DNA from: Halopolyspora algeriensis
GTDB lineage: Bacteria > Actinomycetota > Actinomycetes > Mycobacteriales > Pseudonocardiaceae
NCBI RefSeq assembly: GCF_003337235.1
Contig: NZ_QPJC01000002.1
Span: 372,001 to 436,000 of the forward strand
Direction of reading: 5' to 3'
Length of the DNA: 64,000 nt
Made by a program: the position numbers and the translations under genes. The notes beneath the pieces were generated by a model. That model saw only the letters and a list, made by a program, of their open reading frames with translations. It searched no databases and had not been told where the DNA came from. The number at the start of each line of letters is the position of its first letter. The first letter of the stretch is position 1. Below, piece by piece: positions 1 to 64,000 of the stretch.

Positions 1-819
1 GGGATCGGGCCGATGATGCCGGGGGTGGCCTTCGCTCCGTTCCCGGAGCCCTACCGCCACGGGTGGTCACAGTCCGAGGCGGTGCGTTTCGCGCTGACCG
101 AACTCGACCACGTGCTGGCCACCGTGAGCCCTCCGGCCGACACCGCGGCGTTGATCGTCGAACCGGTGCTCGGCGAGGGCGGCTACATCCCGGCACCGCC
201 GGAGTTTCTGACCGGGTTGCGGCAGCGCGCCGACCGGCACGGTGCGCTGCTCATCGTCGACGAGGTCCAGACCGGGGTGGGCCGCACCGGCCGGTTCTGG
301 GGCCTCGACCACGCTGGGGTGCGCCCGGACGTGGTGATCACCGCCAAGGGACTGGCCAGTGGGTTTCCGCTGTCGGCGGTCGCGGCGCCGGACGAGCTCA
401 TGAGCCGGGCCTGGCCGGGCTCGCAAGGCGGCACCTACGGCGGCAATGCCGTGGCCGCCGCCGCGGCCGTGGCCACCCTGGACATCGTGCACGAAGAGGG
501 GCTGGTGGCCAACGCCGCCGAGCAGGGCGCCCGGCTGGCCGAAGGGCTGCGCACCGTGGCCGCCGACCACCCCGTCCTCGGTGACGTGCGCGGGCGTGGG
601 CTCATGATCGGCAACGAGTTCACCGCCCCCGACGGAAGCCCGGATGCGGCCGGTGCGGCGCGGGCGCAGCAGGCCGCCGCCGAGCGGGGGCTGTTGCTGC
701 TGACCTGCGGTCCGCACGGCAACGTGGTGCGGATGATCCCGCCGCTGGTGGTCACCGCCGAGCACGTCGACGAGGCGGTGGCGGTGTGGGCCGAGGCGAT
801 GCAGGCGGCCACCGCATAG
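1..819 (+). CDS. Class III (PLP-dependent) aminotransferase, 5' end outside window
   Basis: The reading frame is open from base 1, so this is the C-terminal ~272 residues of a larger protein (the family is usually 420-460 residues). The PLP-binding core is present: the acidic motif in LLIVDEVQTGVGRTG, where the Asp contacts the pyridine nitrogen, and the Schiff-base lysine in ITAKGLASGFPLS. The Gly-rich GTYGGNAVAAAAA segment and the C-terminal RMIPPLVVT block also match 4-aminobutyrate/ornithine-type transaminases. The family moves an amino group between an omega-amino donor and a keto acid in the cytosol. The substrate cannot be read from this part. It is followed by a 180-bp gap before the next gene, so it probably ends its transcription unit. 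Confidence 0.85.
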   Translation, partial: GIGPMMPGVAFAPFPEPYRHGWSQSEAVRFALTELDHVLATVSPPADTAALIVEPVLGEGGYIPAPPEFLTGLRQRADRHGALLIVDEVQTGVGRTGRFWGLDHAGVRPDVVITAKGLASGFPLSAVAAPDELMSRAWPGSQGGTYGGNAVAAAAAVATLDIVHEEGLVANAAEQGARLAEGLRTVAADHPVLGDVRGRGLMIGNEFTAPDGSPDAAGAARAQQAAAERGLLLLTCGPHGNVVRMIPPLVVTAEHVDEAVAVWAEAMQAATA

Positions 820-1001
820 GACATCCGGGCGGCCCCGCCAAGGAGGCTTTCCGCCGGGCGGGCGTGACCTGCGGTGATTGTCGACTGTGGCGGTGATGCG
901 GTAGTGGTGTGTCGGCGACCGCGGCGCTTCTGGAATGCTGCCGGGCGCAGGTCGGCATGTCACCACGGGTGCCGGCGAGTCGATACCGCGGGTGTGAGGT
1001 C

Positions 1002-2162
1002 ATGAGCGATTGGTCGGCCAACCAGCCCCCTCGAGGTCGGCGGCCCCAGCCGAACCGGCCCCAGGGTGGCTACGACTACTACCAAGGCATGCAGCCACCG
1101 CAGCCCCCACCGCCCCAGCAGCCACCCCGGCAAGCGGCCCCGCCGCCCCAGCAACCCACTGCCCCGCGCCGCCCGCAGGCGGGCGGGGGACGGCCCCCCG
1201 CGCCGCCGCGGAAGAAGCGGTGGCCGCGCCGGGTCGGCATCGCCTTGGGGCTGGTGGTGCTGCTGCTGGCGGGCCTGATCGGCTACGTCGACAGCGTGCT
1301 GCAGCGCACCCCGGCCCTGGCCGATTACGAGGGGCGGCCGGCCGACACCCCGGGGACGAACTGGCTGCTGGTGGGTTCCGACAGCCGCCAGGGGCTCGAC
1401 GAGTCCCGGCGGGAGGAACTCTCAGCCGGTGATGCCGGAGGACGCCGCACCGACACCATGATGCTGGTGCACATCCCCGCCGGAGACGGGCAGCCGTCGC
1501 TGATCAGTCTGCCGCGGGACTCCTCGGTGCCGATCGCCGGGCACGGGCGCGGCAAACTCAACGCCGCCTTCTCCTACGGCGGCCCGAAACTGCTCGTGCA
1601 GACGGTGGAAACGGTCACCGGAGTGCATCTGGACCACTACGCCGAGATCGGCCTGGGAGGATTTGCCGAGCTGGTCAACGCCGTCGGCGGTGTCGAGATG
1701 TGCCTGGATCAGCCCCTGCGCGACCCGAAGATCGATCTCGCCCTGGAAGCCGGCTGCCAGCAGCTCGACGGGCCCCAGGCGCTGGGTTTCGTGCGCAGCC
1801 GCGCCTTCGCCCAAGGCGATCTGCAACGGGTGCAAAACCAGCGCAAACTGCTCGGGGCGCTGATCGGCAAGGCCACCAGCCCAGCCACCCTGTTCAACCC
1901 GTTCCGGCTGTTTCCGCTGATCTCGGGAGCCGGCGACACCTTCCTGGTCGACAACAACGATCACGTCTGGCATCTGGCCTGGTTGGCCTGGACCATGGGC
2001 GACATCAGCAGCGGCCAGGGCGTGACGGCCACGGTGCCCATCGCCGGGTTCGACAGGCTCAACGGCCAGTCGGTGGTCAAATGGGACTCGGCGCAGGCCT
2101 CGGCGATGTTCGAAGCCATCGCCAACGACCGGCCCATCCCGCCCGGGGTGCTGCCGGACTGA
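1002..2162 (+). CDS. LytR-CpsA-Psr (LCP) family cell-wall glycopolymer ligase
   Basis: The protein has 386 residues. A disordered cytoplasmic tail rich in Pro/Gln/Arg (residues 1-73) is followed by one membrane helix (about 77-96) and an extracellular LCP domain. Domain hallmarks are NWLLVGSDSR, the Arg/Asp pair in RRTDTMMLVH, SLPRDSSVPI and the late R in VRSRAFAQGDLQR that contacts the lipid pyrophosphate. LCP enzymes transfer undecaprenyl-linked glycopolymers (arabinogalactan or teichoic-acid-like) onto peptidoglycan. The ATG at 1002 was chosen because GTGAGGT lies just upstream. In-frame GTG 909 and ATG 957 would only lengthen the disordered tail. It converges with the muramidase gene, leaving six bases between stops, so both flanking products act on the cell wall. 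Confidence 0.88.
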   Translation: MSDWSANQPPRGRRPQPNRPQGGYDYYQGMQPPQPPPPQQPPRQAAPPPQQPTAPRRPQAGGGRPPAPPRKKRWPRRVGIALGLVVLLLAGLIGYVDSVLQRTPALADYEGRPADTPGTNWLLVGSDSRQGLDESRREELSAGDAGGRRTDTMMLVHIPAGDGQPSLISLPRDSSVPIAGHGRGKLNAAFSYGGPKLLVQTVETVTGVHLDHYAEIGLGGFAELVNAVGGVEMCLDQPLRDPKIDLALEAGCQQLDGPQALGFVRSRAFAQGDLQRVQNQRKLLGALIGKATSPATLFNPFRLFPLISGAGDTFLVDNNDHVWHLAWLAWTMGDISSGQGVTATVPIAGFDRLNGQSVVKWDSAQASAMFEAIANDRPIPPGVLPD

Positions 2163-2168
2163 GCCGTG

Positions 2169-3062
2169 TCAGCCGGCGAACCGCACCAGCTGCCGTCTGT
2201 CGCCGTTGAACGTGTTCTGGTCACCGGGAAACGTTCCGTGGTCGTTGAACTGCCAGATGGTGTGGTAGTTCCACCCGGCGGGCAGCGCCCCCACCTCGGG
2301 GCCGTAGCGGGCCACCCACAGCGGGTGGGTGGCCGCGAAGCTCTCGTTGCCGCCGGTGCAGGTGTTCCACCAGTGGCGGGTGGTGTAGATGGCCGGATAT
2401 CGGCCCGTGCGGGCCTGGTAGGTAGTGCTGAACTCGGTGATCCACTGGGACAGCTCGTCCGGGCTCATGCCGTAGCACATGGGCCCGTACGGGTTGTATT
2501 CGATGTCCAGGGCCCCGGGCAGGGTGCGCCCGTCGGCCGACCAGCCGCCGCCGTTGTCGACGAAGAAGTGGGCCTGGGCCGCCCCGTCGGAGACGTTGGG
2601 CAGCGCGAAGTGGTAGGCGCCGCGGATCATGCCGACTCGGTAGGAGCCGGTGTACTGCTGGTTGAACACGGGGCTGTGATACGTGGTGCCCTCGGTGGCT
2701 TTGACGTAGGTGAACCGAGCGCCGTCGGCCCAGGCCTGCTGCCAGTTCACCGTGCCCTGGTGGCCGCTGACGTCCATGCCGGCCACCCCGTCGCCGGAGG
2801 GGCCTGTCGAGGCCGTGCGGGCCGTGCTGCTGTGGCCGAGGCTGTAGCCGGCCCATGCGCCGTGCGGGGCGCGGGGATCCAGCAGCGGCGCACTGCGGCC
2901 GGGGGAGGGCGCACCGGCCGAGGAGGCGGCACCGCCCACACCGGGGGCGGCCAGGGCGAGCAGCATCGTCGAGAAGGCCACGACCACCCGGCGGGTCGTG
3001 GGCAGGCAGCGGTGGAGCACGCGGGTGCCACGCGGGACAGGGGTGGTGCACGGCAGTACCAC
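2169..3062 (-). CDS. Secreted GH25 lysozyme (muramidase)
   Basis: The 297-residue protein starts at a GTG behind a clear AAGGAGG. The N-terminus is a signal peptide: basic residues including an Arg pair near 23-25, then a hydrophobic run ending near GGAASS. A Ser/Pro/Ala linker follows. The glycoside hydrolase 25 barrel begins at GMDVSGHQG (first catalytic Asp). It continues through FTYVKATEGTTY and GAYHFA to the catalytic ALDIEYNP, where the Asp-x-Glu pair cleaves the MurNAc-GlcNAc bond. The C-terminal HTIWQFNDHG is typical of the family. The enzyme should be exported and hydrolyse peptidoglycan. The Arg pair might suggest Tat export, but the motif is incomplete, so Sec export is equally possible. 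Confidence 0.9.
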   Translation of the reverse strand: MVLPCTTPVPRGTRVLHRCLPTTRRVVVAFSTMLLALAAPGVGGAASSAGAPSPGRSAPLLDPRAPHGAWAGYSLGHSSTARTASTGPSGDGVAGMDVSGHQGTVNWQQAWADGARFTYVKATEGTTYHSPVFNQQYTGSYRVGMIRGAYHFALPNVSDGAAQAHFFVDNGGGWSADGRTLPGALDIEYNPYGPMCYGMSPDELSQWITEFSTTYQARTGRYPAIYTTRHWWNTCTGGNESFAATHPLWVARYGPEVGALPAGWNYHTIWQFNDHGTFPGDQNTFNGDRRQLVRFAG

Positions 3063-3296
3063 TCGGTTCGCCTCCTTGGCGACGCGTTACCGGGCCACCG
3101 CGCGGCGACCGCAGTCGCCACTGCCGGCCCGTCACACAGAGTAAGAGATCATGTGCGCGCCGCAGAATAACCCGATCTTGCCGGCTTCGCCGTGTGAAGC
3201 CGGCCCCGCACCCGTTGCAGGCCTGCGGTGAGCTGTGCCTCGGCGGCCGAGACCGGCATTGGATATTCCCCGCGCTGTCGGGTACTTGTCGGGGAG

Positions 3297-5027
3297 ATGG
3301 CACAGCGAACAGGCAGGCAGGGCGGCCCGGCAGGCCGCGGTCGCAGCACCCCCGCAGACCGGCGCGATGCCGCCGGTCTGCGCCACGAGCTCCGCGGTAT
3401 GCACGGCTCCAGTTACGGCCGGTACAAGGCGTTGATGGGCACGTGGCACTTCGACGGTTTCACTCTGGAAGTGCACAAGGTCCAGCCGGACCCGTACGCG
3501 CCGGCCAGTCGCTGCCAGGTGCGGGTACCGGCGGCCACCGCCGGTTTCCCCGAACAGCTGTGGTCCACGCCGGTGCGGGCCCGGGGGTTGGCCGGGGTGC
3601 TGCTGCGTGCGGTGCACCGGCAGCTGCGGGACAGCCGGCTGCGGGTGGACGCCGGCCACCAGCAGGTTCTCGACCGCAGCGCCTGCCAGATCCTCGACGG
3701 TGAGGTGGTGCTGCGGCTGGGCATCGACCTGCCCGGCAAGGGCCGCACGATCGACGGGAAGCAGGCCGAGCAGGCACTGTGCACTGATCTGCCCGAGGCT
3801 GTGGCGGCCGCACTGCGGTGGTCGAGCGCCGATCAGCAGCGTGTGCGGGAATTCGTGCACTCGGTCGAGGACACCGACGCCCTGCGGCGGCAGCTGCCCG
3901 AGCTGGGGCTGGTGGCGTTCGTGGCCGACGGGGCGGTGCTGCCTCGCCGCAGCGGGGTCGACGACCGGCCTCTGCCGGACGGGTTGCCGTTTTCCTCCCC
4001 GGATTCGCTGCGGGTGCACGTCGATCTGCCCCACCGGGGCCGCATCAGCGGCATGGGCGTGCCCGAGGGGATCAGCCTCATCGTCGGTGGGGGCTTTCAC
4101 GGCAAGTCGACGCTGCTGCGGGCTTTGGAAAACGGCATCTACGACCACATCCCCGGCGATGGGCGCGAACTGGTGGTCTGCCGGGACGACACGGTCAAGG
4201 TCCGCGCCGAGGACGGCCGCCGCGTGCACCGGGTCGATGTCAGCCCGTTCGTCAGTCATCTGCCCACCGGCACCGACACCAGCGACTTTTCCACCGACAA
4301 CGCCTCGGGATCGACCTCGCAGGCAGCCTCGCTGGTGGAGTCGGTCGAGGCGGGAGCACGGGTGTTGCTGCTCGATGAGGACACCGCCGCGACGAACCTG
4401 ATGATTCGTGATGCGCGGATGCAGTCGCTGGTGGCCAAGGAATCCGAGCCGCTGACTCCGTTTTTGGACCTCATCCGCCCGCTGCACCGTCAGCAGGGCG
4501 TGTCCACAGTGCTGGTCATGGGGGGCTCGGGCGACTACATGGACGTGGCCGACCGGGTGGTGATGATGGATTCCTACCGGACCTATGAGATCACCGACCG
4601 CGCTCGCGAGGTCGCTGCCAACCCGACCGGGCGGCATGCCGAGGCCGAGCACTTCCCGTCCGTCCGCGCCCGCGTGCCCGACCCGCGTTCGATCAGCACC
4701 GACCGCCCGAAGGTGCGCAGCCGGGGCACCGACGCGCTGACCCTCGGGGAGGCCACGGTGGAGCTGCGGGCCGTGGAGCAGCTGGTCGATCCCAGCCAGG
4801 TCACCGGCATCGGCCTGGCCCTGGTGACGTGTGTGCGCTCCGGCCTGCTGGATGGCACCCGCACGATCGCCGAGATCCTCGACGCGTTCGGCGGCGAGGT
4901 CGACAAACGTGGTATCGCCGCGGTCGACGAGCGCTATGTGGGCGACTTCGCCGTTCCCCGCCGGTTCGAACTGGCTGCGGCGCTGAACCGGTTGCGCACC
5001 TTGCGGGTGTCGGCGTTTCGCCGGTGA
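3297..5027 (+). CDS. Predicted ATPase of the ABC class (PF09818-like)
   Basis: The protein has 576 residues. The P-loop GGGFHGKSTLL lies near residue 263. An ABC-like signature region with NASGSTSQAAS follows, then the Walker B segment ARVLLLDEDTAATN. The conserved VLVMGGSGDYMDVAD block comes after it. This order identifies the soluble 'ABC-class' ATPase family, which has no transmembrane partner and no firmly known substrate. The N-terminal half carries the GSSYGRYKALMG block usual for the family. The ATG at 3297 directly follows GGGGAG, an unusually tight spacing. ATG 3399 is an alternative but would remove the conserved start of the family. A phosphoribosyltransferase follows 128 bp downstream in the same direction, so co-transcription is possible. 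Confidence 0.82.
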   Translation: MAQRTGRQGGPAGRGRSTPADRRDAAGLRHELRGMHGSSYGRYKALMGTWHFDGFTLEVHKVQPDPYAPASRCQVRVPAATAGFPEQLWSTPVRARGLAGVLLRAVHRQLRDSRLRVDAGHQQVLDRSACQILDGEVVLRLGIDLPGKGRTIDGKQAEQALCTDLPEAVAAALRWSSADQQRVREFVHSVEDTDALRRQLPELGLVAFVADGAVLPRRSGVDDRPLPDGLPFSSPDSLRVHVDLPHRGRISGMGVPEGISLIVGGGFHGKSTLLRALENGIYDHIPGDGRELVVCRDDTVKVRAEDGRRVHRVDVSPFVSHLPTGTDTSDFSTDNASGSTSQAASLVESVEAGARVLLLDEDTAATNLMIRDARMQSLVAKESEPLTPFLDLIRPLHRQQGVSTVLVMGGSGDYMDVADRVVMMDSYRTYEITDRAREVAANPTGRHAEAEHFPSVRARVPDPRSISTDRPKVRSRGTDALTLGEATVELRAVEQLVDPSQVTGIGLALVTCVRSGLLDGTRTIAEILDAFGGEVDKRGIAAVDERYVGDFAVPRRFELAAALNRLRTLRVSAFRR

Positions 5028-5155
5028 CGTCGCCGGCGGCACCGCCGCGACGGGTGGTGGTGTTTTTCCCGACGCGATTGCGGGCATCATCGAAGGCAGC
5101 AACAACGCGCACCTGCCGAGACCGCTTGCGGGCGGGTTGCTGGAGGAGACCACCG

Positions 5156-5824
5156 ATGTCGCGTCCGGATCTGCCCGGACCCGCCGAGCACGGCTTCGCC
5201 GACCGGCGCCACGGCGGGCGGGTTCTAGCCGAATCGTTCACCGCAGGCGAGCTGGTCGATCCCGTCGTGATCGGTCTGGCCCGCGGTGGGGTACCGGTGG
5301 CTGCCGAAGTGGCGCGGGCCCTGCACGCCCCGCTGCGGGTGGGGGTGGCCCGCAAGATCGGCGCGCCGGAGCAGCCGGAACTGGCGCTGGGTGCGGTCAC
5401 CGCGCACGGCCCGGCCACCTACGATCAGCGGCTGCTGCAGTCCTTCCACACCGACGAGCAGCGCCTGGCCGAGGCCTGTGCCCGGGAGCAGGAGGAGGCC
5501 CGCAGGCGTGAAGAGCTCTACCAGCAGGGTCCTGCACCGGCGCTGGAGGGCCGTGATGTGCTGCTCGTCGACGATGGTCTGGCCACCGGTGCCACGGCCC
5601 GTGCGGCTGTGCGGATGGTGCGCCAGTACGCGCCCCGCAGCATCGTGCTCGCCGCCCCGGTGGGGGCTGCCGATGCGGTGGCCGCGCTGAGCGAGGAAGC
5701 CGACACGGTGCTGTGCCCGCTGCAACCGTCCTCGTTCCACGCCGTCGGTCACTGGTATCGCGACTTCCGGCCCACCGAGGACGCCGAGATTCTCGCCCTG
5801 CTGGGCGAGTTCGCACCCGGTTGA
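5156..5824 (+). CDS. Type I phosphoribosyltransferase-domain protein
   Basis: This 222-residue protein has a PRTase fold. The PRPP-binding loop is DVLLVDDGLATGATARAA, with the paired Asp residues that hold the ribose. The N-terminal GLARGGVPVAAEVA loop binds pyrophosphate. Stand-alone actinobacterial members of this group are annotated as phosphoribosyltransferases of unknown base specificity and are often found beside dormancy or stress genes. The ATG at 5156 has GGAGGAG ten bases upstream. The Cys-Pro in TVLCPLQPSSFHAVG and the C-terminal HWYRDFRPTEDAEIL are typical of the erythromycin-esterase-associated PRTase subgroup. Function beyond PRPP chemistry cannot be assigned. Confidence 0.83.
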   Translation: MSRPDLPGPAEHGFADRRHGGRVLAESFTAGELVDPVVIGLARGGVPVAAEVARALHAPLRVGVARKIGAPEQPELALGAVTAHGPATYDQRLLQSFHTDEQRLAEACAREQEEARRREELYQQGPAPALEGRDVLLVDDGLATGATARAAVRMVRQYAPRSIVLAAPVGAADAVAALSEEADTVLCPLQPSSFHAVGHWYRDFRPTEDAEILALLGEFAPG

Positions 5825-5830
5825 CCGGCC

Positions 5831-5856
5831 CCGCCCCGGTGTGTGCACCGGGGCGG
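5831..5856. terminator. Convergent hairpin terminator
   Basis: Two perfect 11-bp arms (5831-5841 and 5846-5856) with a TGTG loop lie just past the phosphoribosyltransferase stop and just past the stop of the small gene on the other strand. There is no T-tract, as is common in actinobacteria. It can serve both strands. Confidence 0.7.
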
Positions 5857-5866
5857 GCCGTCGTTG

Positions 5867-6058
5867 TCAGTCGCTCGGCCGCTCCTGCGGGGGAGGGGGT
5901 TCCGGCCGCATCCGGGTCTCGGGGTCGTCGTCGGCCGGGGGTTCGGCGTCGAGGGACTCGTCGGACCGGGTGGGGTGATTGCCCTGCAGCAAGCCCTCCA
6001 CGTCTTCTTCCAGGGCGTCGTCCTGGCGGGGGTTGTGCTTGTCGCTGCCTCGTTGCAC
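5867..6058 (-). CDS. Small acidic, disordered hypothetical protein
   Basis: The 63-residue product is rich in Asp, Glu, Pro and Arg with almost no hydrophobic residues, so it is probably unstructured. It resembles many small actinobacterial proteins of unknown role. It is accepted as a gene because AAAGGAGAA precedes the ATG at the right distance and a hairpin terminator follows the stop. It diverges from the alcohol dehydrogenase gene. No domain is recognised. Confidence 0.6.
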   Translation of the reverse strand: MQRGSDKHNPRQDDALEEDVEGLLQGNHPTRSDESLDAEPPADDDPETRMRPEPPPPQERPSD

Positions 6059-6222
6059 GGTGCTTCTCCTTTCGCCGTCACCGGGGTGCTACCCACCCTC
6101 GGGGGTCACCAATCCGGGTGCTGCGGGGTGGGTGGGGCAGGACCGGCGGGTTTGCCGGAGGCCGCAGCGTGGATATCCCCCGGCTCGGCGGCCTTGCCCG
6201 ACGCCGGAAGGGGACATCGACG

Positions 6223-7419
6223 ATGAAGGCAGTGACATGGCACGGCAAACGCGATGTGCGCGTCGACACCGTGCCCGATCCCGCCCTGCAAGACCCCACC
6301 GACGCCATCGTGCGGGTGACCACCACGGGGGTGTGTGGTTCGGATCTGCACCTGTACGAGGTGCTGACCCCGTTTTTGGAGGAAGGCGACATCCTCGGTC
6401 ACGAACCGATCGGCATCGTCGAGGATGTGGGCAGCGAGGTGACCGCGATCCAACCGGGTGATCGCGTGGTGGTGCCCTTCCAGATTTCCTGCGGTTCCTG
6501 CTTCATGTGCGACCGGGGCCTGTACACCCAGTGCGAGACCACCCAGGTGCGGGAGCAGGGCACGGGCGCGGCCCTGTTCGGCTACACCAAACTCTACGGG
6601 CAGCTGCCCGGCGGCCAAGCCGAGTACCTGCGGGTGCCGCAGGCGCAATTCAGCCACATCAAGGTTCCCGACGGTCCTTCCGACGACCGGTTCGTGTACC
6701 TGTCCGATGTGGTGCCCACCGCCTGGCAGGCGGTGGAGTACGCCGAGATTCCACCCGGTGGCAGCGTCACCGTGCTCGGGCTGGGGCCGATCGGCAGCAT
6801 GTCCTGCCGGCTGGCGCTGCAGCGCGGCGCCGGTCAGGTCATCGGTGTGGACCGGGTTCCCGAACGGCTCGACCGGGCCCGCGCCGATGGGGTGCAGGTG
6901 TTGGATCTGCGGGAGCACAGCGGCGGCGGCACCTCCCTCGGTGACGCGGTGCGCGAGCTCACCGACGGGCGCGGCACCGACTCGGTCATCGACGCGGTGG
7001 GGATGGAAGCCCACGGTTCCCCGGTCGGCCGGTTGGCCCAGCAGATGGCCACGGCCCTGCCCGACAGCCTGTCGGTTCCGATGATGAATCGGATGGGGCT
7101 GGACCGGCTCGGGGCGTTGTACTCGGCCATCGACGTGGTGCGCCGGGGTGGGACGATCTCGCTCAGCGGGGTCTACGGCGGCCAGGCCGACCCGATGCCG
7201 ATGCTGACCCTGTTCGACAAGCAGATCACGCTGCGCATGGGCCAGGCCAACATCAAACGCTGGATCGACGACGTCATGCCGCTGGTGACCGACGATGCCG
7301 ACCCGCTGGGGTTGGAAAGTTTCGCCACCCACCACCTGCCGCTGCAGCAGGCCCCGCACGGCTACGACATGTTCCAGAAAAAGGACGACCAGGCGATCAA
7401 GGTACTGCTGCAGCCCTGA
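6223..7419 (+). CDS. Zinc-dependent alcohol dehydrogenase (MDR superfamily)
   Basis: The protein has 398 residues. Catalytic-zinc ligands appear as Cys in TTGVCGSDLHLY and as His-Glu in GHEPIGIVEDVG. The structural-zinc lobe has a Cys cluster in CGSCFMCDRGLYTQCE. The Rossmann motif is VLGLGPIGSMS, followed by an acidic residue in GVDRVPERL, which favours NAD over NADP. The length and the long segment after the Rossmann domain resemble glutathione-independent formaldehyde dehydrogenase-like or 'threonine dehydrogenase-like' MDR proteins. Such enzymes oxidise alcohols or hydroxymethyl adducts. The exact substrate is unknown. The ATG at 6223 has GGAAGGGG upstream. The next gene starts 24 bp after its stop. 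Confidence 0.88.
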   Translation: MKAVTWHGKRDVRVDTVPDPALQDPTDAIVRVTTTGVCGSDLHLYEVLTPFLEEGDILGHEPIGIVEDVGSEVTAIQPGDRVVVPFQISCGSCFMCDRGLYTQCETTQVREQGTGAALFGYTKLYGQLPGGQAEYLRVPQAQFSHIKVPDGPSDDRFVYLSDVVPTAWQAVEYAEIPPGGSVTVLGLGPIGSMSCRLALQRGAGQVIGVDRVPERLDRARADGVQVLDLREHSGGGTSLGDAVRELTDGRGTDSVIDAVGMEAHGSPVGRLAQQMATALPDSLSVPMMNRMGLDRLGALYSAIDVVRRGGTISLSGVYGGQADPMPMLTLFDKQITLRMGQANIKRWIDDVMPLVTDDADPLGLESFATHHLPLQQAPHGYDMFQKKDDQAIKVLLQP

Positions 7420-7443
7420 GACGGTCCGGCCAACCGGAGGGCG

Positions 7444-8556
7444 GTGACGGCAATGGTACGGCTGGGTCTGATCTGTGACCCGGACTTTCCCACCCGTATC
7501 GCGAAGAACCTGGCCGAGGTACTGCCCGACAAGCTCCAGCACCGCGGGGAGGATCCCGCCTCCTGGTCGGTGGAAGTGGTCAGCGACCCGCTCGCGGCGG
7601 GCCGCACCAGCAGCGAGGAGATCCTGGCAGCCACCCGGGACCAGCTGCGCCACCACGGCTGGGATTATGCGGTGTGCCTCACCGATCTTCCGCTGCGCCG
7701 GCACAAGCACCCCGTGCTGGCCGACATCGACACCGACCACCGGGTGGGGGCGGTGTCGTTGCCCGCCCTGGGCGGGCTACAGCCGCACCGGCGGGCACGG
7801 CAGATGGTCCTGCAAGCCCTCGACGACGTGGGCGCCACCACCCGGCAACCCCCGGGCGGTTCCCAGCACGAATTGCGCAGCAAGCTGACCGAGATTCTAG
7901 CTCCGGTCCGGCGCTACACCCCGCAGCACGACCGCATCGACATCCGCTACACCGCCACGGCCGGACGAGGCCGGGTTCGGCTGCTGACGGGCATGGTGCG
8001 CAGCAACTCCCCGTGGCAGCTGGTGCTGGGCCTGTCCAGCGCGCTGGCGGCCGCGCTGGCCACCTCCGCTTTCGGGCTGACGTCGTCCACGGTGTGGCAG
8101 ATCGGGGATCTGCTGGGGCCCTGGCGCAAACTCGTGGTCACCTTCGGCGTGATCGCGCTGATGACCACCTGGCTGGTACTGAGCCACAACCTGTGGGAAC
8201 AGCGCCACCGCATCGGTGACCGCGAACAACGCTTCTTGTACAACGCCTCGACCGTACTCACTCTCGGCATCGGAGTGGGGTGCCTCTACGCCGCGCTGTT
8301 CCTGATCAACCTGACCGCGACCGTGTTCCTCATCGATGCCGCGCTGCTGCAGAGCAAACTCGGCCACCCCACCGGGTTCGGCAGTTATCTCGTGCTCGCC
8401 TGGGGCGCGACCTCGATGGGAGTCGCCGCTGGTGCCCTGGGATCGGGACTGGAATCCGACTCCGCCGTGCGCCAGGCCGCCTACGGCTACCGCGAGGAGC
8501 AACGCCGCGCCGAGCAGCAAGAACTCGACCGGAACGCCCGGCAGCAGGACCGGTGA
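7444..8556 (+). CDS. Hypothetical protein: soluble N-terminal domain plus four membrane helices
   Basis: The 370-residue protein has a cytosolic-looking first half (about residues 1-190). It contains LGLICDPDFPTRIAKNL and a central CLTDLPLRRHK...SLPALGG segment. Four predicted membrane helices follow in 195-330 (around LVLGLSSALAAALAT, LVVTFGVIALMTTWLVL, STVLTLGIGVGCLYAALF and YLVLAWGATSMGVAAGAL). The tail is charged and rich in Arg/Glu/Gln. Related proteins occur across actinobacteria without a known function. GTG 7444 is four bases behind GGAGG. ATG 7453 is an alternative with more standard spacing. It may be co-transcribed with the upstream dehydrogenase. Confidence 0.7.
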   Translation: MTAMVRLGLICDPDFPTRIAKNLAEVLPDKLQHRGEDPASWSVEVVSDPLAAGRTSSEEILAATRDQLRHHGWDYAVCLTDLPLRRHKHPVLADIDTDHRVGAVSLPALGGLQPHRRARQMVLQALDDVGATTRQPPGGSQHELRSKLTEILAPVRRYTPQHDRIDIRYTATAGRGRVRLLTGMVRSNSPWQLVLGLSSALAAALATSAFGLTSSTVWQIGDLLGPWRKLVVTFGVIALMTTWLVLSHNLWEQRHRIGDREQRFLYNASTVLTLGIGVGCLYAALFLINLTATVFLIDAALLQSKLGHPTGFGSYLVLAWGATSMGVAAGALGSGLESDSAVRQAAYGYREEQRRAEQQELDRNARQQDR

Positions 8557-8619
8557 CCGACCGGCGTCGGACACAGCGGCAGGCAACCCCGGTGCCGGCT
8601 GCTGGGACACCGGGGGACG

Positions 8620-9447
8620 ATGACGACCATGACCGAGCAGACAGCAGGCCCTGCGTGGGTGTCGTTCACCACCGACTACGGGCTGGCCGACGGGTTCGTC
8701 GCCGCGTGCCACGGCGTGCTGGCGCGGCTGGCACCGCAGACACGGATTCTGGATGTGACCCACCAGGTGCCCCCGCAGGCCGTGACGGCCGGGGCGGCGG
8801 TGCTGGCCCAGACCGTGCCGTACCTGCCGCAGGCGGTGCATCTGGTGGTCGTCGATCCCGGCGTGGGCACCACTCGCCGCGGCGTGGTCGTCGCCGCCGA
8901 ACAGGGGCTGCTGGTCGGGCCGGACAACGGGGTACTCCTCCCGGCTGCCGAAGCGCTCGGCGGGATCCGCGCGGCGGTGGAGCTGACCGAGCCACAGTGG
9001 TGGCTGCCGCAGGTGTCGCAGACTTTCCACGGCCGGGACATTTTCGCCCCCGTGGCCGCGTGGCTGGCTCGCGGAATCGCTCCCCAGCGGTTGGGGCCGC
9101 CGGTGCCGGTTTCCGAACTTCTGCGGCCGCCTGAACCCGAGTGCACCGTGGACGGTGACGCCGTACGGGCCGAGGTGGTCACCATCGACCACTTCGGGAA
9201 CCTGCAGCTGGCGTTGCCCGCCGAGCGCAGCCCGCATCGCCCGGGAACACGGCTGCGGCTGCACGCCGGGCCGGTCACGGCCGAGGCCCGCATGGCCACC
9301 ACCTTCGCCGACGTCGCCGCCGGCGAGTGCCTGGTGCTGGCCGATTCCGCGGGGCAGCTGGCCGTCGCGGTCAACGGCGGTTCGGCTGCCGAGAGACTCG
9401 GCGCCGGCCGGGGCCTGCTGGTGCAGCTGGAACCGGCGGCCACCTGA
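8620..9447 (+). CDS. SAM hydroxide adenosyltransferase / SAM hydrolase (DUF62 family)
   Basis: The 275-residue protein fits family PF01887. The family motif VSFTTDYGLADGFVAACHGV lies at the N-terminus and LDVTHQVPPQA follows. VVDPGVGTTRRGVVV and GPDNGVLLPAAEALG form the nucleotide site. FHGRDIFAPVAAWLA and IDHFGNLQLAL come from the C-terminal barrel. Characterised members cleave S-adenosylmethionine with hydroxide, giving adenosine and methionine, and are relatives of fluorinase and chlorinase. Those halogenases carry an inserted loop that is not evident here, so the hydrolase role is favoured. ATG 8620 sits behind GGGGGACG. A short gap separates it from the next small gene. Confidence 0.87.
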   Translation: MTTMTEQTAGPAWVSFTTDYGLADGFVAACHGVLARLAPQTRILDVTHQVPPQAVTAGAAVLAQTVPYLPQAVHLVVVDPGVGTTRRGVVVAAEQGLLVGPDNGVLLPAAEALGGIRAAVELTEPQWWLPQVSQTFHGRDIFAPVAAWLARGIAPQRLGPPVPVSELLRPPEPECTVDGDAVRAEVVTIDHFGNLQLALPAERSPHRPGTRLRLHAGPVTAEARMATTFADVAAGECLVLADSAGQLAVAVNGGSAAERLGAGRGLLVQLEPAAT

Positions 9448-9498
9448 ACGCCACCGCAGAGGGGAATACCGCACTCGGTCACCGGGTATGCCGGGGCC

Positions 9499-9912
9499 AT
9501 GGCCGCCCCGCGGGTATTTCCCTTCCGTTTCGCCCCCGCCTACCGCCTGGCCGGGCTCCCGTTCGGCGTGACCGGCGCGACCACCCGGGTCGAGGTCACC
9601 GACGGGCAGCTGCTGGTGCGTTTCGGGCCCTGGAGTCTGCGCAGCCCGGTGAGCAACGTCGTGGCCACCACGACGACCGGGCCGTTTTCGTTCTTGCCCA
9701 CGGCCGGTCCGGCACATCTGTCGCTGACCGACCGCGGCCTGACGTGCGCCACCAACGGCGAGCGCGGCCTGTGCATACAGTTCGCCGAGCCGGTGGGCGG
9801 CATCGAACCGTTCGGGCTGATCCGGCACCCGGCCGTCACCGTCACCGTCGCCGACTGCCGCGGCCTGGCCCGGATGCTGCACCGGACACGCCCACGCAGG
9901 CTGCGCCGGTAA
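9499..9912 (+). CDS. Conserved actinobacterial protein of unknown function
   Basis: The 137-residue protein is predicted to be mostly beta strands and has no membrane helix or signal peptide. It has the pattern FRFAPAYRLAGLPFGV near the start, a PFSFLPTAGPAHLSL middle and a basic C-terminus ending in several Arg residues. Proteins of this shape recur in mycobacteria and relatives and are uncharacterised. It ends 30 bp before the stop of the oppositely directed transporter-like gene. Confidence 0.6.
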   Translation: MAAPRVFPFRFAPAYRLAGLPFGVTGATTRVEVTDGQLLVRFGPWSLRSPVSNVVATTTTGPFSFLPTAGPAHLSLTDRGLTCATNGERGLCIQFAEPVGGIEPFGLIRHPAVTVTVADCRGLARMLHRTRPRRLRR

Positions 9913-9941
9913 GTCACCGAACCACACGACACGATCCCGTG

Positions 9942-10640
9942 CTACAGCTGCTCGCGGACTCCGGCCTCGTTGTCGATCCCGACGAGCTGCTCAGCCGTCG
10001 TTGCCCGCATCGATGTTGCGCCCATGCCCATGCGCAGCACGGGCAACACCGTGCGGCGCCGGACGTCTTCCAGCGCCAGCGCCAGCGCGGCATACAACGC
10101 GATGGCCACCAGCACCACCCCCACGACACCGGCCGCGAACTGCACCGGCGCCAGGGTGGTGACCTGGTGGGCCCCGCTGAGCAGGAGCCGGGCCGCGGCG
10201 GTGAACAGCACCAGAGCCGGTACGAGCTTGCCGAAGGAGGCAGCCAGCGCCGGGATCATCAGCGCGGCACCGGCGAACAGCAGCAGAATCCCCAACGCCG
10301 CGCTGGTGGCCCCGGGCGGGGACAGGAACTTGACGATGCCGGTGGTCAGCCAGCTCACCGCGAGCACACCCATGCCGGTCGCGGCTGCCCCGTCCCGAGC
10401 CAGGAACCCGAAGATCGACGCCAGAAGCTGCAGCGGGAACCCGAACAGCACCAGCACCAGCGCGGCGATGTTCGTCTCACCGGAAGCCAGCCACCCCAGC
10501 TGCAGCCCGCTCAGCACGAGCGTGGCCCCGCCGAGCGCGATGAATCCCAGAGCCATCGGTGAGGCAATCGGCCGCAGCACGATCCGGGCCCTGGCCGCGC
10601 TCTCACTCGTGGGCTGCTGTGTGCCGCTCTCGCCGGCCAT
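9942..10640 (-). CDS. GPR1/FUN34/YaaH (acetate/succinate transporter)-like membrane protein
   Basis: The 232-residue protein has six predicted helices. The first helix region IASPMALGFIALGGAT...LSGLQLGWL resembles the NPxxLG and LSxxQLGW blocks of the YaaH family. Family members move acetate or succinate with protons across the inner membrane. The canonical N-P pair is replaced by S-P here and the sequence is diverged, so the substrate is uncertain. The ATG at 10640 is used because GGGAG lies six bases upstream. A GTG two codons earlier overlaps that site. Confidence 0.6.
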   Translation of the reverse strand: MAGESGTQQPTSESAARARIVLRPIASPMALGFIALGGATLVLSGLQLGWLASGETNIAALVLVLFGFPLQLLASIFGFLARDGAAATGMGVLAVSWLTTGIVKFLSPPGATSAALGILLLFAGAALMIPALAASFGKLVPALVLFTAAARLLLSGAHQVTTLAPVQFAAGVVGVVLVAIALYAALALALEDVRRRTVLPVLRMGMGATSMRATTAEQLVGIDNEAGVREQL

Positions 10641-10793
10641 GGTCACTCCCTTGCCGCGTCAGCCGTCCGCGCGAGCACCGCATCGCGCGCCGCGTGCGGT
10701 GCTCACTGTGCACCAGGACCGTGCCGGTGGCAGGTCGAAGGATAGGCTTCACCCCGAAGGAACAGGCGCGGCACACGGCAGGAGGCACCGGCA

Positions 10794-11003
10794 ATGACAG
10801 TGCGCAGGCTCGGTTTCCTCGCTGTGCGCACCGCGGTGTTCGTCGTCGTGGCCTGGATCCTGGCGGTCACTACCGGGTGGTCCATGCCGGCTGCAGTGGC
10901 CGTGGCGCTGACCACGGCGGCACTGGTGGTGCAACTGGCCGGCATGGTCTGGCTGCGCCACCGGACACAGGGCTCGGTCACGCAGAACTCGGCGAAGCAC
11001 TAG
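10794..11003 (+). CDS. Small two-helix membrane protein
   Basis: The product has 69 residues with two predicted membrane helices (about 8-27 and 31-52) and a short polar C-terminus. A strong AGGAGG eight bases upstream of the ATG supports it as a gene. It resembles the small integral membrane proteins commonly found beside actinobacterial metabolic genes. No function can be given. Confidence 0.6.
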   Translation: MTVRRLGFLAVRTAVFVVVAWILAVTTGWSMPAAVAVALTTAALVVQLAGMVWLRHRTQGSVTQNSAKH

Positions 11004-11177
11004 CCGGTTTCGCACCGCTTCCTGGCGACATGGTCGGCAGGCAGCGAGCGCCACCGAGGCGCAGCACCCGGGTCCTCTCCGCCGGCGCGCACCGGTGATC
11101 GTTTCAACGTCCGGGACCGCGGGTAGTCCCACCGTGGACGGCGGCACTGGTGGACCGTGCAGAAAGGGTAGCGTTCG

Positions 11178-13139
11178 ATGGCACGCAATCTCGCCCGCAA
11201 ACTCATCGCCTCCCACCTGGTCGAGGGCGATATGTCGCCGGGCTCGGAGGTGGCCGTGGCGATCGATCAGACGCTGACCCAGGACGCCACCGGAACGCTG
11301 GTGATGCAGGAACTCGAGTCGCTGGGGCTGCGCCGGGCCCGCACCGAGGTCAGCGTGCAGTACGTCGATCACAATATTCTGCAGACCGACGAGAAAAACG
11401 CCGAGGACCACGAGTTCCTGCGTTCGGCCGCGCAGCGCTACGGCATCTGGTTTTCCAAACCCGGCAACGGTGTCTCGCACCCGACACACATGCAGCGGTT
11501 CGGGATCCCGGGCAAGACGATGGTGGGATCGGACTCGCACACCTGCGCGGCCGGCTCGCTGGGCATGCTCGCCATCGGTGTGGGCGGGCTGGAGGTGGCG
11601 CTGGCCATCGCCGGGCAACCGCTGCGGATCCGCATGCCCGAAATCTGGGGGGTGCGGCTGACCGGCGAACTGCCGCCCTGGGTCTCGGCCAAGGACGTGA
11701 TCCTGGAGATGCTGCGTCGTCACAGCGTCAAAGGCGGCGTCAACCGCATCATCGAGTACCACGGTCCCGGCCTGGCCGACCTGTCGGCGATGGATCGCCA
11801 CGTCATCGCCAACATGGGCGCCGAACTCGGGGCGACCACGACGGTGTTTCCCGCCGATGAGGCGGTGCGCGACTTCCTGCGCAGCGAGGGACGCGAGCAG
11901 GACTTCGTCGAACTGGCCGCCGACGACGGCGCCGACTACGACGTCACCGACGAGATCGACCTGTCGCAGCTGCAGCCGCTGATCGCCGCACCCTCGGCGC
12001 CGGACAAGGTCACCCCGGTCAGCGAGGTCAGTGGCACCCCGATCAGCCAGACGGTGATCGGTTCCTCGGCCAATCCGGGATTGCGCGACTTCGCCATCGC
12101 CGCGGCCATGGTGCGCGGCCGCCAGACCAGCGATGCGGTCAGTTTCGACATCAACCCCACCTCGCGGGAAATTCTCGAAGACCTCACCCGCATGGGCGCC
12201 ACCTTCGACCTGATCACCTCCGGTGGGCGCATCCACCAGTCCGGCTGCATGGGCTGCATCGGCATGGGCCAGGCCCCCGCCGTCGGGCAGAACTCGCTGC
12301 GGACGTTTCCCCGCAACTTCCCCGGCCGTTCGGGCACTGCCGAGGACTCGGTGTGGCTGTGCTCACCGGAGACCGCCGCTGCCTCGGCGTTGACCGGGCA
12401 GATCACCGACCCGCGTGTCTTCGCCGAGCAGACCGGGATGGAATATCCGAAACTGGCCCTGCCCGAGACGGCCTCGGTCAACACCTCCATGCTGCAAGCC
12501 CCGCCCGACGAGCAGCAGGCCCTGTCCGTGCAGCTGGTCAAGGGCCCCAACATCTCCGCGCTTCCGGAATTTCCGCCGCTGCCGGATCGCCTGGAACTGC
12601 CGGTGCTGCTGAAAACCGGCGACAACGTCTCCACCGACGAGATCTCCCCGGCCGGGGCGCGGGCACTGCCGCTGCGCTCCAACATTCCCGCGCTGTCCGA
12701 ATTCACCTTCACCCGCCTCGACGAGACCTACCCGGCCCGAGCCGCCGACCACCGCGACTCCGGGGGACACGTGGTGGTCGGCGGCGCCAACTACGGGCAG
12801 GGCTCCTCCCGGGAGCACGCCGCGATCACCCCTCGCCATCTGGGGCTGCGTGTGGTGCTGGCGCTGTCGTTCGCCCGGATCCACTGGCAGAACCTCGTCA
12901 ACTTCGGGATCCTGCCGCTGGAGTTCGCCGATGCGGCCGACTACGACCGCATCGCCGACGGCCACACCCTCGTGTTCGACAACCTGCACGAGACACTGCC
13001 CAACGGGGCCGAACTCACCGTGCACAACACCACCCGCGACGAGAGCTACTCCCTCCGGCACCGGCTGTCGCCGCGGCAGATCCGCGCGGTTCTGGCAGGC
13101 GGGCTCATCCCGATGCTGGCCGAACATTCCCCCGCGTGA
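11178..13139 (+). CDS. Putative aconitate hydratase (aconitase/IPMD superfamily, single chain)
   Basis: The 653-residue protein belongs to the short 'putative aconitase' subfamily rather than the ~900-residue AcnA type. The N-terminal half carries DQTLTQDATGT and the first 4Fe-4S cysteine in VGSDSHTCAAGSLG (about residue 122). The other two cluster cysteines lie in HQSGCMGCIGMG (about 356 and 359). The swivel domain follows, with GDNVSTDEISPAGA and GGANYGQGSSREHAA, where the GSSRE Ser/Arg binds substrate. The fold supports citrate/isocitrate isomerisation, or a related hydroxyacid dehydration. The C-terminal ATPRHLG-type segment (ITPRHLGLRVVLA) is standard. ATG 11178 follows AAAGGGTAG. Confidence 0.87.
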   Translation: MARNLARKLIASHLVEGDMSPGSEVAVAIDQTLTQDATGTLVMQELESLGLRRARTEVSVQYVDHNILQTDEKNAEDHEFLRSAAQRYGIWFSKPGNGVSHPTHMQRFGIPGKTMVGSDSHTCAAGSLGMLAIGVGGLEVALAIAGQPLRIRMPEIWGVRLTGELPPWVSAKDVILEMLRRHSVKGGVNRIIEYHGPGLADLSAMDRHVIANMGAELGATTTVFPADEAVRDFLRSEGREQDFVELAADDGADYDVTDEIDLSQLQPLIAAPSAPDKVTPVSEVSGTPISQTVIGSSANPGLRDFAIAAAMVRGRQTSDAVSFDINPTSREILEDLTRMGATFDLITSGGRIHQSGCMGCIGMGQAPAVGQNSLRTFPRNFPGRSGTAEDSVWLCSPETAAASALTGQITDPRVFAEQTGMEYPKLALPETASVNTSMLQAPPDEQQALSVQLVKGPNISALPEFPPLPDRLELPVLLKTGDNVSTDEISPAGARALPLRSNIPALSEFTFTRLDETYPARAADHRDSGGHVVVGGANYGQGSSREHAAITPRHLGLRVVLALSFARIHWQNLVNFGILPLEFADAADYDRIADGHTLVFDNLHETLPNGAELTVHNTTRDESYSLRHRLSPRQIRAVLAGGLIPMLAEHSPA

Positions 13140-13240
13140 CACCACCGGCATTGTCACTCGAACGTGGCAGCGCTTGTTGCCGTGACGTGCGGATTCTAGG
13201 GTTGGAAGTGCGGTTGAGCAGACAGCCACGACAACCACCG

Positions 13241-13326
13241 TCGCCGGCGTGAATCGAACTCACGAACGCGTGGCTCGACCGACCCGGTGCCGAGTCCGTC
13301 ACGCGGCGCTCCCGCGCCACCGGCGG
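13241..13326 (-). tRNA. tRNA-like remnant (probable decayed tRNA)
   Basis: On the minus strand a perfect T-arm is visible at 13248-13264: five base pairs CGTGA/TCACG around the loop GTTCGAT. It is followed by CCGGCG (13242-13247), which can pair with CGCCGG at 13320-13325 as six acceptor pairs. The span of about 86 nt would suit a long-variable-arm tRNA. However, no proper seven-base anticodon loop with a paired stem forms between them, the D-arm is too small, and no CCA follows. It is best read as a tRNA relic, or possibly another structured element in the 208-bp gap. Confidence 0.3.
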
Positions 13327-13347
13327 CGGCTGACCGAGGGAGGTAGT

Positions 13348-13851
13348 GTGATTCTTTCGCACTCGGCCGCGAATTCACCCACGCAGGGCGGTGACGCGGC
13401 GACCACGCCCCCACAGCCTGCCCCGCCCGTTTCCCACGCTTTCGTCCCACCTCGCCGAGCACCCGACCACGACATCAGCCGGGATCAGCAGCGCATCGAT
13501 CCCACACTGCGTCTGGCCGTCGAGCGTCCCGTTCCCGGCGTGTCGGTGGTGCACATGCACGGCGAGATCGACCTGTCCTCGGTGCCGCGCCTGACCGAGC
13601 TCATCCGGCAACGGTTGACCGCTGCCGTGCTGAACGCCCTGGTGCTCGACTTGACCGAGGTTTCGTTCGTCAGCAGCCACGGCATCGAGCTGCTGCTGCA
13701 CACCCAGCACCGCGCCGAGCAGCGCGGCATCGAGTTGTCTGTCATCGCCGAGTCCACCTGCGTGTGCCGCATGCTGGAGCTGACCGGCCTGGTCGGACGG
13801 TTCACCTGCTACAGCAGCGTCACCGAAGCCGTCGCCGCGGCCCGAGCCTGA
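13348..13851 (+). CDS. STAS-domain anti-sigma factor antagonist
   Basis: This 167-residue protein has a disordered Pro/Ala/Arg N-terminal part (about 1-62) and then a STAS domain. The domain runs from VPGVSVVHMHGEIDLSSVPRL through LVLDLTEVSFVSSHGIELLL to the C-terminus. The Ser pair in VSSHG sits where SpoIIAA-like proteins are phosphorylated by their cognate kinase/anti-sigma factor. The unphosphorylated form would bind the anti-sigma factor and release a sigma factor. The GTG at 13348 is supported by GAGGGAGG. An upstream ATG at 13249 would run into the tRNA-like element. A possible partner class (anti-sigma ATPase) is encoded at 62894-63844. Confidence 0.83.
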   Translation: MILSHSAANSPTQGGDAATTPPQPAPPVSHAFVPPRRAPDHDISRDQQRIDPTLRLAVERPVPGVSVVHMHGEIDLSSVPRLTELIRQRLTAAVLNALVLDLTEVSFVSSHGIELLLHTQHRAEQRGIELSVIAESTCVCRMLELTGLVGRFTCYSSVTEAVAAARA

Positions 13852-13976
13852 AGCCGCGGCAGGCATCCGGCGGCCGGCCAAGCGAAACACCCACTCGGCA
13901 CGGCTCCGCGGAAAATGCGGGATGCTGTGGCGATACGGTGCACGGGCACCGCATCGCACCACAAACGGGAGGTTCC

Positions 13977-14534
13977 GTGGACACCGGCCACACAGCCGCG
14001 CACCGGCCCGCCCTCGGTTTCGAGGGCCATGAACCGCAGCTGGCCGAGCAGGCCTGGGCCGCACCGGGCAGCACCGTGCTCGGACAGGTTCGCCTGGGCG
14101 AGCAGGCCAGCGTCTGGTACGGCGCGGTCCTGCGCGCCGACCTGGATGCCATCACCATCGGTGCCCGCAGCAACATCCAGGACGGCTGTGTCCTGCACGC
14201 CGACCCCGGATTTCCTCTCACCGTCGGTGACGGGGTCACGGTCGGGCACCGCGCGGTCCTGCACGGCTGCACAGTCGGGGAGGGGTCGCTGATCGGCATG
14301 GGCGCGGTCGTGCTCAACGGCGCCACGATCGGTCGGGGCTGCCTCATCGCGGCCGGGGCGGTGGTGCTGGAAGGCACCGACATTCCGCCGGGCTCGCTGG
14401 TGGCAGGCACACCGGCCAAGGTCCGCCGGGAACTCACCGAGGAGGAGCAGGACGCGCTGCAGCTCTCGGCGCAGCAGTACGTCGACCTGGCCGGGCGGCA
14501 CCGCCACGCTGCCGCCGATTCACCGGCCCGGTGA
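13977..14534 (+). CDS. Gamma-carbonic-anhydrase-like hexapeptide-repeat protein
   Basis: This 185-residue left-handed beta-helix protein belongs to the YrdA/PaaY/CaiE group. Hexapeptide turns repeat through residues 30-150. Three histidines in CVLHADPG, VTVGHRAVLHGC are placed like the metal ligands of gamma carbonic anhydrases, so a bound zinc or iron is likely. Whether it hydrates CO2 is not decided by sequence, since many relatives are inactive or act on CoA thioesters. The GTG at 13977 has ACGGGAGG upstream. The end overlaps the 3' end of the opposing dikinase gene by 15 bp. Confidence 0.82.
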   Translation: MDTGHTAAHRPALGFEGHEPQLAEQAWAAPGSTVLGQVRLGEQASVWYGAVLRADLDAITIGARSNIQDGCVLHADPGFPLTVGDGVTVGHRAVLHGCTVGEGSLIGMGAVVLNGATIGRGCLIAAGAVVLEGTDIPPGSLVAGTPAKVRRELTEEEQDALQLSAQQYVDLAGRHRHAAADSPAR

Positions 14535-17270
14535 GGGAGTCCGAGCAACACACGTCATCGTCCCGGCCTCGCCGTCGAGCTCCACCAGCTGGCCGTCCGA
14601 GACCTGCTGGGTCGCCTTGTCGATACCCACGATGCACGGCTTGCCGTACTCCCGGGCGACGAGAGCACCGTGCTGGAAGCTTCCGCCGGTCTCCAGGACG
14701 ATGCCTGCAGCGTTGACGAACAGCGGGGTCCAGCCCGGGTCCGTGGCCCGGGCCACCAGAACCTCGCCGGGCAGCACGGGTTTCTCGCCGACGTGGCTCA
14801 ACACCTTCACCGGTCCGCGTGCCGTCCCGGTCGAGACGCCCTCCCCGGAGAACACACCGGGCCCTGCCGCCGTGCTCGCCGGGCGCGGTATGTTGCCGCG
14901 GGAATCCACCAGGACCGGGAATCCGGCACCCGGCGTGCGAGCGATCTCTCTCCGGTAGCGGGTGTTGCTGTGCGCCCGGGCGCGCAGATCCGGCTCCGAG
15001 ACGTCGAAGCCGCCGTGCAGATTCTCGTAGTCCAGGTCGAAGACCTGCTCCGCCGAGTCCAGCCGTCCCCGTTCGACGAGTTCGCCGCCCACCTGCAGCG
15101 CGCGCCGGCGCACCTCGTAACCGGCCATCACGAGATGGTACTTGTGGATCTCCCGGAAACCGCTGAATGTCTCGGCGGCGCGGTAGAGCCTTGTCACCAA
15201 CCACCTCGTGACAGGGTTCCGCGTTCCGTCGAGCAACTTGCGGTAGGCCTCGCGGCGCTCGCGCTGGCGGCGCTCGTAGGCGTGCCCGGGGCGCTCCTGG
15301 GTCGACTCGTCGAGCAGCACGTACTGCCGCATCTGCTCGAGGGCCAGCATGGGATCGTCGGCGTAGCGGACCGAGGCGAGGTCCAGCTCGTTGGGCCCGC
15401 GGAACCCGTAGCGGTCCATAAACGCGTCCCACTCGCGCAGGAACTGCTCGGGCAGCTCTCGCGTTTCGATCCGCCGGGCCAGAGCGGTGAGGTCGGCGTA
15501 GCCCTCCTCGCCGACGGACTCTTCGAGCGACCGTGCGAGGCGATACAGCGCAAGACCCATCTCGATGGTGATGTTGTGCGGCATCGAGCGAAAAGCCGCA
15601 TCGAGCAGCTGCCGCTGCCGGCTCGGAGCACCCAGGTAGAGCAGCCGGAGGAGCGCTTTGGCCGCCTCCGCCGCGTACGTCAGCGGCAGTCCCTCGCGCA
15701 TCAGCAGGTGCACAGCCGGCATCAGCACCCCGTCACCGAGCTCCGGCACCGACCGTGCCTGGCGCGCCACCTCGGCCAGTTGCCGGCGATGCCGCTCCAC
15801 AGCGGCCTCGTAGCGCCTGCGAGCGCGGTCCGGTGCTGCCACCCCGGCCAGCATTGTGCCGACCGGTCCGGCGAAGCCGGTGAGGGTGCCCCACGCCAGG
15901 CCCGCGATCTTTGCGACCTTCGGCTGTGCGGCCGCTTTCCGGTAACGCTGCACCTCGACGTTGCGCATGACCTGCGCCGCGTGGACGTCGAGAGCTTCGA
16001 GGGACGTCGCGAGCCGTTGCCTGCCCAGCCACAGAACCCGGGAGACGTTCATGTACCACCGGCCTCCGACGGTCAGCACGAGCCCATCCCCGTCCTGCGT
16101 GGAGATCCGCCGACCGGTCGCCTGCCGGATCATCTCGACGATGGCATCGGCCATCCACCGACTGCCGAGCACCGACAGCGGCTCGTGCAGGCCCTCCTCG
16201 AGCAAGGTGCTGTCCGCATAAAGCCGCCTGGGAGCACCCGGTGCCGTGCGGAGTTCTGCGGGCAGCGGGAAATACGTCGTGACAGGGCGAGCCTGCAGCA
16301 GAGACAGCGTTCCGTCGGAGCCGTAGGCCCACTCGACGTCGACCGGCACCGCGGTGATCGTCTCGACGCGCTGCACCATCCGTGAGATCTGCACGGCCTG
16401 CCGGTCCGTCAGAGCGAACCGGCCGCCGTTGTTGCCGTGCTCGTCGTGTGCCTGCACAGAGCCGCCCTCCGGGCGGGACCACAGCGAGGTCTCCTTGGTG
16501 CCGGGCTTTTTCTCGACGAGGCGCTCGGAGGGCTTGTCCACGATGAACCGGTCCGGGCCGACGCTGCCCGAGACCACTGTCTCGCCCAGTCCCCAGTTGG
16601 CGTGGACGACGGCCTCGTCGTAGTCGTTGTTCTGCGGATTCAGTGAGAAGGCGACCCCTGCCGACTCGCTGTCGACCTGCTGTTGCACGACGACGGCGAT
16701 TTCCACCTGGAGGGGGTCGAAGCCGCGGCGGCGCTTGTAGGAGACCACCTTGAACGCCAGGCCGGAGACGAACACCGCGCGAACCGCCTCCCGGAGATTC
16801 CCGGCCGTGATTCCCACGAAGCTCTCGTACACCCCGGCGAAGGACGCTCCCACCAGATCCTCCTGCGGCGCCGACGAGCGCACGGCGACAAGGCCGGAGC
16901 CCGACACGGGGCCTGACGGGGACTCCGGGTCGCGCAGTTCCTCCAGCGCCTCGGACAGCTGCCGCTGTTGCGGTTCGCTGAACGACAGGTCCTCGCAGGC
17001 AGCCTCGAGGTCCGCAGTGCGCTTGCGCAGTTCCTCGTCCGATGGTTCGTCTGCGCCGACAGCCGCCACGAAAGCGTTCCACTCCGCCGTGGCCCGCAGC
17101 TCTTCGAGCCAGGGCCGGAAAAAGCCGGTGGTCAGGACGAAGCCCGGTGGGACCGGCAGTCCCGCGCGGGTCATCTCGATCAGTGCCGACCCCTTGCCGC
17201 CGACCTGCGCCGGATCGGGTGTTCGAGTGGTTGCCAGTGAATACAGCGCTTCGTTGCTCTCTGGGCGCAT
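14520..17270 (-). CDS. PEP synthase / rifampicin-phosphotransferase-type dikinase
   Basis: The 916-residue protein begins with an ATP-grasp nucleotide domain: QVGGKGSALIEMTRAG, VRSSAPQEDLVGASFAGVYES and VDVEWAYGS. A middle domain of about 450 residues is unlike pyruvate-binding barrels. The C-terminal phosphohistidine domain carries the swivelling catalytic His in TGGSFQHGALVAREYGKP. Enzymes with this three-part order phosphorylate a third substrate with ATP through phospho-His. The order ATP-grasp, substrate domain, His domain matches rifampicin phosphotransferases more than PpsA, which has a C-terminal PEP barrel. Rph proteins are ~865 residues and the substrate domain here is diverged, so the substrate is open. 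A long hairpin at 17417 and a small gene lie upstream. Confidence 0.78.
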   Translation of the reverse strand: MRPESNEALYSLATTRTPDPAQVGGKGSALIEMTRAGLPVPPGFVLTTGFFRPWLEELRATAEWNAFVAAVGADEPSDEELRKRTADLEAACEDLSFSEPQQRQLSEALEELRDPESPSGPVSGSGLVAVRSSAPQEDLVGASFAGVYESFVGITAGNLREAVRAVFVSGLAFKVVSYKRRRGFDPLQVEIAVVVQQQVDSESAGVAFSLNPQNNDYDEAVVHANWGLGETVVSGSVGPDRFIVDKPSERLVEKKPGTKETSLWSRPEGGSVQAHDEHGNNGGRFALTDRQAVQISRMVQRVETITAVPVDVEWAYGSDGTLSLLQARPVTTYFPLPAELRTAPGAPRRLYADSTLLEEGLHEPLSVLGSRWMADAIVEMIRQATGRRISTQDGDGLVLTVGGRWYMNVSRVLWLGRQRLATSLEALDVHAAQVMRNVEVQRYRKAAAQPKVAKIAGLAWGTLTGFAGPVGTMLAGVAAPDRARRRYEAAVERHRRQLAEVARQARSVPELGDGVLMPAVHLLMREGLPLTYAAEAAKALLRLLYLGAPSRQRQLLDAAFRSMPHNITIEMGLALYRLARSLEESVGEEGYADLTALARRIETRELPEQFLREWDAFMDRYGFRGPNELDLASVRYADDPMLALEQMRQYVLLDESTQERPGHAYERRQRERREAYRKLLDGTRNPVTRWLVTRLYRAAETFSGFREIHKYHLVMAGYEVRRRALQVGGELVERGRLDSAEQVFDLDYENLHGGFDVSEPDLRARAHSNTRYRREIARTPGAGFPVLVDSRGNIPRPASTAAGPGVFSGEGVSTGTARGPVKVLSHVGEKPVLPGEVLVARATDPGWTPLFVNAAGIVLETGGSFQHGALVAREYGKPCIVGIDKATQQVSDGQLVELDGEAGTMTCVARTPSPGR

Positions 17271-17416
17271 ACCCTTTCCTCTGCCCCCGGGGGCTGTAGG
17301 ACTTCATGGTATGCCGCGCTGCGCCCAGGAGTCGTCCTGGTGATCGCCCGTCCGGACCGGGACGGGCGCTGCACTGCTTACCTGATCGGATTACTCGACG
17401 AATTCGGCGCATCTCC

Positions 17417-17458
17417 GTCGTGCCGGGGCCGCACTCCACGGTGCGGCCCCGGCACGAC
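17417..17458. terminator. Strong 18-bp hairpin terminator
   Basis: Arms 17417-17434 and 17441-17458 pair perfectly over 18 bp around a six-base loop. It lies 50 bp beyond the stop of the small minus-strand ORF and upstream of the dikinase gene, so it probably separates the two transcription units. Confidence 0.75.
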
Positions 17459-17506
17459 CCGGCACCACGATTCGTTCCCGTCGCATGCTGCGGCGGTGCC
17501 CGATCG

Positions 17507-17599
17507 TCACCGTGCCGGAGACTGTGGGTGCCGCATCATCTCCCGAGCCCGTTCCATCTCGCGGGCGAGGTTCCCGAGCCAACGAACCAGACCTGTCAT
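17507..17599 (-). CDS. Small ORF of 30 codons with strong RBS
   Basis: The product is a 30-residue, mostly helical basic peptide starting MTGLVRWLGNLAREMERA. It would form an amphipathic helix with Leu/Trp on one face and Arg on the other. CCGGAGGC lies seven bases upstream of the ATG, much better than chance in this region. An 18-bp hairpin follows the stop, giving it the layout of a complete transcription unit. No family is recognised. A membrane-associated peptide or leader is possible, but there is no direct evidence. Confidence 0.45.
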   Translation of the reverse strand: MTGLVRWLGNLAREMERAREMMRHPQSPAR

Positions 17600-17910
17600 T
17601 GTTGTGCCTCCGGCTTCTTTTTCACCGACGGTCCAGTGAAATTCGGTACCGGAAACTCTCGGTTCCCGGTGAAGGAGACAACTTCTCTCGGCGCGAGGAT
17701 TCCCCGGTGCATGCCACCCCCGCAGGGCCAGTGCCACGGGAGCGGAAAGCAAGGAAAACGACCACCACGGCCGTCGACCGCCGCGACATCACCGTATCCG
17801 GGCCGAGGAGAACGCGTTGCTTCTTCTGCCCGGAATATCGCCGCAGGCGCCATTTCCGTTACAGCCTCGAATCCGGCCACATCGCCGATGCCGATCACGG
17901 CCCCACGCCG
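17600..17910. other. Gene-less stretch with one imperfect hairpin
   Basis: No convincing gene is seen. An imperfect hairpin (nine-base arms with one G-T pair) occurs around 17650-17673, where ACCGGAAAC faces GTTCCCGGT. It lies in what would be the 5' leader of the 30-codon ORF. Confidence 0.4.
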
Positions 17911-18171
17911 TCACCCGGGGTGGGCTCCCACGGCATCGCGCAGCTCGCCGGCCATCGACGCACCCGCCTGCCGGGCGCAGTGTGCACAGCAGAAAAACTG
18001 CCCACTGTCTTCCACACCGTGTCCGAGAACGCGGCACCCGCAGTGTTCACATCGCGGCGCCAACCGGTGCGCGGCGCACTCGAACGAATCGAACACGTGC
18101 ACATTTCCGCCGGCGGTGTGCACTTCGAAAGTCATCCAGTACTCGTTGCCGCACACTTCGCATGTGGCCAT
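17911..18171 (-). CDS. Prokaryotic metallothionein-like Cys/His-rich protein
   Basis: The 86-residue protein contains four Cys pairs: CEVC near the N-terminus, FECAAH, CEHCGC and FCCAHC near the C-terminus, plus several His. The pattern ATCEVCGNEYWMTFEV...HVFDSFECA...CEHCGCRVLGHG matches an actinobacterial family annotated as prokaryotic metallothionein or zinc-ribbon protein. It should bind zinc or another soft metal in the cytosol as a buffer, or use the metal for folding. GAGGAGGC lies upstream of the ATG. Longer in-frame starts up to 18261 are less likely because they lack a ribosome site. Confidence 0.75.
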   Translation of the reverse strand: MATCEVCGNEYWMTFEVHTAGGNVHVFDSFECAAHRLAPRCEHCGCRVLGHGVEDSGQFFCCAHCARQAGASMAGELRDAVGAHPG

Positions 18172-18413
18172 GATCTGCCTCCTCACCGGTCCTGCGAAGT
18201 ATCCAGCATGAAAGGTGCCCTCCGGACCGGCAACCGCAGAAACCCGGGCAGGCCACCACACCTTCGCCCGTGTTTGTCGACTCCGCTTCGCATTCGTCAG
18301 CGAACAGGCCCGCGGCTACCCTCGATGCCATGCATTCCTGTTGACAGTTCCTTCCCCACCAGGCACGCACCCTGGCCCGACGCAGCCTCGGCTGGGCGCT
18401 GCTGGCCGACAGC

Positions 18414-19523
18414 GTGCCGCTGTATCCGCTCTACGCACTGCTGTTCGCCGACACGGGCCTGTCCACCGCCGAAATCTCGGCCCTGTTCGCGGTCTGGTCC
18501 GCCGTGGCCCTGCTCGCCGAGGTGCCCTCCGGCATCCTGGCCGACCGCTTCTCCCGCCGCAGCGCTCTCGTGGCCGCAGGCATCCTGCAAGCCCTCGGAT
18601 ATGCACTGTGGACCGTGCTGCCCGGCTTTCCCGCCTTCGCGGCCGGATTCGTGCTCTGGGGAATCGGCGGCTCCCTGGTCTCCGGCGCGCTCGAGGCGCT
18701 GCTCTACGAAGGACTGGCCGCCGCAGGCGCCGAAACCCACTACGCACGACTGCTCGGCCACGTCCAGGCCGCCGGACTGCTCGCACAACTGCCGGCCGCG
18801 GCCTCGGCCGCGGCACTGTTCTCCCTCGGCGGCTACGTCCTCGTCGGCTGGGTCAGCGTCGGCTGCTGTCTCACCGCCGCCGCACTGGCCTGCCGACTGC
18901 CCGAACCGCCTCGTGCCGCAACACCCCCCACCGGCTACCGGGCAATGCTGCGTGCCGGCTTCACCGAATCCGCGGCCCGGCCGACAGTGCGCTACGCGGT
19001 CCTGGCCGTGGCGGTGCTGACCGGGCTGGATGCCTTCGAGGAATACACCCCGCTGCTGGCCCAGGCCTGGGGCTGGGCGACCGGACTGATCCCCCTGGCC
19101 GCGCTGAGCGTGCCGATGGCCGCAGCCGCAGGCGCCGCACTCAGCGGGCCCGCCCACCGGCTCCATCCCCGCGCCCTCGCCGGAATCCTCGGCGTCGCCG
19201 TGCTCGTCCTCGTCCTCTCCGGCCTGCTGCAGCATCCGGCCGGGCTTGTCGGGCTCGCCGCTTTCCACGGCCTGCACCAGCTGGTCCTGGTCGTCACCGA
19301 AGCCCGGCTGCAGCACCACATCGAGGGATCGGCACGGGCGACGGTGACCTCGGCAGCCGGGCTCGGCGGGGAAATCGCCGCCCTGGCGCTGTATGCAACA
19401 TGGGCGCTGGGAGGACTCATGCCGGTGGCCGTCCTGGCCGCGATGATCGCGGTCGCCTTGCCCTTCTGGCTGCGCACACCGGAGCCCGCCCCGCATCCGG
19501 ATTCCCTGCCGAGCCCTCACTGA
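18414..19523 (+). CDS. MFS transporter, start codon unresolved
   Basis: The protein is at least 369 residues with about 11-12 helices. The A-like motif GILADRFSRRSA follows helix 2. It is an actinobacterial MFS exporter-like carrier of unknown substrate. The first in-frame standard start is GTG 18414, which falls inside helix 1 and has no ribosome site. Coding-like sequence (ARTLARRSLGWALLADS) continues upstream in frame to 18345, where a TGA at 18342 blocks an in-frame ATG at 18330. Either a CTG start at 18372 is used, or the gene has acquired a stop near its 5' end. Confidence 0.75.
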   Translation: MPLYPLYALLFADTGLSTAEISALFAVWSAVALLAEVPSGILADRFSRRSALVAAGILQALGYALWTVLPGFPAFAAGFVLWGIGGSLVSGALEALLYEGLAAAGAETHYARLLGHVQAAGLLAQLPAAASAAALFSLGGYVLVGWVSVGCCLTAAALACRLPEPPRAATPPTGYRAMLRAGFTESAARPTVRYAVLAVAVLTGLDAFEEYTPLLAQAWGWATGLIPLAALSVPMAAAAGAALSGPAHRLHPRALAGILGVAVLVLVLSGLLQHPAGLVGLAAFHGLHQLVLVVTEARLQHHIEGSARATVTSAAGLGGEIAALALYATWALGGLMPVAVLAAMIAVALPFWLRTPEPAPHPDSLPSPH

Positions 19524-19653
19524 GAGCAGGGCATGGGGTCGACAGCTGCCAGCGCGCCCACCCCAGCATCGAGGTCAATGCCACACCGGGAGGAATCCGG
19601 CAGCCCGACCCGGTAGCGTGGACACGCACCCCGTCGAGATCCGGAGGACACTC

Positions 19654-20976
19654 GTGCGCCTGGAACGCCCCACGCGCCAGGCGTGGCTGGTCTGGGGATG
19701 CGCAGCCCTGATCTACCTCGCCGCCGTGTTCCACCGCGGCAGCCTCGGCGTCGCCGGCCCCCAGGCACTCGAGCGATTCGCCGTCGGCCCGGCCGCCCTG
19801 AGCACGTTCACCGTGCTGCAGGTCGGCATCTACGCCGCGATGCAGATCCCCACCGGCATCCTCGTCGACCGCTTCGGCGCCCGCCGCGTCCTCACCGCCG
19901 CCGCGCTGCTGCTGGGCTTCGGACAGGTCCTGTTCGCCGTGGCCGAAAGCTACCCGCTGGGGCTGACCGCTCGCGCCGTCCTCGGCATCGGCGATGCCCT
20001 GACCTGGGTCAGCGTGCTCCGGCTCGTGGCCGCGTACTTCCCACCACGCATCTACCCCCTGGTGGTGACCTTCTCCTCGGCCCTCGGCGCCCTCGGCGGA
20101 GTCGCCGCGACCTTCCCCTTGACGATCCTGCTCGACCAACTCGGCTGGACCGGCACGTTCCTGCTCGTGGGCGCTGCGACCGCCGGCTACGCCGCTGTCG
20201 CGGCGACCGTCGTGCGAGACGTCCCGCGAGGCGAGCACGCACCATCCCGCCCCCGGGTGGGCTCACCGGCCGAACTCGCCCACGGGGTCCGCTCCACCTG
20301 GACGATCCCCGCAACCCGGTTGGCGTTCTGGGTGCACTTTTCCACCATGTTCGTGATGAACGCCCTGACCCTGCTGTGGGGATACCCGTACCTGATCGAA
20401 GGGCTGGGCATGCGCCCACGCCTGGCCGGCGTGGTCCTGAGCGTGCTGATCATCGGCCAGATCGTCGGCGGCCCCATCATGGGAACGATCATCGGACGCA
20501 CCCCACCGCACCGCATGCCGATCGTGCTGACCTACCTGGTGATCGCGCTGCTCGGCCTGGCACTGCTGATCGCCTGGCCGGGAGGGCAGCCGCCGCTGCC
20601 CGTGGTCGTCGTGGCCTTCCTGATCTTCGCCTTCGGCGGCCCCGTCTCGGCCACCGCCTTCGCGCTGGTCCGCGACTACAACCCGCGCTCCAGCGTCGGC
20701 ACCGCCACCGGCATCGCCAACACCGCCGGGCACACCGCCACCGCCCTGGCCGTGCTGGCCATGGGGATTCTGCTGCAGCTGACTGCCGACCCGACCGACA
20801 TCACCGACTACCGCATCGCACTGCTGGCACCGCTGACGCTGCTGCTGCTCGGCCTGGAACGCACCACCACCTGGTGGCGACGTACCCGCTCAGTGGTGCT
20901 GGCCGCCCAGGAACGCGGTGACGAAGTCCCCGTCCGCGTGCGCCGCCACCGATGGGATCGCCGTTCGACTCGATGA
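19654..20976 (+). CDS. MFS transporter
   Basis: The 440-residue protein has 12 predicted helices. GILVDRFGARRVL after helix 2 is the MFS loop motif. The N-terminal VWGCAALIYLAAVFHRGSLGVAGP block is typical of the nitrate/sugar-phosphate-like or 'UhpC-like' actinobacterial group. GTG 19654 was chosen because GGAGG lies six bases upstream. A GTG at 19618 is in frame but has no such site. It follows the previous MFS gene by 130 bp in the same direction. The substrate is unknown. The long basic C-terminal tail (RVRRHRWDRRSTR) is cytosolic. Confidence 0.83.
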   Translation: MRLERPTRQAWLVWGCAALIYLAAVFHRGSLGVAGPQALERFAVGPAALSTFTVLQVGIYAAMQIPTGILVDRFGARRVLTAAALLLGFGQVLFAVAESYPLGLTARAVLGIGDALTWVSVLRLVAAYFPPRIYPLVVTFSSALGALGGVAATFPLTILLDQLGWTGTFLLVGAATAGYAAVAATVVRDVPRGEHAPSRPRVGSPAELAHGVRSTWTIPATRLAFWVHFSTMFVMNALTLLWGYPYLIEGLGMRPRLAGVVLSVLIIGQIVGGPIMGTIIGRTPPHRMPIVLTYLVIALLGLALLIAWPGGQPPLPVVVVAFLIFAFGGPVSATAFALVRDYNPRSSVGTATGIANTAGHTATALAVLAMGILLQLTADPTDITDYRIALLAPLTLLLLGLERTTTWWRRTRSVVLAAQERGDEVPVRVRRHRWDRRSTR

Positions 20977-21096
20977 GCGAAAGCCACCGGCCGTGCTCGG
21001 GAAGCGGCCGGCCGAGTGGCTGCTGACCAACACGACCAGCGAAAAAGGCTTCGGCGCCGGACTGCTCACTCGTTCCGTGCCCGAACAGCGGTCACT

Positions 21097-21717
21097 TCAT
21101 TCGCCGACTCCCGGTCGCAACCCGAGCAGCACACGATCGAGGGTGCGACCGGTCTCCTCGCGCGCCGTGGCCGGGTCGGTGGACCGGGCGATGTAGAGAC
21201 TGGCCTCGGCGATGAGCGCGGCCAGCAGCCGTGCGAGCGGGTCGACGGGCAGCGCGTCGATCTGGCCCTCGTCGACGGCCTGGCGCAGCCAGTCACGCAG
21301 CAGACCCAGACCGTGCTCCTCGACCAGGGCGTCCCAGGCGGCATGGCCGAGTACGGCCGGTCCGTCCACGAGCACGATCCGCTGGAAGTCACCGTCCAAA
21401 CAGGCGCCGAGATACGTCTGGATGCCGTTGCGCAGCTGGTCCCACACACCCGCGGTGGACTCCTCGGCCCGGGCGGTCTGTTCCTCGACCAGCCGCCCGG
21501 CGAGCTCGGCGGCGACCGTGCGCATGACGGCGCGGAACAAGTCGGCCTTGTCGCGGAAGTGGTGATACAGCGCGCCCCGGGTGACCCGGGCGCGCGTGAC
21601 GATCTCCGCCGTGCCCACCGCCGTGTAGCCACGCTCGGCGAAGAGCGCGCGTGCGGCCTCCAGCAACGCGTCGCGGGTATCGGCCACGTGCTCGGCGCGG
21701 CGGGAATCAGCAGGCAT
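21097..21717 (-). CDS. TetR-family transcriptional regulator
   Basis: The 206-residue protein has an N-terminal helix-turn-helix in GTAEIVTRARVTRGALYHHFRDKADLF (given as its two halves GTAEIVTRARV and TRGALYHHFRDK) and a variable ligand domain. The ATG at 21717 is preferred. A TTG two codons earlier is possible. It is transcribed divergently from hpnH across 115 bp that contain a paired palindrome, so it probably represses itself and hpnH. The ligand is unknown. A lipid or isoprenoid-related signal would suit the neighbour, but this is inference. Confidence 0.86.
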   Translation of the reverse strand: MPADSRRAEHVADTRDALLEAARALFAERGYTAVGTAEIVTRARVTRGALYHHFRDKADLFRAVMRTVAAELAGRLVEEQTARAEESTAGVWDQLRNGIQTYLGACLDGDFQRIVLVDGPAVLGHAAWDALVEEHGLGLLRDWLRQAVDEGQIDALPVDPLARLLAALIAEASLYIARSTDPATAREETGRTLDRVLLGLRPGVGE

Positions 21718-21730
21718 GCGCAAAGCCTAG

Positions 21731-21767
21731 AACATACACTGCGTTTCGGGCATACACGTTGTATGTT
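21731..21767. promoter_or_regulatory. Palindromic operator between tetR and hpnH
   Basis: AACATACA (21731-21738) and TGTATGTT (21760-21767) are perfect 8-bp inverted arms 21 bp apart. Inside, CATACA-CGT-TGTATG (21751-21765) is a second palindrome using the same half-site. Three copies of the half-site in an otherwise GC-rich gap fit two TetR dimers. Confidence 0.65.
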
Positions 21768-21832
21768 GGCTGAGTCCGGAGCGTATCGAACACACAACCG
21801 CACGTCACCGACGATGAATGGGGCGAGGCAGT

Positions 21833-22837
21833 ATGGCCATGCCGGCACGGTTGAAGGCTCGGATGGGCACCTACGTGCTCAAGCAGAAACTCGCAGGCCG
21901 CAAGAAGTTCCCCCTGCTCGTGGAGCTGGAGCCGCTGTTCGCCTGCAACCTGTCGTGCGGGGGCTGCGGCAAGATCCAGCATCCCGCCAGCGTTCTCAAA
22001 CAGCGGATGCCGGTGGAGCAGGCCGTGGGGGCCATCGAGGAAAGTGGTGCGCCCATGGTCTCGATCGCCGGTGGCGAGCCGCTCATGCACCCGCAGATCG
22101 CGGAGATGGTCGACGAGCTCATCAAGCGCAAGAAGTACGTCTTCCTGTGCACCAACGCGCTGCTGATGCCCCGCAAGATCGACCAGTTCACCCCCTCGCC
22201 GTATTTTACCTGGACGGTGCACATCGACGGGCTGCGCGAGCGTCACGACGCCTCGGTCGAGAAGGAAGGCGTGTTCGACCAGGCCGTCGCCAACATCAAA
22301 GACGCCCAGCAGCGCGGCTTCAAAGTCGCCACGAACACGACGTTCTTCAGTGACGACACCCCGCAGAGCGTCATCGACGTGCTCGACTACCTCAACGACG
22401 AGCTCAAGATCGACAACATGCAGATCTCGCCGGCCTTCGCCTACGAGAAGGCTCCCGACCAGGATCACTTCCCGGGAGTCGAGCAGACACGGGAGCTGTT
22501 CAAAAAGGCTTTCGCCAACGGCCGCCGCAAGCGCTGGCGTCTCAACCACTCACCGCTGTTCCTGGACTTCCTCGAGGGGCAAATCGACTTCGAGTGCCAG
22601 GCATGGGCGATCCCCTCCTACTCGCTGTTCGGCTGGCAGAAGCCGTGCTACCTCATGTCCGACGGCTACGCGCAGACCTACCGGGAACTCGTCGAGGAGA
22701 CCGACTGGTCGAAGTACGGCCGTGGCCGCGACTCCCGGTGCGACAACTGCATGGCCCACTGCGGCTACGAACCGACCGCCGTCATGGCCACGACCAACTC
22801 CCTCAAGGAATCCATCCGCGCCCTGACCGACGTGTAA
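21833..22837 (+). CDS. hpnH: Adenosyl-hopene transferase HpnH (radical SAM)
   Basis: The 334-residue protein has the radical-SAM cluster motif as CNLSCGGC (Cys 38, 42, 45), which binds the 4Fe-4S that reduces SAM. The start ARMGTYVLKQKLAGRKKFPL, the GGEPLMHPQIAEMV block and the Cys-rich C-terminus (CDNCMAHCGYEP) are characteristic of HpnH. HpnH adds the 5'-deoxyadenosyl radical to diploptene to make adenosylhopane, the first step of extended hopanoid side chains. ATG 21833 is supported by GCGAGG. Shc and other hpn genes are not in this window, so the pathway is split or continues elsewhere. A TetR regulator is divergent and a hairpin terminator follows. Confidence 0.92.
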   Translation: MAMPARLKARMGTYVLKQKLAGRKKFPLLVELEPLFACNLSCGGCGKIQHPASVLKQRMPVEQAVGAIEESGAPMVSIAGGEPLMHPQIAEMVDELIKRKKYVFLCTNALLMPRKIDQFTPSPYFTWTVHIDGLRERHDASVEKEGVFDQAVANIKDAQQRGFKVATNTTFFSDDTPQSVIDVLDYLNDELKIDNMQISPAFAYEKAPDQDHFPGVEQTRELFKKAFANGRRKRWRLNHSPLFLDFLEGQIDFECQAWAIPSYSLFGWQKPCYLMSDGYAQTYRELVEETDWSKYGRGRDSRCDNCMAHCGYEPTAVMATTNSLKESIRALTDV

Positions 22838-22846
22838 CAACGGGTA

Positions 22847-22878
22847 CCGCCACAGGATGTTCACCCGTCCTGTGGCGG
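22847..22878 (+). terminator. Hairpin terminator after hpnH
   Basis: Perfect 11-bp arms (22847-22857 and 22868-22878) with a ten-base loop begin nine bases past the hpnH stop. There is no T-tract. Confidence 0.7.
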
Positions 22879-23032
22879 GGGAGCACAGCGCTCTTTGCCG
22901 GGCGGTGAACCCGAACCGGCGCGGTGGCAGCCCGCCCCCGTCGTCCACGAATGGGACTACCGGGGGCGGCCATCGCTTCGAGGTCGCTGATCTCCCTGAC
23001 GCTCGGTACCGCGTTGGGAACCCCGGAGTTGC

Positions 23033-23317
23033 TTACGACCGCTGGGGGATTCGGGGCCCGAAGGCAGCCGAACGAGTTGCCAGCACTCCCAGTATGTCGT
23101 GCGCCTGGCCGGCGCACGCGCTCACCACATGCAGCGTCTCGTCCGTGCGCTCGTCCAGCCACGACGTGATGTGGCCCTGGAGCAGGCGCAGCCGACGAGA
23201 CAACGGAGAATCCTCATCGGCATACGGCTCGTGCCATGCTGCCCAGTCCCTCGCAGCTACCACGGTCAATGATCCTGCCACCCCGCATCGAGCTCCCGAG
23301 TCAGGCATACGGTGCAT
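23033..23317 (-). pseudogene. N-terminal fragment of a class I SAM-dependent methyltransferase
   Basis: The open frame encodes 94 residues. DWAAWHEPYADEDSPLSRRL, LLQGHITSWLD and VVSACAGQAHDILGVLA align in order with the start of a family of actinobacterial SAM-dependent methyltransferases, the last segment being motif I that binds SAM. After motif I the frame ends within about ten unrelated residues, so the substrate domain is gone. Family members are usually 230-270 residues. It lies 30 bp downstream of another broken gene on the same strand. Confidence 0.55.
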
Positions 23318-23346
23318 TCCGGAACGGGATCCCTGAGCGCGCAGAG

Positions 23347-23820
23347 TCAGAAACGTGCGGAGAACGCTCCGTCGGTGTGAAGAAGCTGTCCAGACACCCA
23401 GCGGCCCTCTCCTGAGACCAGGAAGGAGACGACGCCTGCGATCTCTGTTGGTGTTCCCAGCCGTCCGAGCGGATGGTGTTCAGTGAGGCTGCCTCGCAAG
23501 CCATCGTCCATCCAGCCGGTGTCGATGGGGCCGGGGTTGACTACGTTTGCCGAGATGCCCCGAGGGCCGAGTTCACGTGCTGCGGAGATGACGATGCGGT
23601 CGAGGGCACCCTTGGACGCTCCATACGGCAGGTTTCCAGTGGTGTGATCGCTGGTCAATGCGACGATCGCCCCGCCGTCGTCGGGAATCTGTCGCGCGAA
23701 CGCGGCGATGAGCAGCAGGCTTGCGCGCGCGTTGACGGCCACGTGCCTATCGAAGCTCTCGGCCGTCGTGTCGAGGATTCCCGACTCGACGACAAGACGG
23801 GCCCAGCAGCTGATAGGGGT
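23347..23820 (-). pseudogene. 5'-truncated SDR oxidoreductase
   Basis: The C-terminal part of a short-chain dehydrogenase is intact. It has LVVESGILDTT (the NNAG-region equivalent), then SDHTTGNLPYGASKGALDRIV with the catalytic Tyr-x3-Lys, VNPGPIDTGWM and a normal end DGAFSARF. The N-terminal ~85 residues, including the cofactor-binding GxxxGxG, are missing. A TAG at 23821-23823 closes the frame, 33 bp before the end of the lysR gene. The break therefore lies right at the border of the LysR unit and probably marks the insertion or deletion point. Confidence 0.65.
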
Positions 23821-23855
23821 CTACTTTGCAGCTGGCCGCAACCGGAGAACTGGGC

Positions 23856-24794
23856 CTATTCCGCCTGTTCTTCGGGCTGTTGGGGTGGTGGATGGAGGGC
23901 TGTGGCGGTGGTGGTGATGGTGGTCAGGGCGGTCGTGATGACGGGATGATCGCGGCTGCCGAGACGGGTGGCGGCAAGGATGCGGCGCGCGGGGGCGGGT
24001 TCGCCGTGCAGGGGGATGCGGGCGACGGGCCAACCTTCGTGGAGCCGGGCGAGTCGGGGTACGAGGATGATGCCGAAACCATGGGCGACCAGGGCGGTTC
24101 CGGTGTCCCACTCATCGGCGTAGTGGGCGATGTTGGGGGTGAATCCGGCGGTCATGCAGGCAGTACGCACGAGATGGTGGTAGGTGCTGCCGGGTCGCCC
24201 CAGGATCCACGGCTCGTCGGCGGCGTCGGCGAGGGTGACAACCCGGCGGGTGGTCAGCGGGTGCCCGCTGGGCACGACCAAATCGAGGGGGTCGTCCAGC
24301 AGGGGCTGCTGGTCGAAGCGGGTATCCGATGCCGGTGGAGTGTCGGCGGTGGCGATCAGCAGTGCGAGGTCGGCATCACCGGCCAGTAGCAGGTCGAAGC
24401 AGCGGGCGGGTTCGGCTTCGATGACCCGCACCGCGGACTGGGGGTAGTGGTCCCGCAGGGTTGCCGCGGCCGGGGGCAGCAGGTGGGTGGCCGCAGTGGA
24501 GAAGCCGCACAGGGTGACCGAGCCGCCGGTCTCGTCCGCGGCGGCGGCCAGTTCGGCCCGGGCGCGCTCGGCTTGGGCCTGCAGCACGTTGGCGTGACGC
24601 AGCACGGTGGTCGCTGCGGCGGTCAGTCGGATGCCGCGGCCGGACTGGGTCATCAGCTCGACGCCGAGTTCTGCGGCCAGCTGGCGCAACTGGTGCGAGA
24701 CCGCGGAGGGCGTGTAGTGCAGTGCCGCTGCGGCGGCGGTCACTGTGCCGTGGTGGGCCACCAGCTGCAGCACGCGCAGCTTCGGATCGATCAT
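23856..24794 (-). CDS. LysR-family transcriptional regulator
   Basis: The 312-residue protein has an N-terminal winged helix (LRVLQLVAHHGTVTAAAAAL, then SAVSHQLRQLAAELG) and a periplasmic-binding-like effector domain. The effector domain holds VVPSGHPL and the GFGIILVPRLA near the C-terminus. The tail is rich in Thr, Pro and Gln. It is divergent from the MFS/quinone-oxidoreductase pair and probably activates it in response to a small effector. A palindrome at 24805-24820 lies just upstream of its start. Confidence 0.88.
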   Translation of the reverse strand: MIDPKLRVLQLVAHHGTVTAAAAALHYTPSAVSHQLRQLAAELGVELMTQSGRGIRLTAAATTVLRHANVLQAQAERARAELAAAADETGGSVTLCGFSTAATHLLPPAAATLRDHYPQSAVRVIEAEPARCFDLLLAGDADLALLIATADTPPASDTRFDQQPLLDDPLDLVVPSGHPLTTRRVVTLADAADEPWILGRPGSTYHHLVRTACMTAGFTPNIAHYADEWDTGTALVAHGFGIILVPRLARLHEGWPVARIPLHGEPAPARRILAATRLGSRDHPVITTALTTITTTATALHPPPQQPEEQAE

Positions 24795-24804
24795 GTCATG
24801 ATTT

Positions 24805-24820
24805 TACACGGTTGCGTGTA
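24805..24820. promoter_or_regulatory. Candidate LysR operator
   Basis: TACACG and CGTGTA form perfect arms around GTTG in the short divergent gap, within an AT-richer patch. The site is 10 bp upstream of the lysR start, suiting autoregulation. Confidence 0.5.
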
Positions 24821-24923
24821 TGAACGTTTGCTTCTCTTCACCAATTGTGCGCGCCACGCTGGGAGTGTGCTGCTTAAAGGGATCTTCGACGATGGTTGTG
24901 CCGGTGCCTCCCACAGCCGGATC

Positions 24924-26174
24924 GTGCACCGGACTCGCCGCGACACGCGCGAGGTGCGCACGGCGGTATACCTGCTGGTGGTACTCACGGCCGGGGCATA
25001 CCTGCCCAGTCCGCTGTATCCGAGCTATCAGCACGCCTTCGGGTTCAGCGACCTGACGATGACACTGATCTATGCGATGTTCGCGCTGGTCAGCGCGCCC
25101 GCGCTGCTGCTGTTCGGGTCGGCGGCGGATACGTTCGGGTGTCGAGCAGTGCTGCGGATCAGTGTGGTGGTGGCCGCGCTCGCCTCAGGTTGCTTCGCAC
25201 TCGCGACCGGCCCGAGCTGGCTGCTGGCCGGCCGCGCCGCGCAAGGGCTGGCGTTGGGCGCGGCCACGGGAGCAGCCACCGCGTTGATCACGGAACCTGC
25301 TCCCGCAGGAAACCGAGCCCGGGCATCGGTGCTGGCCAGCACGGCGTTCGTGGCCGGCACCGCCGCGGGCCCGATCGCCGCGGGTGCGCTGGCGCAGTAC
25401 GCTCCGGCACCGCAGGTGCTGCCGTACGGGGTGCACCTGGTCCTGCTGGCGATCGGGTGGAGCCGCATCTCCACCCTGGCCGTCCCCGCGTCGCGCGTGC
25501 GCCGCTGGAGGCCCACGCGACCGCACATACCGGGCGGCATGCACCTGCTGTTCACCACCGCTGCGGCGACCGGCTTTCTCGCCTGGACCGTCGCCGGTCT
25601 CTTTTTGGCGGTCATACCGACAATACTCAGTCGAACAGCCCAGATCGACAATCTGGCGACCATCGGAGGCGTCGTCGGCGCCGTACTGGCCAGCTCCGTA
25701 CTGTCCCAACCCCTCGTGGCCCGCTGCGGCGCAAGCCTGGCACAGCTCACCGGCCTCAGCGCCCTCTTGATCAGTCTCGGCACCCTGTCCTGGACCGGCG
25801 GGGGCTCGGTACCTGTCACCGTGCTCGCGGCCGTGGCAGCCGGAATCGGACACGGACTGGCCTACGGCGGGGCTTCCGCTGCCATCGATGCGGCCGCACC
25901 GGCGGGCAAACGCGCGGCGATCAACTCCACGCTGTATCTCGCGTTCTATCTCGGCGCCGGAGGACCGGCGATCACCATCGGCCTCCTGACCCTCTGGTAC
26001 CCCCTGGCCACGGCGGTGTCCTGGCTCAGCGCCGCCGCAGCCGCACTCGTACCGTTTGTCGGAACCGCCATCGTGCTCACCCACCGCACGCCACGACCGC
26101 CACTCACCGACTCCGGGCAGAACCACCACCGCAGGCAACACACGACGACCCCGACCGGAAGGACGCAGCAATGA
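24924..26174 (+). CDS. MFS transporter (LysR-linked)
   Basis: From GTG 24924 the protein has 416 residues and about 12 helices. LLVVLTAGAYLPSPLYPSYQ is helix 1, and GSAADTFGCRAVLRIS stands in the MFS loop 2-3 position but is poorly conserved. The start is uncertain: GTG 24867 and ATG 24797 are in frame, while the last would place the gene inside the lysR operator. It overlaps the following oxidoreductase by an ATGA, so the two are translated together. Likely role: drug or metabolite efflux paired with a reductive enzyme. Confidence 0.8.
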   Translation: MHRTRRDTREVRTAVYLLVVLTAGAYLPSPLYPSYQHAFGFSDLTMTLIYAMFALVSAPALLLFGSAADTFGCRAVLRISVVVAALASGCFALATGPSWLLAGRAAQGLALGAATGAATALITEPAPAGNRARASVLASTAFVAGTAAGPIAAGALAQYAPAPQVLPYGVHLVLLAIGWSRISTLAVPASRVRRWRPTRPHIPGGMHLLFTTAAATGFLAWTVAGLFLAVIPTILSRTAQIDNLATIGGVVGAVLASSVLSQPLVARCGASLAQLTGLSALLISLGTLSWTGGGSVPVTVLAAVAAGIGHGLAYGGASAAIDAAAPAGKRAAINSTLYLAFYLGAGGPAITIGLLTLWYPLATAVSWLSAAAAALVPFVGTAIVLTHRTPRPPLTDSGQNHHRRQHTTTPTGRTQQ

Positions 26175-27220
26175 CGACGATGACCGCGGCTGTCCTGAGA
26201 GGACACGGTGGGCCGGACATGCTCGACGTACGCACCGACTGGCAGGCACCGGTCGCTGGCACCGGCCAGGTGCTGGTACGGGTCACCGCTGCAGCGATGA
26301 ACAACACCGACATCTGGACGCGGGAAGGTGCATACGGACTGCCCGGCGATCCCGACGCCTCAGCGGGATGGCGTGGGGAACTCTCGTTTCCCCGGGTACA
26401 GGGCGGTGACATCGCGGGGGTGGTCGCCGACGTCGGAACCGGAGTGCCTGCAGGGTGGAGGAACTGTCGCGTACTCGTCGATCCGGCCCTCTACGCACAC
26501 GAGGGAGACGACGCGCCCCCGGCCGGGCTGCTCGGCAGCGAGGCCGATGGTGGCTTCGCCGACTATGTCGCAGTGGCAGCGGACCAGGTCCATGACATGA
26601 GCGACTCGCCGCTATCGGATGAAGAGCTGGCCTGCCTGCCGGTCGCCTACGGCACAGCGCTGGGCATGCTCGAACGTGCCGGGATCGAGCCCGGGGAGAC
26701 CGTGCTGGTCACCGGGGCCTCCGGCGGGGTGGGGTTGGCACTGGTTCAGCTCGCAGCCGCCCGCGAGGCCAGGGTGATAGCCCTGACCAGCGGCGCGAAA
26801 CAGGATGCGGTCCGGGCCGCCGGAGCCACCTCGGTCGTCTCCCGCGAGACCGGTGACCTCACCGACGCGGTCGCCGCAGCGGCCGGTGGGCAACATCTCG
26901 ACGCGGTCGCCGACGTCGCCGGCGGGGCGTTTCTCGACCAGTTGATGCCTCTGGTGCGCGACGACGGACGCTGGGTCATCGCCGGTGCGGTCGCCGGGCC
27001 GGTCGTGACTGTCGATCTGCGTCGGCTATACCTGCATAACCGGCAACTCATCGGGTCCTCGATGCACACCCGGGCACACTTCCGCCGGCTCGCCCGCATC
27101 GCCGCGAACGGCACCCTCCGCCCCCGCATCGCCGCGCGCTACCCGTTGACCGACATTCACCACGCCCAACAGGCCTTTCTCAACCACCACCACGTCGGCA
27201 AGATCGTCCTTACCGTCTGA
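26171..27220 (+). CDS. Quinone-oxidoreductase-like MDR dehydrogenase
   Basis: The 349-residue protein is a zinc-free medium-chain dehydrogenase. It has VRVTAAAMNNTDIWTREG, then GGDIAGVVADVG, then the NADPH-binding VLVTGASGGVGLALVQLAAA (AxxGGVG form typical of quinone oxidoreductases). The catalytic-zinc Cys/His/Glu set is missing: the usual GHE region reads QGGDI. Family members reduce quinones or activated double bonds with NADPH. It starts inside the stop of the MFS gene (ATGA), with GGAAGGA upstream, and is thus part of the same LysR-linked unit. Confidence 0.86.
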   Translation: MTTMTAAVLRGHGGPDMLDVRTDWQAPVAGTGQVLVRVTAAAMNNTDIWTREGAYGLPGDPDASAGWRGELSFPRVQGGDIAGVVADVGTGVPAGWRNCRVLVDPALYAHEGDDAPPAGLLGSEADGGFADYVAVAADQVHDMSDSPLSDEELACLPVAYGTALGMLERAGIEPGETVLVTGASGGVGLALVQLAAAREARVIALTSGAKQDAVRAAGATSVVSRETGDLTDAVAAAAGGQHLDAVADVAGGAFLDQLMPLVRDDGRWVIAGAVAGPVVTVDLRRLYLHNRQLIGSSMHTRAHFRRLARIAANGTLRPRIAARYPLTDIHHAQQAFLNHHHVGKIVLTV

Positions 27221-27438
27221 TCCAGCACCGACCGCGCAACCGGATGGTGCGCGATCGCCCGCGGACCCTTTCCGTACGTCAGGGGAGTGCGGTGCCGAGG
27301 TGGGGTGGGGTAGTGCTGGTTTCGCAGATAGTCGGTGCCTGTCTGCGGTAGCGTGCTCGACGATCTCGGAGAACACCGCCCGCCGGCGCGGTGGCTCCAC
27401 TTGCTCATCTGCGATAGCGCTGGGAGGGCCGGTGGTCA

Positions 27439-27639
27439 CTGCAGCAGCTGGAGCCACTGCGGGTCGAGCATGCCTCGGAGGCTTTCTCCGTATTCAACGA
27501 CGTGCGACTGCATGTCTGGACCGGCGGGTCACCGTGCTCACGGGAACAACTCGAAGCCCGATACCGGCGGCAGTCGGCCGGGCAATCGCCGGACGGCACG
27601 TACGGGTGGCTGAACTGCTCGAACGACTGTGGACCTGTT
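27439..27639 (+). pseudogene. N-terminal fragment of a GNAT acetyltransferase
   Basis: In one frame the segment reads LQQLEPLRVEHASEAFSVF, DVRLHVWTGGSPCS, EQLEARYRRQSAGQSPDGT and YGWLN. These align consecutively with the first 65 residues of GNAT N-acetyltransferases of the RimJ-like type. No start codon with a ribosome site remains and the acetyl-CoA-binding part is absent: the frame runs into the 3' end of the DedA gene. It is a relic. Confidence 0.55.
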
Positions 27640-28265
27640 CATGCTTGCTGGTTCTGTCGTTCGGAGAAGCGGCGTATCACCTCCGCGGCGGCGCCGAGCG
27701 TGATTCCTACGGCCACTGACAGCAGCAGGGTCAGCCACGGCTTGCCCGAGAACGCCTCGCCGAACGCCACGGTTGCGCCCACGTGGTATCCCGCCCATAG
27801 GACGACGGCGACCACGTCGGCGAGGATGAAGCGGCGCCACGGTACTCGCAGAGTTCCCGCGGCGAACATCACCACAGTGCGACCGCCGGGAAGAAACCGT
27901 CCGCCGATGATGATGACGTTGCGGTGCCGATGCATCCGCCGACGCGCCCAATCCAGGCGCTGCCGAGATCTATCGCTCCGAAAGAGGTAGTTGACCAAAC
28001 GTCCGCCGCCGTACTGGCCGATCAAGTACAGGATGTTGTCGCCGACCAAGGCCCCGACGACGGCAGCGGCGGCCACGCCCACGACCCACAGGTCGCCGTG
28101 CAGGGCAATCAGCGTCGCGGTGATGACCACCGTCTCGGCGGGCACAATACCGATGATGTCGAGAACGGCCAGCGCAGAGATCACGGGATAGGTGACCGGC
28201 GACCCGGAGATCCACTGTGTGATGAAGTCGAACACCGTATGTACGTACCCGCGTCGCGCAGCCAT
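27639..28265 (-). CDS. DedA-family membrane protein
   Basis: The 208-residue protein has four to six hydrophobic segments. The DedA hallmarks are present: a re-entrant region with VPAETVVIT, the acidic GALVGDNILYLIGQYGG motif, FLPGGRTVVMFAAGTL with the conserved Gly/Arg pair, and MPWxxF-like VPWRRFILADVVAVV. DedA proteins are flippases/transporters needed for lipid carrier recycling and membrane homeostasis. ATG 28265 gives the normal family length. A longer in-frame start would add unrelated Arg-rich sequence. The 5' leader up to the palindrome at 28522 would be ~255 bases. Confidence 0.83.
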   Translation of the reverse strand: MAARRGYVHTVFDFITQWISGSPVTYPVISALAVLDIIGIVPAETVVITATLIALHGDLWVVGVAAAAVVGALVGDNILYLIGQYGGGRLVNYLFRSDRSRQRLDWARRRMHRHRNVIIIGGRFLPGGRTVVMFAAGTLRVPWRRFILADVVAVVLWAGYHVGATVAFGEAFSGKPWLTLLLSVAVGITLGAAAEVIRRFSERQNQQA

Positions 28266-28521
28266 GACCCGCGCGCGGTTGCGCCGTGGCCGATACCGAC
28301 AACGCCGTAGCGGCGCACTCCGCCGACCACTCGAAACTGCTTCGGGGATCAGGGGGAGGGGATCACCGTCAGCCGCTCCCGAGCACGCAGGACGGGAGAG
28401 CCGTCGGCAGGCAAGACACTCGTCCGGTGGCCCGGAAAGATCCGCCGACCAGGATGCCCCGAGGGTGCTCGGTGAGAGCAGGGCCGGGCACAGCACGACC
28501 GGCACGATCGAGAACACACCG

Positions 28522-28553
28522 AAGTGATGGATAACGTTTATTATCCATCACTT
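28522..28553. promoter_or_regulatory. Perfect 13-bp inverted repeat, probable operator
   Basis: Arms 28522-28534 and 28541-28553 are exact inverse complements (left arm AAGTGATGGATAA) around CGTTTA. The element is about 30% GC in DNA of about 65-70% GC. Such a site suits a dimeric repressor. It stands 257 bp upstream of the dedA start and at the edge of a gene-less stretch. Confidence 0.6.
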
Positions 28554-29173
28554 GGAGAAGGAGAGAGGAGGGGCACGTACGGCAGGGGACGGCACTTGGC
28601 CGCATCGTTGAAAGCCGGCCACAGAGCTGCGCCGAGTGGCTCGCGTCCGGCCTTGGCGTCGGCTCGTGCACCGCTGTGGAGTCGGCTCGGCAGTATCCGG
28701 GACCGGCGGCTTCCGGGCCTTGCGGATGATCACAAGAAGCCGATGCCGCCGTCGCGTCGCGCTGCATGGAGCAATGGAAGGCGCCCGACTACAGCACCGC
28801 CTCTTCGTCACTGTGACGAATATGGGGACAGTGAAGTCCCTCTTGAGAGGCCGACCCTGTGTCCGCCACCAGCGCTGGCCTGGCCGCACGCGGAAAAAGT
28901 GCCTCGCAGGGATGCGGCAAGGCAGGCACACCGGCACAGCGCCCGGCTCGTGCTGTCGCACGCGTCCCGTGCGGGCCGGCACTCGCGGCGGCCGCGCGGA
29001 GATCACCGAATCGGCGCCGACGGCAGCCGGTGGTCTTGCGTTGCACGGAGTCGCGAGGCCGCCGAGAAACCCCTCTCGGGCTCGTGCTCTGCCGCTCCCA
29101 AAGTGCCGATAAGATACATTATGTCAAGTAATGCCGTCGAAAGGCCTCTCCTGCCGCATGCCAGGATCAGACC
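28554..29173. other. Gene-less stretch of about 620 bp
   Basis: Open frames here have poor codon usage and no family resemblance. A GGAGAAGGAGAG run follows the palindrome immediately (28554-28566) and would be a good ribosome site, but no credible protein follows. Short palindromes occur (for example CGTCACTGTGACG near 28807) and an AT-rich patch at about 29113-29132 may hold the csaA-like gene's promoter. A lost gene controlled by the palindrome is the simplest reading. Confidence 0.4.
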
Positions 29174-29512
29174 ATGGCGATGATCGAGTGGGACGACTTC
29201 GACAAGGTCGAGTTGCGTGTCGGCACGGTGGTCGACGCGGTCCCGAATGCGAAAGCACGCAAGCCCGCCTACGTGCTGACGGTGGATCTCGGCGAGTTCG
29301 GCGGTATGAAGACCTCCAGCGCGCAAATCACCGAGCACTACCCCACCGAGACCTTGATCGGACGTCAGGTGCTGTGCGTGTGCAATTTCGAGCCCAGGCG
29401 GGTCGCCGGCGTCAAGTCCGAAGTCCTCGTGACCGGTGCTCATGACCAGGACGGGAAAGTCGTCCTCGCCGGTTTCGATCACCCTGTTCCGAACGGTACT
29501 CGACTTCTGTGA
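29174..29512 (+). CDS. CsaA-like tRNA-binding-domain protein
   Basis: The 112-residue protein is a single OB-fold of the tRNA-binding type. WDDFDKVELRVGTVVDA at the start, YVLTVDLGEFGGMKTSSAQI and VLCVCNFEPRRVAGVKSEVL match CsaA, a dimeric protein proposed as an export chaperone and RNA binder. ATG 29174 has a second ATG two codons later. It is transcribed toward the frameshifted acetyltransferase 60 bp away. Confidence 0.85.
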   Translation: MAMIEWDDFDKVELRVGTVVDAVPNAKARKPAYVLTVDLGEFGGMKTSSAQITEHYPTETLIGRQVLCVCNFEPRRVAGVKSEVLVTGAHDQDGKVVLAGFDHPVPNGTRLL

Positions 29513-29572
29513 CGAGGAGTCCTGTGTGGACACCCGGGCCGGATCAAAAAACAACTGGACGGGTCGTCGACA

Positions 29573-30075
29573 ATGAGCAGTGTGCTTTCCTCGACGCCGC
29601 TGTGGACGGTCACCGATGTGCCGGTCTCCGACCGGGATGCTGCCGATATGTTGCGTACCTATTTCGCCGAGGTGATCAGCCGCTACACCCACCACCCCGC
29701 CGGTGCGGACGAGATCGATGCCGCCATGGCCGAGGACCCCAGCGATGCGTTGGCTGCTCCGTCGGGGGTTTCCTGCTGGCGCGGTATGCCGATCGCCCGG
29801 CCGGGTGTGTGGGTGTGAAGCTCCTCGGCACGCACGTCGCCGAGCTCAAGCGGATGTTTCTCCGTTCCGAGGTGCGTGGTCGAGGGGGCGGTGGGCTGCT
29901 CCTCGATGCGGCGGAGAGGAAAGCTCGTGCGCTCGGTGCCACGAGCATGCGGCTGGACACCCGTCACGATCTCGTCGAGGCGCGCCGCCTGTACGCCAAG
30001 CACGACTATGTCGAGATCGCACCGTATTCGGACTCTCCCCACGCCGAGCACTGGTTCGAAAAGTCCCTCGTGTGA
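29573..30075 (+). pseudogene. GNAT acetyltransferase with a frameshift in a G-run
   Basis: The first 63 codons (frame of ATG 29573) give SSTPLWTVTDVPVSDRDA through AMAEDPSDALAAP. The homology then continues in another frame with GGFLLARYADRPAGC, ELKRMFLRSEVRGRGGGGLL (acetyl-CoA loop R-x-x-G-x-G/A) and HDLVEARRLYAKHDYVEI. Adding one G to the five-G run at 29764-29768 would restore a continuous ~167-residue GNAT. Either the gene is inactivated, or the base was lost in sequencing. The full-length product would acetylate an amine substrate. Confidence 0.75.
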
Positions 30076-30298
30076 CGAAGGCAGGACTGCACGGGAGGTG
30101 TTCGCCCGGGTGGTCTGGTGAGGTTGGTGTTCATCCTCCGGTGGCGTGCACGGTACCACTTCCCCGGCGGGGATGTCACTGCTGCCTGCTCTTCTGAACA
30201 CAGCGGGACCCGACACAGATCGAGCGGTGGGGGGCGCTGCGGAAGGTCGCCCCGGGACGTGCGCACCGGTGTGTTTCGGGTTGGTGAGCGAGGCACGG

Positions 30299-30772
30299 TC
30301 ATGCGGTCGGCGCCTCGCCTGGCTGGTGGCCGGAGTCGCGCGGGCCTGCGACGTTGGCCTGGAGGCGGGCAAGTAGGTCGCGGAGGCGCTCGACGTCGTC
30401 GGTGTCCAGGCCGCTGCGCAGTTGTTCGTCGAAGGCGACGGCTGCCCGGCGCAGGTCGTGGAAGGCGTTCTCGCCGTGCTCGGTGAGCTCGACCAGGTGG
30501 ACCCGTCGGTTGGCCGGGTCTCGGCGCCGGGTGAGCAGGCCGGCGGATTCCATGGCGTTGAGGTGGTGGGTCAGGGTGGCGCCCTGGATGCCTACTGCGG
30601 CGGCGAGCTGGCGCTGGTTGGCCGTGGGTTGCTTCTTCAGGGCCATCAGGACCAGCCAGGTCGGTCGGGAACCGCCTGCAGCGGTGAGGGCGTCGTCGAA
30701 GGCCCGGCTGATGGTTCGGGCGGTGTCGGCGAGCTGCAGGCCGAGTGGGGGGTTGGCGGGTCCTGCGGGCAT
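30299..30772 (-). CDS. MarR-family transcriptional regulator
   Basis: The 157-residue winged-helix protein has NQRQLAAAVGIQGATLTHHL as recognition region and the wing LLTRRRDPANRRVHLVELTEHG (given here in part) typical of MarR. It is divergent from the SnoaL/LLM/membrane-protein operon and probably represses it until a phenolic or drug-like ligand binds. The ATG at 30772 fits family length. A GTG or ATG extension is not needed. Confidence 0.85.
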   Translation of the reverse strand: MPAGPANPPLGLQLADTARTISRAFDDALTAAGGSRPTWLVLMALKKQPTANQRQLAAAVGIQGATLTHHLNAMESAGLLTRRRDPANRRVHLVELTEHGENAFHDLRRAAVAFDEQLRSGLDTDDVERLRDLLARLQANVAGPRDSGHQPGEAPTA

Positions 30773-30810
30773 GATCGCACGTTATCACGAACCGTTTGCC
30801 ATATAACTCA

Positions 30811-30839
30811 TTGACGACTAATGATTAGATATCTATCGT
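30811..30839 (+). promoter_or_regulatory. Promoter with MarR-type palindrome
   Basis: TTGACG (30811-30816) and TATCGT (30834-30839) are separated by 17 bp, a good -35/-10 layout. The perfect palindrome TAGATATCTA (30826-30835) covers the spacer and -10, where a repressor such as the divergent MarR would block RNA polymerase. Confidence 0.6.
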
Positions 30840-30874
30840 TTATGGTGTTCCCCGGAGCACGAAGGAGAAGGACG

Positions 30875-31258
30875 ATGGCAGACCGTGACCGCTGTGCCCA
30901 GGTGCGCGACGTGGTGCAGAGCTGGGCCGCTGCGGAGGGTTCCGGCGACGCCGCGACGCTGCGCACGTTGCTGACCGACGACTTCACCGGCATTGGCCCG
31001 CACGGGTTCGTGCTGGACAAGCAGCAGTGGGTGGCCCGCTACAACGCCGGAGAGCTGGTGAACGAGGAGTTCGCCGTCGACGAGACGGCGGTGCGCACCT
31101 ATACCAGCACCGCGATCGCCGTGGGGGTGCAGAACCAGCAGGCCACCTACCGCGGCCATTCCGTCGACGGGAGCTTCCGGCTTTCCGCCGTGCTGGTCGA
31201 CGGGGACCGCGGGTGGTCGATCGCCCACATTCAGCTGTCGAACCTGCCCAGCCGGTAG
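30875..31258 (+). CDS. SnoaL-like / NTF2-fold protein
   Basis: This 127-residue protein is a cone-shaped alpha+beta fold of the DUF4440/SnoaL type: SWAAAEGSGDAATLRTLLTDD, then FVLDKQQWVARY, then the strand-rich GHSVDGSFRLSAVLVDGDRGW. Such proteins act as small isomerases/cyclases or as binding proteins. No catalytic residue can be assigned with confidence. GAAGGAG precedes the ATG. It is the first gene of the MarR-controlled unit. Confidence 0.75.
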   Translation: MADRDRCAQVRDVVQSWAAAEGSGDAATLRTLLTDDFTGIGPHGFVLDKQQWVARYNAGELVNEEFAVDETAVRTYTSTAIAVGVQNQQATYRGHSVDGSFRLSAVLVDGDRGWSIAHIQLSNLPSR

Positions 31259-31309
31259 TCCCCTCCCGCCATCGGAGCTCGTGACCTGCCGCCCAGGAAG
31301 AGAACTCCA

Positions 31310-32191
31310 ATGCGCATCAGCCTGAACATCACCAACTACTCGTGGCCCGGCGGGCCCGCGAACCTGGCCGGACAGCTCGGGCGCATCGCCCGCGCCGCCG
31401 ACCGGAGTGGTCTGGACACCGTGTGGGTGCCGGATCATCTGCTGCAGGCCGACCCCACCAGCCACCCGCGGGCCGAGATGCTCGAGGCATACACCACGCT
31501 GGGATTCCTCGCCGCGCAGACCCGCCGGGTACGGCTCGGCACCATGGTCACCGGCGCACTGAACCGGCCCCCCGCCCTGCTGGTCAAGGCCGTGACCACT
31601 CTCGACGTGCTCTCCAGCGGGCGAGCTTGGCTCGGCATCGGGGCTGGATATCACAACGACGAGGCCCGCGCGATGGGTCTGCCGGTGGCCTCGATGCCCG
31701 AGCGGTTCGCCCATCTGGAAGAGATCCTGCAACTCACCGAACAGATGTGGGCCGGTGACGACGCGGCCTTCGCGGGTCGTCACTACCGGCTCGAGCATCC
31801 GGTCAGCAGTCCCGCGCAGGTGACCCGGCCGCACCCACCGATCTTGATCGGCGGTATGGGCGAACACCGTACCCTGCCGCTGGTCGCCCGCCACGCCGAT
31901 GCGTGCAACCTGTTCGACGTCCCCGATGGCGGCCGGACCATCACCCGCAAGCTGGCCGTGCTGGCCAAGCAGTGCGCCGCGGCCGGACGGGATTACGACG
32001 CGATCGACAAGACGGTGAGCACGCGCCTGGAGCCGGGTGAGTCCGCAGTCGGCTTCGCCCGGCGCTGCGCCGAGCTGGCCGAGTTGGGCATCCAGCATGT
32101 GGTCGCCATCACCGCCGGTGCCTGGACTGGGGACACCGTGGAGACGCTGGCCGAGGCCACCGCGGTGGATCCGATGGGCGGTACGCGATGA
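31310..32191 (+). CDS. LLM-class F420-dependent oxidoreductase
   Basis: The 293-residue TIM barrel belongs to the luciferase-like monooxygenase superfamily. SLNITNYSWPGG, RIARAADRSGLDTVWVPDHL, TRRVRLGTMVTGALNRPP and LGIGAGYHNDEARAMGLP are standard for F420-dependent members. ILIGGMGEHRTLPLVARHADACN is the C-terminal cofactor-binding block. It would use reduced or oxidised F420 for hydride transfer on an unknown substrate. It overlaps the next gene (ATGA), showing one operon. Confidence 0.87.
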   Translation: MRISLNITNYSWPGGPANLAGQLGRIARAADRSGLDTVWVPDHLLQADPTSHPRAEMLEAYTTLGFLAAQTRRVRLGTMVTGALNRPPALLVKAVTTLDVLSSGRAWLGIGAGYHNDEARAMGLPVASMPERFAHLEEILQLTEQMWAGDDAAFAGRHYRLEHPVSSPAQVTRPHPPILIGGMGEHRTLPLVARHADACNLFDVPDGGRTITRKLAVLAKQCAAAGRDYDAIDKTVSTRLEPGESAVGFARRCAELAELGIQHVVAITAGAWTGDTVETLAEATAVDPMGGTR

Positions 32192-32709
32192 GCAGTCCCG
32201 CCGCGGCCCGCGGTCGGCGCCTGGGACCGCGCAGAAGGAAAGGCGTGCTGGTGCTGCACATCGTCACTGCCGGGGCGTGGATCGGCATCGACGTGGTGCT
32301 GGCGGTCCTGGTGTTCACGGCCCTGCTCACCGACAACGCCCGCACAGCCGCAGTGTCGTACCAAGCGCTCGGGCTGTTCGCGATCTGGCCGCTACTCAGC
32401 GCGGGCCTGGTCTGTCTGGCCAGCGGGATCGTGCTGGGGTTGGGTACGAAGTACGGGTTGGTGCGGTACTGGTGGGTCGCCGTCAAGCTGGTCATCAACG
32501 TCGTGTTCGTGCTGCTGGTGCCGCTGGCCCTGCAGCCGACGGTGACCGCTGCCGTGCGGCACGGCCGCGGTCTCACCACGGGAGAACCGCTCACGTTCGC
32601 TATCACCGAACTGATCTTTCCGCCCGTCGTGTCCCCGGCCGGGTTGCTGATCGCGGTGATCCTGGCCGTGTACAAGCCGTGGGGCCGGATCCGCAAGGGA
32701 CGGTCCTGA
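32188..32709 (+). CDS. Four-helix membrane protein (DUF2269-like)
   Basis: The 173-residue protein has four predicted helices, including VLHIVTAGAWIGIDVVLAVL with a conserved His near the start, and a short basic C-terminus. Its His-containing first helix and small size resemble DUF2269-type integral membrane proteins. Start and stop overlap both neighbours (ATGA before, TGATG after), so it is translationally coupled. The function is unknown. Confidence 0.65.
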   Translation: MSSPAAARGRRLGPRRRKGVLVLHIVTAGAWIGIDVVLAVLVFTALLTDNARTAAVSYQALGLFAIWPLLSAGLVCLASGIVLGLGTKYGLVRYWWVAVKLVINVVFVLLVPLALQPTVTAAVRHGRGLTTGEPLTFAITELIFPPVVSPAGLLIAVILAVYKPWGRIRKGRS

Positions 32710-33050
32710 TGTGCATCGCCGCAGCACGGCCACAGGCACGGCGCTGGGTCGCGCTGGTGTTCATCGCGCTGGCTCAGCTGAGGGTGGCCCTGGACGCCAC
32801 CATCGTGACCATCGCCCTGCCCTCGGCCCAAGCCGACCTGAACATCGCCGCCGCCGATCGGCACTGGGTGATCACCGCCTACACCCTGGCCTTCGGCGGT
32901 CTGGTGTTGTTCGGCGGTCGGGTCGCCGACCAGACCGCCGGGATTCTGACCACCGCGGCGGTTCTCGCCGCGGTACTCGTCAACGCCAACAAACCGGTCG
33001 ACGCGAACGACGGCAGCGGATCCCCGGACTGCCGGCAGTCCGAACCCTGA
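32709..33050 (+). pseudogene. Internally deleted DHA2-type MFS transporter
   Basis: The first ~76 residues are a normal DHA2 drug-exporter start: ALVFIALAQLRVALDATIVTIALPS, HWVITAYTLAFGGLVLFGGR (given in pieces of the same run). Directly after GGRVADQ the sequence jumps to TAGILTTAAVLAAVLVNANK, which looks like a last helix or tail. About 380 residues (ten or more helices) are missing while the frame stays open. The start overlaps the preceding stop (TGATG). The product cannot transport on its own. Confidence 0.65.
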
Positions 33051-33084
33051 CAAGAACGATCACTACCGCGCACGAGGAGTGCCC

Positions 33085-33768
33085 ATGACTACGAGCACCA
33101 CCGCCCCTGCTCGCCCGAATCGGCCCCACCGCGCGGGGCCGCCCCTACCCGTTCCCGCGCTCGCCTGGGCCGGCCTGACCATCGCCGGAGCCGCTCTGCA
33201 TCCGGGCACCCGCCCGAGCGCTGACGCCGCCTCGATCCAGACCACCCTGCAGTCCGCTCCCCTGCTCGCCATGGTCTCGGCAGCACTGCTGGTCGCGTCG
33301 GCGGTGCCGCTGGCGGTATGGGCCGCCACGGTGCACCAGCGCCTGCACGCCCTCGGGGCCCGCGTGGCCGGGCCGACCATCGGGCTGGTCGGCGGGGTCA
33401 CCGCCGTGGTGGCTCTGGCGGTCAGCGGCCTGGCGAGTTGGACCGCGGGCGCCGTGGCTCCGGCCGCCGACGCGACGCTGGCCCGGGCGTTCACGCTGTT
33501 GGCCTTCGGGGCGGGTGGCCCGTTGTTCGCGGCGGCGTTCGGCCTGCTGATCGCCGGCGTCGCCGTACCGGCGCTGATCCTGCGGTTGCTGCCCCGCTGG
33601 CTGGCCCTCGCCGGACTCGTCATCGCCGTGTTCGGCGCCGTAGCCGTGCTCGTGCTGCTGGTGCCCGCGCTCGGCCCGCTCCTGCCCGTGGTGCGATTCG
33701 GCGGTCTGCTTTGGCTGGTCGCAGCCAGCATCGCCCTACCGCTCAGCCGCACCCGTGCCACCGCCTGA
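33085..33768 (+). CDS. Six-helix membrane protein of unknown function
   Basis: The 227-residue protein has about six hydrophobic segments rich in Ala, Val and Leu, beginning after a basic/Pro-rich head. Loops are short and no catalytic motif stands out. The general form resembles DUF4386-type proteins, a weak match. ATG 33085 has GAGGAG five bases upstream. GTG 33079 overlaps that site. It is the last gene of the MarR-linked run. Confidence 0.6.
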   Translation: MTTSTTAPARPNRPHRAGPPLPVPALAWAGLTIAGAALHPGTRPSADAASIQTTLQSAPLLAMVSAALLVASAVPLAVWAATVHQRLHALGARVAGPTIGLVGGVTAVVALAVSGLASWTAGAVAPAADATLARAFTLLAFGAGGPLFAAAFGLLIAGVAVPALILRLLPRWLALAGLVIAVFGAVAVLVLLVPALGPLLPVVRFGGLLWLVAASIALPLSRTRATA

Positions 33769-33961
33769 ATCACCGCGCCCACAGGTCGGTTCGCTACCGG
33801 TCAGCTGTTGGCGCCCAACGCCTTGGCCACCGTACCGTGACGGCGTTGTGGCGGTTGTCTCCATCGGGTAGCTCGGCCGGTTCGACCCCGAGCCGCGTCG
33901 TGGCAGGCCGTGCGACCCTGCCGCGGATCCGAGGGTGCGGGGGGAAGGCAGTGGGGAATTT

Positions 33962-35608
33962 CTAACCGGTCCGCTCGGAGGTTTCCCAGGCTTTCCGGAT
34001 GTCCTCGCGGTTCACTTTGCCGATGGCGTTGCGGGGCAGTTCCTTGGTGGTGATCTCCCATTTTGCCGGCACTTTGTAGTGCGCGATGCCGGCGCTGGTG
34101 TGGGCGTGCAGTTCCTCGGCGGTGACTTCGGTGCCGGGTCGCAGTACCACCACGGCGGCGACTTCCTGTCCCCAGTCGTCGTCGGAGATGCCGAACACGA
34201 GGCATTCCAGTACCGCAGGGTGGGTGGCGATCCGGTCTTCCACCTCGGCGGGATAGATGTTCTCTCCTCCGCGCAGGATCAGATCCGAGCGGCGGCTGGA
34301 GAGGTGCAGGTGCCCGTCGATGATCGTGCCGAGGTCGCCGGTGCGGTACCAGCGATGTGGGTCGGTGGAGGCCGTGGTCGCTTCCGGGTTGCGCCAGTAG
34401 CCGAGCATCAGTTGGGCGCCGCGGAGGTGGATCTCTCCTTCGGTGCCGTCGGGGACCGGGTTGTCGTCGGCGTCGCGCACCTGCAGTTGCAAGGTCGGCA
34501 CCGGTCGGCCGACGGTGTTGGGGTCCTCCCGCAGCTCGGCGGGGGAAGCGAGAGTGGCCGCCGTCGACGATTCCGTCATGCCGTACGTCGTGCCCAGGGA
34601 TTGTCCGGCTTCGGGCAGGGTCCGGCGCAGTCGTTCCTTCAGGTGCGCTGACGACGGTGCGCTGTTGATCGACAGGGTGCGCAGTGAGCTCAGGTCGTAG
34701 TCGGTGATCCGGTCACCGAGCTCCACCAGGCGGGAGAGCATCGTGGGGACCGCGCCCCAGTTGGTGACCTGCTCCTGCTCGATGAGCCGCAGCACCCGGT
34801 CGATGTCGAACCGGCCCAGGTGCATGACGGCGGTGTCGCCGGCGGCCAGTCGGACGACGGCCAGGTTGTGCAGCGCGGCGATGTGGAACAGCGGTGTGGC
34901 CAGCAGGAAGCGCCGGTCTGTCGGGGGGTGTCCCAGTTGTGTGGCGACAGCATCGTTGAGGAGGTTGAACCACAGGGCCGCGATGACGTTGCGGTGGGAG
35001 TGCGTGGCTCCCTTGGGTCGGCCGGTGGTGCCGCTGGTGAAGAGGATGACCGCGGGGTCGTCCTCGTCGACGGTTTCCTCGGCCGGGTCCGCGCCGCGGT
35101 ATCGGTCGATGAGGCCGGGGATGTCTTCCTCGACGGAGAGCACGGGCAGGTCGGGGGCGTCGATCAGCGCACGACGGCGCGCGTCGGCGATCAGGACTTT
35201 CGGGTCGGTGAGTCCGATGCTGTGGGCGATCTCCGGTCCGGCCCACATCGAGTTCATCCCGACCGCGATGGCGCCGAGCGATACGGCCGCCCAGAAGCCG
35301 ACGACCCACTCCGGGCAGTTGGCGCTGCAGAGTGCCACCCGGTCGCCCTTGCTCACGCCGTAGTCCTCGCGCAGTGCGCGGGCCAGTGCGGCGACCTGCT
35401 CGTAGTGCTCGGTGAAGGTGAGGCGGCTTTCCCGGGTGACGAGGTATTCCCGGGTGCCGAACCTGCGTGAGGCGCGCAGCAGCTCCCCCAGCGACCGCTG
35501 TCGATGCGCGAAGACCTCGAGCTGCTCGCCGAGCACGTCTTCGAGGCGGATCTCGAAGGGTGCGCCGGGGGCGGTCAGTCGTGTCATGGCTTCGTCACGA
35601 GTGGGCAT
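33962..35608 (-). CDS. Acyl-CoA synthetase (AMP-forming, FadD-like)
   Basis: The 548-residue adenylate-forming enzyme has the P-loop-like ILFTSGTTGRPKGATHSH, the adenine motif GTTYGMTESS, WYRTGDLG with the ATP-ribose Asp, and SDLILRGGENIYPAEVE. The catalytic lysine is in LPRNAIGKVNRED. It activates a carboxylic acid to an acyl-AMP and then a CoA thioester. In this neighbourhood a steroid- or fatty-acid-derived acid is likely. The ATG at 35608 follows GAGGAG and lies 14 bp inside the end of the upstream tetR gene, so the two are coupled. Confidence 0.88.
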   Translation of the reverse strand: MPTRDEAMTRLTAPGAPFEIRLEDVLGEQLEVFAHRQRSLGELLRASRRFGTREYLVTRESRLTFTEHYEQVAALARALREDYGVSKGDRVALCSANCPEWVVGFWAAVSLGAIAVGMNSMWAGPEIAHSIGLTDPKVLIADARRRALIDAPDLPVLSVEEDIPGLIDRYRGADPAEETVDEDDPAVILFTSGTTGRPKGATHSHRNVIAALWFNLLNDAVATQLGHPPTDRRFLLATPLFHIAALHNLAVVRLAAGDTAVMHLGRFDIDRVLRLIEQEQVTNWGAVPTMLSRLVELGDRITDYDLSSLRTLSINSAPSSAHLKERLRRTLPEAGQSLGTTYGMTESSTAATLASPAELREDPNTVGRPVPTLQLQVRDADDNPVPDGTEGEIHLRGAQLMLGYWRNPEATTASTDPHRWYRTGDLGTIIDGHLHLSSRRSDLILRGGENIYPAEVEDRIATHPAVLECLVFGISDDDWGQEVAAVVVLRPGTEVTAEELHAHTSAGIAHYKVPAKWEITTKELPRNAIGKVNREDIRKAWETSERTG

Positions 35609-36251
35609 CGGGCTTCTCCTCGTCTGCGTCAACGGAGCACTCGTCCGCGTTGGAGCGTGGGGCCAGGAGCAGGTGGCAGGCGAGCCGGATCTCCGGTTCG
35701 GCATCGGTCATCGAGGTCCGGCCGTTGAGAGTGGACATCAGCACGCCGTACCAACACTGCTCGACCAACCGGATCAGGGTGATGTCGTGGGTCGTGGGGT
35801 GCCGGATTCGCAACATCCGCGCCATCAGGTCCTTGAGGGCCCGGTCGATCTTGTCGGTGTCGTGCGTCGTGGTCGCTTGCGCTGCCTGGCTGGACTGGAG
35901 CATGGCGTGCGCGAGAAGCGGACGGAAGAGCAGCTGTCTGCTGACATCGATCAGCAGGTCCGCGACCGCATCGACCGGGTCCTGGCCCGGCGCCGGATCG
36001 GGTGTCTCGGTGCTCAGGCGGCCCAGCTGATCCGCGAGGACGGCGGTGAACAGGTGGGTTTTGGACGGGAAGTATCGGTACAGCGTGGCGATGGCGACCC
36101 CGGCCTCCTTGGCGACGTCGTGCATCTGCATGCCGTCCAGGCCCTTGTCCGTACCCAGCCTTGCGGCCGCCCTGACGATACGGCGGTGGCGCGCCTTCTG
36201 GTCGGCAGAGCTCGGCTCGGCTGCGGGCCTGCCTCCGGATCGTCGTGGCAC
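35595..36251 (-). CDS. TetR regulator resembling KstR
   Basis: The 218-residue protein has a TetR helix-turn-helix with MHDVAKEAGVAIATLYRYFPSKTHLF, a run (given here as VAKEAGVAIATLYRY and FPSKTHLF) that closely matches the KstR family of steroid-catabolism repressors. The C-terminal region also follows the KstR pattern (LLAHAMLQSSQAAQ, then a Trp in VEQCWYGVLMS). KstR responds to a cholesterol-derived CoA thioester. It overlaps and probably controls the downstream acyl-CoA synthetase gene. The assignment to KstR itself rather than a paralogue is inference. Confidence 0.82.
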   Translation of the reverse strand: MPRRSGGRPAAEPSSADQKARHRRIVRAAARLGTDKGLDGMQMHDVAKEAGVAIATLYRYFPSKTHLFTAVLADQLGRLSTETPDPAPGQDPVDAVADLLIDVSRQLLFRPLLAHAMLQSSQAAQATTTHDTDKIDRALKDLMARMLRIRHPTTHDITLIRLVEQCWYGVLMSTLNGRTSMTDAEPEIRLACHLLLAPRSNADECSVDADEEKPDAHS

Positions 36252-36291
36252 CTGTTTCTCCCCGTGCGTCCTGGCCGTGCGGCGGCCCGGG

Positions 36292-37101
36292 TCATGGGAT
36301 CTCCTCGCCGAGTCGTGGGCTCATGCGGGCGGTCACGGTGCCGAGTCCGGCGAACTCGGCGCGGAACTCGTCGCCGGGGCCGATGTCGATGGCGCGGGTG
36401 CACGAGCCGGGCAGGATCACGTGGCCGGCTTCCAGGGTCACGCCGAACGACGCGACCTTGCGGGCGAGCCAGGCCACCGCCGTGGTCGGGTTGCCGAGCA
36501 CCGCGCTGCTGTTGCCGCGGGTCACCTCGGTGTCGCCGGTGTAGAGCACCGCTTCGATGTCGGCGAGGTCGAGGTCGTCGGGCGCCGCCTGCGTCGAGCC
36601 GAGGATCACCCCGGCGGAGGAGGCATTGTCGGCGATGGTGTCGGCCAGCCCGATCTTCCAGTCCTTGATGCGGCTGTCGATGAGTTCCAGGCTCGGAGCG
36701 ACGTACTCGGTGGCGGCCAGCACGTCGGCCTCGGTGCAGCTCTGGCCGGGCAGTGTCGTGCCGAGCACGTAGCCGATCTCCACCTCGATCCTCGGGCAGC
36801 AGTAGCGGCTCGTGTCGACGGGGGTGTCTTCACTGAGCACCATCGTGTCGAGCAGGTGGCCGTAGTCGGGCTCGTCGACACCCATCATCTGCTGCATCAC
36901 CGGCGAGGAGAGGCCCACCTTGTGGCCGCGGACGAGTGCGCCGGTGTCGAGCCGGCGGCGGATGTTGAGCCGCTGGATCTCGTAGGCGTCCACGACGTCG
37001 ATGCCGGGGAGCAGTTCGGTGAGCGGGTCGATGGGGGTGCGGTCCTGCTGCGCCTGCCAGAGCAGGTCGGCGGCGTGTTGACGGGATGTCGCCTCGAGCA
37101 T
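36292..37101 (-). CDS. 2-hydroxypenta/hexa-2,4-dienoate hydratase (HsaE/MhpD family)
   Basis: The 269-residue enzyme has the family's metal and substrate motifs: RGHKVGLSSPVMQQMMGVDEPDYG, split here as RGHKVGLSSPVMQQ and GVDEPDYGHLLD; PRIEVEIGYVLG with metal-binding Glu residues; and LELIDSRIKDW. These hydratases add water to 2-hydroxydienoates formed after meta-cleavage. HsaE does so in cholesterol A/B-ring breakdown. The usual aldolase and aldehyde dehydrogenase partners (HsaF/HsaG) are not adjacent. ATG 37101 gives normal length. The ribosome site is weak. Confidence 0.85.
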   Translation of the reverse strand: MLEATSRQHAADLLWQAQQDRTPIDPLTELLPGIDVVDAYEIQRLNIRRRLDTGALVRGHKVGLSSPVMQQMMGVDEPDYGHLLDTMVLSEDTPVDTSRYCCPRIEVEIGYVLGTTLPGQSCTEADVLAATEYVAPSLELIDSRIKDWKIGLADTIADNASSAGVILGSTQAAPDDLDLADIEAVLYTGDTEVTRGNSSAVLGNPTTAVAWLARKVASFGVTLEAGHVILPGSCTRAIDIGPGDEFRAEFAGLGTVTARMSPRLGEEIP

Positions 37102-37213
37102 GCGCTCACGGTTCCATCGGCTTGCCCGCCCCGGGACCGCTCTCCCGCTCACCGGGACGTGTTCGGGTGCTCGGCCGGAGCGCCACCACGGTCGCCGAGC
37201 GTGCTCCTGCGGT

Positions 37214-38104
37214 TCACAACCGGTCGTTGGATTTCGCGGCGAGCATCCGGTCGAGGGGCTCCCCTGGCACCGGGTTTCGGGGTTCTGTGGGAACCGCCGC
37301 CATCCGGCGTTGTGCCCACCGGGTTTCCATGGCCGGGTGCAGCGCCTGGGACACTTGGCGGGCCGCGTGCACCACGAGCGGGGCGGCTTTTTCCAGCGGG
37401 GTGTTCACCTGTCCGACCAGCGAGATGCCGGCCAGTGGGCCTTCGGAGCCGCGCACAGCAGCTGCGGCGCAGGCGATGGTGGGGATGCACTCCCCTCGTT
37501 CGAAGGCCAGTCCGCCGCGCCGGCGGATCCGGTCGAGTTCCTGGTGCAGCAGGCCGAGGTCGCTGATCGTGCGAGTGGTCAGCCGGGCGACCGCGGTACC
37601 GAGCAGCGTGTCGACCTCCTCCGGGGCCAGCCAGGCCAGCATCGCTTTGCCCAGCGCGGTGGAGTGTGCCGGTGCGCGTCCGCCGACGCGAGACGGGACG
37701 CTGGCGGCGAATCGCCCGCCGACTTTGTCGAGATAGAAGACCTCGGGGCCGTCCAGAGTCGCCAGTTGCACGACCATTCCCGTTCTCATCTGCAGGTCGT
37801 GCAGGAATGTCGCGGCAGCCGCGCGGATTTCCCCGTGGCCGTTGTCGAGTCCACCCAGGCTGAGTGCGCGCCGGCCCAGTGAGTAACCGAACGAGGTGTG
37901 TTCCAGCCACTGCAGTTTGACCAGCTGGTCGAGGATGCGGTGCGCGGTGGAGCGCGGCAGGTGGGTGCGTCGTGCGACGCCCTCCAGCGTCAGCCGCGTC
38001 AGGGGGCCGTCGAACGCGTCGAGGATCAGAGTCATCCGCTCCACCATCGACGGCGGCAATTCGCGGCGGGGGGAATCGGTCTCCTCTGCGCTGCCGGCCG
38101 ACAT
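37214..38104 (-). CDS. IclR-family transcriptional regulator
   Basis: The 296-residue protein has an N-terminal winged helix (MVERMTLILDAFDG, LTLEGVARRTHLPRSTAHRIL) and a C-terminal IclR effector domain (GRAPAHSTALGKAMLAW, ECIPTIACAAAAV with a Cys that lines the ligand pocket, ISLVGQVNTP). The ATG at 38104 follows GGAGGG. It is divergent from the SDR gene at 38396 and lies next to the hydratase gene on its own strand. It probably controls one or both in response to a carboxylic-acid intermediate. Confidence 0.88.
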   Translation of the reverse strand: MSAGSAEETDSPRRELPPSMVERMTLILDAFDGPLTRLTLEGVARRTHLPRSTAHRILDQLVKLQWLEHTSFGYSLGRRALSLGGLDNGHGEIRAAAATFLHDLQMRTGMVVQLATLDGPEVFYLDKVGGRFAASVPSRVGGRAPAHSTALGKAMLAWLAPEEVDTLLGTAVARLTTRTISDLGLLHQELDRIRRRGGLAFERGECIPTIACAAAAVRGSEGPLAGISLVGQVNTPLEKAAPLVVHAARQVSQALHPAMETRWAQRRMAAVPTEPRNPVPGEPLDRMLAAKSNDRL

Positions 38105-38395
38105 GGTTGTCCCTCCACGAAAACTGAAACGAATTTCGCTTCGTGGGCAAGCTAGCAGGCCACCCGGGGCGCAGACGAGACTTCGATCGTGTTCGGCTTC
38201 CGCCCTGCACCAGGTCCACTCGATCCTCGACGACCACGTCAGCACGGAGGAGCTGGGCGGCATGCTCCGGCTGCGGCAAGCGGGGTTCGCCCCACTCAGC
38301 GGGATTGTCGGCCAGGCAGGAGCACGCCTTCTCCTAAGGTCGACGACCCACAGGTCGGCAATGATCCCATGCACTGCAGGACAAGGAGTGAGTCG
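38105..38395. promoter_or_regulatory. Divergent iclR/SDR control region
   Basis: An AT-richer patch upstream of iclR contains GAAACGAATTTC (38124-38135 region), a near-palindrome suited to an IclR dimer. The remaining ~250 bp have no gene. AAGGAG at the right end is the ribosome site of the SDR gene. Confidence 0.4.
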
Positions 38396-39319
38396 ATGAG
38401 CAAGACAGATCTCACGGGCCGCACCGCCATCGTGACCGGCGCCGGTGCCGGTCTGGGCCGGGCCGAGGCATTGGCGCTGGCGGCCCGTGGTGCCCATGTC
38501 GTCGTCAACGACATGGGCACCGGCGCCGACACGGTCGCCACGGAGATCGAGCAGGCCGGCGCCGAGGCCCTGGCCGTCCAAGGCGACGTCAGCGACTGGA
38601 CGTTCGGTGAGGAGCTGGTGAACGCCGCGGTCGACACGTTCGGCAGTCTCGACATCGTCGTCAACAACGCCGGGATTCTGCGCGACACGATGCTGTTCAA
38701 CCTCACCGAGCAGCAGTGGGACGATGTCATCCGGGTGCACCTCAAGGGCCACGCCGCGGTGTCGCGTGCCGCCGGTGCCCACTGGCGGGCTGCCTCCAAG
38801 GCCGCGGGCGGTCCGGTGTACGGCCGGGTCGTCAACACTGCTTCGGAGGCGTTCCTGTTCGGCGCCGCGGGCCAGCCGAACTATGCCGCGGCCAAGGCCG
38901 GGATCGCCGCGCTGACCCTGTCGACCTCGCGTGGCCTGTCCCGCTACGGCGTCACCGCCAACGCCATCTGCCCGCGGGCGCGTACCGGCATGACGGCGGA
39001 CGTCTTCGCCGGGGATTCCGGCAGCGGCCAGCTCGACCTCATGGCTCCGGAGCGGGTCGGCACTTTCGTGTCCTATCTCGCGGCGCCGGCTTCCGCCGAG
39101 ATCAACGGGCAGGTCTTCATCGTGTACGGCGACATGGTGGCGCTGATGGCGGCCCCGACGGTGGAGAACAAGTTCACGGCCGAGTCGGGCACCTTCTCCG
39201 TCGAGGAACTCGACGCCCAGCTCACGCCGTACTTCGAGGGACGCCCGGAGTGGCGGACCTACGCCGCGTTCAGCGTCGCGGAGCTCGACACCACCGGTGC
39301 CGGCAACAACGCGAACTGA
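38396..39319 (+). CDS. SDR oxidoreductase, 3-hydroxyacyl-CoA dehydrogenase type
   Basis: This 307-residue classical SDR has the cofactor motif VTGAGAGLGRAEALALA, NNAGILRDTMLFN with the NNAG motif, and the active site SEAF...YAAAKAG with Tyr-x3-Lys. The extended C-terminus (about 60 residues, GTFSVEELDAQLTPYFEG) is like the multifunctional-enzyme-type 3-hydroxyacyl-CoA dehydrogenases. The position next to steroid CoA enzymes suggests it oxidises a hydroxyacyl-CoA intermediate, as the SDRs Rv3548c/Rv3549c of mycobacteria are thought to. AAGGAGTGA lies before the ATG. Confidence 0.85.
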   Translation: MSKTDLTGRTAIVTGAGAGLGRAEALALAARGAHVVVNDMGTGADTVATEIEQAGAEALAVQGDVSDWTFGEELVNAAVDTFGSLDIVVNNAGILRDTMLFNLTEQQWDDVIRVHLKGHAAVSRAAGAHWRAASKAAGGPVYGRVVNTASEAFLFGAAGQPNYAAAKAGIAALTLSTSRGLSRYGVTANAICPRARTGMTADVFAGDSGSGQLDLMAPERVGTFVSYLAAPASAEINGQVFIVYGDMVALMAAPTVENKFTAESGTFSVEELDAQLTPYFEGRPEWRTYAAFSVAELDTTGAGNNAN

Positions 39320-39458
39320 TCCGGCAGCAAACGCGATTACCTGCGAGGTGGGCAACGTATTCCTCGGTGACCATCGGTGGTGGTCGAACACCCCGGCGGG
39401 GTGGGCACGAGACCCACCGCGGCGGTCTTCCGGTGGCAGCCGCGGTCGTGGTTCTGCC

Positions 39459-40364
39459 TCAGGCGCCGTAGACGGGCTCGGGCGGTTCGGCCTTCGCCAA
39501 CAGGTCCCGCAGGGCGGGGCCCACATCGGCGGACTCCCAGCGTCGGCCGATGTCCACGGCAGGGCCGTGCCGCCAGCCCTCCTCGACACAGATCCTGCCG
39601 CCTTCGACCTCGATCACGCGGCCGGTCACGTCGGCCGAGTCCTCGCTCGCCAGCCACGCGACGACCGGCGAGACGTTCGCCGGGTCCACCGCGTCGAAGC
39701 CCGACTCCGGCTTGGCCATGGTCGCGGCGAAGACCTCCTCGGTCATCCGCGTCCGGGCAGCCGGAGCGATCGCGTTGACGGTCACGCCGTAGCGGCCGAG
39801 CTCCTGGGCCGCGACAAGGGTCAGTCCCGCGATGCCTGCCTTCGCAGCGGTGTACGTCCCCTGCCCGACGCTGCCCTGCAGACCGGCGCCGGAGCTGGTG
39901 TTGATCACTCGCGCCGCCCGGGGCCGGCCTTCCTTGGCTTCGGAGCGCCAGTAGGCCGCCGCATGCCTCAGCAGGGCGAAGTGGCCCTTGAGGTGGACGC
40001 GGATCACCGCGTCCCACTCGTCCTCACCGGTGTTGACCAGCATCCGGTCTCGGAGGAATCCGGCGTTGTTGACGAGGATGTCGAGCCCGCCGAACGTGTC
40101 GATCGCCTGCTGCACCATTCGTTGGGCACCGTCGAAGTCCGCCACGTCGTCGCCGTTGGCGACCGCCTCTGCACCGAGCTCGTCGATCAGGGCGGCGACG
40201 TCGTTGGCCGGGTCGGCCGAGGTCCCCATGCCGTCTGCGGAGGCCCCGAGGTCGTTGACCACCACCTTGGCCCCCTGCCGCGCCAGCTCGAGCGCGTGCT
40301 CGCGGCCGATGCCGCGTCCCGCGCCGGTGACGATCGCGACGCGTCCTGCACAGATCCTGCTCAC
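39459..40364 (-). CDS. SDR oxidoreductase (Rv3548c-like)
   Basis: The 301-residue SDR has VTGAGRGIGREHALELA, VVVNDLGASADG, LVNNAGFLRDRML and the active site SSGAGLQ...YTAAKAG. The VINTSSGAGLQGSVGQG region is characteristic of the CoA-linked SDRs. It is transcribed away from echA20-ipdABC, the same divergent layout seen in the mycobacterial HIP cluster (Rv3549c/Rv3548c beside echA20). GTG 40364 is chosen because AGGAG is five bases upstream. GTG 40370 overlaps the site. Likely role: redox step in steroid C/D-ring CoA intermediates. Confidence 0.85.
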   Translation of the reverse strand: MSRICAGRVAIVTGAGRGIGREHALELARQGAKVVVNDLGASADGMGTSADPANDVAALIDELGAEAVANGDDVADFDGAQRMVQQAIDTFGGLDILVNNAGFLRDRMLVNTGEDEWDAVIRVHLKGHFALLRHAAAYWRSEAKEGRPRAARVINTSSGAGLQGSVGQGTYTAAKAGIAGLTLVAAQELGRYGVTVNAIAPAARTRMTEEVFAATMAKPESGFDAVDPANVSPVVAWLASEDSADVTGRVIEVEGGRICVEEGWRHGPAVDIGRRWESADVGPALRDLLAKAEPPEPVYGA

Positions 40365-40481
40365 ATCCACTCCTGGTTTTCTCGGTGCTGAGGTCGGGAC
40401 TTGAACGGAGGCCGCGACCGCAAGGAAGCGCCCGGTCGTGTCGAGTCGGTGGCCACGCGACCTTCGTCGCCTTCCGACCGA

Positions 40482-40519
40482 ACCAAGCAACTGTTAGGGT
40501 ACCAAGCAAATGTTAGGTT
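40482..40519. promoter_or_regulatory. Two tandem 19-bp operator-like repeats
   Basis: 40482-40500 and 40501-40519 are head-to-tail copies matching at 17 of 19 positions (ACCAAGCAAcTGTTAGGgT form). Each is itself a loose palindrome, ACCAAGCA facing TGTTAGG-T. The half-site ACCAAG resembles the AnCAAG of the published KstR2 site. They end 11 bp before the echA20 start and so control the HIP operon and perhaps the divergent SDR. Confidence 0.65.
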
Positions 40520-40530
40520 AGGAAGGCGAC

Positions 40531-41307
40531 ATGGGCATCAGCTCGACCCTGCACGACGGGGGCATCCGCGTCGTGACGATGGACTTTCCCCCGGTCAACG
40601 CACTGCCGGCGGCCGGGTGGTTCGGCGTCGCGGAGACCCTGGACGAGGCGTCGAAGGACAGGAACACCCACGTGGTGGTGCTGCGTGCCGAGGGTCGTGG
40701 GTTCAACGCGGGTGTGGACATCAAGGAGATGCAGACCACCAGCGGCTTCGACGCGCTGATCGAGGCGAACCGCGGCTGCTACGCGGCGTTCAAGGCGGTC
40801 TACGAGTGCGCGACGCCGGTGGTGGCGGCGGTGCAGGGGTTCTGCCTCGGCGGTGGGATGGGCCTCGTGGGCAACGCGGACACGATCGTGGCCTGTGACG
40901 ATGCGTTCTTCGGACTGCCGGAGGTGGACCGCGGTGCGCTGGGGGCGGCGACACACCTGTCCCGGATGGTGCCGCCGCATCTGATGCGGACGCTGTACTT
41001 CACCGGCCGCACCATCACCGCCCAGCAGCTGCACCACCACGGATCGGTGCTCGAGGTGGTCTCGCGCGAGGAGCTCGACGACGCGGCGATGCAGGTCGCC
41101 GGAGAGATCGCGAGCAAGGACCCCCGCGTGATCCGCGCTGCGAAGGAGGCGATCAACGGGATCGACCCGGTCGACGTCAACCGCAGCTACCGCTTCGAGC
41201 AGGGCTTCACGATGGAGCTCAACCTGTCCGGCGTCGCCGACGGGCACCGCGACGAGTTCGCCGGCACGAGCAAGGCGGACCGCAACGACGAGGCGGGAAA
41301 CCACTGA
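40531..41307 (+). CDS. echA20: Enoyl-CoA hydratase superfamily, EchA20-like
   Basis: The 258-residue crotonase-fold protein has ADIxxxG-like FNAGVDIKEMQTT, the oxyanion loop GFCLGGGMGLV and FGLPEVDRGALGAATHL. EchA20 in mycobacteria opens a ring of a HIP-derived CoA thioester (hydrolytic ring D/C cleavage) rather than hydrating an alkene. Its gene always heads an echA20-ipdA-ipdB-ipdC operon like the one here. It overlaps ipdA (TGATG). The ring-hydrolase role is taken from the family and the gene order. Confidence 0.86.
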   Translation: MGISSTLHDGGIRVVTMDFPPVNALPAAGWFGVAETLDEASKDRNTHVVVLRAEGRGFNAGVDIKEMQTTSGFDALIEANRGCYAAFKAVYECATPVVAAVQGFCLGGGMGLVGNADTIVACDDAFFGLPEVDRGALGAATHLSRMVPPHLMRTLYFTGRTITAQQLHHHGSVLEVVSREELDDAAMQVAGEIASKDPRVIRAAKEAINGIDPVDVNRSYRFEQGFTMELNLSGVADGHRDEFAGTSKADRNDEAGNH

Positions 41308-42194
41308 TGACCGAGGCACGCACGAGAAACAAGGTGATGTCGGTCGACGATGCCGTCGCCCGGCTCGAGGACGGCATGACGATCGGCATCGGCGGCTGGG
41401 GGTCACGCCGCAAGCCGATGGCGCTGGTCCGGGCGATCCTGCGCTCCGACCTGAAGGACCTGACCATCGTCTCCTACGGTGGGCCGGATGTCGGCCTGCT
41501 GTGCGCGGCGGGCAAGGTCACGAAGCTGGTCTATGCGTTCGTGTCGCTGGACTCCATCCCGCTCGAGCCGCTGTTCCGCGCGGCGCGGGAGAACGCGGCC
41601 GTCGAGGTCGAGGAATGGGACGAGGGGATGTTCCAGACCGGCCTGCGTGCCGCGGCGCAACGTCTGCCGTTCCTGCCCATGCGCGCCGGCCTCGGGTCGG
41701 ACGTGATGACCCACAACCCTCGCCTGAGGACGGTCACCTCGCCGCACGACGACGGGGAGGAACTCGTCGCCGTACCGGCACTCGACCTCGACGTGGCCCT
41801 GGTGCACATGAACCGCGCCGACGAGCACGGCAACGCGCAGTACTTCGGACCCGACCCGTACTTCGATGACCTGTTCTGCCTCGCGGCCTCGCAGCGGTTC
41901 GTCTCCACCGAGCAGATCGTGGACACCGCCGAACTCACCGCCGACGCACCCGTGCAGACGCTGCTGCTGAACCGGATGATGGTCGACGGAGTCGTGGAGA
42001 CCCGCAACGGGGCGCACTTCACCACCTGCGTGCCCGACTACGGCCGCGACGAGAAGTTCCAGAAGACCTACGCCACCGCCGCGGCGGACCCGGCGAGCTG
42101 GGTGGAGTTCGAGCAGCGGTTCCTCTCCGGTGACGAGCGGGCCTACCAGGACGCCGTCGCCGCCTTCCACGCCGAGCAGAGCGGAGGCAACTGA
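41307..42194 (+). CDS. ipdA: IpdA, alpha subunit of COCHEA-CoA hydrolase
   Basis: This 295-residue protein is a class I CoA-transferase-fold alpha subunit: DGMTIGIGGWGSRRKPMALVRAI, split as DGMTIGIGGWGSRRKPMA, then LGSDVMTHNP and VALVHMNRADEHGNAQYFGP. In IpdAB the usual transferase glutamate is not used and the heterodimer hydrolyses the last carbocyclic ring of the cholesterol C/D-ring intermediate COCHEA-CoA. It sits directly between echA20 and ipdB with overlapping or abutting ends, as in mycobacteria and Rhodococcus. Confidence 0.88.
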   Translation: MTEARTRNKVMSVDDAVARLEDGMTIGIGGWGSRRKPMALVRAILRSDLKDLTIVSYGGPDVGLLCAAGKVTKLVYAFVSLDSIPLEPLFRAARENAAVEVEEWDEGMFQTGLRAAAQRLPFLPMRAGLGSDVMTHNPRLRTVTSPHDDGEELVAVPALDLDVALVHMNRADEHGNAQYFGPDPYFDDLFCLAASQRFVSTEQIVDTAELTADAPVQTLLLNRMMVDGVVETRNGAHFTTCVPDYGRDEKFQKTYATAAADPASWVEFEQRFLSGDERAYQDAVAAFHAEQSGGN

Positions 42195-42953
42195 ATGGAC
42201 GCGACGAGAGCGGAGGTGTGCGCCGCAGCGCTCGCCGACTTCTTCGAGGGCGACGGCGAGATCATGGCCAGCCCGATGGGACTGCTGCCCACGCTCGGGG
42301 CACGGCTGGCCAAACTGACCCACTCCCCCGGCCTGCTGCTCACCGATGGCGAGGCGATGGCCCTCGACGGTGTTCCACCGCTGGGGGAGAGTTCCGGCGT
42401 CGTCGAGGGCTGGATCCCGTTCCGTGCGGTGCTCGACGTCGTCGTGCCCCACGGCAAGCGCCACGTCATCATGGGCGCGACCCAACTCGACCGGCACGGC
42501 AACCAGAACATCTCCTGCATCGGCGACTTCGCCCGGCCCGAACGCCAGCTTCTGGGCGTGCGCGGCGCACCCGGCAACACCGTGAACAACAAGACCAGCT
42601 ACTGGGTGCCCAAGCACAGCGCCCGGGTCTTCGTCGAGCAGGTCGACATGGTCTCCGGTGTCGGCCGCAAGCGCGCCGGGCAGGCCGGGGCCGCGGCGAC
42701 ACGTTTCCACAACGTCCACCGCGTCGCGAGCAACCTCGGGGTGTTCGACTTCCACGGTCCCGACCACGCCCTCCGGCTGGTCTCGGTGCACCCCGGCGTC
42801 ACCGTCGACGAGGTCCGCAAGGCCAGCGGCTGCGATCTCCACGTCGAGGGAGACGTCCCCGAGACCAGGACGCCCTCGGCGGAGGAGCTGGCCCTGATCC
42901 GCGAGGTGCTCGACCCCACGTCCCTGCGCGACCGCGAGGTTCCCGCGGCATGA
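42195..42953 (+). CDS. ipdB: IpdB, beta subunit of COCHEA-CoA hydrolase
   Basis: The 252-residue beta subunit has the CoA-transferase fold with MGLLPTLGARLAKLTHSPG, GATQLDRHGNQNISCIG and GGAPGNTVNNKTSYWVPKH (the sequence reads RGAPGNTVNNKTSYW). The N-terminal AALADFFEGDGEIMASPM is typical of IpdB. It pairs with IpdA to open the final ring and yield open-chain CoA products for beta-oxidation. The ATG directly follows the ipdA TGA. Its stop overlaps ipdC (ATGA), giving strict coupling. Confidence 0.87.
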   Translation: MDATRAEVCAAALADFFEGDGEIMASPMGLLPTLGARLAKLTHSPGLLLTDGEAMALDGVPPLGESSGVVEGWIPFRAVLDVVVPHGKRHVIMGATQLDRHGNQNISCIGDFARPERQLLGVRGAPGNTVNNKTSYWVPKHSARVFVEQVDMVSGVGRKRAGQAGAAATRFHNVHRVASNLGVFDFHGPDHALRLVSVHPGVTVDEVRKASGCDLHVEGDVPETRTPSAEELALIREVLDPTSLRDREVPAA

Positions 42954-44017
42954 TCGAACAGCTGATCCGGACCCCGCTGACCGAGCTGGTCGGTGTACGC
43001 CACCCCGTCGTGCAGACCGGCATGGGTTGGGTCGCCGGCCCCCGGCTGGTCTCCGCCACCGCCAACGCCGGCGGCCTGGGCATCCTGGCCTCGGCCACGA
43101 TGACCTACGACGAGCTCGCCGCCGCGATCCGCGAGGTCAAGCAACGCACCGACGCCCCCTTCGGGGTCAACCTCCGCGCCGACGCCGGTGACGCCGGTGA
43201 GCGGGTGAAGCTGCTCATCGACGAGGGCGTGGCAGTGGCGTCCTTCGCGCTCGCGCCGAAGCGGGAGATGATCGCCGAGCTCAAGGACGCAGGCATCGTC
43301 GTCATCCCCTCGGTCGGCGCGCCGCGCCACGCGGAGAAGGTCGCCTCCTGGGGGGCCGACGCCGTGATCATCCAGGGCAGCGAGGGTGGCGGCCACACCG
43401 GCAACGTTCCCACCACGCTGCTGCTGCCGACCGTGCTCGCCGCCGTCGACATCCCCGTGCTCGCCGCCGGTGGCTTCTTCGACGGCCGCGGCCTCGCGGC
43501 GGCGCTGTCCTACGGTGCCGCCGGTATCGGCATGGGCACCAGGTTCCTGCTCACCAAGGACAGCGCCGTGCCCGACGCGGTGAAGCAGGAGTACCTCCGG
43601 CACGACCTCAACGGCACCGTCGTCACCACCAAGGTCGACGGCATGCCCCACCGCATGCTGCACACCGACCTCGTCGAGGAGCTCGAGGGAGCCGGCCCGC
43701 TCAAGCGGCTCGCCCCGACGATACGCCGCACGCTGGAGTTCAAGAGGGCAAACGGCCTGTCCTGGCGTCGGCTCCTCGCAGACGGACGCTCCATGAAGCA
43801 CGGCAGCGGCCGGAGCTGGTCGCAGATGGTGCTCGCCGCGAACACCCCGATGATGCTCAAAGCCGGGCTCGTCGAGGGCCGCACCGATGCCGGTGTTCTC
43901 GCCTCCGGCCAGGTGGTCGGCGTGATCGACGATCTTCCCACCTGCGAGGAGCTCCTCGACCGGGTCGCCACCGAGGCGGCCGACCAGCTGCGACGGAGGG
44001 GCACCCTGCTCGTCTGA
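42950..44017 (+). CDS. ipdC: IpdC, nitronate-monooxygenase-fold flavoenzyme
   Basis: The 355-residue TIM-barrel flavoprotein has HPVVQTGMGWVAGPRLVSA at the start, GVNLRADAG, the FMN phosphate loop IIQGSEGGGHTG, and AAGGFFDGRGLAAALSYGAAG (split here as AAGGFFDGRGLAAA). In the HIP pathway IpdC is an NADH-dependent flavin reductase acting on a hydroxylated or unsaturated HIC-CoA ring intermediate. It ends the operon. A 230-bp convergent gap follows. Confidence 0.87.
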   Translation: MIEQLIRTPLTELVGVRHPVVQTGMGWVAGPRLVSATANAGGLGILASATMTYDELAAAIREVKQRTDAPFGVNLRADAGDAGERVKLLIDEGVAVASFALAPKREMIAELKDAGIVVIPSVGAPRHAEKVASWGADAVIIQGSEGGGHTGNVPTTLLLPTVLAAVDIPVLAAGGFFDGRGLAAALSYGAAGIGMGTRFLLTKDSAVPDAVKQEYLRHDLNGTVVTTKVDGMPHRMLHTDLVEELEGAGPLKRLAPTIRRTLEFKRANGLSWRRLLADGRSMKHGSGRSWSQMVLAANTPMMLKAGLVEGRTDAGVLASGQVVGVIDDLPTCEELLDRVATEAADQLRRRGTLLV

Positions 44018-44250
44018 CCGGCCCCGCCTCGGCAGCCCACGGAGTTCAGACGGCGTCGACGAGGCAGGCCTCGGGCGCATCCGACCGCAGCAAGGGCGCC
44101 CGCTCGGGGTCTGAGGAGCAGCCGTACAGGATCCTCCGGAGGTCGCGGCCGGCGGCCGGGACCAGGGCGGCGGGCCCAGTCGAGCGGCGAGATCGTACGT
44201 ACACGCCCGGCCGGGCCGCCCCGGGCCACGGTGCCCTGAGCACTCTCCAC

Positions 44251-44667
44251 TCAGCCGGCGTTGAACGCCTCGTCGACGGTCAGCGTGTCCTCGTACAGGT
44301 GCATGCGGACGATCCGACCGTCGTCGACCACCAGGTGCATGGCCGCCGGTGTGGTGAACTCCTTACCGCTGGCCACGACGGTGTGCGTGAAGTTCGCCAG
44401 CAGCATCACGTCACCACCGTCGACGATGACGCGCTCCAGCACGACCTTGCTCCTGCCGTGCGCGAAATGCGGCCACATCGTGGTGAAGTACGGCGCGACC
44501 TCCTCCCGGCGGGTACGGCGCCCGGTCCAGGGCAGCGCGTCACTGCCGGGAACGTGCCAGTCGATCTCCTCGGCGAACAGTTCCTGGATGCCGTCGGGGT
44601 CCTGCCTGCCGAGGCGCTCCACGAACTTCTCGGCCACGGTCCGCGAGGTCTGAGTATCTGTTGCCAT
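44251..44667 (-). CDS. NTF2-like / ketosteroid-isomerase-related protein
   Basis: The 138-residue protein is of the SnoaL type: KFVERLGRQDPDGIQELFAEE, then WHVPGSDALPWTGRR, then the strand region VMLLANFTHTVVASGKEF. This is the general fold of ketosteroid isomerase, but the KSI Tyr/Asp catalytic set is not obvious, so isomerase activity is not claimed. ATG 44667 is used. A longer start at 44697 would add basic residues. It lies downstream of the stump of an F420-oxidoreductase-like gene on the same strand. Confidence 0.7.
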   Translation of the reverse strand: MATDTQTSRTVAEKFVERLGRQDPDGIQELFAEEIDWHVPGSDALPWTGRRTRREEVAPYFTTMWPHFAHGRSKVVLERVIVDGGDVMLLANFTHTVVASGKEFTTPAAMHLVVDDGRIVRMHLYEDTLTVDEAFNAG

Positions 44668-44716
44668 CGCCCTTGCCCTTTGTCTTTTTGCTCGCACGAG
44701 GTGTGTCGGTCGGGCC

Positions 44717-44848
44717 TCAGCCCTGGAACAGAAAGTGCTTGCCGCTCAGCGGCCCGCCGAGCTGCATGAGCGCCCCGCCTTCGCGCAGCGCGCCAAGATC
44801 GACCGGCGCGAACCCGAATTCGGTCAGCAGCCGTGTGAACTGTCCCAT
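44717..44848 (-). pseudogene. C-terminal stump of a dinucleotide-binding (F420_oxidored-type) oxidoreductase
   Basis: The frame gives 43 residues: LLTEFGFAPVDLGALREGGA followed by LMQLGGPLSGKHFLFQ and a stop. This is the conserved C-terminal tail of COG2085-type NADP/F420-dependent oxidoreductases (usually ~200 residues). The Rossmann domain is gone. A promoter-like segment with an Rrf2-type operator remains 27 bp upstream, so the deletion removed most of the coding region while keeping the control site. Confidence 0.6.
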
Positions 44849-44874
44849 GAGAAGCTCCCATTCCTTTTCCTTGA

Positions 44875-44893
44875 TGTAACCATTTTTGTTACA
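44875..44893. promoter_or_regulatory. Rrf2-type operator, copy 1
   Basis: TGTAAC-N7-GTTACA, perfect 6-bp arms (44875-44880 and 44888-44893). It stands upstream of the truncated oxidoreductase and downstream of the rrf2 gene. Copy 2 at 45410 has the same spacing. Confidence 0.65.
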
Positions 44894-44947
44894 TTTATGG
44901 GCGCGGGCTGTGATCTGCCTCGATCAGGGGAAGTCAACAGTCCGAGG

Positions 44948-45385
44948 TCAGGCGGCTTTCAAGACGTCCCGCAGCACGTCCTCCAGCGTGGTCTTGGCCA
45001 GCTCCCCGCGCAGGGCTGCCTCCACCTCCTCGTACACGGCGGCCATCGCCGGCCCGATGCCGTGGCCCACGACGCACTCGGGGTCCGGTGTCGCGCGGTG
45101 CAGGGCGAAGACCGGTCCCGGCTCGATCGCCTGGTAGACGTCGAGCAGGGTGATCGCCGCCAGGTCCCGCACGAGCATCCAACCCGCCCCCCGCTGCGAA
45201 TCGACCAGGCCGGCCTTGCGCAGCTCGGCCAGCAGGCGGCGGATCACCACCGGGTTGGTGTTGACACTCGTCGCGATCTGCTCGGAGGTGGCGACCTCAT
45301 GGCCGCGCCGCTGATACAGCCCGATCCATGTCAGGGCGTGCGCCGTGATGGTCAGTCTGCTGTTGGCGCTCACGTCGGACTCCAT
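44948..45385 (-). CDS. Rrf2-family regulator (YwnA-like)
   Basis: The 145-residue protein has a winged helix (LTITAHALTWIGLYQ, TSEQIATSVNTNPVVIRRLLA) and a short dimer helix. Only one cysteine lies in the sensor region (PDPECVVG), in contrast to the three of 2Fe-2S members such as IscR and NsrR. The single-Cys pattern is like YwnA/CymR-type members that sense thiols or electrophiles. ATG 45385 was used. GTG 45394 is possible. Matching inverted repeats flank the gene on both sides, so autoregulation and control of the downstream neighbour are likely. Confidence 0.82.
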   Translation of the reverse strand: MESDVSANSRLTITAHALTWIGLYQRRGHEVATSEQIATSVNTNPVVIRRLLAELRKAGLVDSQRGAGWMLVRDLAAITLLDVYQAIEPGPVFALHRATPDPECVVGHGIGPAMAAVYEEVEAALRGELAKTTLEDVLRDVLKAA

Positions 45386-45409
45386 CTCCCTCACCCCTCG
45401 GCTCTACTC

Positions 45410-45427
45410 GTAACAGTATTTGTTACA
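45410..45427. promoter_or_regulatory. Rrf2-type operator, copy 2
   Basis: GTAAC-N7-GTTAC(A): arms 45410-45414 and 45422-45426. It has the same half-site and same seven-base spacer as copy 1, 25 bp upstream of the rrf2 start. Confidence 0.65.
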
Positions 45428-45783
45428 AAGACGTACGACAAGTCCTGCGGGCAGCCCCCGACCGGACCGGGCGCGCGCCCGGTCACAGGGCGGAGTCGAG
45501 AGCATTGCTCGGCCCTCCGCTGCTCGCCCGGGGATCTCGTTCCGGACGCCGGGTCGCCCGATCGGCACCCTTTGCGACGCAGACGGATCCCCCCGTCGAG
45601 CTGATGGCCACCACCCCGCTCACGGTGCCGACGCGCTGGCCACGCCCCCTGCCCGAGCAGGAATGGTCTCCACCCGTGTCCAGGTTCGCGCCGCCAGAAA
45701 CTCATCCACCTCGCTGGTCGACTGAGCCGTGCCTGCCTTGGTGACTGCGCGGAACGGCACATTCGTAGGGGGCGATGCCGTGC
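45428..45783. other. Gene-less stretch between rrf2 and the sigma-factor gene
   Basis: Open frames here read as compositionally biased Pro/Arg sequence without ribosome sites. A minus-strand run EVDEFLAARTWTRVET near 45690 hints at a lost gene, but it is too short to name. Confidence 0.4.
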
Positions 45784-46929
45784 TCACGGCCGCAGCAGTT
45801 GCCGCACCCGTGCGGTTTCGCGGGTGAGGTGGTCGCGCTCCGGCACGCTGGTAGCGGCGCGGGAGGCCTCGGCATACAGCTCGGCGGCGCGGGAGAGGTC
45901 ACCGGCGCGTTCGTGCAGGTATGCCGCCACCGCGGTGTAACGGGGCAGGCCGGGATCCACGTCGGCCAGCGCCGCCAGGCCGGCCTGCGGTCCGTCGGCC
46001 TCGCCGGCGGCCACTGCGCGATTGAGCCGCACCACCGGATTGCCGGTGAGCAGCAGCAGTTCGTCGTACCACTCCACGATCTGCACCCAGTCCGTCTCGC
46101 CGGCGCTGCGGGCGTCCGCGTGCAGGGCGGCGATCGCGGCCTGCGCCTGGTATTCGCCCAGCCGGTCGCGGGCCAACGCGACCTGCAGGATCATCACACC
46201 CTCGGTGATCAGCTCGGTGTCCCAGCACGATCGGTCCTGCTCGGCAAGCGGCACCAGACGGCCTCCGGGGCCGGTGCGAGAGGCGCGACGCGCATGATGC
46301 AGCAGCATGAGCGCGAGCAGCCCCACGACCTCGGGCTCGTCGGTCAGGGCGGCGAGGTGGCGGGTGAGGCGGATCGCCTCGGCCGCCAGGTCGACGTCCC
46401 CGCCGTACCCCTCGTTGAACACGAGGTAGAGCACCCGCAGCACCGTGGCCAGATCGCCGGGCTGGTCGAGCCGCAGCCCCGCGATCCGCCGCTTGGCCCG
46501 GCTGATCCGCTGCGCCATGGTGGCCTCGGGGACGAGGTGTGCCGTGGCGATCTGCCGCGTCGTCAGGCCACCGACCGCGCGCAGCGTCAGGGCGACGGCC
46601 GAGCCCGGAGACAGGGTGGGATGCGCGCACAGAAAGTAGAGCCGCAGCGTGTCGTCCGTGTCGGGCACCGGGCCGGCCGGGGGTTCGACCTCCACGGCAA
46701 GCTCCCGTCCCCGCCGCGACGCCTCGGCGCGGGCGGCGTCGAGGAACCTGCGCCACGCGACCGTGACCAGCCACCCCTTCGGGTCGCGCGGTGGATCGTC
46801 CGGCCAGGTCTCCAACGCACGGATCAAGGCCTCCTGCACGGCATCCTCGGCCGACGCGAAGTCGGCTCCGCGTCGGACGAGGACACCGATCACCGCGGGC
46901 ACCAGCTCCCGCAGCAGCGACTCGTTCAC
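45784..46929 (-). CDS. ECF42-type RNA polymerase sigma factor
   Basis: The 381-residue protein combines sigma region 2 (DFASAEDAVQEALIRALETW, DPKGWLVTVAWRRFLD) and region 4 (GGLTTRQIATAHLVPEATMAQRI, in part) with a ~200-residue C-terminal helical extension: YLVFNEGYGGD, WYDELLLLTGNPVVRLNRAVA and TPR-like AVAAYLHERAGDLSRAAELY. This is the ECF42 layout, in which the extension replaces an anti-sigma factor. The GTG start overlaps the stop of the YCII gene (GTGA), the standard partner of ECF42. The signal and regulon are unknown. Confidence 0.88.
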   Translation of the reverse strand: MNESLLRELVPAVIGVLVRRGADFASAEDAVQEALIRALETWPDDPPRDPKGWLVTVAWRRFLDAARAEASRRGRELAVEVEPPAGPVPDTDDTLRLYFLCAHPTLSPGSAVALTLRAVGGLTTRQIATAHLVPEATMAQRISRAKRRIAGLRLDQPGDLATVLRVLYLVFNEGYGGDVDLAAEAIRLTRHLAALTDEPEVVGLLALMLLHHARRASRTGPGGRLVPLAEQDRSCWDTELITEGVMILQVALARDRLGEYQAQAAIAALHADARSAGETDWVQIVEWYDELLLLTGNPVVRLNRAVAAGEADGPQAGLAALADVDPGLPRYTAVAAYLHERAGDLSRAAELYAEASRAATSVPERDHLTRETARVRQLLRP

Positions 46930-47333
46930 TCGGCCACCGTGGACTGCTCGGACAGGAACGGGCGCACCTCGAGCCACTCGTGGATCGGCTCGCCGCCGGC
47001 CCCTGGAGCGGCGGACAGCTCCCCGGCCAGCGCGACCGCGCGGTCCCAGGACTCCACGTCGATGACCATCCAGCCGGCGATGAGGTCCTTGGTCTCGGCG
47101 AACGGACCATCGGTCACCGGTGGGCGCCCCTCGCCGTCGTACCGCACGAACGTGCCCTCGGGCGCCAGTGCTTGTCCGTCGACGAACTCGCCCGTGGTTT
47201 CCAAGCGTGCGGCGAAGTCGCGCATGAACCGGATGTGCGCGTCGACCTCCTCCGGTGTCCACTGGTCCATCGGCGGATGATCGGCAGCGGGGGTCGGGCC
47301 ACCTCGGTAGTGCTTCAGCAGCAGGTACTTCAT
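46926..47333 (-). CDS. YCII/DGPF-domain protein, ECF42 partner
   Basis: The 135-residue protein has the YCII fold with PVTDGPFAETKDLIAGW, the DGPF signature, and a conserved His in LLLKHYRGG. YCII proteins are small, possibly enzymatic or sensory. Genes of this type sit directly before ECF42 sigma genes in many actinobacteria and are usually targets of that sigma factor. It starts at ATG 47333 and overlaps the sigma gene by four bases. Confidence 0.87.
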   Translation of the reverse strand: MKYLLLKHYRGGPTPAADHPPMDQWTPEEVDAHIRFMRDFAARLETTGEFVDGQALAPEGTFVRYDGEGRPPVTDGPFAETKDLIAGWMVIDVESWDRAVALAGELSAAPGAGGEPIHEWLEVRPFLSEQSTVAE

Positions 47334-47659
47334 GGTGGTTCTCCTTCTTCGTCGTGCGGCCCGGCGTGGCCGCTGGTGTCCCTGGGACGGAGCCGGCGGG
47401 ACATTCTCGACACCCGCAAGCGTGCCGAGTTCCAGGACCTGCTTCCGGGCGCCACCGCTCCTGGGACATCCGTGTCCGAGCGGCCGACCGCAGCAACCGG
47501 AGAACTGAGGCTACTGGCGCGTTTCGTCGTCGGAAAGCAGGTGCCTCCAGCTGTCGGTGAGCAGCTCGAGCGCGCGGGGATCTCCACTGCTCTCGTCGTG
47601 GAGGCCACACCCATCTGGTGGACCTCGCGTGACCACAGCGCCGCCCGCTCACCGCGCTG
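47334..47659. other. Gene-less stretch upstream of the YCII gene
   Basis: It should contain the promoter of the YCII/sigma unit. The YCII ribosome site AAGGAGAA is immediately upstream of its ATG. No protein-coding gene or remnant could be recognised. Confidence 0.4.
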
Positions 47660-48076
47660 CTATTCCTGTTCGGTGAGGACGGCCTGGGTTTGGGTGGTGT
47701 GGGCGACGAGACGCTGCTGATCGTCGAACAGCTCGGTCCGGACGGTGATCGTGGTGCGACCGGCGTGGAGCGGCCGGCACACGCCGTGCAGTCTGCCTGC
47801 CCGGATGCCGTGGAAGAAGTTGCTTGTGGATTCGATGGTCGAGGTGGTGGCGCCGTCGGACAGGTGCAGGTAGCCGCAGATCGCGCCGAGGCTGTCGGCC
47901 AGCGTCATGATGGCGCCACCGTGCAGGTATCCGCCGAGGGTGCACAGGCTTGCTGCCCAGTCGAGGTGCCCGCGCACCTCGTGGGCTTCGGCGGAGTCCA
48001 GATGTATTCCGAGGGATTCGGCCAGGGGCATGGAGGCGATCAGCAGATGGGTCTGGTCGGAGGACGGCTCGGTCAT
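47660..48076 (-). CDS. PaaI-type hotdog thioesterase
   Basis: The 138-residue hotdog protein has LCTLGGYLHGGAIMTLADSLGAI, the PaaI motif with HGG and an acidic residue of the helix (split here as GGYLHGGAIMTLADS). It likely hydrolyses an aryl- or acyl-CoA thioester in the cytosol. The ATG overlaps the stop of the BKACE gene by ATGA, so both are made from one mRNA. The pair could release or recycle a beta-keto acyl intermediate. Confidence 0.83.
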   Translation of the reverse strand: MTEPSSDQTHLLIASMPLAESLGIHLDSAEAHEVRGHLDWAASLCTLGGYLHGGAIMTLADSLGAICGYLHLSDGATTSTIESTSNFFHGIRAGRLHGVCRPLHAGRTTITVRTELFDDQQRLVAHTTQTQAVLTEQE

Positions 48077-48804
48077 CGGGGCTTCTCCTTGTGATCGGGG
48101 TTGCGGTCGAGGGCTGCGGTGACGAGTTCGGCGTTGTCGGTGGCGATGCTTCCGTCGGGCAGTTGCAGCGTGTCTTCCAGACCGATGCGGATGTCGAGCC
48201 GTAATCGTGTGGCCATGTCGAGCACCGGCCAGGCACCTGCGGCCTGACCGTGCAGCAGGATGGGTGCGGGGGTCTGCGCCAGCCGTTGCAGGAAGGTTCG
48301 GGCGGTGCCGACCGAGCCGCGTGCGGTGCGGTCGGTGATGGTGGCCAGCACGCGCAGGGTGCGGTGGCGCAGGGGTGAGCGCAGGAAGTCGCGTTCGGAT
48401 CCGGTGCCCGAGTGCAGGCCTGCTTCGAGGCCGATGCCGCGTTCCAGCAGGGCCGTGGCGATCTCGTCGGCGCCGTGTTCGTGCCAGTTGACCGAGGCGT
48501 GGTCGGGCAGCAGTGTCCAGGTTCGGATGGCTGTGATGCGTGCGCGCGGGTCGGGGATGGTCCAGACGCCGGTGGGGATGCCGATGGGAGTGCCGGGGAC
48601 GGCCGCGCGCACAGCACGCAGGGTGGTGGCCAGAACGGGAGCTTCGAGGCTGTCGGTGCCGTCGGGGGCTTTGGGATGCAGGTGGATGTCGCGGGCTCCG
48701 GCAGCGACGCTGATGGCGGCGGCACGAGCCAGGTCTTCGGGGCGCACCGGCAGGTGGTGGTGTTCACGGGGAGAGCGGGCGCCGTTGAGACAGACCTGCA
48801 ACAT
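48073..48804 (-). CDS. Beta-keto acid cleavage enzyme (BKACE / Kce-like)
   Basis: The 243-residue TIM barrel of PF05853 begins LQVCLNGARSPREHHHLPV and has IHLHPKAPDGTDSL with the zinc-binding His-x-His. GLEDTLQLPDGSIATDN near the end contains the catalytic/substrate-binding region. BKACE enzymes condense a beta-keto acid with acetyl-CoA and split it to acetoacetate plus a CoA ester. It is somewhat shorter than the common ~270-300 residues. ATG 48804 has no clear ribosome site, so translation may be leaderless. It is coupled to a thioesterase. Confidence 0.83.
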   Translation of the reverse strand: MLQVCLNGARSPREHHHLPVRPEDLARAAAISVAAGARDIHLHPKAPDGTDSLEAPVLATTLRAVRAAVPGTPIGIPTGVWTIPDPRARITAIRTWTLLPDHASVNWHEHGADEIATALLERGIGLEAGLHSGTGSERDFLRSPLRHRTLRVLATITDRTARGSVGTARTFLQRLAQTPAPILLHGQAAGAWPVLDMATRLRLDIRIGLEDTLQLPDGSIATDNAELVTAALDRNPDHKEKPR

Positions 48805-48985
48805 GGGTTGATTCTGCGTGATGAGCCCGGTGCGGGGCAGGTCGCGACATTGTCTCGTGTTCGCCACCCGTGTCTGTTGACATCTCACCGTGTGGAACAC
48901 GACGATCATTCGTCATGGATCTGTCGGCGGACCGGGCGGTGGTCGAGGCGCGCCGGGTAAGGGCCAGTGGAAAGGACTGAGTCCC

Positions 48986-50446
48986 GTGGACTTGCTCAAC
49001 GGCGTCATCGTCGCTGTCAACGATGCGTTCTGGTTTTATCTCATCATTCCCCTGCTCGCCGTGCTGAGCGTGTATTTCACGGTGCGTTCGGGCGTGGTGC
49101 AGCTGCGATTGGCGCCGGAGATGGTGCGTTCGCTGCGCAGCCGGTCCGAAGTGGCCTCCGACGGGGGCAAGGCCATCTCGTCGTTTCAGGCCTTTGCGAT
49201 CTCGGCGGCGGCCCGGATCGGGACCGGCAACATCGCCGGGGTGGCCACGGCCATCGCCTTGGGTGGTCCCGGGGCGGTGCTGTGGATGTGGATCATGGGG
49301 TTTCTCGTCGGTTCGACGAGTTTCGTGGAGTCGACCCTGGCGCAGCTGTACAAGGTTCGTGACCGGTCCGGCTTTCGAGGCGGTCCGGCGTATTACATGG
49401 AGCGTGGCCTGGGGGCGCGCTGGATGGGTGTGCTCTTTGCCGTCGTGATCACGGTGACGTTCGGTTTCGTGTTCAACGCGGTGCAGAGCAACACCATTTC
49501 CGGTGCGGTGCGGAATTCGGCGCAGGCCTCCGGTGTGGACACGACCGGCTGGCTGGCCCCGGTGGTGGGTCTGGGGCTGGTGGTGCTGACCGCCGTGGTG
49601 ATTTTCGGTGGTGTGCGTCGTATCGCGCAGGTGGCGCAGACGCTGGTGCCGTTCATGGCACTGATCTACCTGGGGTTGGGCCTGATCGTCGTCGCGCTCA
49701 ATGTGGAGCGTGTTCCCGGTGTGCTCGCCGAGATCGTTACCCACGCCTTCGGGTTCCGCGAGATGGCTGCGGCCGGTATCGGTGCCGCGATCGTGCAGGG
49801 CGTGCGCCGGGGCATGTTCTCCAATGAGGCCGGTCTGGGTTCGGCGCCCAATGCGGGGGCGAGTGCGTCGGTGAGCCATCCGGTCAAGCAGGGGCTGGCG
49901 CAAACGTTCGGGGTGTATTTCGACACCCTGGTCGTGTGCTCGACGACGGCGTTCATCATCCTGCTGGCGGACCCGTCCTACGGCCAGAGCCGTGGTCCGT
50001 CGATGACGCAGGAGGCGCTGCAGACCCACCTGGGGACGTGGTCGCTGCACCTGCTGACGCTGATCATCCTGCTGGTCGCGTTCACCTCGGTACTGGGCAA
50101 CTACTACTACGGGGAGTCCAACATCGGTTTCATCACCGATCGCCCCGCGGTCATGACCGGATACAAGTGGGTGTTTTTGGTGATGACGTTTCTGGGCGCG
50201 ATCGGCTCGGTGGAGTTGGTGTGGAACCTGGCCGACACCACGATGGGCGTCATGGCGCTGGTCAATCTGGTGGCGATCGCTCCGCTCGCTGCCGTTGTCA
50301 TGCGTTTGATCTCGGATTACACCGAGCAGCTCGGGCAGGGGCGCGATCCGGTGTTCACGCGGGACCGGATGCCCGATGTGTCCGGGGTGGAGTGCTGGCC
50401 TCCCGAGGAGGAGATCGAGCAGGATCGCCAGGCGGCGCGGACCTGA
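48986..50446 (+). CDS. Alanine/glycine:cation symporter (AGCS family)
   Basis: The 486-residue protein has about 11 helices. AISAAARIGTGNIAGVATAIALGGPG (given as ARIGTGNIAGVATA), then GFRGGPAYYMERGLG and RRGMFSNEAGLGSAPNAG, are the family fingerprints that bind the amino acid and Na+. It imports alanine, glycine or a similar small amino acid with sodium or protons across the cytoplasmic membrane. GTG 48986 has AAAGGA upstream. A hairpin follows the stop. Confidence 0.9.
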   Translation: MDLLNGVIVAVNDAFWFYLIIPLLAVLSVYFTVRSGVVQLRLAPEMVRSLRSRSEVASDGGKAISSFQAFAISAAARIGTGNIAGVATAIALGGPGAVLWMWIMGFLVGSTSFVESTLAQLYKVRDRSGFRGGPAYYMERGLGARWMGVLFAVVITVTFGFVFNAVQSNTISGAVRNSAQASGVDTTGWLAPVVGLGLVVLTAVVIFGGVRRIAQVAQTLVPFMALIYLGLGLIVVALNVERVPGVLAEIVTHAFGFREMAAAGIGAAIVQGVRRGMFSNEAGLGSAPNAGASASVSHPVKQGLAQTFGVYFDTLVVCSTTAFIILLADPSYGQSRGPSMTQEALQTHLGTWSLHLLTLIILLVAFTSVLGNYYYGESNIGFITDRPAVMTGYKWVFLVMTFLGAIGSVELVWNLADTTMGVMALVNLVAIAPLAAVVMRLISDYTEQLGQGRDPVFTRDRMPDVSGVECWPPEEEIEQDRQAART

Positions 50447-50462
50447 CGTCTCGGTGCGGAGT

Positions 50463-50491
50463 CGCAGACGACGGTGTGACCATCGTCTGCG
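50463..50491. terminator. Convergent hairpin terminator
   Basis: Arms 50463-50475 and 50479-50491 pair over 13 bp with one G-T pair around GTG, between the symporter stop and the dehalogenase-like gene's stop. Confidence 0.65.
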
Positions 50492-50499
50492 AACCGCTG

Positions 50500-51420
50500 T
50501 CAGGCCGAGTGACCCACGGTGCGGGTGAACTCGGCCACGACGCGTCCGAGTTCGGCTCCGGCGTCTTCCTGCAGGAAGTGACCGGCCCCGTCGATGGTGG
50601 GATGGTCGAGCCCGGCCGCTCCGGGAATCGTGCGGCGCAGGATGGGCCCCATGGCGCCGGTGATCGGATCGTTGTCGCTGAAGGCGGTCAGGAAGGGAGT
50701 GTCACCGGCCGCCAGGGCCTTCCAGGCCGTGCGGTTGGCCTCGGTGGCGGGATCGTCCGGGCTGGTGGGCACCAGGGTCGGCATGACACGGGGGCCGGCC
50801 TTGTACTCCTCGGACGGAAACGGTGCGTCGTAGGCGGCGCGGGCTTCGGGCGCCAGCGGCCGGTGGCAGCCACCGGCGACGAAGCGTCCGACGTCGAGGG
50901 TCTCGGCGCGTTCCACGGCGTGACGGAACTGCCACCACACCTCGGGCATGCCGTAATCGCCGGTGGGCATGCCGGTGTTGGCGGCGACCGCCCCGGCGAA
51001 GCGGTGCGGGTGTTCGGCCAGCAGGCGCAGCCCGATCAGCCCGCCCCAGTCCTGGCCGACCAGGGTGACGCGCTGCAGGTCCAGGTGGTCGAAGACCAGG
51101 CTGCGCACCCATTCGACGTGGCGGGCGTAGCTGTGGTCGGCCTGCTCGGCCGGTTTGTCCGAGCGGCCGAACCCGACGAGGTCCGGCGCGATCGCCCGCA
51201 GGCCCGCGGCGGCCAGCTCGGGCATGACCGTGCGGTACAGAAACGACCAGCTCGGCTCGCCGTGCAGCAGCAGCACGACCGGACCGTCGGCGGGCCCGTC
51301 GGTGACGTAGGCCATGCGCAGTGTGCCGCCGTCCTGGTCGGGCACATCGGCGTAGTGTGGTGGGTAATCGAAGTCGCCGATCTCGGCGAAACAGTCGTCG
51401 GGCGTTCGCAAAACACGCAT
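50500..51420 (-). CDS. Haloalkane-dehalogenase-like alpha/beta hydrolase
   Basis: The 306-residue protein has HGEPSWSFLYRTVMP (oxyanion region), GFGRSDKP, the nucleophile aspartate in LVGQDWGGLIGLRL, a late Asp in AFSDNDPITG and the catalytic His in IDGAGHFLQED. An Asp rather than Ser nucleophile and the EPSW motif (Trp as halide ligand) are those of haloalkane dehalogenases of the DhmA group. The reaction would hydrolyse a carbon-halogen bond; epoxide hydrolysis is less likely. The ribosome site is weak. It faces the symporter gene. Confidence 0.82.
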   Translation of the reverse strand: MRVLRTPDDCFAEIGDFDYPPHYADVPDQDGGTLRMAYVTDGPADGPVVLLLHGEPSWSFLYRTVMPELAAAGLRAIAPDLVGFGRSDKPAEQADHSYARHVEWVRSLVFDHLDLQRVTLVGQDWGGLIGLRLLAEHPHRFAGAVAANTGMPTGDYGMPEVWWQFRHAVERAETLDVGRFVAGGCHRPLAPEARAAYDAPFPSEEYKAGPRVMPTLVPTSPDDPATEANRTAWKALAAGDTPFLTAFSDNDPITGAMGPILRRTIPGAAGLDHPTIDGAGHFLQEDAGAELGRVVAEFTRTVGHSA

Positions 51421-51470
51421 GAGCGGACGCTACAAGGTGGTGTGCGCACCGTCCACGAGATGGCGACTGA

Positions 51471-52577
<1,107 letters not shown>

Positions 52578-52585
52578 TCCCGGTC

Positions 52586-52633
52586 GCTGTTCGGGGCCGC
52601 GCCACCACCGGTGGTGGCGCGGCCCCGAACAGC
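52586..52633. terminator. 24-bp perfect palindrome, bidirectional terminator
   Basis: 52586-52609 and 52610-52633 are exact inverse complements with no spacer. It begins nine bases after the mdh stop and ends 35 bp from the qcrA stop on the opposite strand, so it can end both transcripts. Confidence 0.8.
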
Positions 52634-52668
52634 CGACACCGCTGCCCCTGTGACGGTTCGCCGGTGTT

Positions 52669-53793
52669 TCAGGACTTGCGCATCGACCAAAAGCCCGGGC
52701 CGACCGGTTCGACGAAGTCACCTCGGGCCACGAAGTATCCTTCCGCGTTGACCGTGATGGGCAGTTGCGGCAGGGGGCGGGTGGCCGGCCCGAAGACCGG
52801 CTTCGCCGATGCGGTGATGAGAAACTCCGACTGGTGGCACGGGCAGAGGCTGATGTGGTTCTGCGAGTCGTACTGCGAGGCGGGACAGCCCAGGTGCGTG
52901 CACACCTTGGAAAAGGCGTAGTAGTCGCCGTAGTTGAAGTCCTCCTGGCCGGGACGTTTGGTGACGTGCGTGCCGGGGCGGAGCCGGATGAGCATCACCG
53001 GCGCGTCGGAGGCGCGCTCGGCGGCCAGCAGCAGTTCCTTTTCACCGCGGTCGGATTCGCGGAACGGGAACACCGTCATCATCGAACCCGGCTGCATGTC
53101 CTCGGGCCGAACCCGTTCGATATCACCGAGAACACCGGTCTGGGCGCGCAGGTAGACGGTTTCGCCGTTGACCGGTTTCCAGCCGGTGACCCACAAGGCG
53201 GCCTGGCTGCCGCCTGCCCAGGGATTGCGGACGAAGCCGCCGATCAACAGCACACCGGTGGCGGCGCCGAACAGCCCGGCCGCGGTGAGCATCGCACGTT
53301 TGATCAGCGGACGACGAGGGATGCTGGTGTCTTCGCCGATCTCGGCGAGTTTGGCCGCTGTCGTCAGACGGGTCGTCTCCTCGGACGGGCCGTCGTGGCG
53401 CTGTTGCACCGCCAGCTCGTCGGGAAAGAACTTCTTGATGTGCAGGATCAGGCCGATACCCAGCGACAGCACGGCGAGTCCGAAGGTGCCCCCGATGACC
53501 GGGGTGTAGAGCGCGTAGTAGGTGTAGCCGTCCTCGGACGGGCGCACGTACTCGTCCGGCCAGATGCTGTAGGTGACCACGAACGCGACCGCCGACAGCG
53601 CCGACAGCACGAACCACAGTGCCACCGTCCATTCGGCCCGTTTCTCGGTTCGCCTCTCGGCGCTGGAGGCAGAGGTCGGCCACTGGGGGGTCTTGGCCAC
53701 CACTTCGACGTCTTCGAGGTGGTCGGCCAGCCGGGCCAGCTGCTGGTGGCTCATGCTCCTCGGGTCGCGTTCACCGGGGCTGTCTTCGGTCAC
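52669..53793 (-). CDS. qcrA: Cytochrome bc complex Rieske iron-sulfur subunit
   Basis: The 374-residue protein has three predicted membrane helices (about 62-82, 100-125 and 170-190), as in actinobacterial QcrA, and a C-terminal Rieske fold. 2Fe-2S ligands lie in CTHLGCPAS and CPCHQSEF, each giving one Cys and one His, plus the disulfide cysteines. It passes an electron from menaquinol at QcrB to cytochrome c heme in QcrC. The GTG start overlaps the qcrC stop (GTGA), so the two are coupled. The order qcrC-qcrA is normal, but qcrB is not next to it: it lies 5 kb away on the other strand. Confidence 0.92.
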
Positions 53794-54629
53794 GTCCTGG
53801 CTCCCAACCACAGGGCGATGGCCACCAGCGCCACCACCCCCACCAGCCAGGCGACCGCGCCTTCGGCTGCCGGGCCGATCTCGCCGAGGTTGTAACCGCC
53901 CGGGGTGTTCTTCTGATCGCGCACCGACAGGACGTAGGCGATGATGTCCTCCTTTTCTTCCGGGGTGAGCTGGCGGTCGCCGAAGGTGGGCATGGCTTGC
54001 GGACCGGTGAGCATCGCGGCGTAGAGCTGATCAGGGGTGGCCGGGTTCAGGATGGGGGCGTACTTGCCCGCGGTCAGTGCGCCGCCGCGGCCGGTGAAGT
54101 TGTGGCAGGAGGCGCAGTTGAGGCGAAACAGCAGACCACCGCGGGCGGTGTCTTCGCCGATCAGGGCGGTGCCGCTCTGCGGTGGCATTTCCGGGCCTCC
54201 TCCGTGGGCGTGGACATAGGCGCTCAGTGCCCGCAGGTTCTTCCTGCCCCGGGCGGTGTCCGGGTCGAATTCCGGCAGCGGGGGTTTGCGCAGTGCCTGT
54301 GCCTCCTGCCGGGCCAGCGGCATGCGTCCGGTGGAGACCTGGAAGTGGACGGCGGCCTCGCCCACCCCGATGAGGCTCGGCCCGCGGTTGTGCACGCCCT
54401 GCAGGTTTTCCCCGTGGCAGCTGATGCAGGTGTTGTTGTAGAGCTGCCGTCCCTGGGCGAGCAGGGTGTCCTGGGCGGTGACGACCTGTGGCTGCGGAAC
54501 GAGCATCGTGTAGAGGACCCCGGCTGACAGCAGGCCGATTCCCAGGGTGAGGCCACCGCGGAGCCTGCGACGGAGCTTGCCGCGCGGCCGCCGGCTCCGA
54601 CGAGCAGTGCGGGAATCCGGGGAGTCCAT
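53790..54629 (-). CDS. qcrC: Cytochrome bc complex diheme cytochrome c subunit
   Basis: The 279-residue protein has a membrane anchor near residues 27-45, two c-heme sites (CISCH and CASCH, each CxxCH) with distal Met in MPLARQ and MPTFGD, and a C-terminal helix ([19 protein letters not shown]). Diheme QcrC carries electrons from the Rieske protein to oxidase CuA inside an actinobacterial bcc-oxidase supercomplex, without a soluble cytochrome c. It is divergent from ctaC across 570 bp. No ctaE (subunit III) precedes it, as it would in the canonical ctaE-qcrCAB operon. Confidence 0.92.
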
Positions 54630-55199
54630 CGTCGGCGTCGTCCACCCCTCAAAGCAGTCGTGGTTTCGCAGCGTGCGACGGGAGAAGTGAAACCGTCACG
54701 GCAAACCGGTGCCGACCCGTCGTGCCCACCTTCTCGAGCGCCGGTTCCGCAGGCCGCTGCACCGATTCGGTGGTGAGCGCACGCCCGGCCTCGTCCACGG
54801 GGCCGACCGGCGCGGTCCATCATGGCCGATCGTGCCGGCGTGTGCACGGCGCCGGCGCTCTCATTGCCGCAGGGACACGAAAAGCACTCGGTCGAGTGAT
54901 GCCCGAGTGAGCCCCAAGGAACTATCCACTGTGGAAATCCGCGTGCCCGGTCCAGCAGTGACCAGGCAATCCGGCAGTTCCTCCGCAGAGGACCGAAAAA
55001 CTCCGGAAGGGAGCTGCCACCCGGCTCACCGTTTTGACAGGGGGTAGTGGGGACTCCACCCTGAGTAGGCGCTACATCATCACGCGTACTCACCGGCATG
55101 ATCGAATCGCTCCGTCGGGATGCGGGAGTGCCGGGCGGGCACGCCATTCCTACATCGCCGAGTCGCAGCAATACCCGGGACTCGCCCGGAGGAGGTCGC
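54630..55199. promoter_or_regulatory. Divergent qcrC/ctaC control region, no gene
   Basis: The 570-bp gap has no credible gene. TTGACA at 55034-55039 is a good -35 box for ctaC, but a matching -10 is not obvious. A G-rich stretch follows at 55040-55054 (GGGGGTAGTGGGG) and faces CCACCC, which recalls copper-responsive CsoR-type sites. The ctaC ribosome site GGAGGAG lies at the right end. Confidence 0.4.
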
Positions 55200-55853
55200 A
55201 TGCCGTTTTCCACCGTGTTCGACCAGCTCTTCACCGTGTGGGCAGCGATTGCCGGGGGTGTGTTCGTCCTGGTCACCGGTATCGTGCTCGTGGCGGTCCT
55301 GATCAACCGCGCCAAGCGGCGTCGGAAACTGCCCTTTCGCGCCTCGGAGAACAAACCAGTGGAACTGGGCTACGTCGTGGTGCTCGCCGGCATCGTCGCC
55401 GCCCTGTTCTACGGCAGCTACCAGGCGAACTCCGCGCTCAACCACGGCAAGGGGCTCGCCGCCGAGACGACGACCCCGGCCGCACGCATCGACGTCACCG
55501 CCTACCGCTGGTGCTGGGACTTCGCCTACCAATCGGCCCCGGTGACCGTGACCGGAACGTGCACGACCAACGACTTCCCCACCGTGGTGGTGCCTGCCGG
55601 CCAGCCGGTGGAGTTCAACCTCACCTCACGCGACGTGGTGCACGCGTTCTGGCTGCCCGACTTCGCCGCCAAACGCGACGCCTACCCCGATCACGTCAAC
55701 ACGCTGCGGATGGTCTTTCCCGAGGAGGGGCGGTGGCGGGGGCGCTGTTCGGAGTACTGCGGCACCCACCACGTCACCATGGACTTCTACGTGCGCGCGG
55801 TTTCCCCGGCCGAATACCAGCAGTATCTGGACAGCGGCGGGGCCGCGGTATGA
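55200..55853 (+). CDS. ctaC: Cytochrome c oxidase subunit II (CuA)
   Basis: The 217-residue protein has two N-terminal helices (about 10-35 and 52-72) and a periplasmic cupredoxin domain. The CuA set is complete: His in DVVHAFWLPDF, then CSEYCGTHHVTM giving Cys-x3-Cys, His and Met, with Glu carbonyl ligand. The electron-entry aromatic patch is YRWCWDF. It lacks the fused heme domain of caa3 types, so electrons probably come straight from QcrC. ATG 55200 follows GGAGGAG. It overlaps ctaD by ATGA. It is shorter than mycobacterial CtaC (~360 residues). Confidence 0.92.
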   Translation: MPFSTVFDQLFTVWAAIAGGVFVLVTGIVLVAVLINRAKRRRKLPFRASENKPVELGYVVVLAGIVAALFYGSYQANSALNHGKGLAAETTTPAARIDVTAYRWCWDFAYQSAPVTVTGTCTTNDFPTVVVPAGQPVEFNLTSRDVVHAFWLPDFAAKRDAYPDHVNTLRMVFPEEGRWRGRCSEYCGTHHVTMDFYVRAVSPAEYQQYLDSGGAAV

Positions 55854-57502
55854 CGACCACAGCAGGTCGGTCCACGCCCACCGAGCCCCGACCCGGTGTC
55901 AAGGCCGGCTCGGTCGTCGGCTGGCTGGCCAGCACCGACCACAAGCGGATCGGGCTGCTGACCGTGGGCACGTCGCTGGTGCTGCTGCTGGTGGCCGGTG
56001 GTCTCGCGATGGCCATGCGCGCCCAGTTGACCCAGCCGCAACTGGAGGTGCTGTCCAACGACCTGTACAACCAGTTCTTCACCATGCACGGCTCGATGAT
56101 GATCTACATGGTCATGACACCGTTCGCCATCGGAATCGGGCTGTATCTCGTCCCGCTGCAGATCGGTGCCCCGAACGTCGCCGCGCCCCGCACGACCATG
56201 CTCTCCTACTGGCTCTACCTCACCGGCGCGGTGGTGATGCTGTCGGGATTCTCCGCCGATTCCGGAGCGGCCGATCACGGCTGGTACGCCTACCCGCCGC
56301 TGGCCAGCAGCCGCTACACCCCCGGCCAGGGGGTGAACCTGTGGATCATCGGGGTGGCCCTGTCCAGCCTGGGCATGCTGCTGATGGCAGGCACCGTGCT
56401 GTGGACGGTGCTGCTCAAGCGCGCCCGGGGCATGGCCATGTTGCGGATGCCGGTGTTCAGCTGGTCGATCGTGGCCACGAACCTGATGGTGATCGGGGCG
56501 TTCCCGACATTGCTGGTCGCGGTGGGCATCCTCGCGGGAGGCCGCGTATATCCGGACATGTTCACCGAGAACATATGGAACATCGGCTACCAGCATCTTT
56601 TCTGGTTCTTCGGGCATCCCGTGGTGTATGTGATGTTCTTTCCGTTCGTCGGTGCGGTGGCCGAGGTGCTGGCCACCTTCGCAGGCCGCCGGTTTTTCGG
56701 CTACAAGTTCCTCGTGCTGTCGCTGTTGCTGTTCGCAGCGCTGTCGATGAGCGTGTGGGGCCATCACATGTTCACCACCGGCCAGGCGGCGAGCAACTAC
56801 TACTCGCTGACCTCGATCATGCTGGTGATCCCGGCAGGCATCGAGTACTTCGACATGCTCGCCACGGTCGTCGGTGGGCGGCTGCGATTCACCACGCCGA
56901 TGCTGTTCGCGCTGGCGTTCCTCCCGCAGTTCCTCATCGGCGGCCTGACCGGCATCATGGTCGGCACTCCGGCACTGGATTACCAGATGCAGGACAGCTA
57001 CTTCCTCGTCGCGCACTGGCACTACACACTCGCCGCGGGCAGCCTGTTCGCGCTGTTCGCCGGAGTGTATTTCTGGTTTCCCAAAGCCAGCGGCCGGATG
57101 CTGCGCGAGGGGTTGGGCAAGGCGCATTTCTGGCTGTGGGTGGCCGGTACGAACCTGACGTTTCTGCCGATGTTCTGGCTCGGGCTGAACGGCATGCCGC
57201 GGCGGATCCCCACCTATCTGCCGCGGGACGGGTTCACCACCGAAAACCTCATCGCCACCATCGGTGCCGGTCTGCTGGCGGTGGGCGGCCTGGTGTTCAT
57301 CGCCAACGTCGTGGTCGCGCTGCGGCGTCCGCACCAGGCCCCTCCGGACCCCTGGCAGGCCCACACCCTGGAGTGGGCCACCTCCTCGCCGCCGCCGACG
57401 TTCAACTTCAGCGAGCGCTACCCGATCCCGCCGATACGCAGCTACGCCCCGCTGCTCGACCTGCGTGAGCAGGAGCAGTCGAGTCGGGCGGAGGCGGGAT
57501 GA
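55850..57502 (+). CDS. ctaD: Cytochrome c oxidase subunit I with altered proton channels
   Basis: The 550-residue heme-copper oxidase core has all metal ligands: low-spin heme His 80 (FTMHGSMM) and His 391, heme a3 His 389 (VAHWHYT), CuB His 256, 305 and 306 (GHPVVY, WGHHMF), and Tyr 260 of the His-Tyr crosslink. Channel residues differ from A-type enzymes. HPEVY reads HPVVY (Glu to Val 258), APDxAFPRxN reads APNVAAPRTT (Asp to Asn 109, Asn to Thr 116), and the K-channel TGIK reads AGIE (Lys to Glu 332). The A2-type Tyr-Ser substitute is also absent (FFGHP). It likely reduces O2, but how protons arrive is unclear. It is coupled to both neighbours by ATGA overlaps. Confidence 0.92.
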   Translation: MTTTAGRSTPTEPRPGVKAGSVVGWLASTDHKRIGLLTVGTSLVLLLVAGGLAMAMRAQLTQPQLEVLSNDLYNQFFTMHGSMMIYMVMTPFAIGIGLYLVPLQIGAPNVAAPRTTMLSYWLYLTGAVVMLSGFSADSGAADHGWYAYPPLASSRYTPGQGVNLWIIGVALSSLGMLLMAGTVLWTVLLKRARGMAMLRMPVFSWSIVATNLMVIGAFPTLLVAVGILAGGRVYPDMFTENIWNIGYQHLFWFFGHPVVYVMFFPFVGAVAEVLATFAGRRFFGYKFLVLSLLLFAALSMSVWGHHMFTTGQAASNYYSLTSIMLVIPAGIEYFDMLATVVGGRLRFTTPMLFALAFLPQFLIGGLTGIMVGTPALDYQMQDSYFLVAHWHYTLAAGSLFALFAGVYFWFPKASGRMLREGLGKAHFWLWVAGTNLTFLPMFWLGLNGMPRRIPTYLPRDGFTTENLIATIGAGLLAVGGLVFIANVVVALRRPHQAPPDPWQAHTLEWATSSPPPTFNFSERYPIPPIRSYAPLLDLREQEQSSRAEAG

Positions 57503-58074
57503 AATCCGCGCACGCCGTGGTCGGGGCCTGGGCGACGGGCAACCTCGTGCTCGCCCTGATCCTGCTGTTCGCGTTCCGGCCCGCCGGGTTCATCGAGCAG
57601 CTGCTCTACATCTGGTCGACCGCCCTCGTCGCGGGATTCGGGGTGGCCGTCCTGCTGGCGACCCGGGCGGGCCGGGTCGGCACGCAACGGCGCCAGCCCA
57701 GGCGCGCCGCCGCCGGGATATTCGCCGCGCTCGGGCTGGCGGTGGGGCTGACCGGTTTCGCCTACGGCTGGTGGCTGTCGGTGATCGCGTTCTACCCGCT
57801 GGTGCTGGCGGCGTGGCTGGCCCGCGGCGAGCGGCTGCGTCGCGGAACGCGCCCGTGGCCGGCCGCGCTCGGCGACACCGAGCCCGCGGGCCCGCCGCGT
57901 TTTGTCCACTACGGTTCCTCCCTCGGCACCGCCACGGCGGTTCCCGCCGAGCACGCCGCTCACGGGCCCCCCGCACCGCCGCCTCCGCGCCCGCCGCACC
58001 GGCTGCGCAAGGCGGCTTTGCTGGCTGCCGGGGCGCGCGCCGTCGTGGAGATGCTGAGGAGGCGCCGGCGATGA
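57499..58074 (+). CDS. Four-helix membrane protein of the oxidase operon
   Basis: The 191-residue protein has four predicted helices (about 5-28, 32-54, 71-92 and 96-111) and a basic, Pro/Ala/Arg-rich C-terminal tail of ~75 residues. It overlaps ctaD at its start and the CtaG-like gene at its end by ATGA, so it is made in step with the oxidase. It does not match subunit III, which has seven helices, nor clearly the actinobacterial subunit IV (CtaF). It could be a small accessory subunit or assembly protein. No family is recognised. Confidence 0.7.
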   Translation: MKSAHAVVGAWATGNLVLALILLFAFRPAGFIEQLLYIWSTALVAGFGVAVLLATRAGRVGTQRRQPRRAAAGIFAALGLAVGLTGFAYGWWLSVIAFYPLVLAAWLARGERLRRGTRPWPAALGDTEPAGPPRFVHYGSSLGTATAVPAEHAAHGPPAPPPPRPPHRLRKAALLAAGARAVVEMLRRRRR

Positions 58075-58568
58075 CCGCGCACATGGCCCACATGGCGATG
58101 ATGGGATTGCTCGTCTCGGTGGCCGCGCCGGTGCTGCTGCTCGTGCTCACCCGCCTCGCCCCGCGCTCGGACCGGTGGACCGTGCCCGCTGCGGTGGCTC
58201 TGCCCGGGTTCGTCGTGCTGCACGCTGCCGTCACCGTGGCAGGTCATCTCGGGGTGCCGCCGCCGTGGGATTCGGCGGCGCGGATCACGATGCTGGTCGG
58301 GGCGATGCTGTTCTGGGCGCCGGTGCTGGGAGTGCGCCACCGGCTGCCGGACACGGGTCGCACGCTGTACCTGTACACCGCCATGCCGCTGCTGGACCTG
58401 GCCGGGGTCTGGCTCGTGATCGTCGGCGACAGCACCGGCGGCCTGTCCATGATCGTCGGGATGCTTCCGCTGGGCATGAGCGCGGTGGTCGTCACCTGGA
58501 ACTGGATCCACCGCGAGGAGCGGCGCGTCGCCGCCGACGAGCCGGTCGAGCAAGGAGTGGGGAGGTGA
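58071..58568 (+). CDS. Caa3_CtaG-like copper/oxidase assembly membrane protein (short form)
   Basis: The 165-residue protein has four to five helices. MTAHMAHMAMMGLLVSVAAP is a His/Met-rich first helix, and AMLFWAPVLGVRHRLPDTGRTLYLYTAMPLLDLAG matches the FWxPVLG block and following helix of Caa3_CtaG proteins (split: AMLFWAPVLGVRHRLP and LYLYTAMPLLD). Family members help build the CuB/CuA oxidase. This one is shorter than the usual ~250-300 residues. It ends just before qcrB. Confidence 0.65.
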   Translation: MTAHMAHMAMMGLLVSVAAPVLLLVLTRLAPRSDRWTVPAAVALPGFVVLHAAVTVAGHLGVPPPWDSAARITMLVGAMLFWAPVLGVRHRLPDTGRTLYLYTAMPLLDLAGVWLVIVGDSTGGLSMIVGMLPLGMSAVVVTWNWIHREERRVAADEPVEQGVGR

Positions 58569-58572
58569 ACGC

Positions 58573-60081
58573 GTGAGCCGCCGCGGAGGCCCCAAGCAGT
58601 CCATCGCCCAGCGCGTTGCCGACGGGGCCGACCAGCGCTACCTGCTTTCCGGTTCCCTGCGCAAGGAACTGTCGCACGTCTTCCCCAAGCACCACTCGTT
58701 CCTGTGGGGCGAGTTCGCGCTGTACTCGTTCATCGTGCTGGTGCTCTCCGGTACCTTCCTGTCGCTGTATTTCGTCCCGGACACCACCGAGGTCGTCTAC
58801 ACCGGCTCCTACGATCCCCTGCGGGGTCTGCACGCCTCCCGCGCCTACCAGTCGGCGTTGGACCTCTCCTTCGAAGTGCGTGGCGGCCTGTTCATCCGCC
58901 AGATGCACCACTGGGCCGCGCTGGTGTTCGTCGCCACGATCGTGCTGCACATGATCCGCAATTTCTTCACCGGCGCCTTCCGCAAGCCGCGTGAGCTCAC
59001 CTGGGTCAGTGGCGTGGCGCTGCTGCTGCTCTCCCTCGTGGAGGGCTACACCGGCTATTCCATGATCGACGACCTGCTGTCGGGCTTCGGGGTGCGCATT
59101 TTCTCCGGAATCTTTCTGTCCATACCGGTCATCGGCCCGTGGGTGCACTGGCTCGTCTTCGGTGGCGAGTTCGAGGGGGATCTGTGGATCTCGCGCTTCT
59201 TCGTCGGCCACGTGTTCCTGATTCCCGGCCTGTTGATCGCGCTGATCACGGTGCACCTGGTGCTGGTGTGGTACCAGAAACACACCCAGTTTCCCGGGCG
59301 GGGTGCGCACGAGTCCAATGTCGTGGGCGATCGCACCATGCCCGGCTTCGGCAGCAGGACCCTGGCCAACGGGCTCTGCGTCTTCGGTGTGCTCGCGCTG
59401 CTGGGCGCGTTCTTCCAGATCAACCCGATCTTTTTGTGGGGTCCCTACACCCCGGCCGACATCTCCACCGGGGCGCAGCCGGACTGGTACATCGGGTTCA
59501 TCATCGGTGCCCTGCGGCTGTTCCCGCCCTGGGACATCCATCTGGGCCCCTACACCGTGGTGGCGCCGTTCTGGCCGGGCGCCGCGATTCCCCTGCTGAT
59601 GTTCCTGTTGCTGTTCGCCTATCCGTTTCTCGAGAGACTGGCCAGCAAGGACAGGCACCTGCACAACCTGCTGCAGCGGCCACGGGACGCCCCGGTCCGC
59701 AGCGGCCTGGGTGCGATGGCGCTGACCTTCTACCTGGTGCTGTTCATCGCCGGAGCCGACGATGTGCACGCGATCGCGTTCAACATCCCCTTCGAGTGGT
59801 TCGTGTGGGGAGGGCGGGCCATGGTGCTCGTGTTGCCGCCACTGGCCTACATCGTCACCCACCGGATCTGCCGCGGGCTGCAGCGCGCCGACCGGGACGT
59901 CCTCGAACACGGTGTTCGGACCGGCCTGCTGCAGGAACGCCGGCAGGGAGTGTTCGTCGAGGTGCGCCAGCCACCGGGCGGGGTCGATCACGAGGGCCGG
60001 CCCGTGCCGATGGCCTACGGCGGGATCCGGATCGACCGCAGCGTGTCCGGGGACGAGGACGGCGATGAGCGTTCCGACTGA
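58573..60081 (+). CDS. qcrB: Cytochrome bc complex cytochrome b subunit
   Basis: The 502-residue QcrB has eight helices. b-heme His ligands are in RQMHHWAALVF, LHMIRNFFTGAFR, GHVFLIPGLL and VHLVLVWYQKHTQFPG. The Qo motif reads QPDWYIG in place of the mycobacterial PDFY and mitochondrial PEWY. The C-terminal extension (DRDVLEHGVRTGLLQERRQG) is the actinobacterial form. It oxidises menaquinol and sends electrons to QcrA and, through the b hemes, to Qi. GTG 58573 follows GGAGG. Here it sits in the oxidase operon, separated from qcrCA. Confidence 0.93.
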   Translation: MSRRGGPKQSIAQRVADGADQRYLLSGSLRKELSHVFPKHHSFLWGEFALYSFIVLVLSGTFLSLYFVPDTTEVVYTGSYDPLRGLHASRAYQSALDLSFEVRGGLFIRQMHHWAALVFVATIVLHMIRNFFTGAFRKPRELTWVSGVALLLLSLVEGYTGYSMIDDLLSGFGVRIFSGIFLSIPVIGPWVHWLVFGGEFEGDLWISRFFVGHVFLIPGLLIALITVHLVLVWYQKHTQFPGRGAHESNVVGDRTMPGFGSRTLANGLCVFGVLALLGAFFQINPIFLWGPYTPADISTGAQPDWYIGFIIGALRLFPPWDIHLGPYTVVAPFWPGAAIPLLMFLLLFAYPFLERLASKDRHLHNLLQRPRDAPVRSGLGAMALTFYLVLFIAGADDVHAIAFNIPFEWFVWGGRAMVLVLPPLAYIVTHRICRGLQRADRDVLEHGVRTGLLQERRQGVFVEVRQPPGGVDHEGRPVPMAYGGIRIDRSVSGDEDGDERSD

Positions 60082-60180
60082 GCCGCTCGCCGCCGGCGCC
60101 GGCACGCCGGCGAACCGGTCCGGAGGGGCCGTCCCCGGATCGGGGTGTGCCGAGGACGGGGCAGCATAGTGCGAGCGGTG

Positions 60181-61821
60181 ATGGGTACACAGCCGGGTAT
60201 GCCGAGACACCGGACAGGTGCGGCCGATGCGTGCCGAGCAGCCCGGCTACGCACCACGGTGCTGATCGCCACGGTGATGGGCCTGGTGGCGCTGATCGCC
60301 GGATGCGGTACCGGACAACTCGGCCCCCGGCATCTGCAGCGAGTCGGAGCCGGTTCCGAGGGCCAGGTGGGCAGCATCGCGGTCCGCGACGCCATGTTCG
60401 CCCACACCTCCTCGATCGAGGGCGACACCGTCTACCGGCCGGGTGAGACCGTTGCGGTGCAGGCGACCATCGTCAATGAGGGCACGCGCCCGGACCGATT
60501 GGTGTCGGTGAGCAGCCCGATCGCAGGTGAAGGCCTCGTCCTCGGGGAGAGCACCCTGCCCGGCCATCACACGCTCACCGCCGGCTATGTCGAGCCCGTC
60601 GCCTCGATCGAGCTGCCCGAGACGACCTCGATCGAGCTGCGGCTGACCGGGCTGACCACCACGATCCGGGCCGGCCGCACCTACCCCGTCGTGTTCACCT
60701 TCGCCCACGCCGGACAGGTCCGGCTCCCACTGCGGGTGGCCAACCCGGACGTACCTCGCGAGTACTGCCCGCTGCCGCCGAACGGCAAGGCCCCGAAAGT
60801 GCTCACCGCGCCTCTCGGCCGTGCCCCGGCACCACCCCGCAATCCCCTGCCGGACTGTTCCAGCCTGCCCACGAGCATCCCCGAGGTGCAGGTACTCGAC
60901 GTCGCACACCCCCTGAGCCATCCCACCTGGGCCACCGAGCGCAACGTGCTGCTCGGTTTCGTCGAGCAGGACGGCCGCCGGCGGCTGGTCCGGGTGGATT
61001 CGGAGACCGGCGAGGCCCTCGGCTCGCGCACGGTCGAGGGTGCCGGCGAGAAATTCGCCCTGATCACCCGGCCCGACGAGAGGGTGGCTGTTCCGCTGAC
61101 CGAGGCCGGCCGGATCGCCCTGCTCGACACCGAGACCCTGACCGAGGTCGGCAGTCTCGGCGACATCCCGACACCGTCTTGGGTGGTGGTGGAGAAAGCG
61201 GCGAAGTCGCTGTTCGCTCTGTCCGAGGACGACTCGACGGTCACCGGCGTGGATTACGAGCGCAGCGAAGTGCTGTTCCGGCACGAGGTGCAGGCGGGCC
61301 CGGAGGCCGTGGTGGAGCCGGGCAACCACGTCGACCCCTCGTTCTGGCTGGTCACCCGGGAGGGATTCACCTACTTCCACGAGACGCCGCAGGGGCCGCA
61401 GCCTGCGGGCACGCGCCGGGTCGCGTTGAGCCACACGACCTTCAGTTCGGACGACAGCGTGTCGAAGAGCGCCTACTTCGCCGAGGAGGGTTCCCGCCGC
61501 GTGCAACTGGTGGAGGGAAACGCCCACGGCGGGCTGGAGGTCGTGGCCGTCAACGAGCTCAGCGAGACGGTCGAGCACGTCGTGGCCGAGCCTCAACAGG
61601 AGCACCGCGTGTATGCGGTGACCGCCGACAAGCTGATCAGCATGCGGCCCGAGACCCTCGAGGTCATCACCATGATCGATTTCCGCACCACCCTCGAGCA
61701 GTCCGGCCTCGGCCACGCCCGGATCTCGGGCGTGGCCGTCGGCGACGACTACGTGTACCTGGCGGTGGAGGGCGAACCGTATGTGGTCAAGGCCAGGAAG
61801 GAAGAGGCACTGACCGAGTAA
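60181..61821 (+). CDS. Lipoprotein: PCu(A)C-like domain fused to a beta-propeller
   Basis: From ATG 60181 the protein has 546 residues. A signal peptide ends in a lipobox (VALIAGCG), giving a lipid-anchored extracellular protein. Residues ~60-190 (GSIAVRDAMFAH, VAVQATIVNEGTRPDRLVSV, TYPVVFTFAHAGQVRLPL) have the beta-sandwich pattern of actinobacterial PCu(A)C-like copper chaperones, though the usual Met/His copper ligands are not clear. Residues ~230-545 form repeated four-strand units (RRRLVRVDSETGEALG, GRIALLDTETLTEVG, DKLISMRPETLEVI), as in YncE-like propellers. It follows qcrB by ~100 bp and may serve oxidase metallation. GTG 60169 and ATG 60199 are other starts. Confidence 0.72.
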   Translation: MGTQPGMPRHRTGAADACRAARLRTTVLIATVMGLVALIAGCGTGQLGPRHLQRVGAGSEGQVGSIAVRDAMFAHTSSIEGDTVYRPGETVAVQATIVNEGTRPDRLVSVSSPIAGEGLVLGESTLPGHHTLTAGYVEPVASIELPETTSIELRLTGLTTTIRAGRTYPVVFTFAHAGQVRLPLRVANPDVPREYCPLPPNGKAPKVLTAPLGRAPAPPRNPLPDCSSLPTSIPEVQVLDVAHPLSHPTWATERNVLLGFVEQDGRRRLVRVDSETGEALGSRTVEGAGEKFALITRPDERVAVPLTEAGRIALLDTETLTEVGSLGDIPTPSWVVVEKAAKSLFALSEDDSTVTGVDYERSEVLFRHEVQAGPEAVVEPGNHVDPSFWLVTREGFTYFHETPQGPQPAGTRRVALSHTTFSSDDSVSKSAYFAEEGSRRVQLVEGNAHGGLEVVAVNELSETVEHVVAEPQQEHRVYAVTADKLISMRPETLEVITMIDFRTTLEQSGLGHARISGVAVGDDYVYLAVEGEPYVVKARKEEALTE

Positions 61822-61840
61822 AGCCGCCGAGTAAAGCCGC
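61815..61840 (+). repeat. Tandem 13-bp direct repeat at the lipoprotein stop
   Basis: CGAGTAAAGCCGC occurs twice head to tail (61815-61827 and 61828-61840). The first copy contains the TAA of the lipoprotein gene, so the copy is a recent small duplication. Confidence 0.75.
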
Positions 61841-61854
61841 AGCGCCCGGCAGTG

Positions 61855-62340
61855 TCAGCGATCGCCGTGCCCGCGCTGGGGTGGCGACAACGGCTCGACA
61901 GCGGCGTCGTACAGATACGCCTCGGTCGTGTGCTTGCTGTAGAGGCCCCGCTGGACGTAGGGCACCTTCTGCGACGGCATCGACGAGTGCAGCTGGCCCA
62001 CGGTGCCGGTGACCCGCACCCGCTGACCCGGTACGACCTCGACCGGATGGCCGGTCACCGGGGGCATCACCAGCAGCGTGTCGTCACCGGCGTCGCCACC
62101 GGACAGCTCGAACGCGTGGGGTCCGCGCACCTCGGCCACCGCGGCACTGACCGTGACGGTCCGCCCCAGGTGTTCACCCTGGTAGAAGTACTCCTTGTGC
62201 TGGATGTCGCCGACAGTGACGCCCCGTTGCGGGCCGGCGGTGTCACCACTGCTGCACGCGGCCGCCAGCGGCACGGCCAGGGCGCCGATCAGGATCATCC
62301 GCCCGATCCTGCCCGGCACGGACTCCGCCCGAACTTCCAT
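61855..62340 (-). CDS. Putative OB-fold lipoprotein
   Basis: The 161-residue protein has a signal peptide with lipobox (VPLAAACSS), then a beta-rich domain: GRTVTVSAAVAEVRGPHAFEL, cut here as GRTVTVSAAVAEV, DTLLVMPP and VVPGQRVRVTGTVGQL. This order looks like a DUF5666/OB-fold-type extracytoplasmic domain. It converges with the copper-chaperone-like lipoprotein. ATG 62340 or 62298 could start it; the longer start supplies the basic n-region. No reaction is assigned. Confidence 0.65.
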   Translation of the reverse strand: MEVRAESVPGRIGRMILIGALAVPLAAACSSGDTAGPQRGVTVGDIQHKEYFYQGEHLGRTVTVSAAVAEVRGPHAFELSGGDAGDDTLLVMPPVTGHPVEVVPGQRVRVTGTVGQLHSSMPSQKVPYVQRGLYSKHTTEAYLYDAAVEPLSPPQRGHGDR

Positions 62341-62493
62341 GGTCCGGGGTTACCCCGCACATCGTGCGGTACACGCCCCGACAACGGCAGGGCACTGTTG
62401 GTGTGCGCACAAGGCTCTACCATTGTCCTCCGCACAGGCCGGTGATCAGCGAAAGATCGAAACCCGAGCTCGCCGTGCAAGGAGTTGAGTACA

Positions 62494-62897
62494 GTGGCGG
62501 CGATGCGAAAATCGGGGTTGGCCCAGGACGCGCGGGGCCTGAGCAGGCACGATCACCTGTGCTGGCGCTATGACGAGCCGGCCGAGTTCCGCTCCCGGAT
62601 GCGGGAGTTTGTCGCCGAGGGCCTGGCATTGGGGCAACGTGTCTGCTACGTGGCCACGGGCACGGCCGAGGCATTGACCGACGAGCTGCGCGAAGTCGTC
62701 GGTATGGACCAGGCGTTGCTTTCCGGCGCCGCGCAGGTGACCTCAGTGGGCGGCACCTGTGCCGCGGACACGGCCATCGAGCCGAGCACGCCCGCCAGTA
62801 CGCCGCCACCGCCGTACTCCGCACCTCCCGGCCGGGGCCGGCCCGCATCGTGGAGGTGCTCAACCTGGACACCGTACGTGTGGAGTCGCTGACATGA
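62494..62897 (+). pseudogene. MEDS-domain protein broken by a frameshift
   Basis: Frame of GTG 62494: GLSRHDHLCWRYDEPAEFRS then FVAEGLALGQRVCYVATG is the start of a MEDS sensory domain. After about 62775 the sense continues in a second frame with AEHARQYAATAVLRTSRPG and ARIVEVLNLDTVRVESLT. That frame's TGA overlaps the next gene's ATG (ATGA), as expected for an intact operon. The first frame runs into unlike Pro/Ser sequence and ends at 62892. Total length (~134 codons) is short for the family, so some coding sequence was probably deleted too. AAGGAG precedes the GTG. Confidence 0.6.
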
Positions 62898-63844
62898 CCC
62901 CGAGCGCGGCAACGCACCCCGATCGATTCGTCCACGAAGCCCTCTTCTACGACTCCGACACCGACTATCTCGACGAGCTGGTGCCGTTCATCACCGACGG
63001 CCTGGCCCAGCGCGATCCCGTGACCGTGGCAGTGCCCGCCCCCAAACTCCGGCTGCTGCGCGAAGCCCTGGACGAGGACGCCGGGCGGGTCCGCATGCTC
63101 GACATGACCGAGGCCGGCCGCAACCCCGGCCGCATCATCGCCGACGTGCTGCACGCCTCCGCCGACGAGCACCCACACGAGCATGTCCGCATCATCGGCG
63201 AACCCATCTGGTCCGGCCGCACCGCCACCGAATACCCGGCCTGCGCCCAGCACGAAGCTCTGATCAACACCGCCTTCACCGGACGCGACGTCACCATCGT
63301 GTGCCCGTATGACACCGCCGGGCTCGATGCCTCCGCTCTGGCCGACGCCCACGCCACGCACCCGTGGCTACGGGTCACGGGCCGGCGGCACGCCAGCGAG
63401 CACTACGCACCCGAGGAGGTGCTCGCCCGGCACAACCAACCCCTGGGCAGCGTGCCGGACGCCGCGACCTACCCGGTCACCACAGCGGGCGCACTGCCCG
63501 GCGCGCGTCGCTTCGCCACCGACCACGCCCAGCGACTCGGCCTCTGTCCGGATCGGACCGTCGAATGGGAACTCATCGTCACCGAACTGGTCACCAACGG
63601 TCTGGTGCACGGCGGTGGAGACTGCCTCCTGCGAATCGGGCGCGACGGTGACGATCTCGTCTGCGCCGTCGAAAACAGCGGAACACTGGCCGACCCGCTG
63701 GCCGGGCGCCGACCACCCCAGCCCGGCCAGCTCGGCGGCCGCGGTCTGCTGCTGGTCCACAACCTGGCCGACCTCGTGCGCACCCACACCAGCCTGGCAG
63801 GTACCGCCATCCACGCCCACCTGCGCCTCACTTCCCCCCGGTAG
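62894..63844 (+). CDS. MEDS-domain anti-sigma ATPase (RsbA-like)
   Basis: This 316-residue protein has an N-terminal MEDS domain (FVHEALFYDSDTDYLDELVPF, cut as FVHEALFYDSDTDYL; then GEPIWSGRTATEYPACAQHEALIN in part) and a C-terminal GHKL ATPase: WELIVTELVTNGLVHGGGD with the N-box Asn, and LGGRGLLLVHNLADLV. Proteins of this order bind and phosphorylate STAS antagonists and hold sigma factors. The MEDS part may sense a ligand such as a corrinoid or porphyrin. The gene starts inside the stop of the upstream MEDS remnant. Confidence 0.83.
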   Translation: MTPSAATHPDRFVHEALFYDSDTDYLDELVPFITDGLAQRDPVTVAVPAPKLRLLREALDEDAGRVRMLDMTEAGRNPGRIIADVLHASADEHPHEHVRIIGEPIWSGRTATEYPACAQHEALINTAFTGRDVTIVCPYDTAGLDASALADAHATHPWLRVTGRRHASEHYAPEEVLARHNQPLGSVPDAATYPVTTAGALPGARRFATDHAQRLGLCPDRTVEWELIVTELVTNGLVHGGGDCLLRIGRDGDDLVCAVENSGTLADPLAGRRPPQPGQLGGRGLLLVHNLADLVRTHTSLAGTAIHAHLRLTSPR

Positions 63845-64000
63845 ACACGCGCGCCGACCGCCCCGGCTGACCACGGCCTGGCGCACGTCCGCGGACGGTC
63901 CCCGGTGCTGTACCTCCACCGTCCGCAGATCGCGCCGCGGTCGTTGGCAGCACGAGGTACGAGTGTGTGCCGGACGGTGACGGGTACACGCGAGTGGTGA
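63845..64000. other. Right edge, no gene seen
   Basis: The last 156 bases have no ribosome site followed by a credible frame. A gene could start beyond the edge. Confidence 0.4.

What the first reader, a model, noticed from the sequence alone, without database searches (positions are those of the whole stretch)
55850..57502. Heme-copper oxidase subunit I without the known D- and K-channel residues
All heme, CuB and His-Tyr residues are present. However, the D-channel entry Asp is Asn 109, the Asn of the PRxN motif is Thr 116, the Glu of HPEVY is Val 258, and the K-channel Lys is Glu 332. The alternative Tyr-Ser of A2 oxidases is also missing (FFGHP). Either protons reach the site by a new path, or the enzyme is an oxidase with weak or no pumping. 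Such an enzyme would be useful at very high energisation or for scavenging O2 or NO. Four independent changes in a conserved, coupled operon argue against random decay.
Basis: partly seen in the sequence, partly recalled or inferred. Interest (0 to 1): 0.82.

Follow-up and report, generated by a model that had tools for sequence, protein, structure and literature searches.

The report
Oxygen-reducing enzyme missing its proton channels
This is an intact, conserved bacterial relative of mitochondrial cytochrome oxidase that keeps all its metal-binding residues but has lost the residues that normally carry protons in; the same oddity occurs in about 60 actinobacterial genomes, often beside a formate-oxidising enzyme, so it is real and offers a natural test of how such enzymes pump protons or do without.

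Summary
CtaD at 55850-57502 keeps all heme, CuB and His-Tyr residues and has N109, T116, V258 and E332 at the D- and K-channel positions. It is not an oddity of one genome. Sixty-one sequences (Pseudonocardiaceae, Streptomyces, Actinomadura, an acidimicrobial, Solirubrobacterales/Conexibacter) form one clade with 100% support, sister to ordinary actinomycete A1-type CtaD. There V258, A329 and E332 (for Glu, Thr, Lys) are invariant, while the old D-channel positions vary freely: a fixed re-design plus a decayed D-channel. Purifying selection acts (dN/dS about 0.2), the partners keep all cofactor ligands, and no variant locus carries subunit III. New: in 29 of 43 loci with full flanks a formate dehydrogenase lies within 8 kb, 27 of them with an in-frame UGA at the selenocysteine site. 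Best reading: a dedicated, weakly or non-pumping O2 reductase of a second bcc-type chain, often fed by formate, taking chemical protons through a K-like path with Glu replacing Lys. Family-A oxidases lacking the Lys exist; I found none lacking everything. Pumping is untested.

The parts
55850..57502 (+). CtaD variant, subunit I of an A-family heme-copper oxidase (550 aa)
56621..56623 (+). codon of Val258, replacing the D-channel Glu (E278 of P. denitrificans); invariant V in 61/61 relatives
56843..56845 (+). codon of Glu332, replacing the K-channel Lys (K354); invariant E in 61/61, followed by invariant Tyr333
56174..56176 (+). codon of Asn109, at the D-channel entry Asp (D124); variable in relatives
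56195..56197 (+). codon of Thr116, at the D-channel Asn (N131); mostly T or A in relatives
55098..55853 (+). CtaC, subunit II, CuA ligands intact; the subunit II Glu at the mouth of the K-channel is kept in at least 95% of relatives
   Evidence: overlaps ctaD by 4 bases
57499..58074 (+). 191-aa predicted membrane protein, no known family, overlaps ctaD by 4 bases; found in part of the relatives
58071..58568 (+). 165-aa predicted membrane protein, no known family, conserved next to ctaD in nearly all long relatives of Actinomycetes
58573..60081 (+). QcrB paralogue (cytochrome b), heme ligands and PDWY motif kept
53790..54629 (-). QcrC paralogue, two CxxCH heme c sites
52669..53811 (-). QcrA paralogue, Rieske cluster ligands kept
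60145..61821 (+). lipoprotein-like protein with a PCu(A)C copper-chaperone domain and beta-propeller repeats; possible metallation factor
   Evidence: next to the operon also in L033 and L070

Best explanation
It is the catalytic subunit of a second, dedicated oxygen-reducing branch (QcrCAB paralogues plus CtaCD) in Actinomycetota, derived once from an ordinary proton-pumping A1 oxidase. Shown: the fold and redox centres are kept, and the D-channel and the Lys/Thr/Ser of the K-channel are lost. Inferred: electrons from menaquinol pass through the paralogous bcc complex to CuA, heme a and the heme a3/CuB/Tyr260 site, where O2 is reduced to water. With the D-channel gone, all chemical protons enter by one K-like route from the retained subunit II Glu through invariant Glu332 (with Tyr333, Ser322 and water in the room left by T351A) to Tyr260. 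Pumping, which in A1 enzymes uses D-channel protons, is weak or absent. Its role is inferred from the neighbourhood: in many relatives the branch is tied to a membrane formate dehydrogenase, usually with selenocysteine, so it probably drains formate-derived electrons to O2, conserving less energy but working against a high proton-motive force or keeping O2 low near an O2-sensitive enzyme.
For: Invariant V258/A329/E332/Y333 in 61/61 relatives, against drift at D124, N131, N113, N199 and Y35. Ligands and Tyr kept in 61/61. dN/dS 0.19-0.28. One clade, 100/100 support, sister to canonical actinomycete CtaD at 100/99. CuA, subunit II Glu, heme b, heme c and Rieske ligands kept in the partners. QcrB paralogue within the locus in 42 of 43 full-flank loci. 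No COX3 match in any variant locus, and a single ctaE in the own genome on another contig. Formate dehydrogenase within 8 kb in 29 of 43 full-flank loci, 27 of the 29 with TGA at the Sec position, against about 1 of 110 canonical CtaD genes in 60 relatives. Predicted fold matches mycobacterial and corynebacterial bcc-aa3 CtaD, TM about 0.9. In A1 enzymes pumped protons come through the D pathway, and the K pathway starts at a subunit II Glu (PMC8361435).
Against: No measurement of pumping or O2 reduction exists. S291 and T351 of the K-channel are also lost. The window's own cluster has no formate dehydrogenase within the 64 kb; its two Sec formate dehydrogenases lie 177 and 215 kb away on the same contig. 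FDH is common in relatives (37 of 60), so co-occurrence alone says little; the adjacency carries the argument, and the Streptomyces loci are not independent of each other. Subunit III might be borrowed from the main enzyme.
Confidence: 0.5

Rival explanations
1. The enzyme still pumps with normal or near-normal stoichiometry, using a new proton path in subunit I or one contributed by QcrB, the 191-aa or the 165-aa protein.
For: The clade has its own conserved polar residues (Y86, S82, S301, Y333, Y378, Q360) and its own small conserved membrane proteins. In mycobacterial supercomplexes a QcrB loop already supplies an alternative entry to the D pathway (PMC8361435).
Against: V258 removes the branching Glu that A1 enzymes need, without the A2 Tyr-Ser pair; hydrophobic residues fill the N113 position and small ones N199.
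Confidence: 0.22
2. Chemical protons come from the outer side, as in cytochrome c-dependent NO reductase; the enzyme is then non-electrogenic and purely an electron sink.
For: Both inner channels lack their known residues. cNOR, a member of the same superfamily, has no channel from the cytoplasm (PMC3084760).
Against: The subunit II Glu at the K-channel mouth is kept and a protonatable residue is invariant exactly at the Lys site, hard to explain if that route is unused.
Confidence: 0.13
3. Its main substrate is not O2 but NO or another small molecule.
For: Only that the proton paths are unusual, and that QcrB3 of Streptomyces coelicolor, a possible relative of this cluster's QcrB, associates with nitrate reductase in spores (PMC7931247).
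Against: CuB ligands, His-Tyr pair and CuA are all kept and no NOR Glu motif is present.
Confidence: 0.07
4. A decaying or non-catalytic paralogue.
For: Loss of many residues that are invariant in 61 canonical sequences.
Against: dN/dS about 0.2, all cofactor ligands conserved in the partner proteins and in CtaD across 61 genomes, and overlapping operon genes.
Confidence: 0.02

Closest known systems
Actinobacterial A1-type aa3 oxidase (CtaD) of the bcc-aa3 supercomplex (Mycobacterium smegmatis 6adq/8ovc, Corynebacterium glutamicum 7q21)
   Same: Sister clade (100/99), 44-47% identity, same fold (TM about 0.9), same CuA, heme and CuB ligands, paralogous QcrC/A/B partners
   Different: D-channel, branching Glu and K-channel Lys/Thr all lost; Val, Ala, Glu fixed instead; no subunit III in the loci; below the curated cut-offs of NCBIfam NF050116 and TIGR02891
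A2-type oxidases (Thermus caa3, YSHPxVY)
   Same: No Glu in helix VI; 40 of 61 relatives, though not the window, share the Tyr of the Tyr-Ser pair
   Different: A2 members seen here keep D, N and K (L091, L110, L145); the variant has Gly or Ala instead of Ser and does not group with them
Plasmid-borne proteobacterial family-A CtaD with K->Q (Bradyrhizobium, Sinorhizobium, Azospirillum, Sphingobium)
   Same: Altered D-channel Asn residues and no K-channel Lys
   Different: Keep the HPEVY Glu and S291, have Gln; longer proteins, where checked beside a subunit III gene; separate clade
Plasmid-borne CtaD with HPWVY and K->A (Paraburkholderia, Caballeronia, Mesorhizobium INR15)
   Same: No helix VI Glu, no Lys
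   Different: D-channel Asp and Asn residues intact, subunit III beside it, next to PQQ alcohol dehydrogenase in INR15
B-type oxidases (ba3)
   Same: Would share the principle of a single K-like channel and no D-channel
   Different: Only remotely similar (24% to a plasmid ba3); variant lacks the B-type Tyr/Ser/Thr channel residues
Streptomyces coelicolor QcrB3 (SCO7236) and the oxidase gene SCO7234
   Same: Alternative cytochrome b encoded two locus numbers from an oxidase subunit gene, as in the Streptomyces loci here; QcrB3 is reported as spore-specific (PMC7931247, PMC6414726)
   Different: Orthology not tested; the sequences were not in the collections I could reach

Membership tests
A1-type heme-copper oxygen reductase | HPEVY motif with the D-channel Glu | tested here: not met
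   HPVVY in 61/61
A1-type heme-copper oxygen reductase | D-channel Asp124, Asn113, Asn131, Asn199 (Paracoccus numbering) | tested here: not met
   N/L/T/T in the window; drifted in relatives
A1-type heme-copper oxygen reductase | K-channel Lys354, Thr351, Ser291 | tested here: not met
   E/A/A in the window
A1-type heme-copper oxygen reductase | descent within family A, next to A1 enzymes | tested here: met
   sister to canonical actinomycete CtaD, 100/99
Heme-copper oxygen reductase (superfamily) | six His ligands, cross-link Tyr in helix VI, CuB site | tested here: met
   61/61
Heme-copper oxygen reductase (superfamily) | reduces O2 to water | not testable with these tools
   needs the protein or membranes
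Cytochrome c oxidase | CuA site in subunit II | tested here: met
A2-type oxidase | YSHPxVY Tyr-Ser pair | tested here: not met
   FFGHP in the window; F/Y then G/A in relatives
A2-type oxidase | groups with A2 sequences in a tree | tested here: not met
B-type oxidase | B-type K-channel residues (Thr/Tyr/Ser) and B-type sequence | tested here: not met
NO reductase (cNOR/qNOR) | no cross-link Tyr, Glu motif at the active site (H-X-Arom-X-E) | tested here: not met
   Tyr present, HPVVY
Canonical CtaD (NCBIfam NF050116, TIGR02891) | score above curated cut-off | tested here: not met
   561.6 vs 880 and 551.3 vs 670.75 bits
Actinobacterial bcc-aa3 supercomplex | diheme QcrC, Rieske QcrA and cytochrome b QcrB partners | tested here: met
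Actinobacterial bcc-aa3 supercomplex | subunit III (CtaE) | tested here: inconclusive
   absent from all variant loci; one ctaE elsewhere in the genome could be shared

The most novel reading that the evidence does not exclude
A natural subtype of family-A oxidase ('VVY/GxE type') that evolved once from a two-channel proton pump into an enzyme with a single re-built channel using Glu in place of Lys and with no, or an entirely new, pump, serving as the oxygen-reducing end of a formate-oxidising chain based on a selenocysteine formate dehydrogenase.
Probability: 0.45. Interest if true: 0.82.

Novelty: new variant of a known kind. Interest (0 to 1): 0.66.

Why it matters
How heme-copper oxidases pump protons, and which channel residues are needed, has mostly been inferred from mutants. 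This clade did the experiment in evolution: it dropped the D-channel, the branching Glu and the Lys together, kept everything else, and was retained in several classes of Actinomycetota. Measuring its H+/e- ratio would test whether pumping can exist without any of these residues. If it does not pump, it shows when bacteria choose an uncoupled heme-copper oxidase. The formate dehydrogenase link supplies a physiological substrate to test, in culturable Streptomyces and Pseudonocardia strains.

Tried and rejected
Sequencing or assembly error: rejected, 61 genomes agree. Misalignment at helix VIII: rejected, gap-free in independent HMMER and MAFFT alignments. Membership in A2 or in the K->Q or HPWVY proteobacterial groups: rejected by motif and tree. 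Plasmid origin: none of 928 plasmid records with a match reaches 60% identity. Intermediate forms in the class of the most basal member: none among the 29 further CtaD sequences fetched from 79 genomes; all were canonical A1 or A2. A DNA pattern search in 396 genomes spread over the phylum found only the window's genome and one other, so the trait is rare. Coordinates of the model are not released, so no cavity or water path could be computed. Literature: searches for the channels in these organisms, for SCO7234/SCO7236, and for formate dehydrogenase with a terminal oxidase in actinobacteria found no description of this variant; only the open-access library was searched.

Full report
What is there. 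The frame 55850-57502 (+) encodes 550 aa that match COX1 (E=1.4e-127). It lies in a tight operon: ctaC (55098-55853), ctaD, a 191-aa and a 165-aa predicted membrane protein, and a qcrB paralogue (58573-60081), with four-base overlaps between the first four genes. Divergently transcribed are paralogues of qcrC and qcrA. The genome holds two more CtaD genes, both canonical, at 47% and 44% identity, a canonical ctaE-qcrC-qcrA set on another contig, and one further ctaC.

The residues. Channel residues were taken from PMC3084760 Table 2 and mapped on Paracoccus denitrificans CtaD (L092). The window differs at Y35, N113, D124, N131, S193, N199 and E278 of the D-channel and at S291, T351 and K354 of the K-channel; only S134 of the D-channel list is kept. 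The ligands H80, H256, H305, H306, H389, H391 and Tyr260 are all there.

Not one genome. A scan of one genome per species gave 59 loci; one Heimdallarchaeota hit is an A2 enzyme and one Streptomyces copy is frameshifted in my extraction (L074), which leaves, with the window, two further genome hits and the basal L105, 61 sequences with HPVVY. In 61 canonical sequences E278, T351, K354, D124, N131, N113 and N199 are each invariant; in the 61 variant sequences V, A and E are invariant at 278, 351 and 354, and a Tyr follows at 355, while positions 124, 131, 113, 199 and 35 vary. This is the pattern expected if the D-channel lost its function in the ancestor and then drifted, while helix VI and the Lys site were re-set and are under selection. 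Two basal Solirubrobacterales sequences have Glu at the D124 position (L082, L086) and one of them (L082) still has Asn at 131. dN/dS against three relatives is 0.19 to 0.28.

Tree. In a careful maximum-likelihood tree (86 rows) the variants form one clade with 100/100 support, sister to canonical actinomycete CtaD with 100/99, away from A2 sequences and from the proteobacterial sequences that also lack the Lys (quick tree). So it descends from a two-channel A1 enzyme and arose once among the sequences sampled. Curated NCBIfam models for CtaD give it scores well below their cut-offs. The AlphaFold2 model (mean pLDDT 82.7, pTM 0.86) matches mycobacterial and corynebacterial bcc-aa3 CtaD best (TM about 0.9). 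The loops at 241-255, 304-314 and 373-379 are of low confidence, so I draw no structural detail from it.

Partners. Across the relatives CtaC keeps the CuA ligands and the subunit II Glu that marks the K-channel mouth; QcrB keeps the heme b ligands, QcrC both CxxCH sites and QcrA the Rieske ligands. A QcrB paralogue is in the locus in 42 of 43 cases with full flanks; a homologue of the 165-aa protein is present in nearly all Actinomycetes loci; subunit III was found in none. In A1 enzymes subunit III supports D-pathway uptake and protects from suicide inactivation (PMC8361435), so its absence fits a lost D-channel, but sharing the main CtaE is not excluded.

Formate link (unexpected). Reading the flanks of several relatives showed a split frame that joins across an in-frame TGA exactly at the selenocysteine site of formate dehydrogenase (ENQAR[VI]*HS[SA]TV), with an FdhB-like iron-sulfur protein and an NrfD-type membrane protein, often with SelB, SelD and a hemerythrin-like protein. 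The larger frame passes the NCBIfam cut-off for actinobacterial formate dehydrogenase (1596.9 vs 1400 bits). Formate dehydrogenase lies within 8 kb in 29 of 43 full-flank variant loci; three FDH-bearing loci in all have Cys instead (L061, L084, L088), two of them full-flank. The arrangement differs between Streptomyces (ctaCD inside the formate cluster), Pseudonocardia (downstream), Prauserella/Qaidamihabitans (upstream, same strand), Amycolatopsis, Actinomycetospora and Solirubrobacterales (upstream, opposite strand), so the association survived rearrangement. As a control, of roughly 110 canonical CtaD genes in 60 relatives I found one near a formate dehydrogenase (G042, a Cys enzyme beside a fully canonical CtaD); the count was made by eye from the coordinates. 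The window's subclade has lost the adjacency: no formate dehydrogenase lies in the 64-kb window, but two Sec enzymes lie 177 and 215 kb away on the same contig. The closest formate dehydrogenases among the 60 relatives are those of the three genomes that carry the variant oxidase.

How it probably works. Pumped protons and half of the chemical protons of A1 enzymes use the D pathway, the rest the K pathway from a subunit II Glu through Lys to the cross-linked Tyr (PMC8361435; mycobacterial residues in PMC11189923). Without a D pathway, and with a fixed Glu at the Lys site and the subunit II Glu kept, the simplest reading is one K-like uptake path with Glu as carrier and little or no pumping. 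This is inference; no water path was computed and nothing was measured. The rivals are an unseen new pump path, proton uptake from outside as in cNOR, another substrate, or decay; I rate them 0.22, 0.13, 0.07 and 0.02.

Relation to what is known. Family-A oxidases without the K-channel are known (PMC8239418, discusses repeated losses under one scenario), and I met two proteobacterial groups that lack Lys but keep either the helix VI Glu or the D-channel. None that I saw lacks both channels and the helix VI Glu or alternative Tyr-Ser together. In S. coelicolor QcrB3 (SCO7236) is a spore-specific cytochrome b (PMC7931247) and SCO7234 is an oxidase subunit whose transcript falls in a copper-transporter mutant (PMC6414726); the gene order suggests these belong to this family, but I could not test it. 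The variant is therefore a new variant of a known kind, rare (1 of 395 other Actinomycetota genomes sampled) but widely spread.

Noticed in passing
L049:2648-5908, L072:2722-5982, L035:11154-14492 and 25 further loci: Formate dehydrogenase gene with an in-frame TGA at the selenocysteine position, split by ORF callers into a 188-aa and an 861-887-aa frame, next to the variant oxidase; SelB and SelD lie beside it in Streptomyces.
   Followed up: yes
G000:C2:606965-609538 (L154) and G000:C2:644674-647289 (L155): The window's genome has two such Sec formate dehydrogenases, 177 and 215 kb from the variant ctaD; the second holds a run of unknown bases.
   Followed up: partly
window 57499-58568 and homologues in most variant loci: Two small predicted membrane proteins (191 and 165 aa) with no match in Pfam or NCBIfam, conserved beside the variant oxidase; candidates for new subunits.
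   Followed up: partly
L107, L111, L115 (Paraburkholderia, Caballeronia, Mesorhizobium plasmids): A family-A CtaD group with HPWVY (Glu to Trp) and K to Ala but an intact D-channel, in INR15 directly after a PQQ alcohol dehydrogenase and a c-type cytochrome.
   Followed up: partly
L093, L097, L098, L099, L106, L108, L109 (rhizobial, sphingomonad, Rhodobacter and Azospirillum plasmids): A family-A CtaD group with K to Gln and altered D-channel Asn residues that keeps the HPEVY Glu.
   Followed up: partly
L156 (G042:C1:2566000-2585000): A Cys-type formate dehydrogenase closely followed by a fully canonical ctaD, so the formate-oxidase pairing also occurs with a pumping-type enzyme.
   Followed up: partly
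window 60145-61821: A PCu(A)C copper-chaperone domain fused to beta-propeller repeats downstream of qcrB, conserved in L033 and L070.
   Followed up: no
L072:6038-7117, L049:6036-7376: Hemerythrin-domain protein between the formate dehydrogenase and ctaC; a short protein like its N-terminal part occurs in Pseudonocardia (L035:10833-11150).
   Followed up: no
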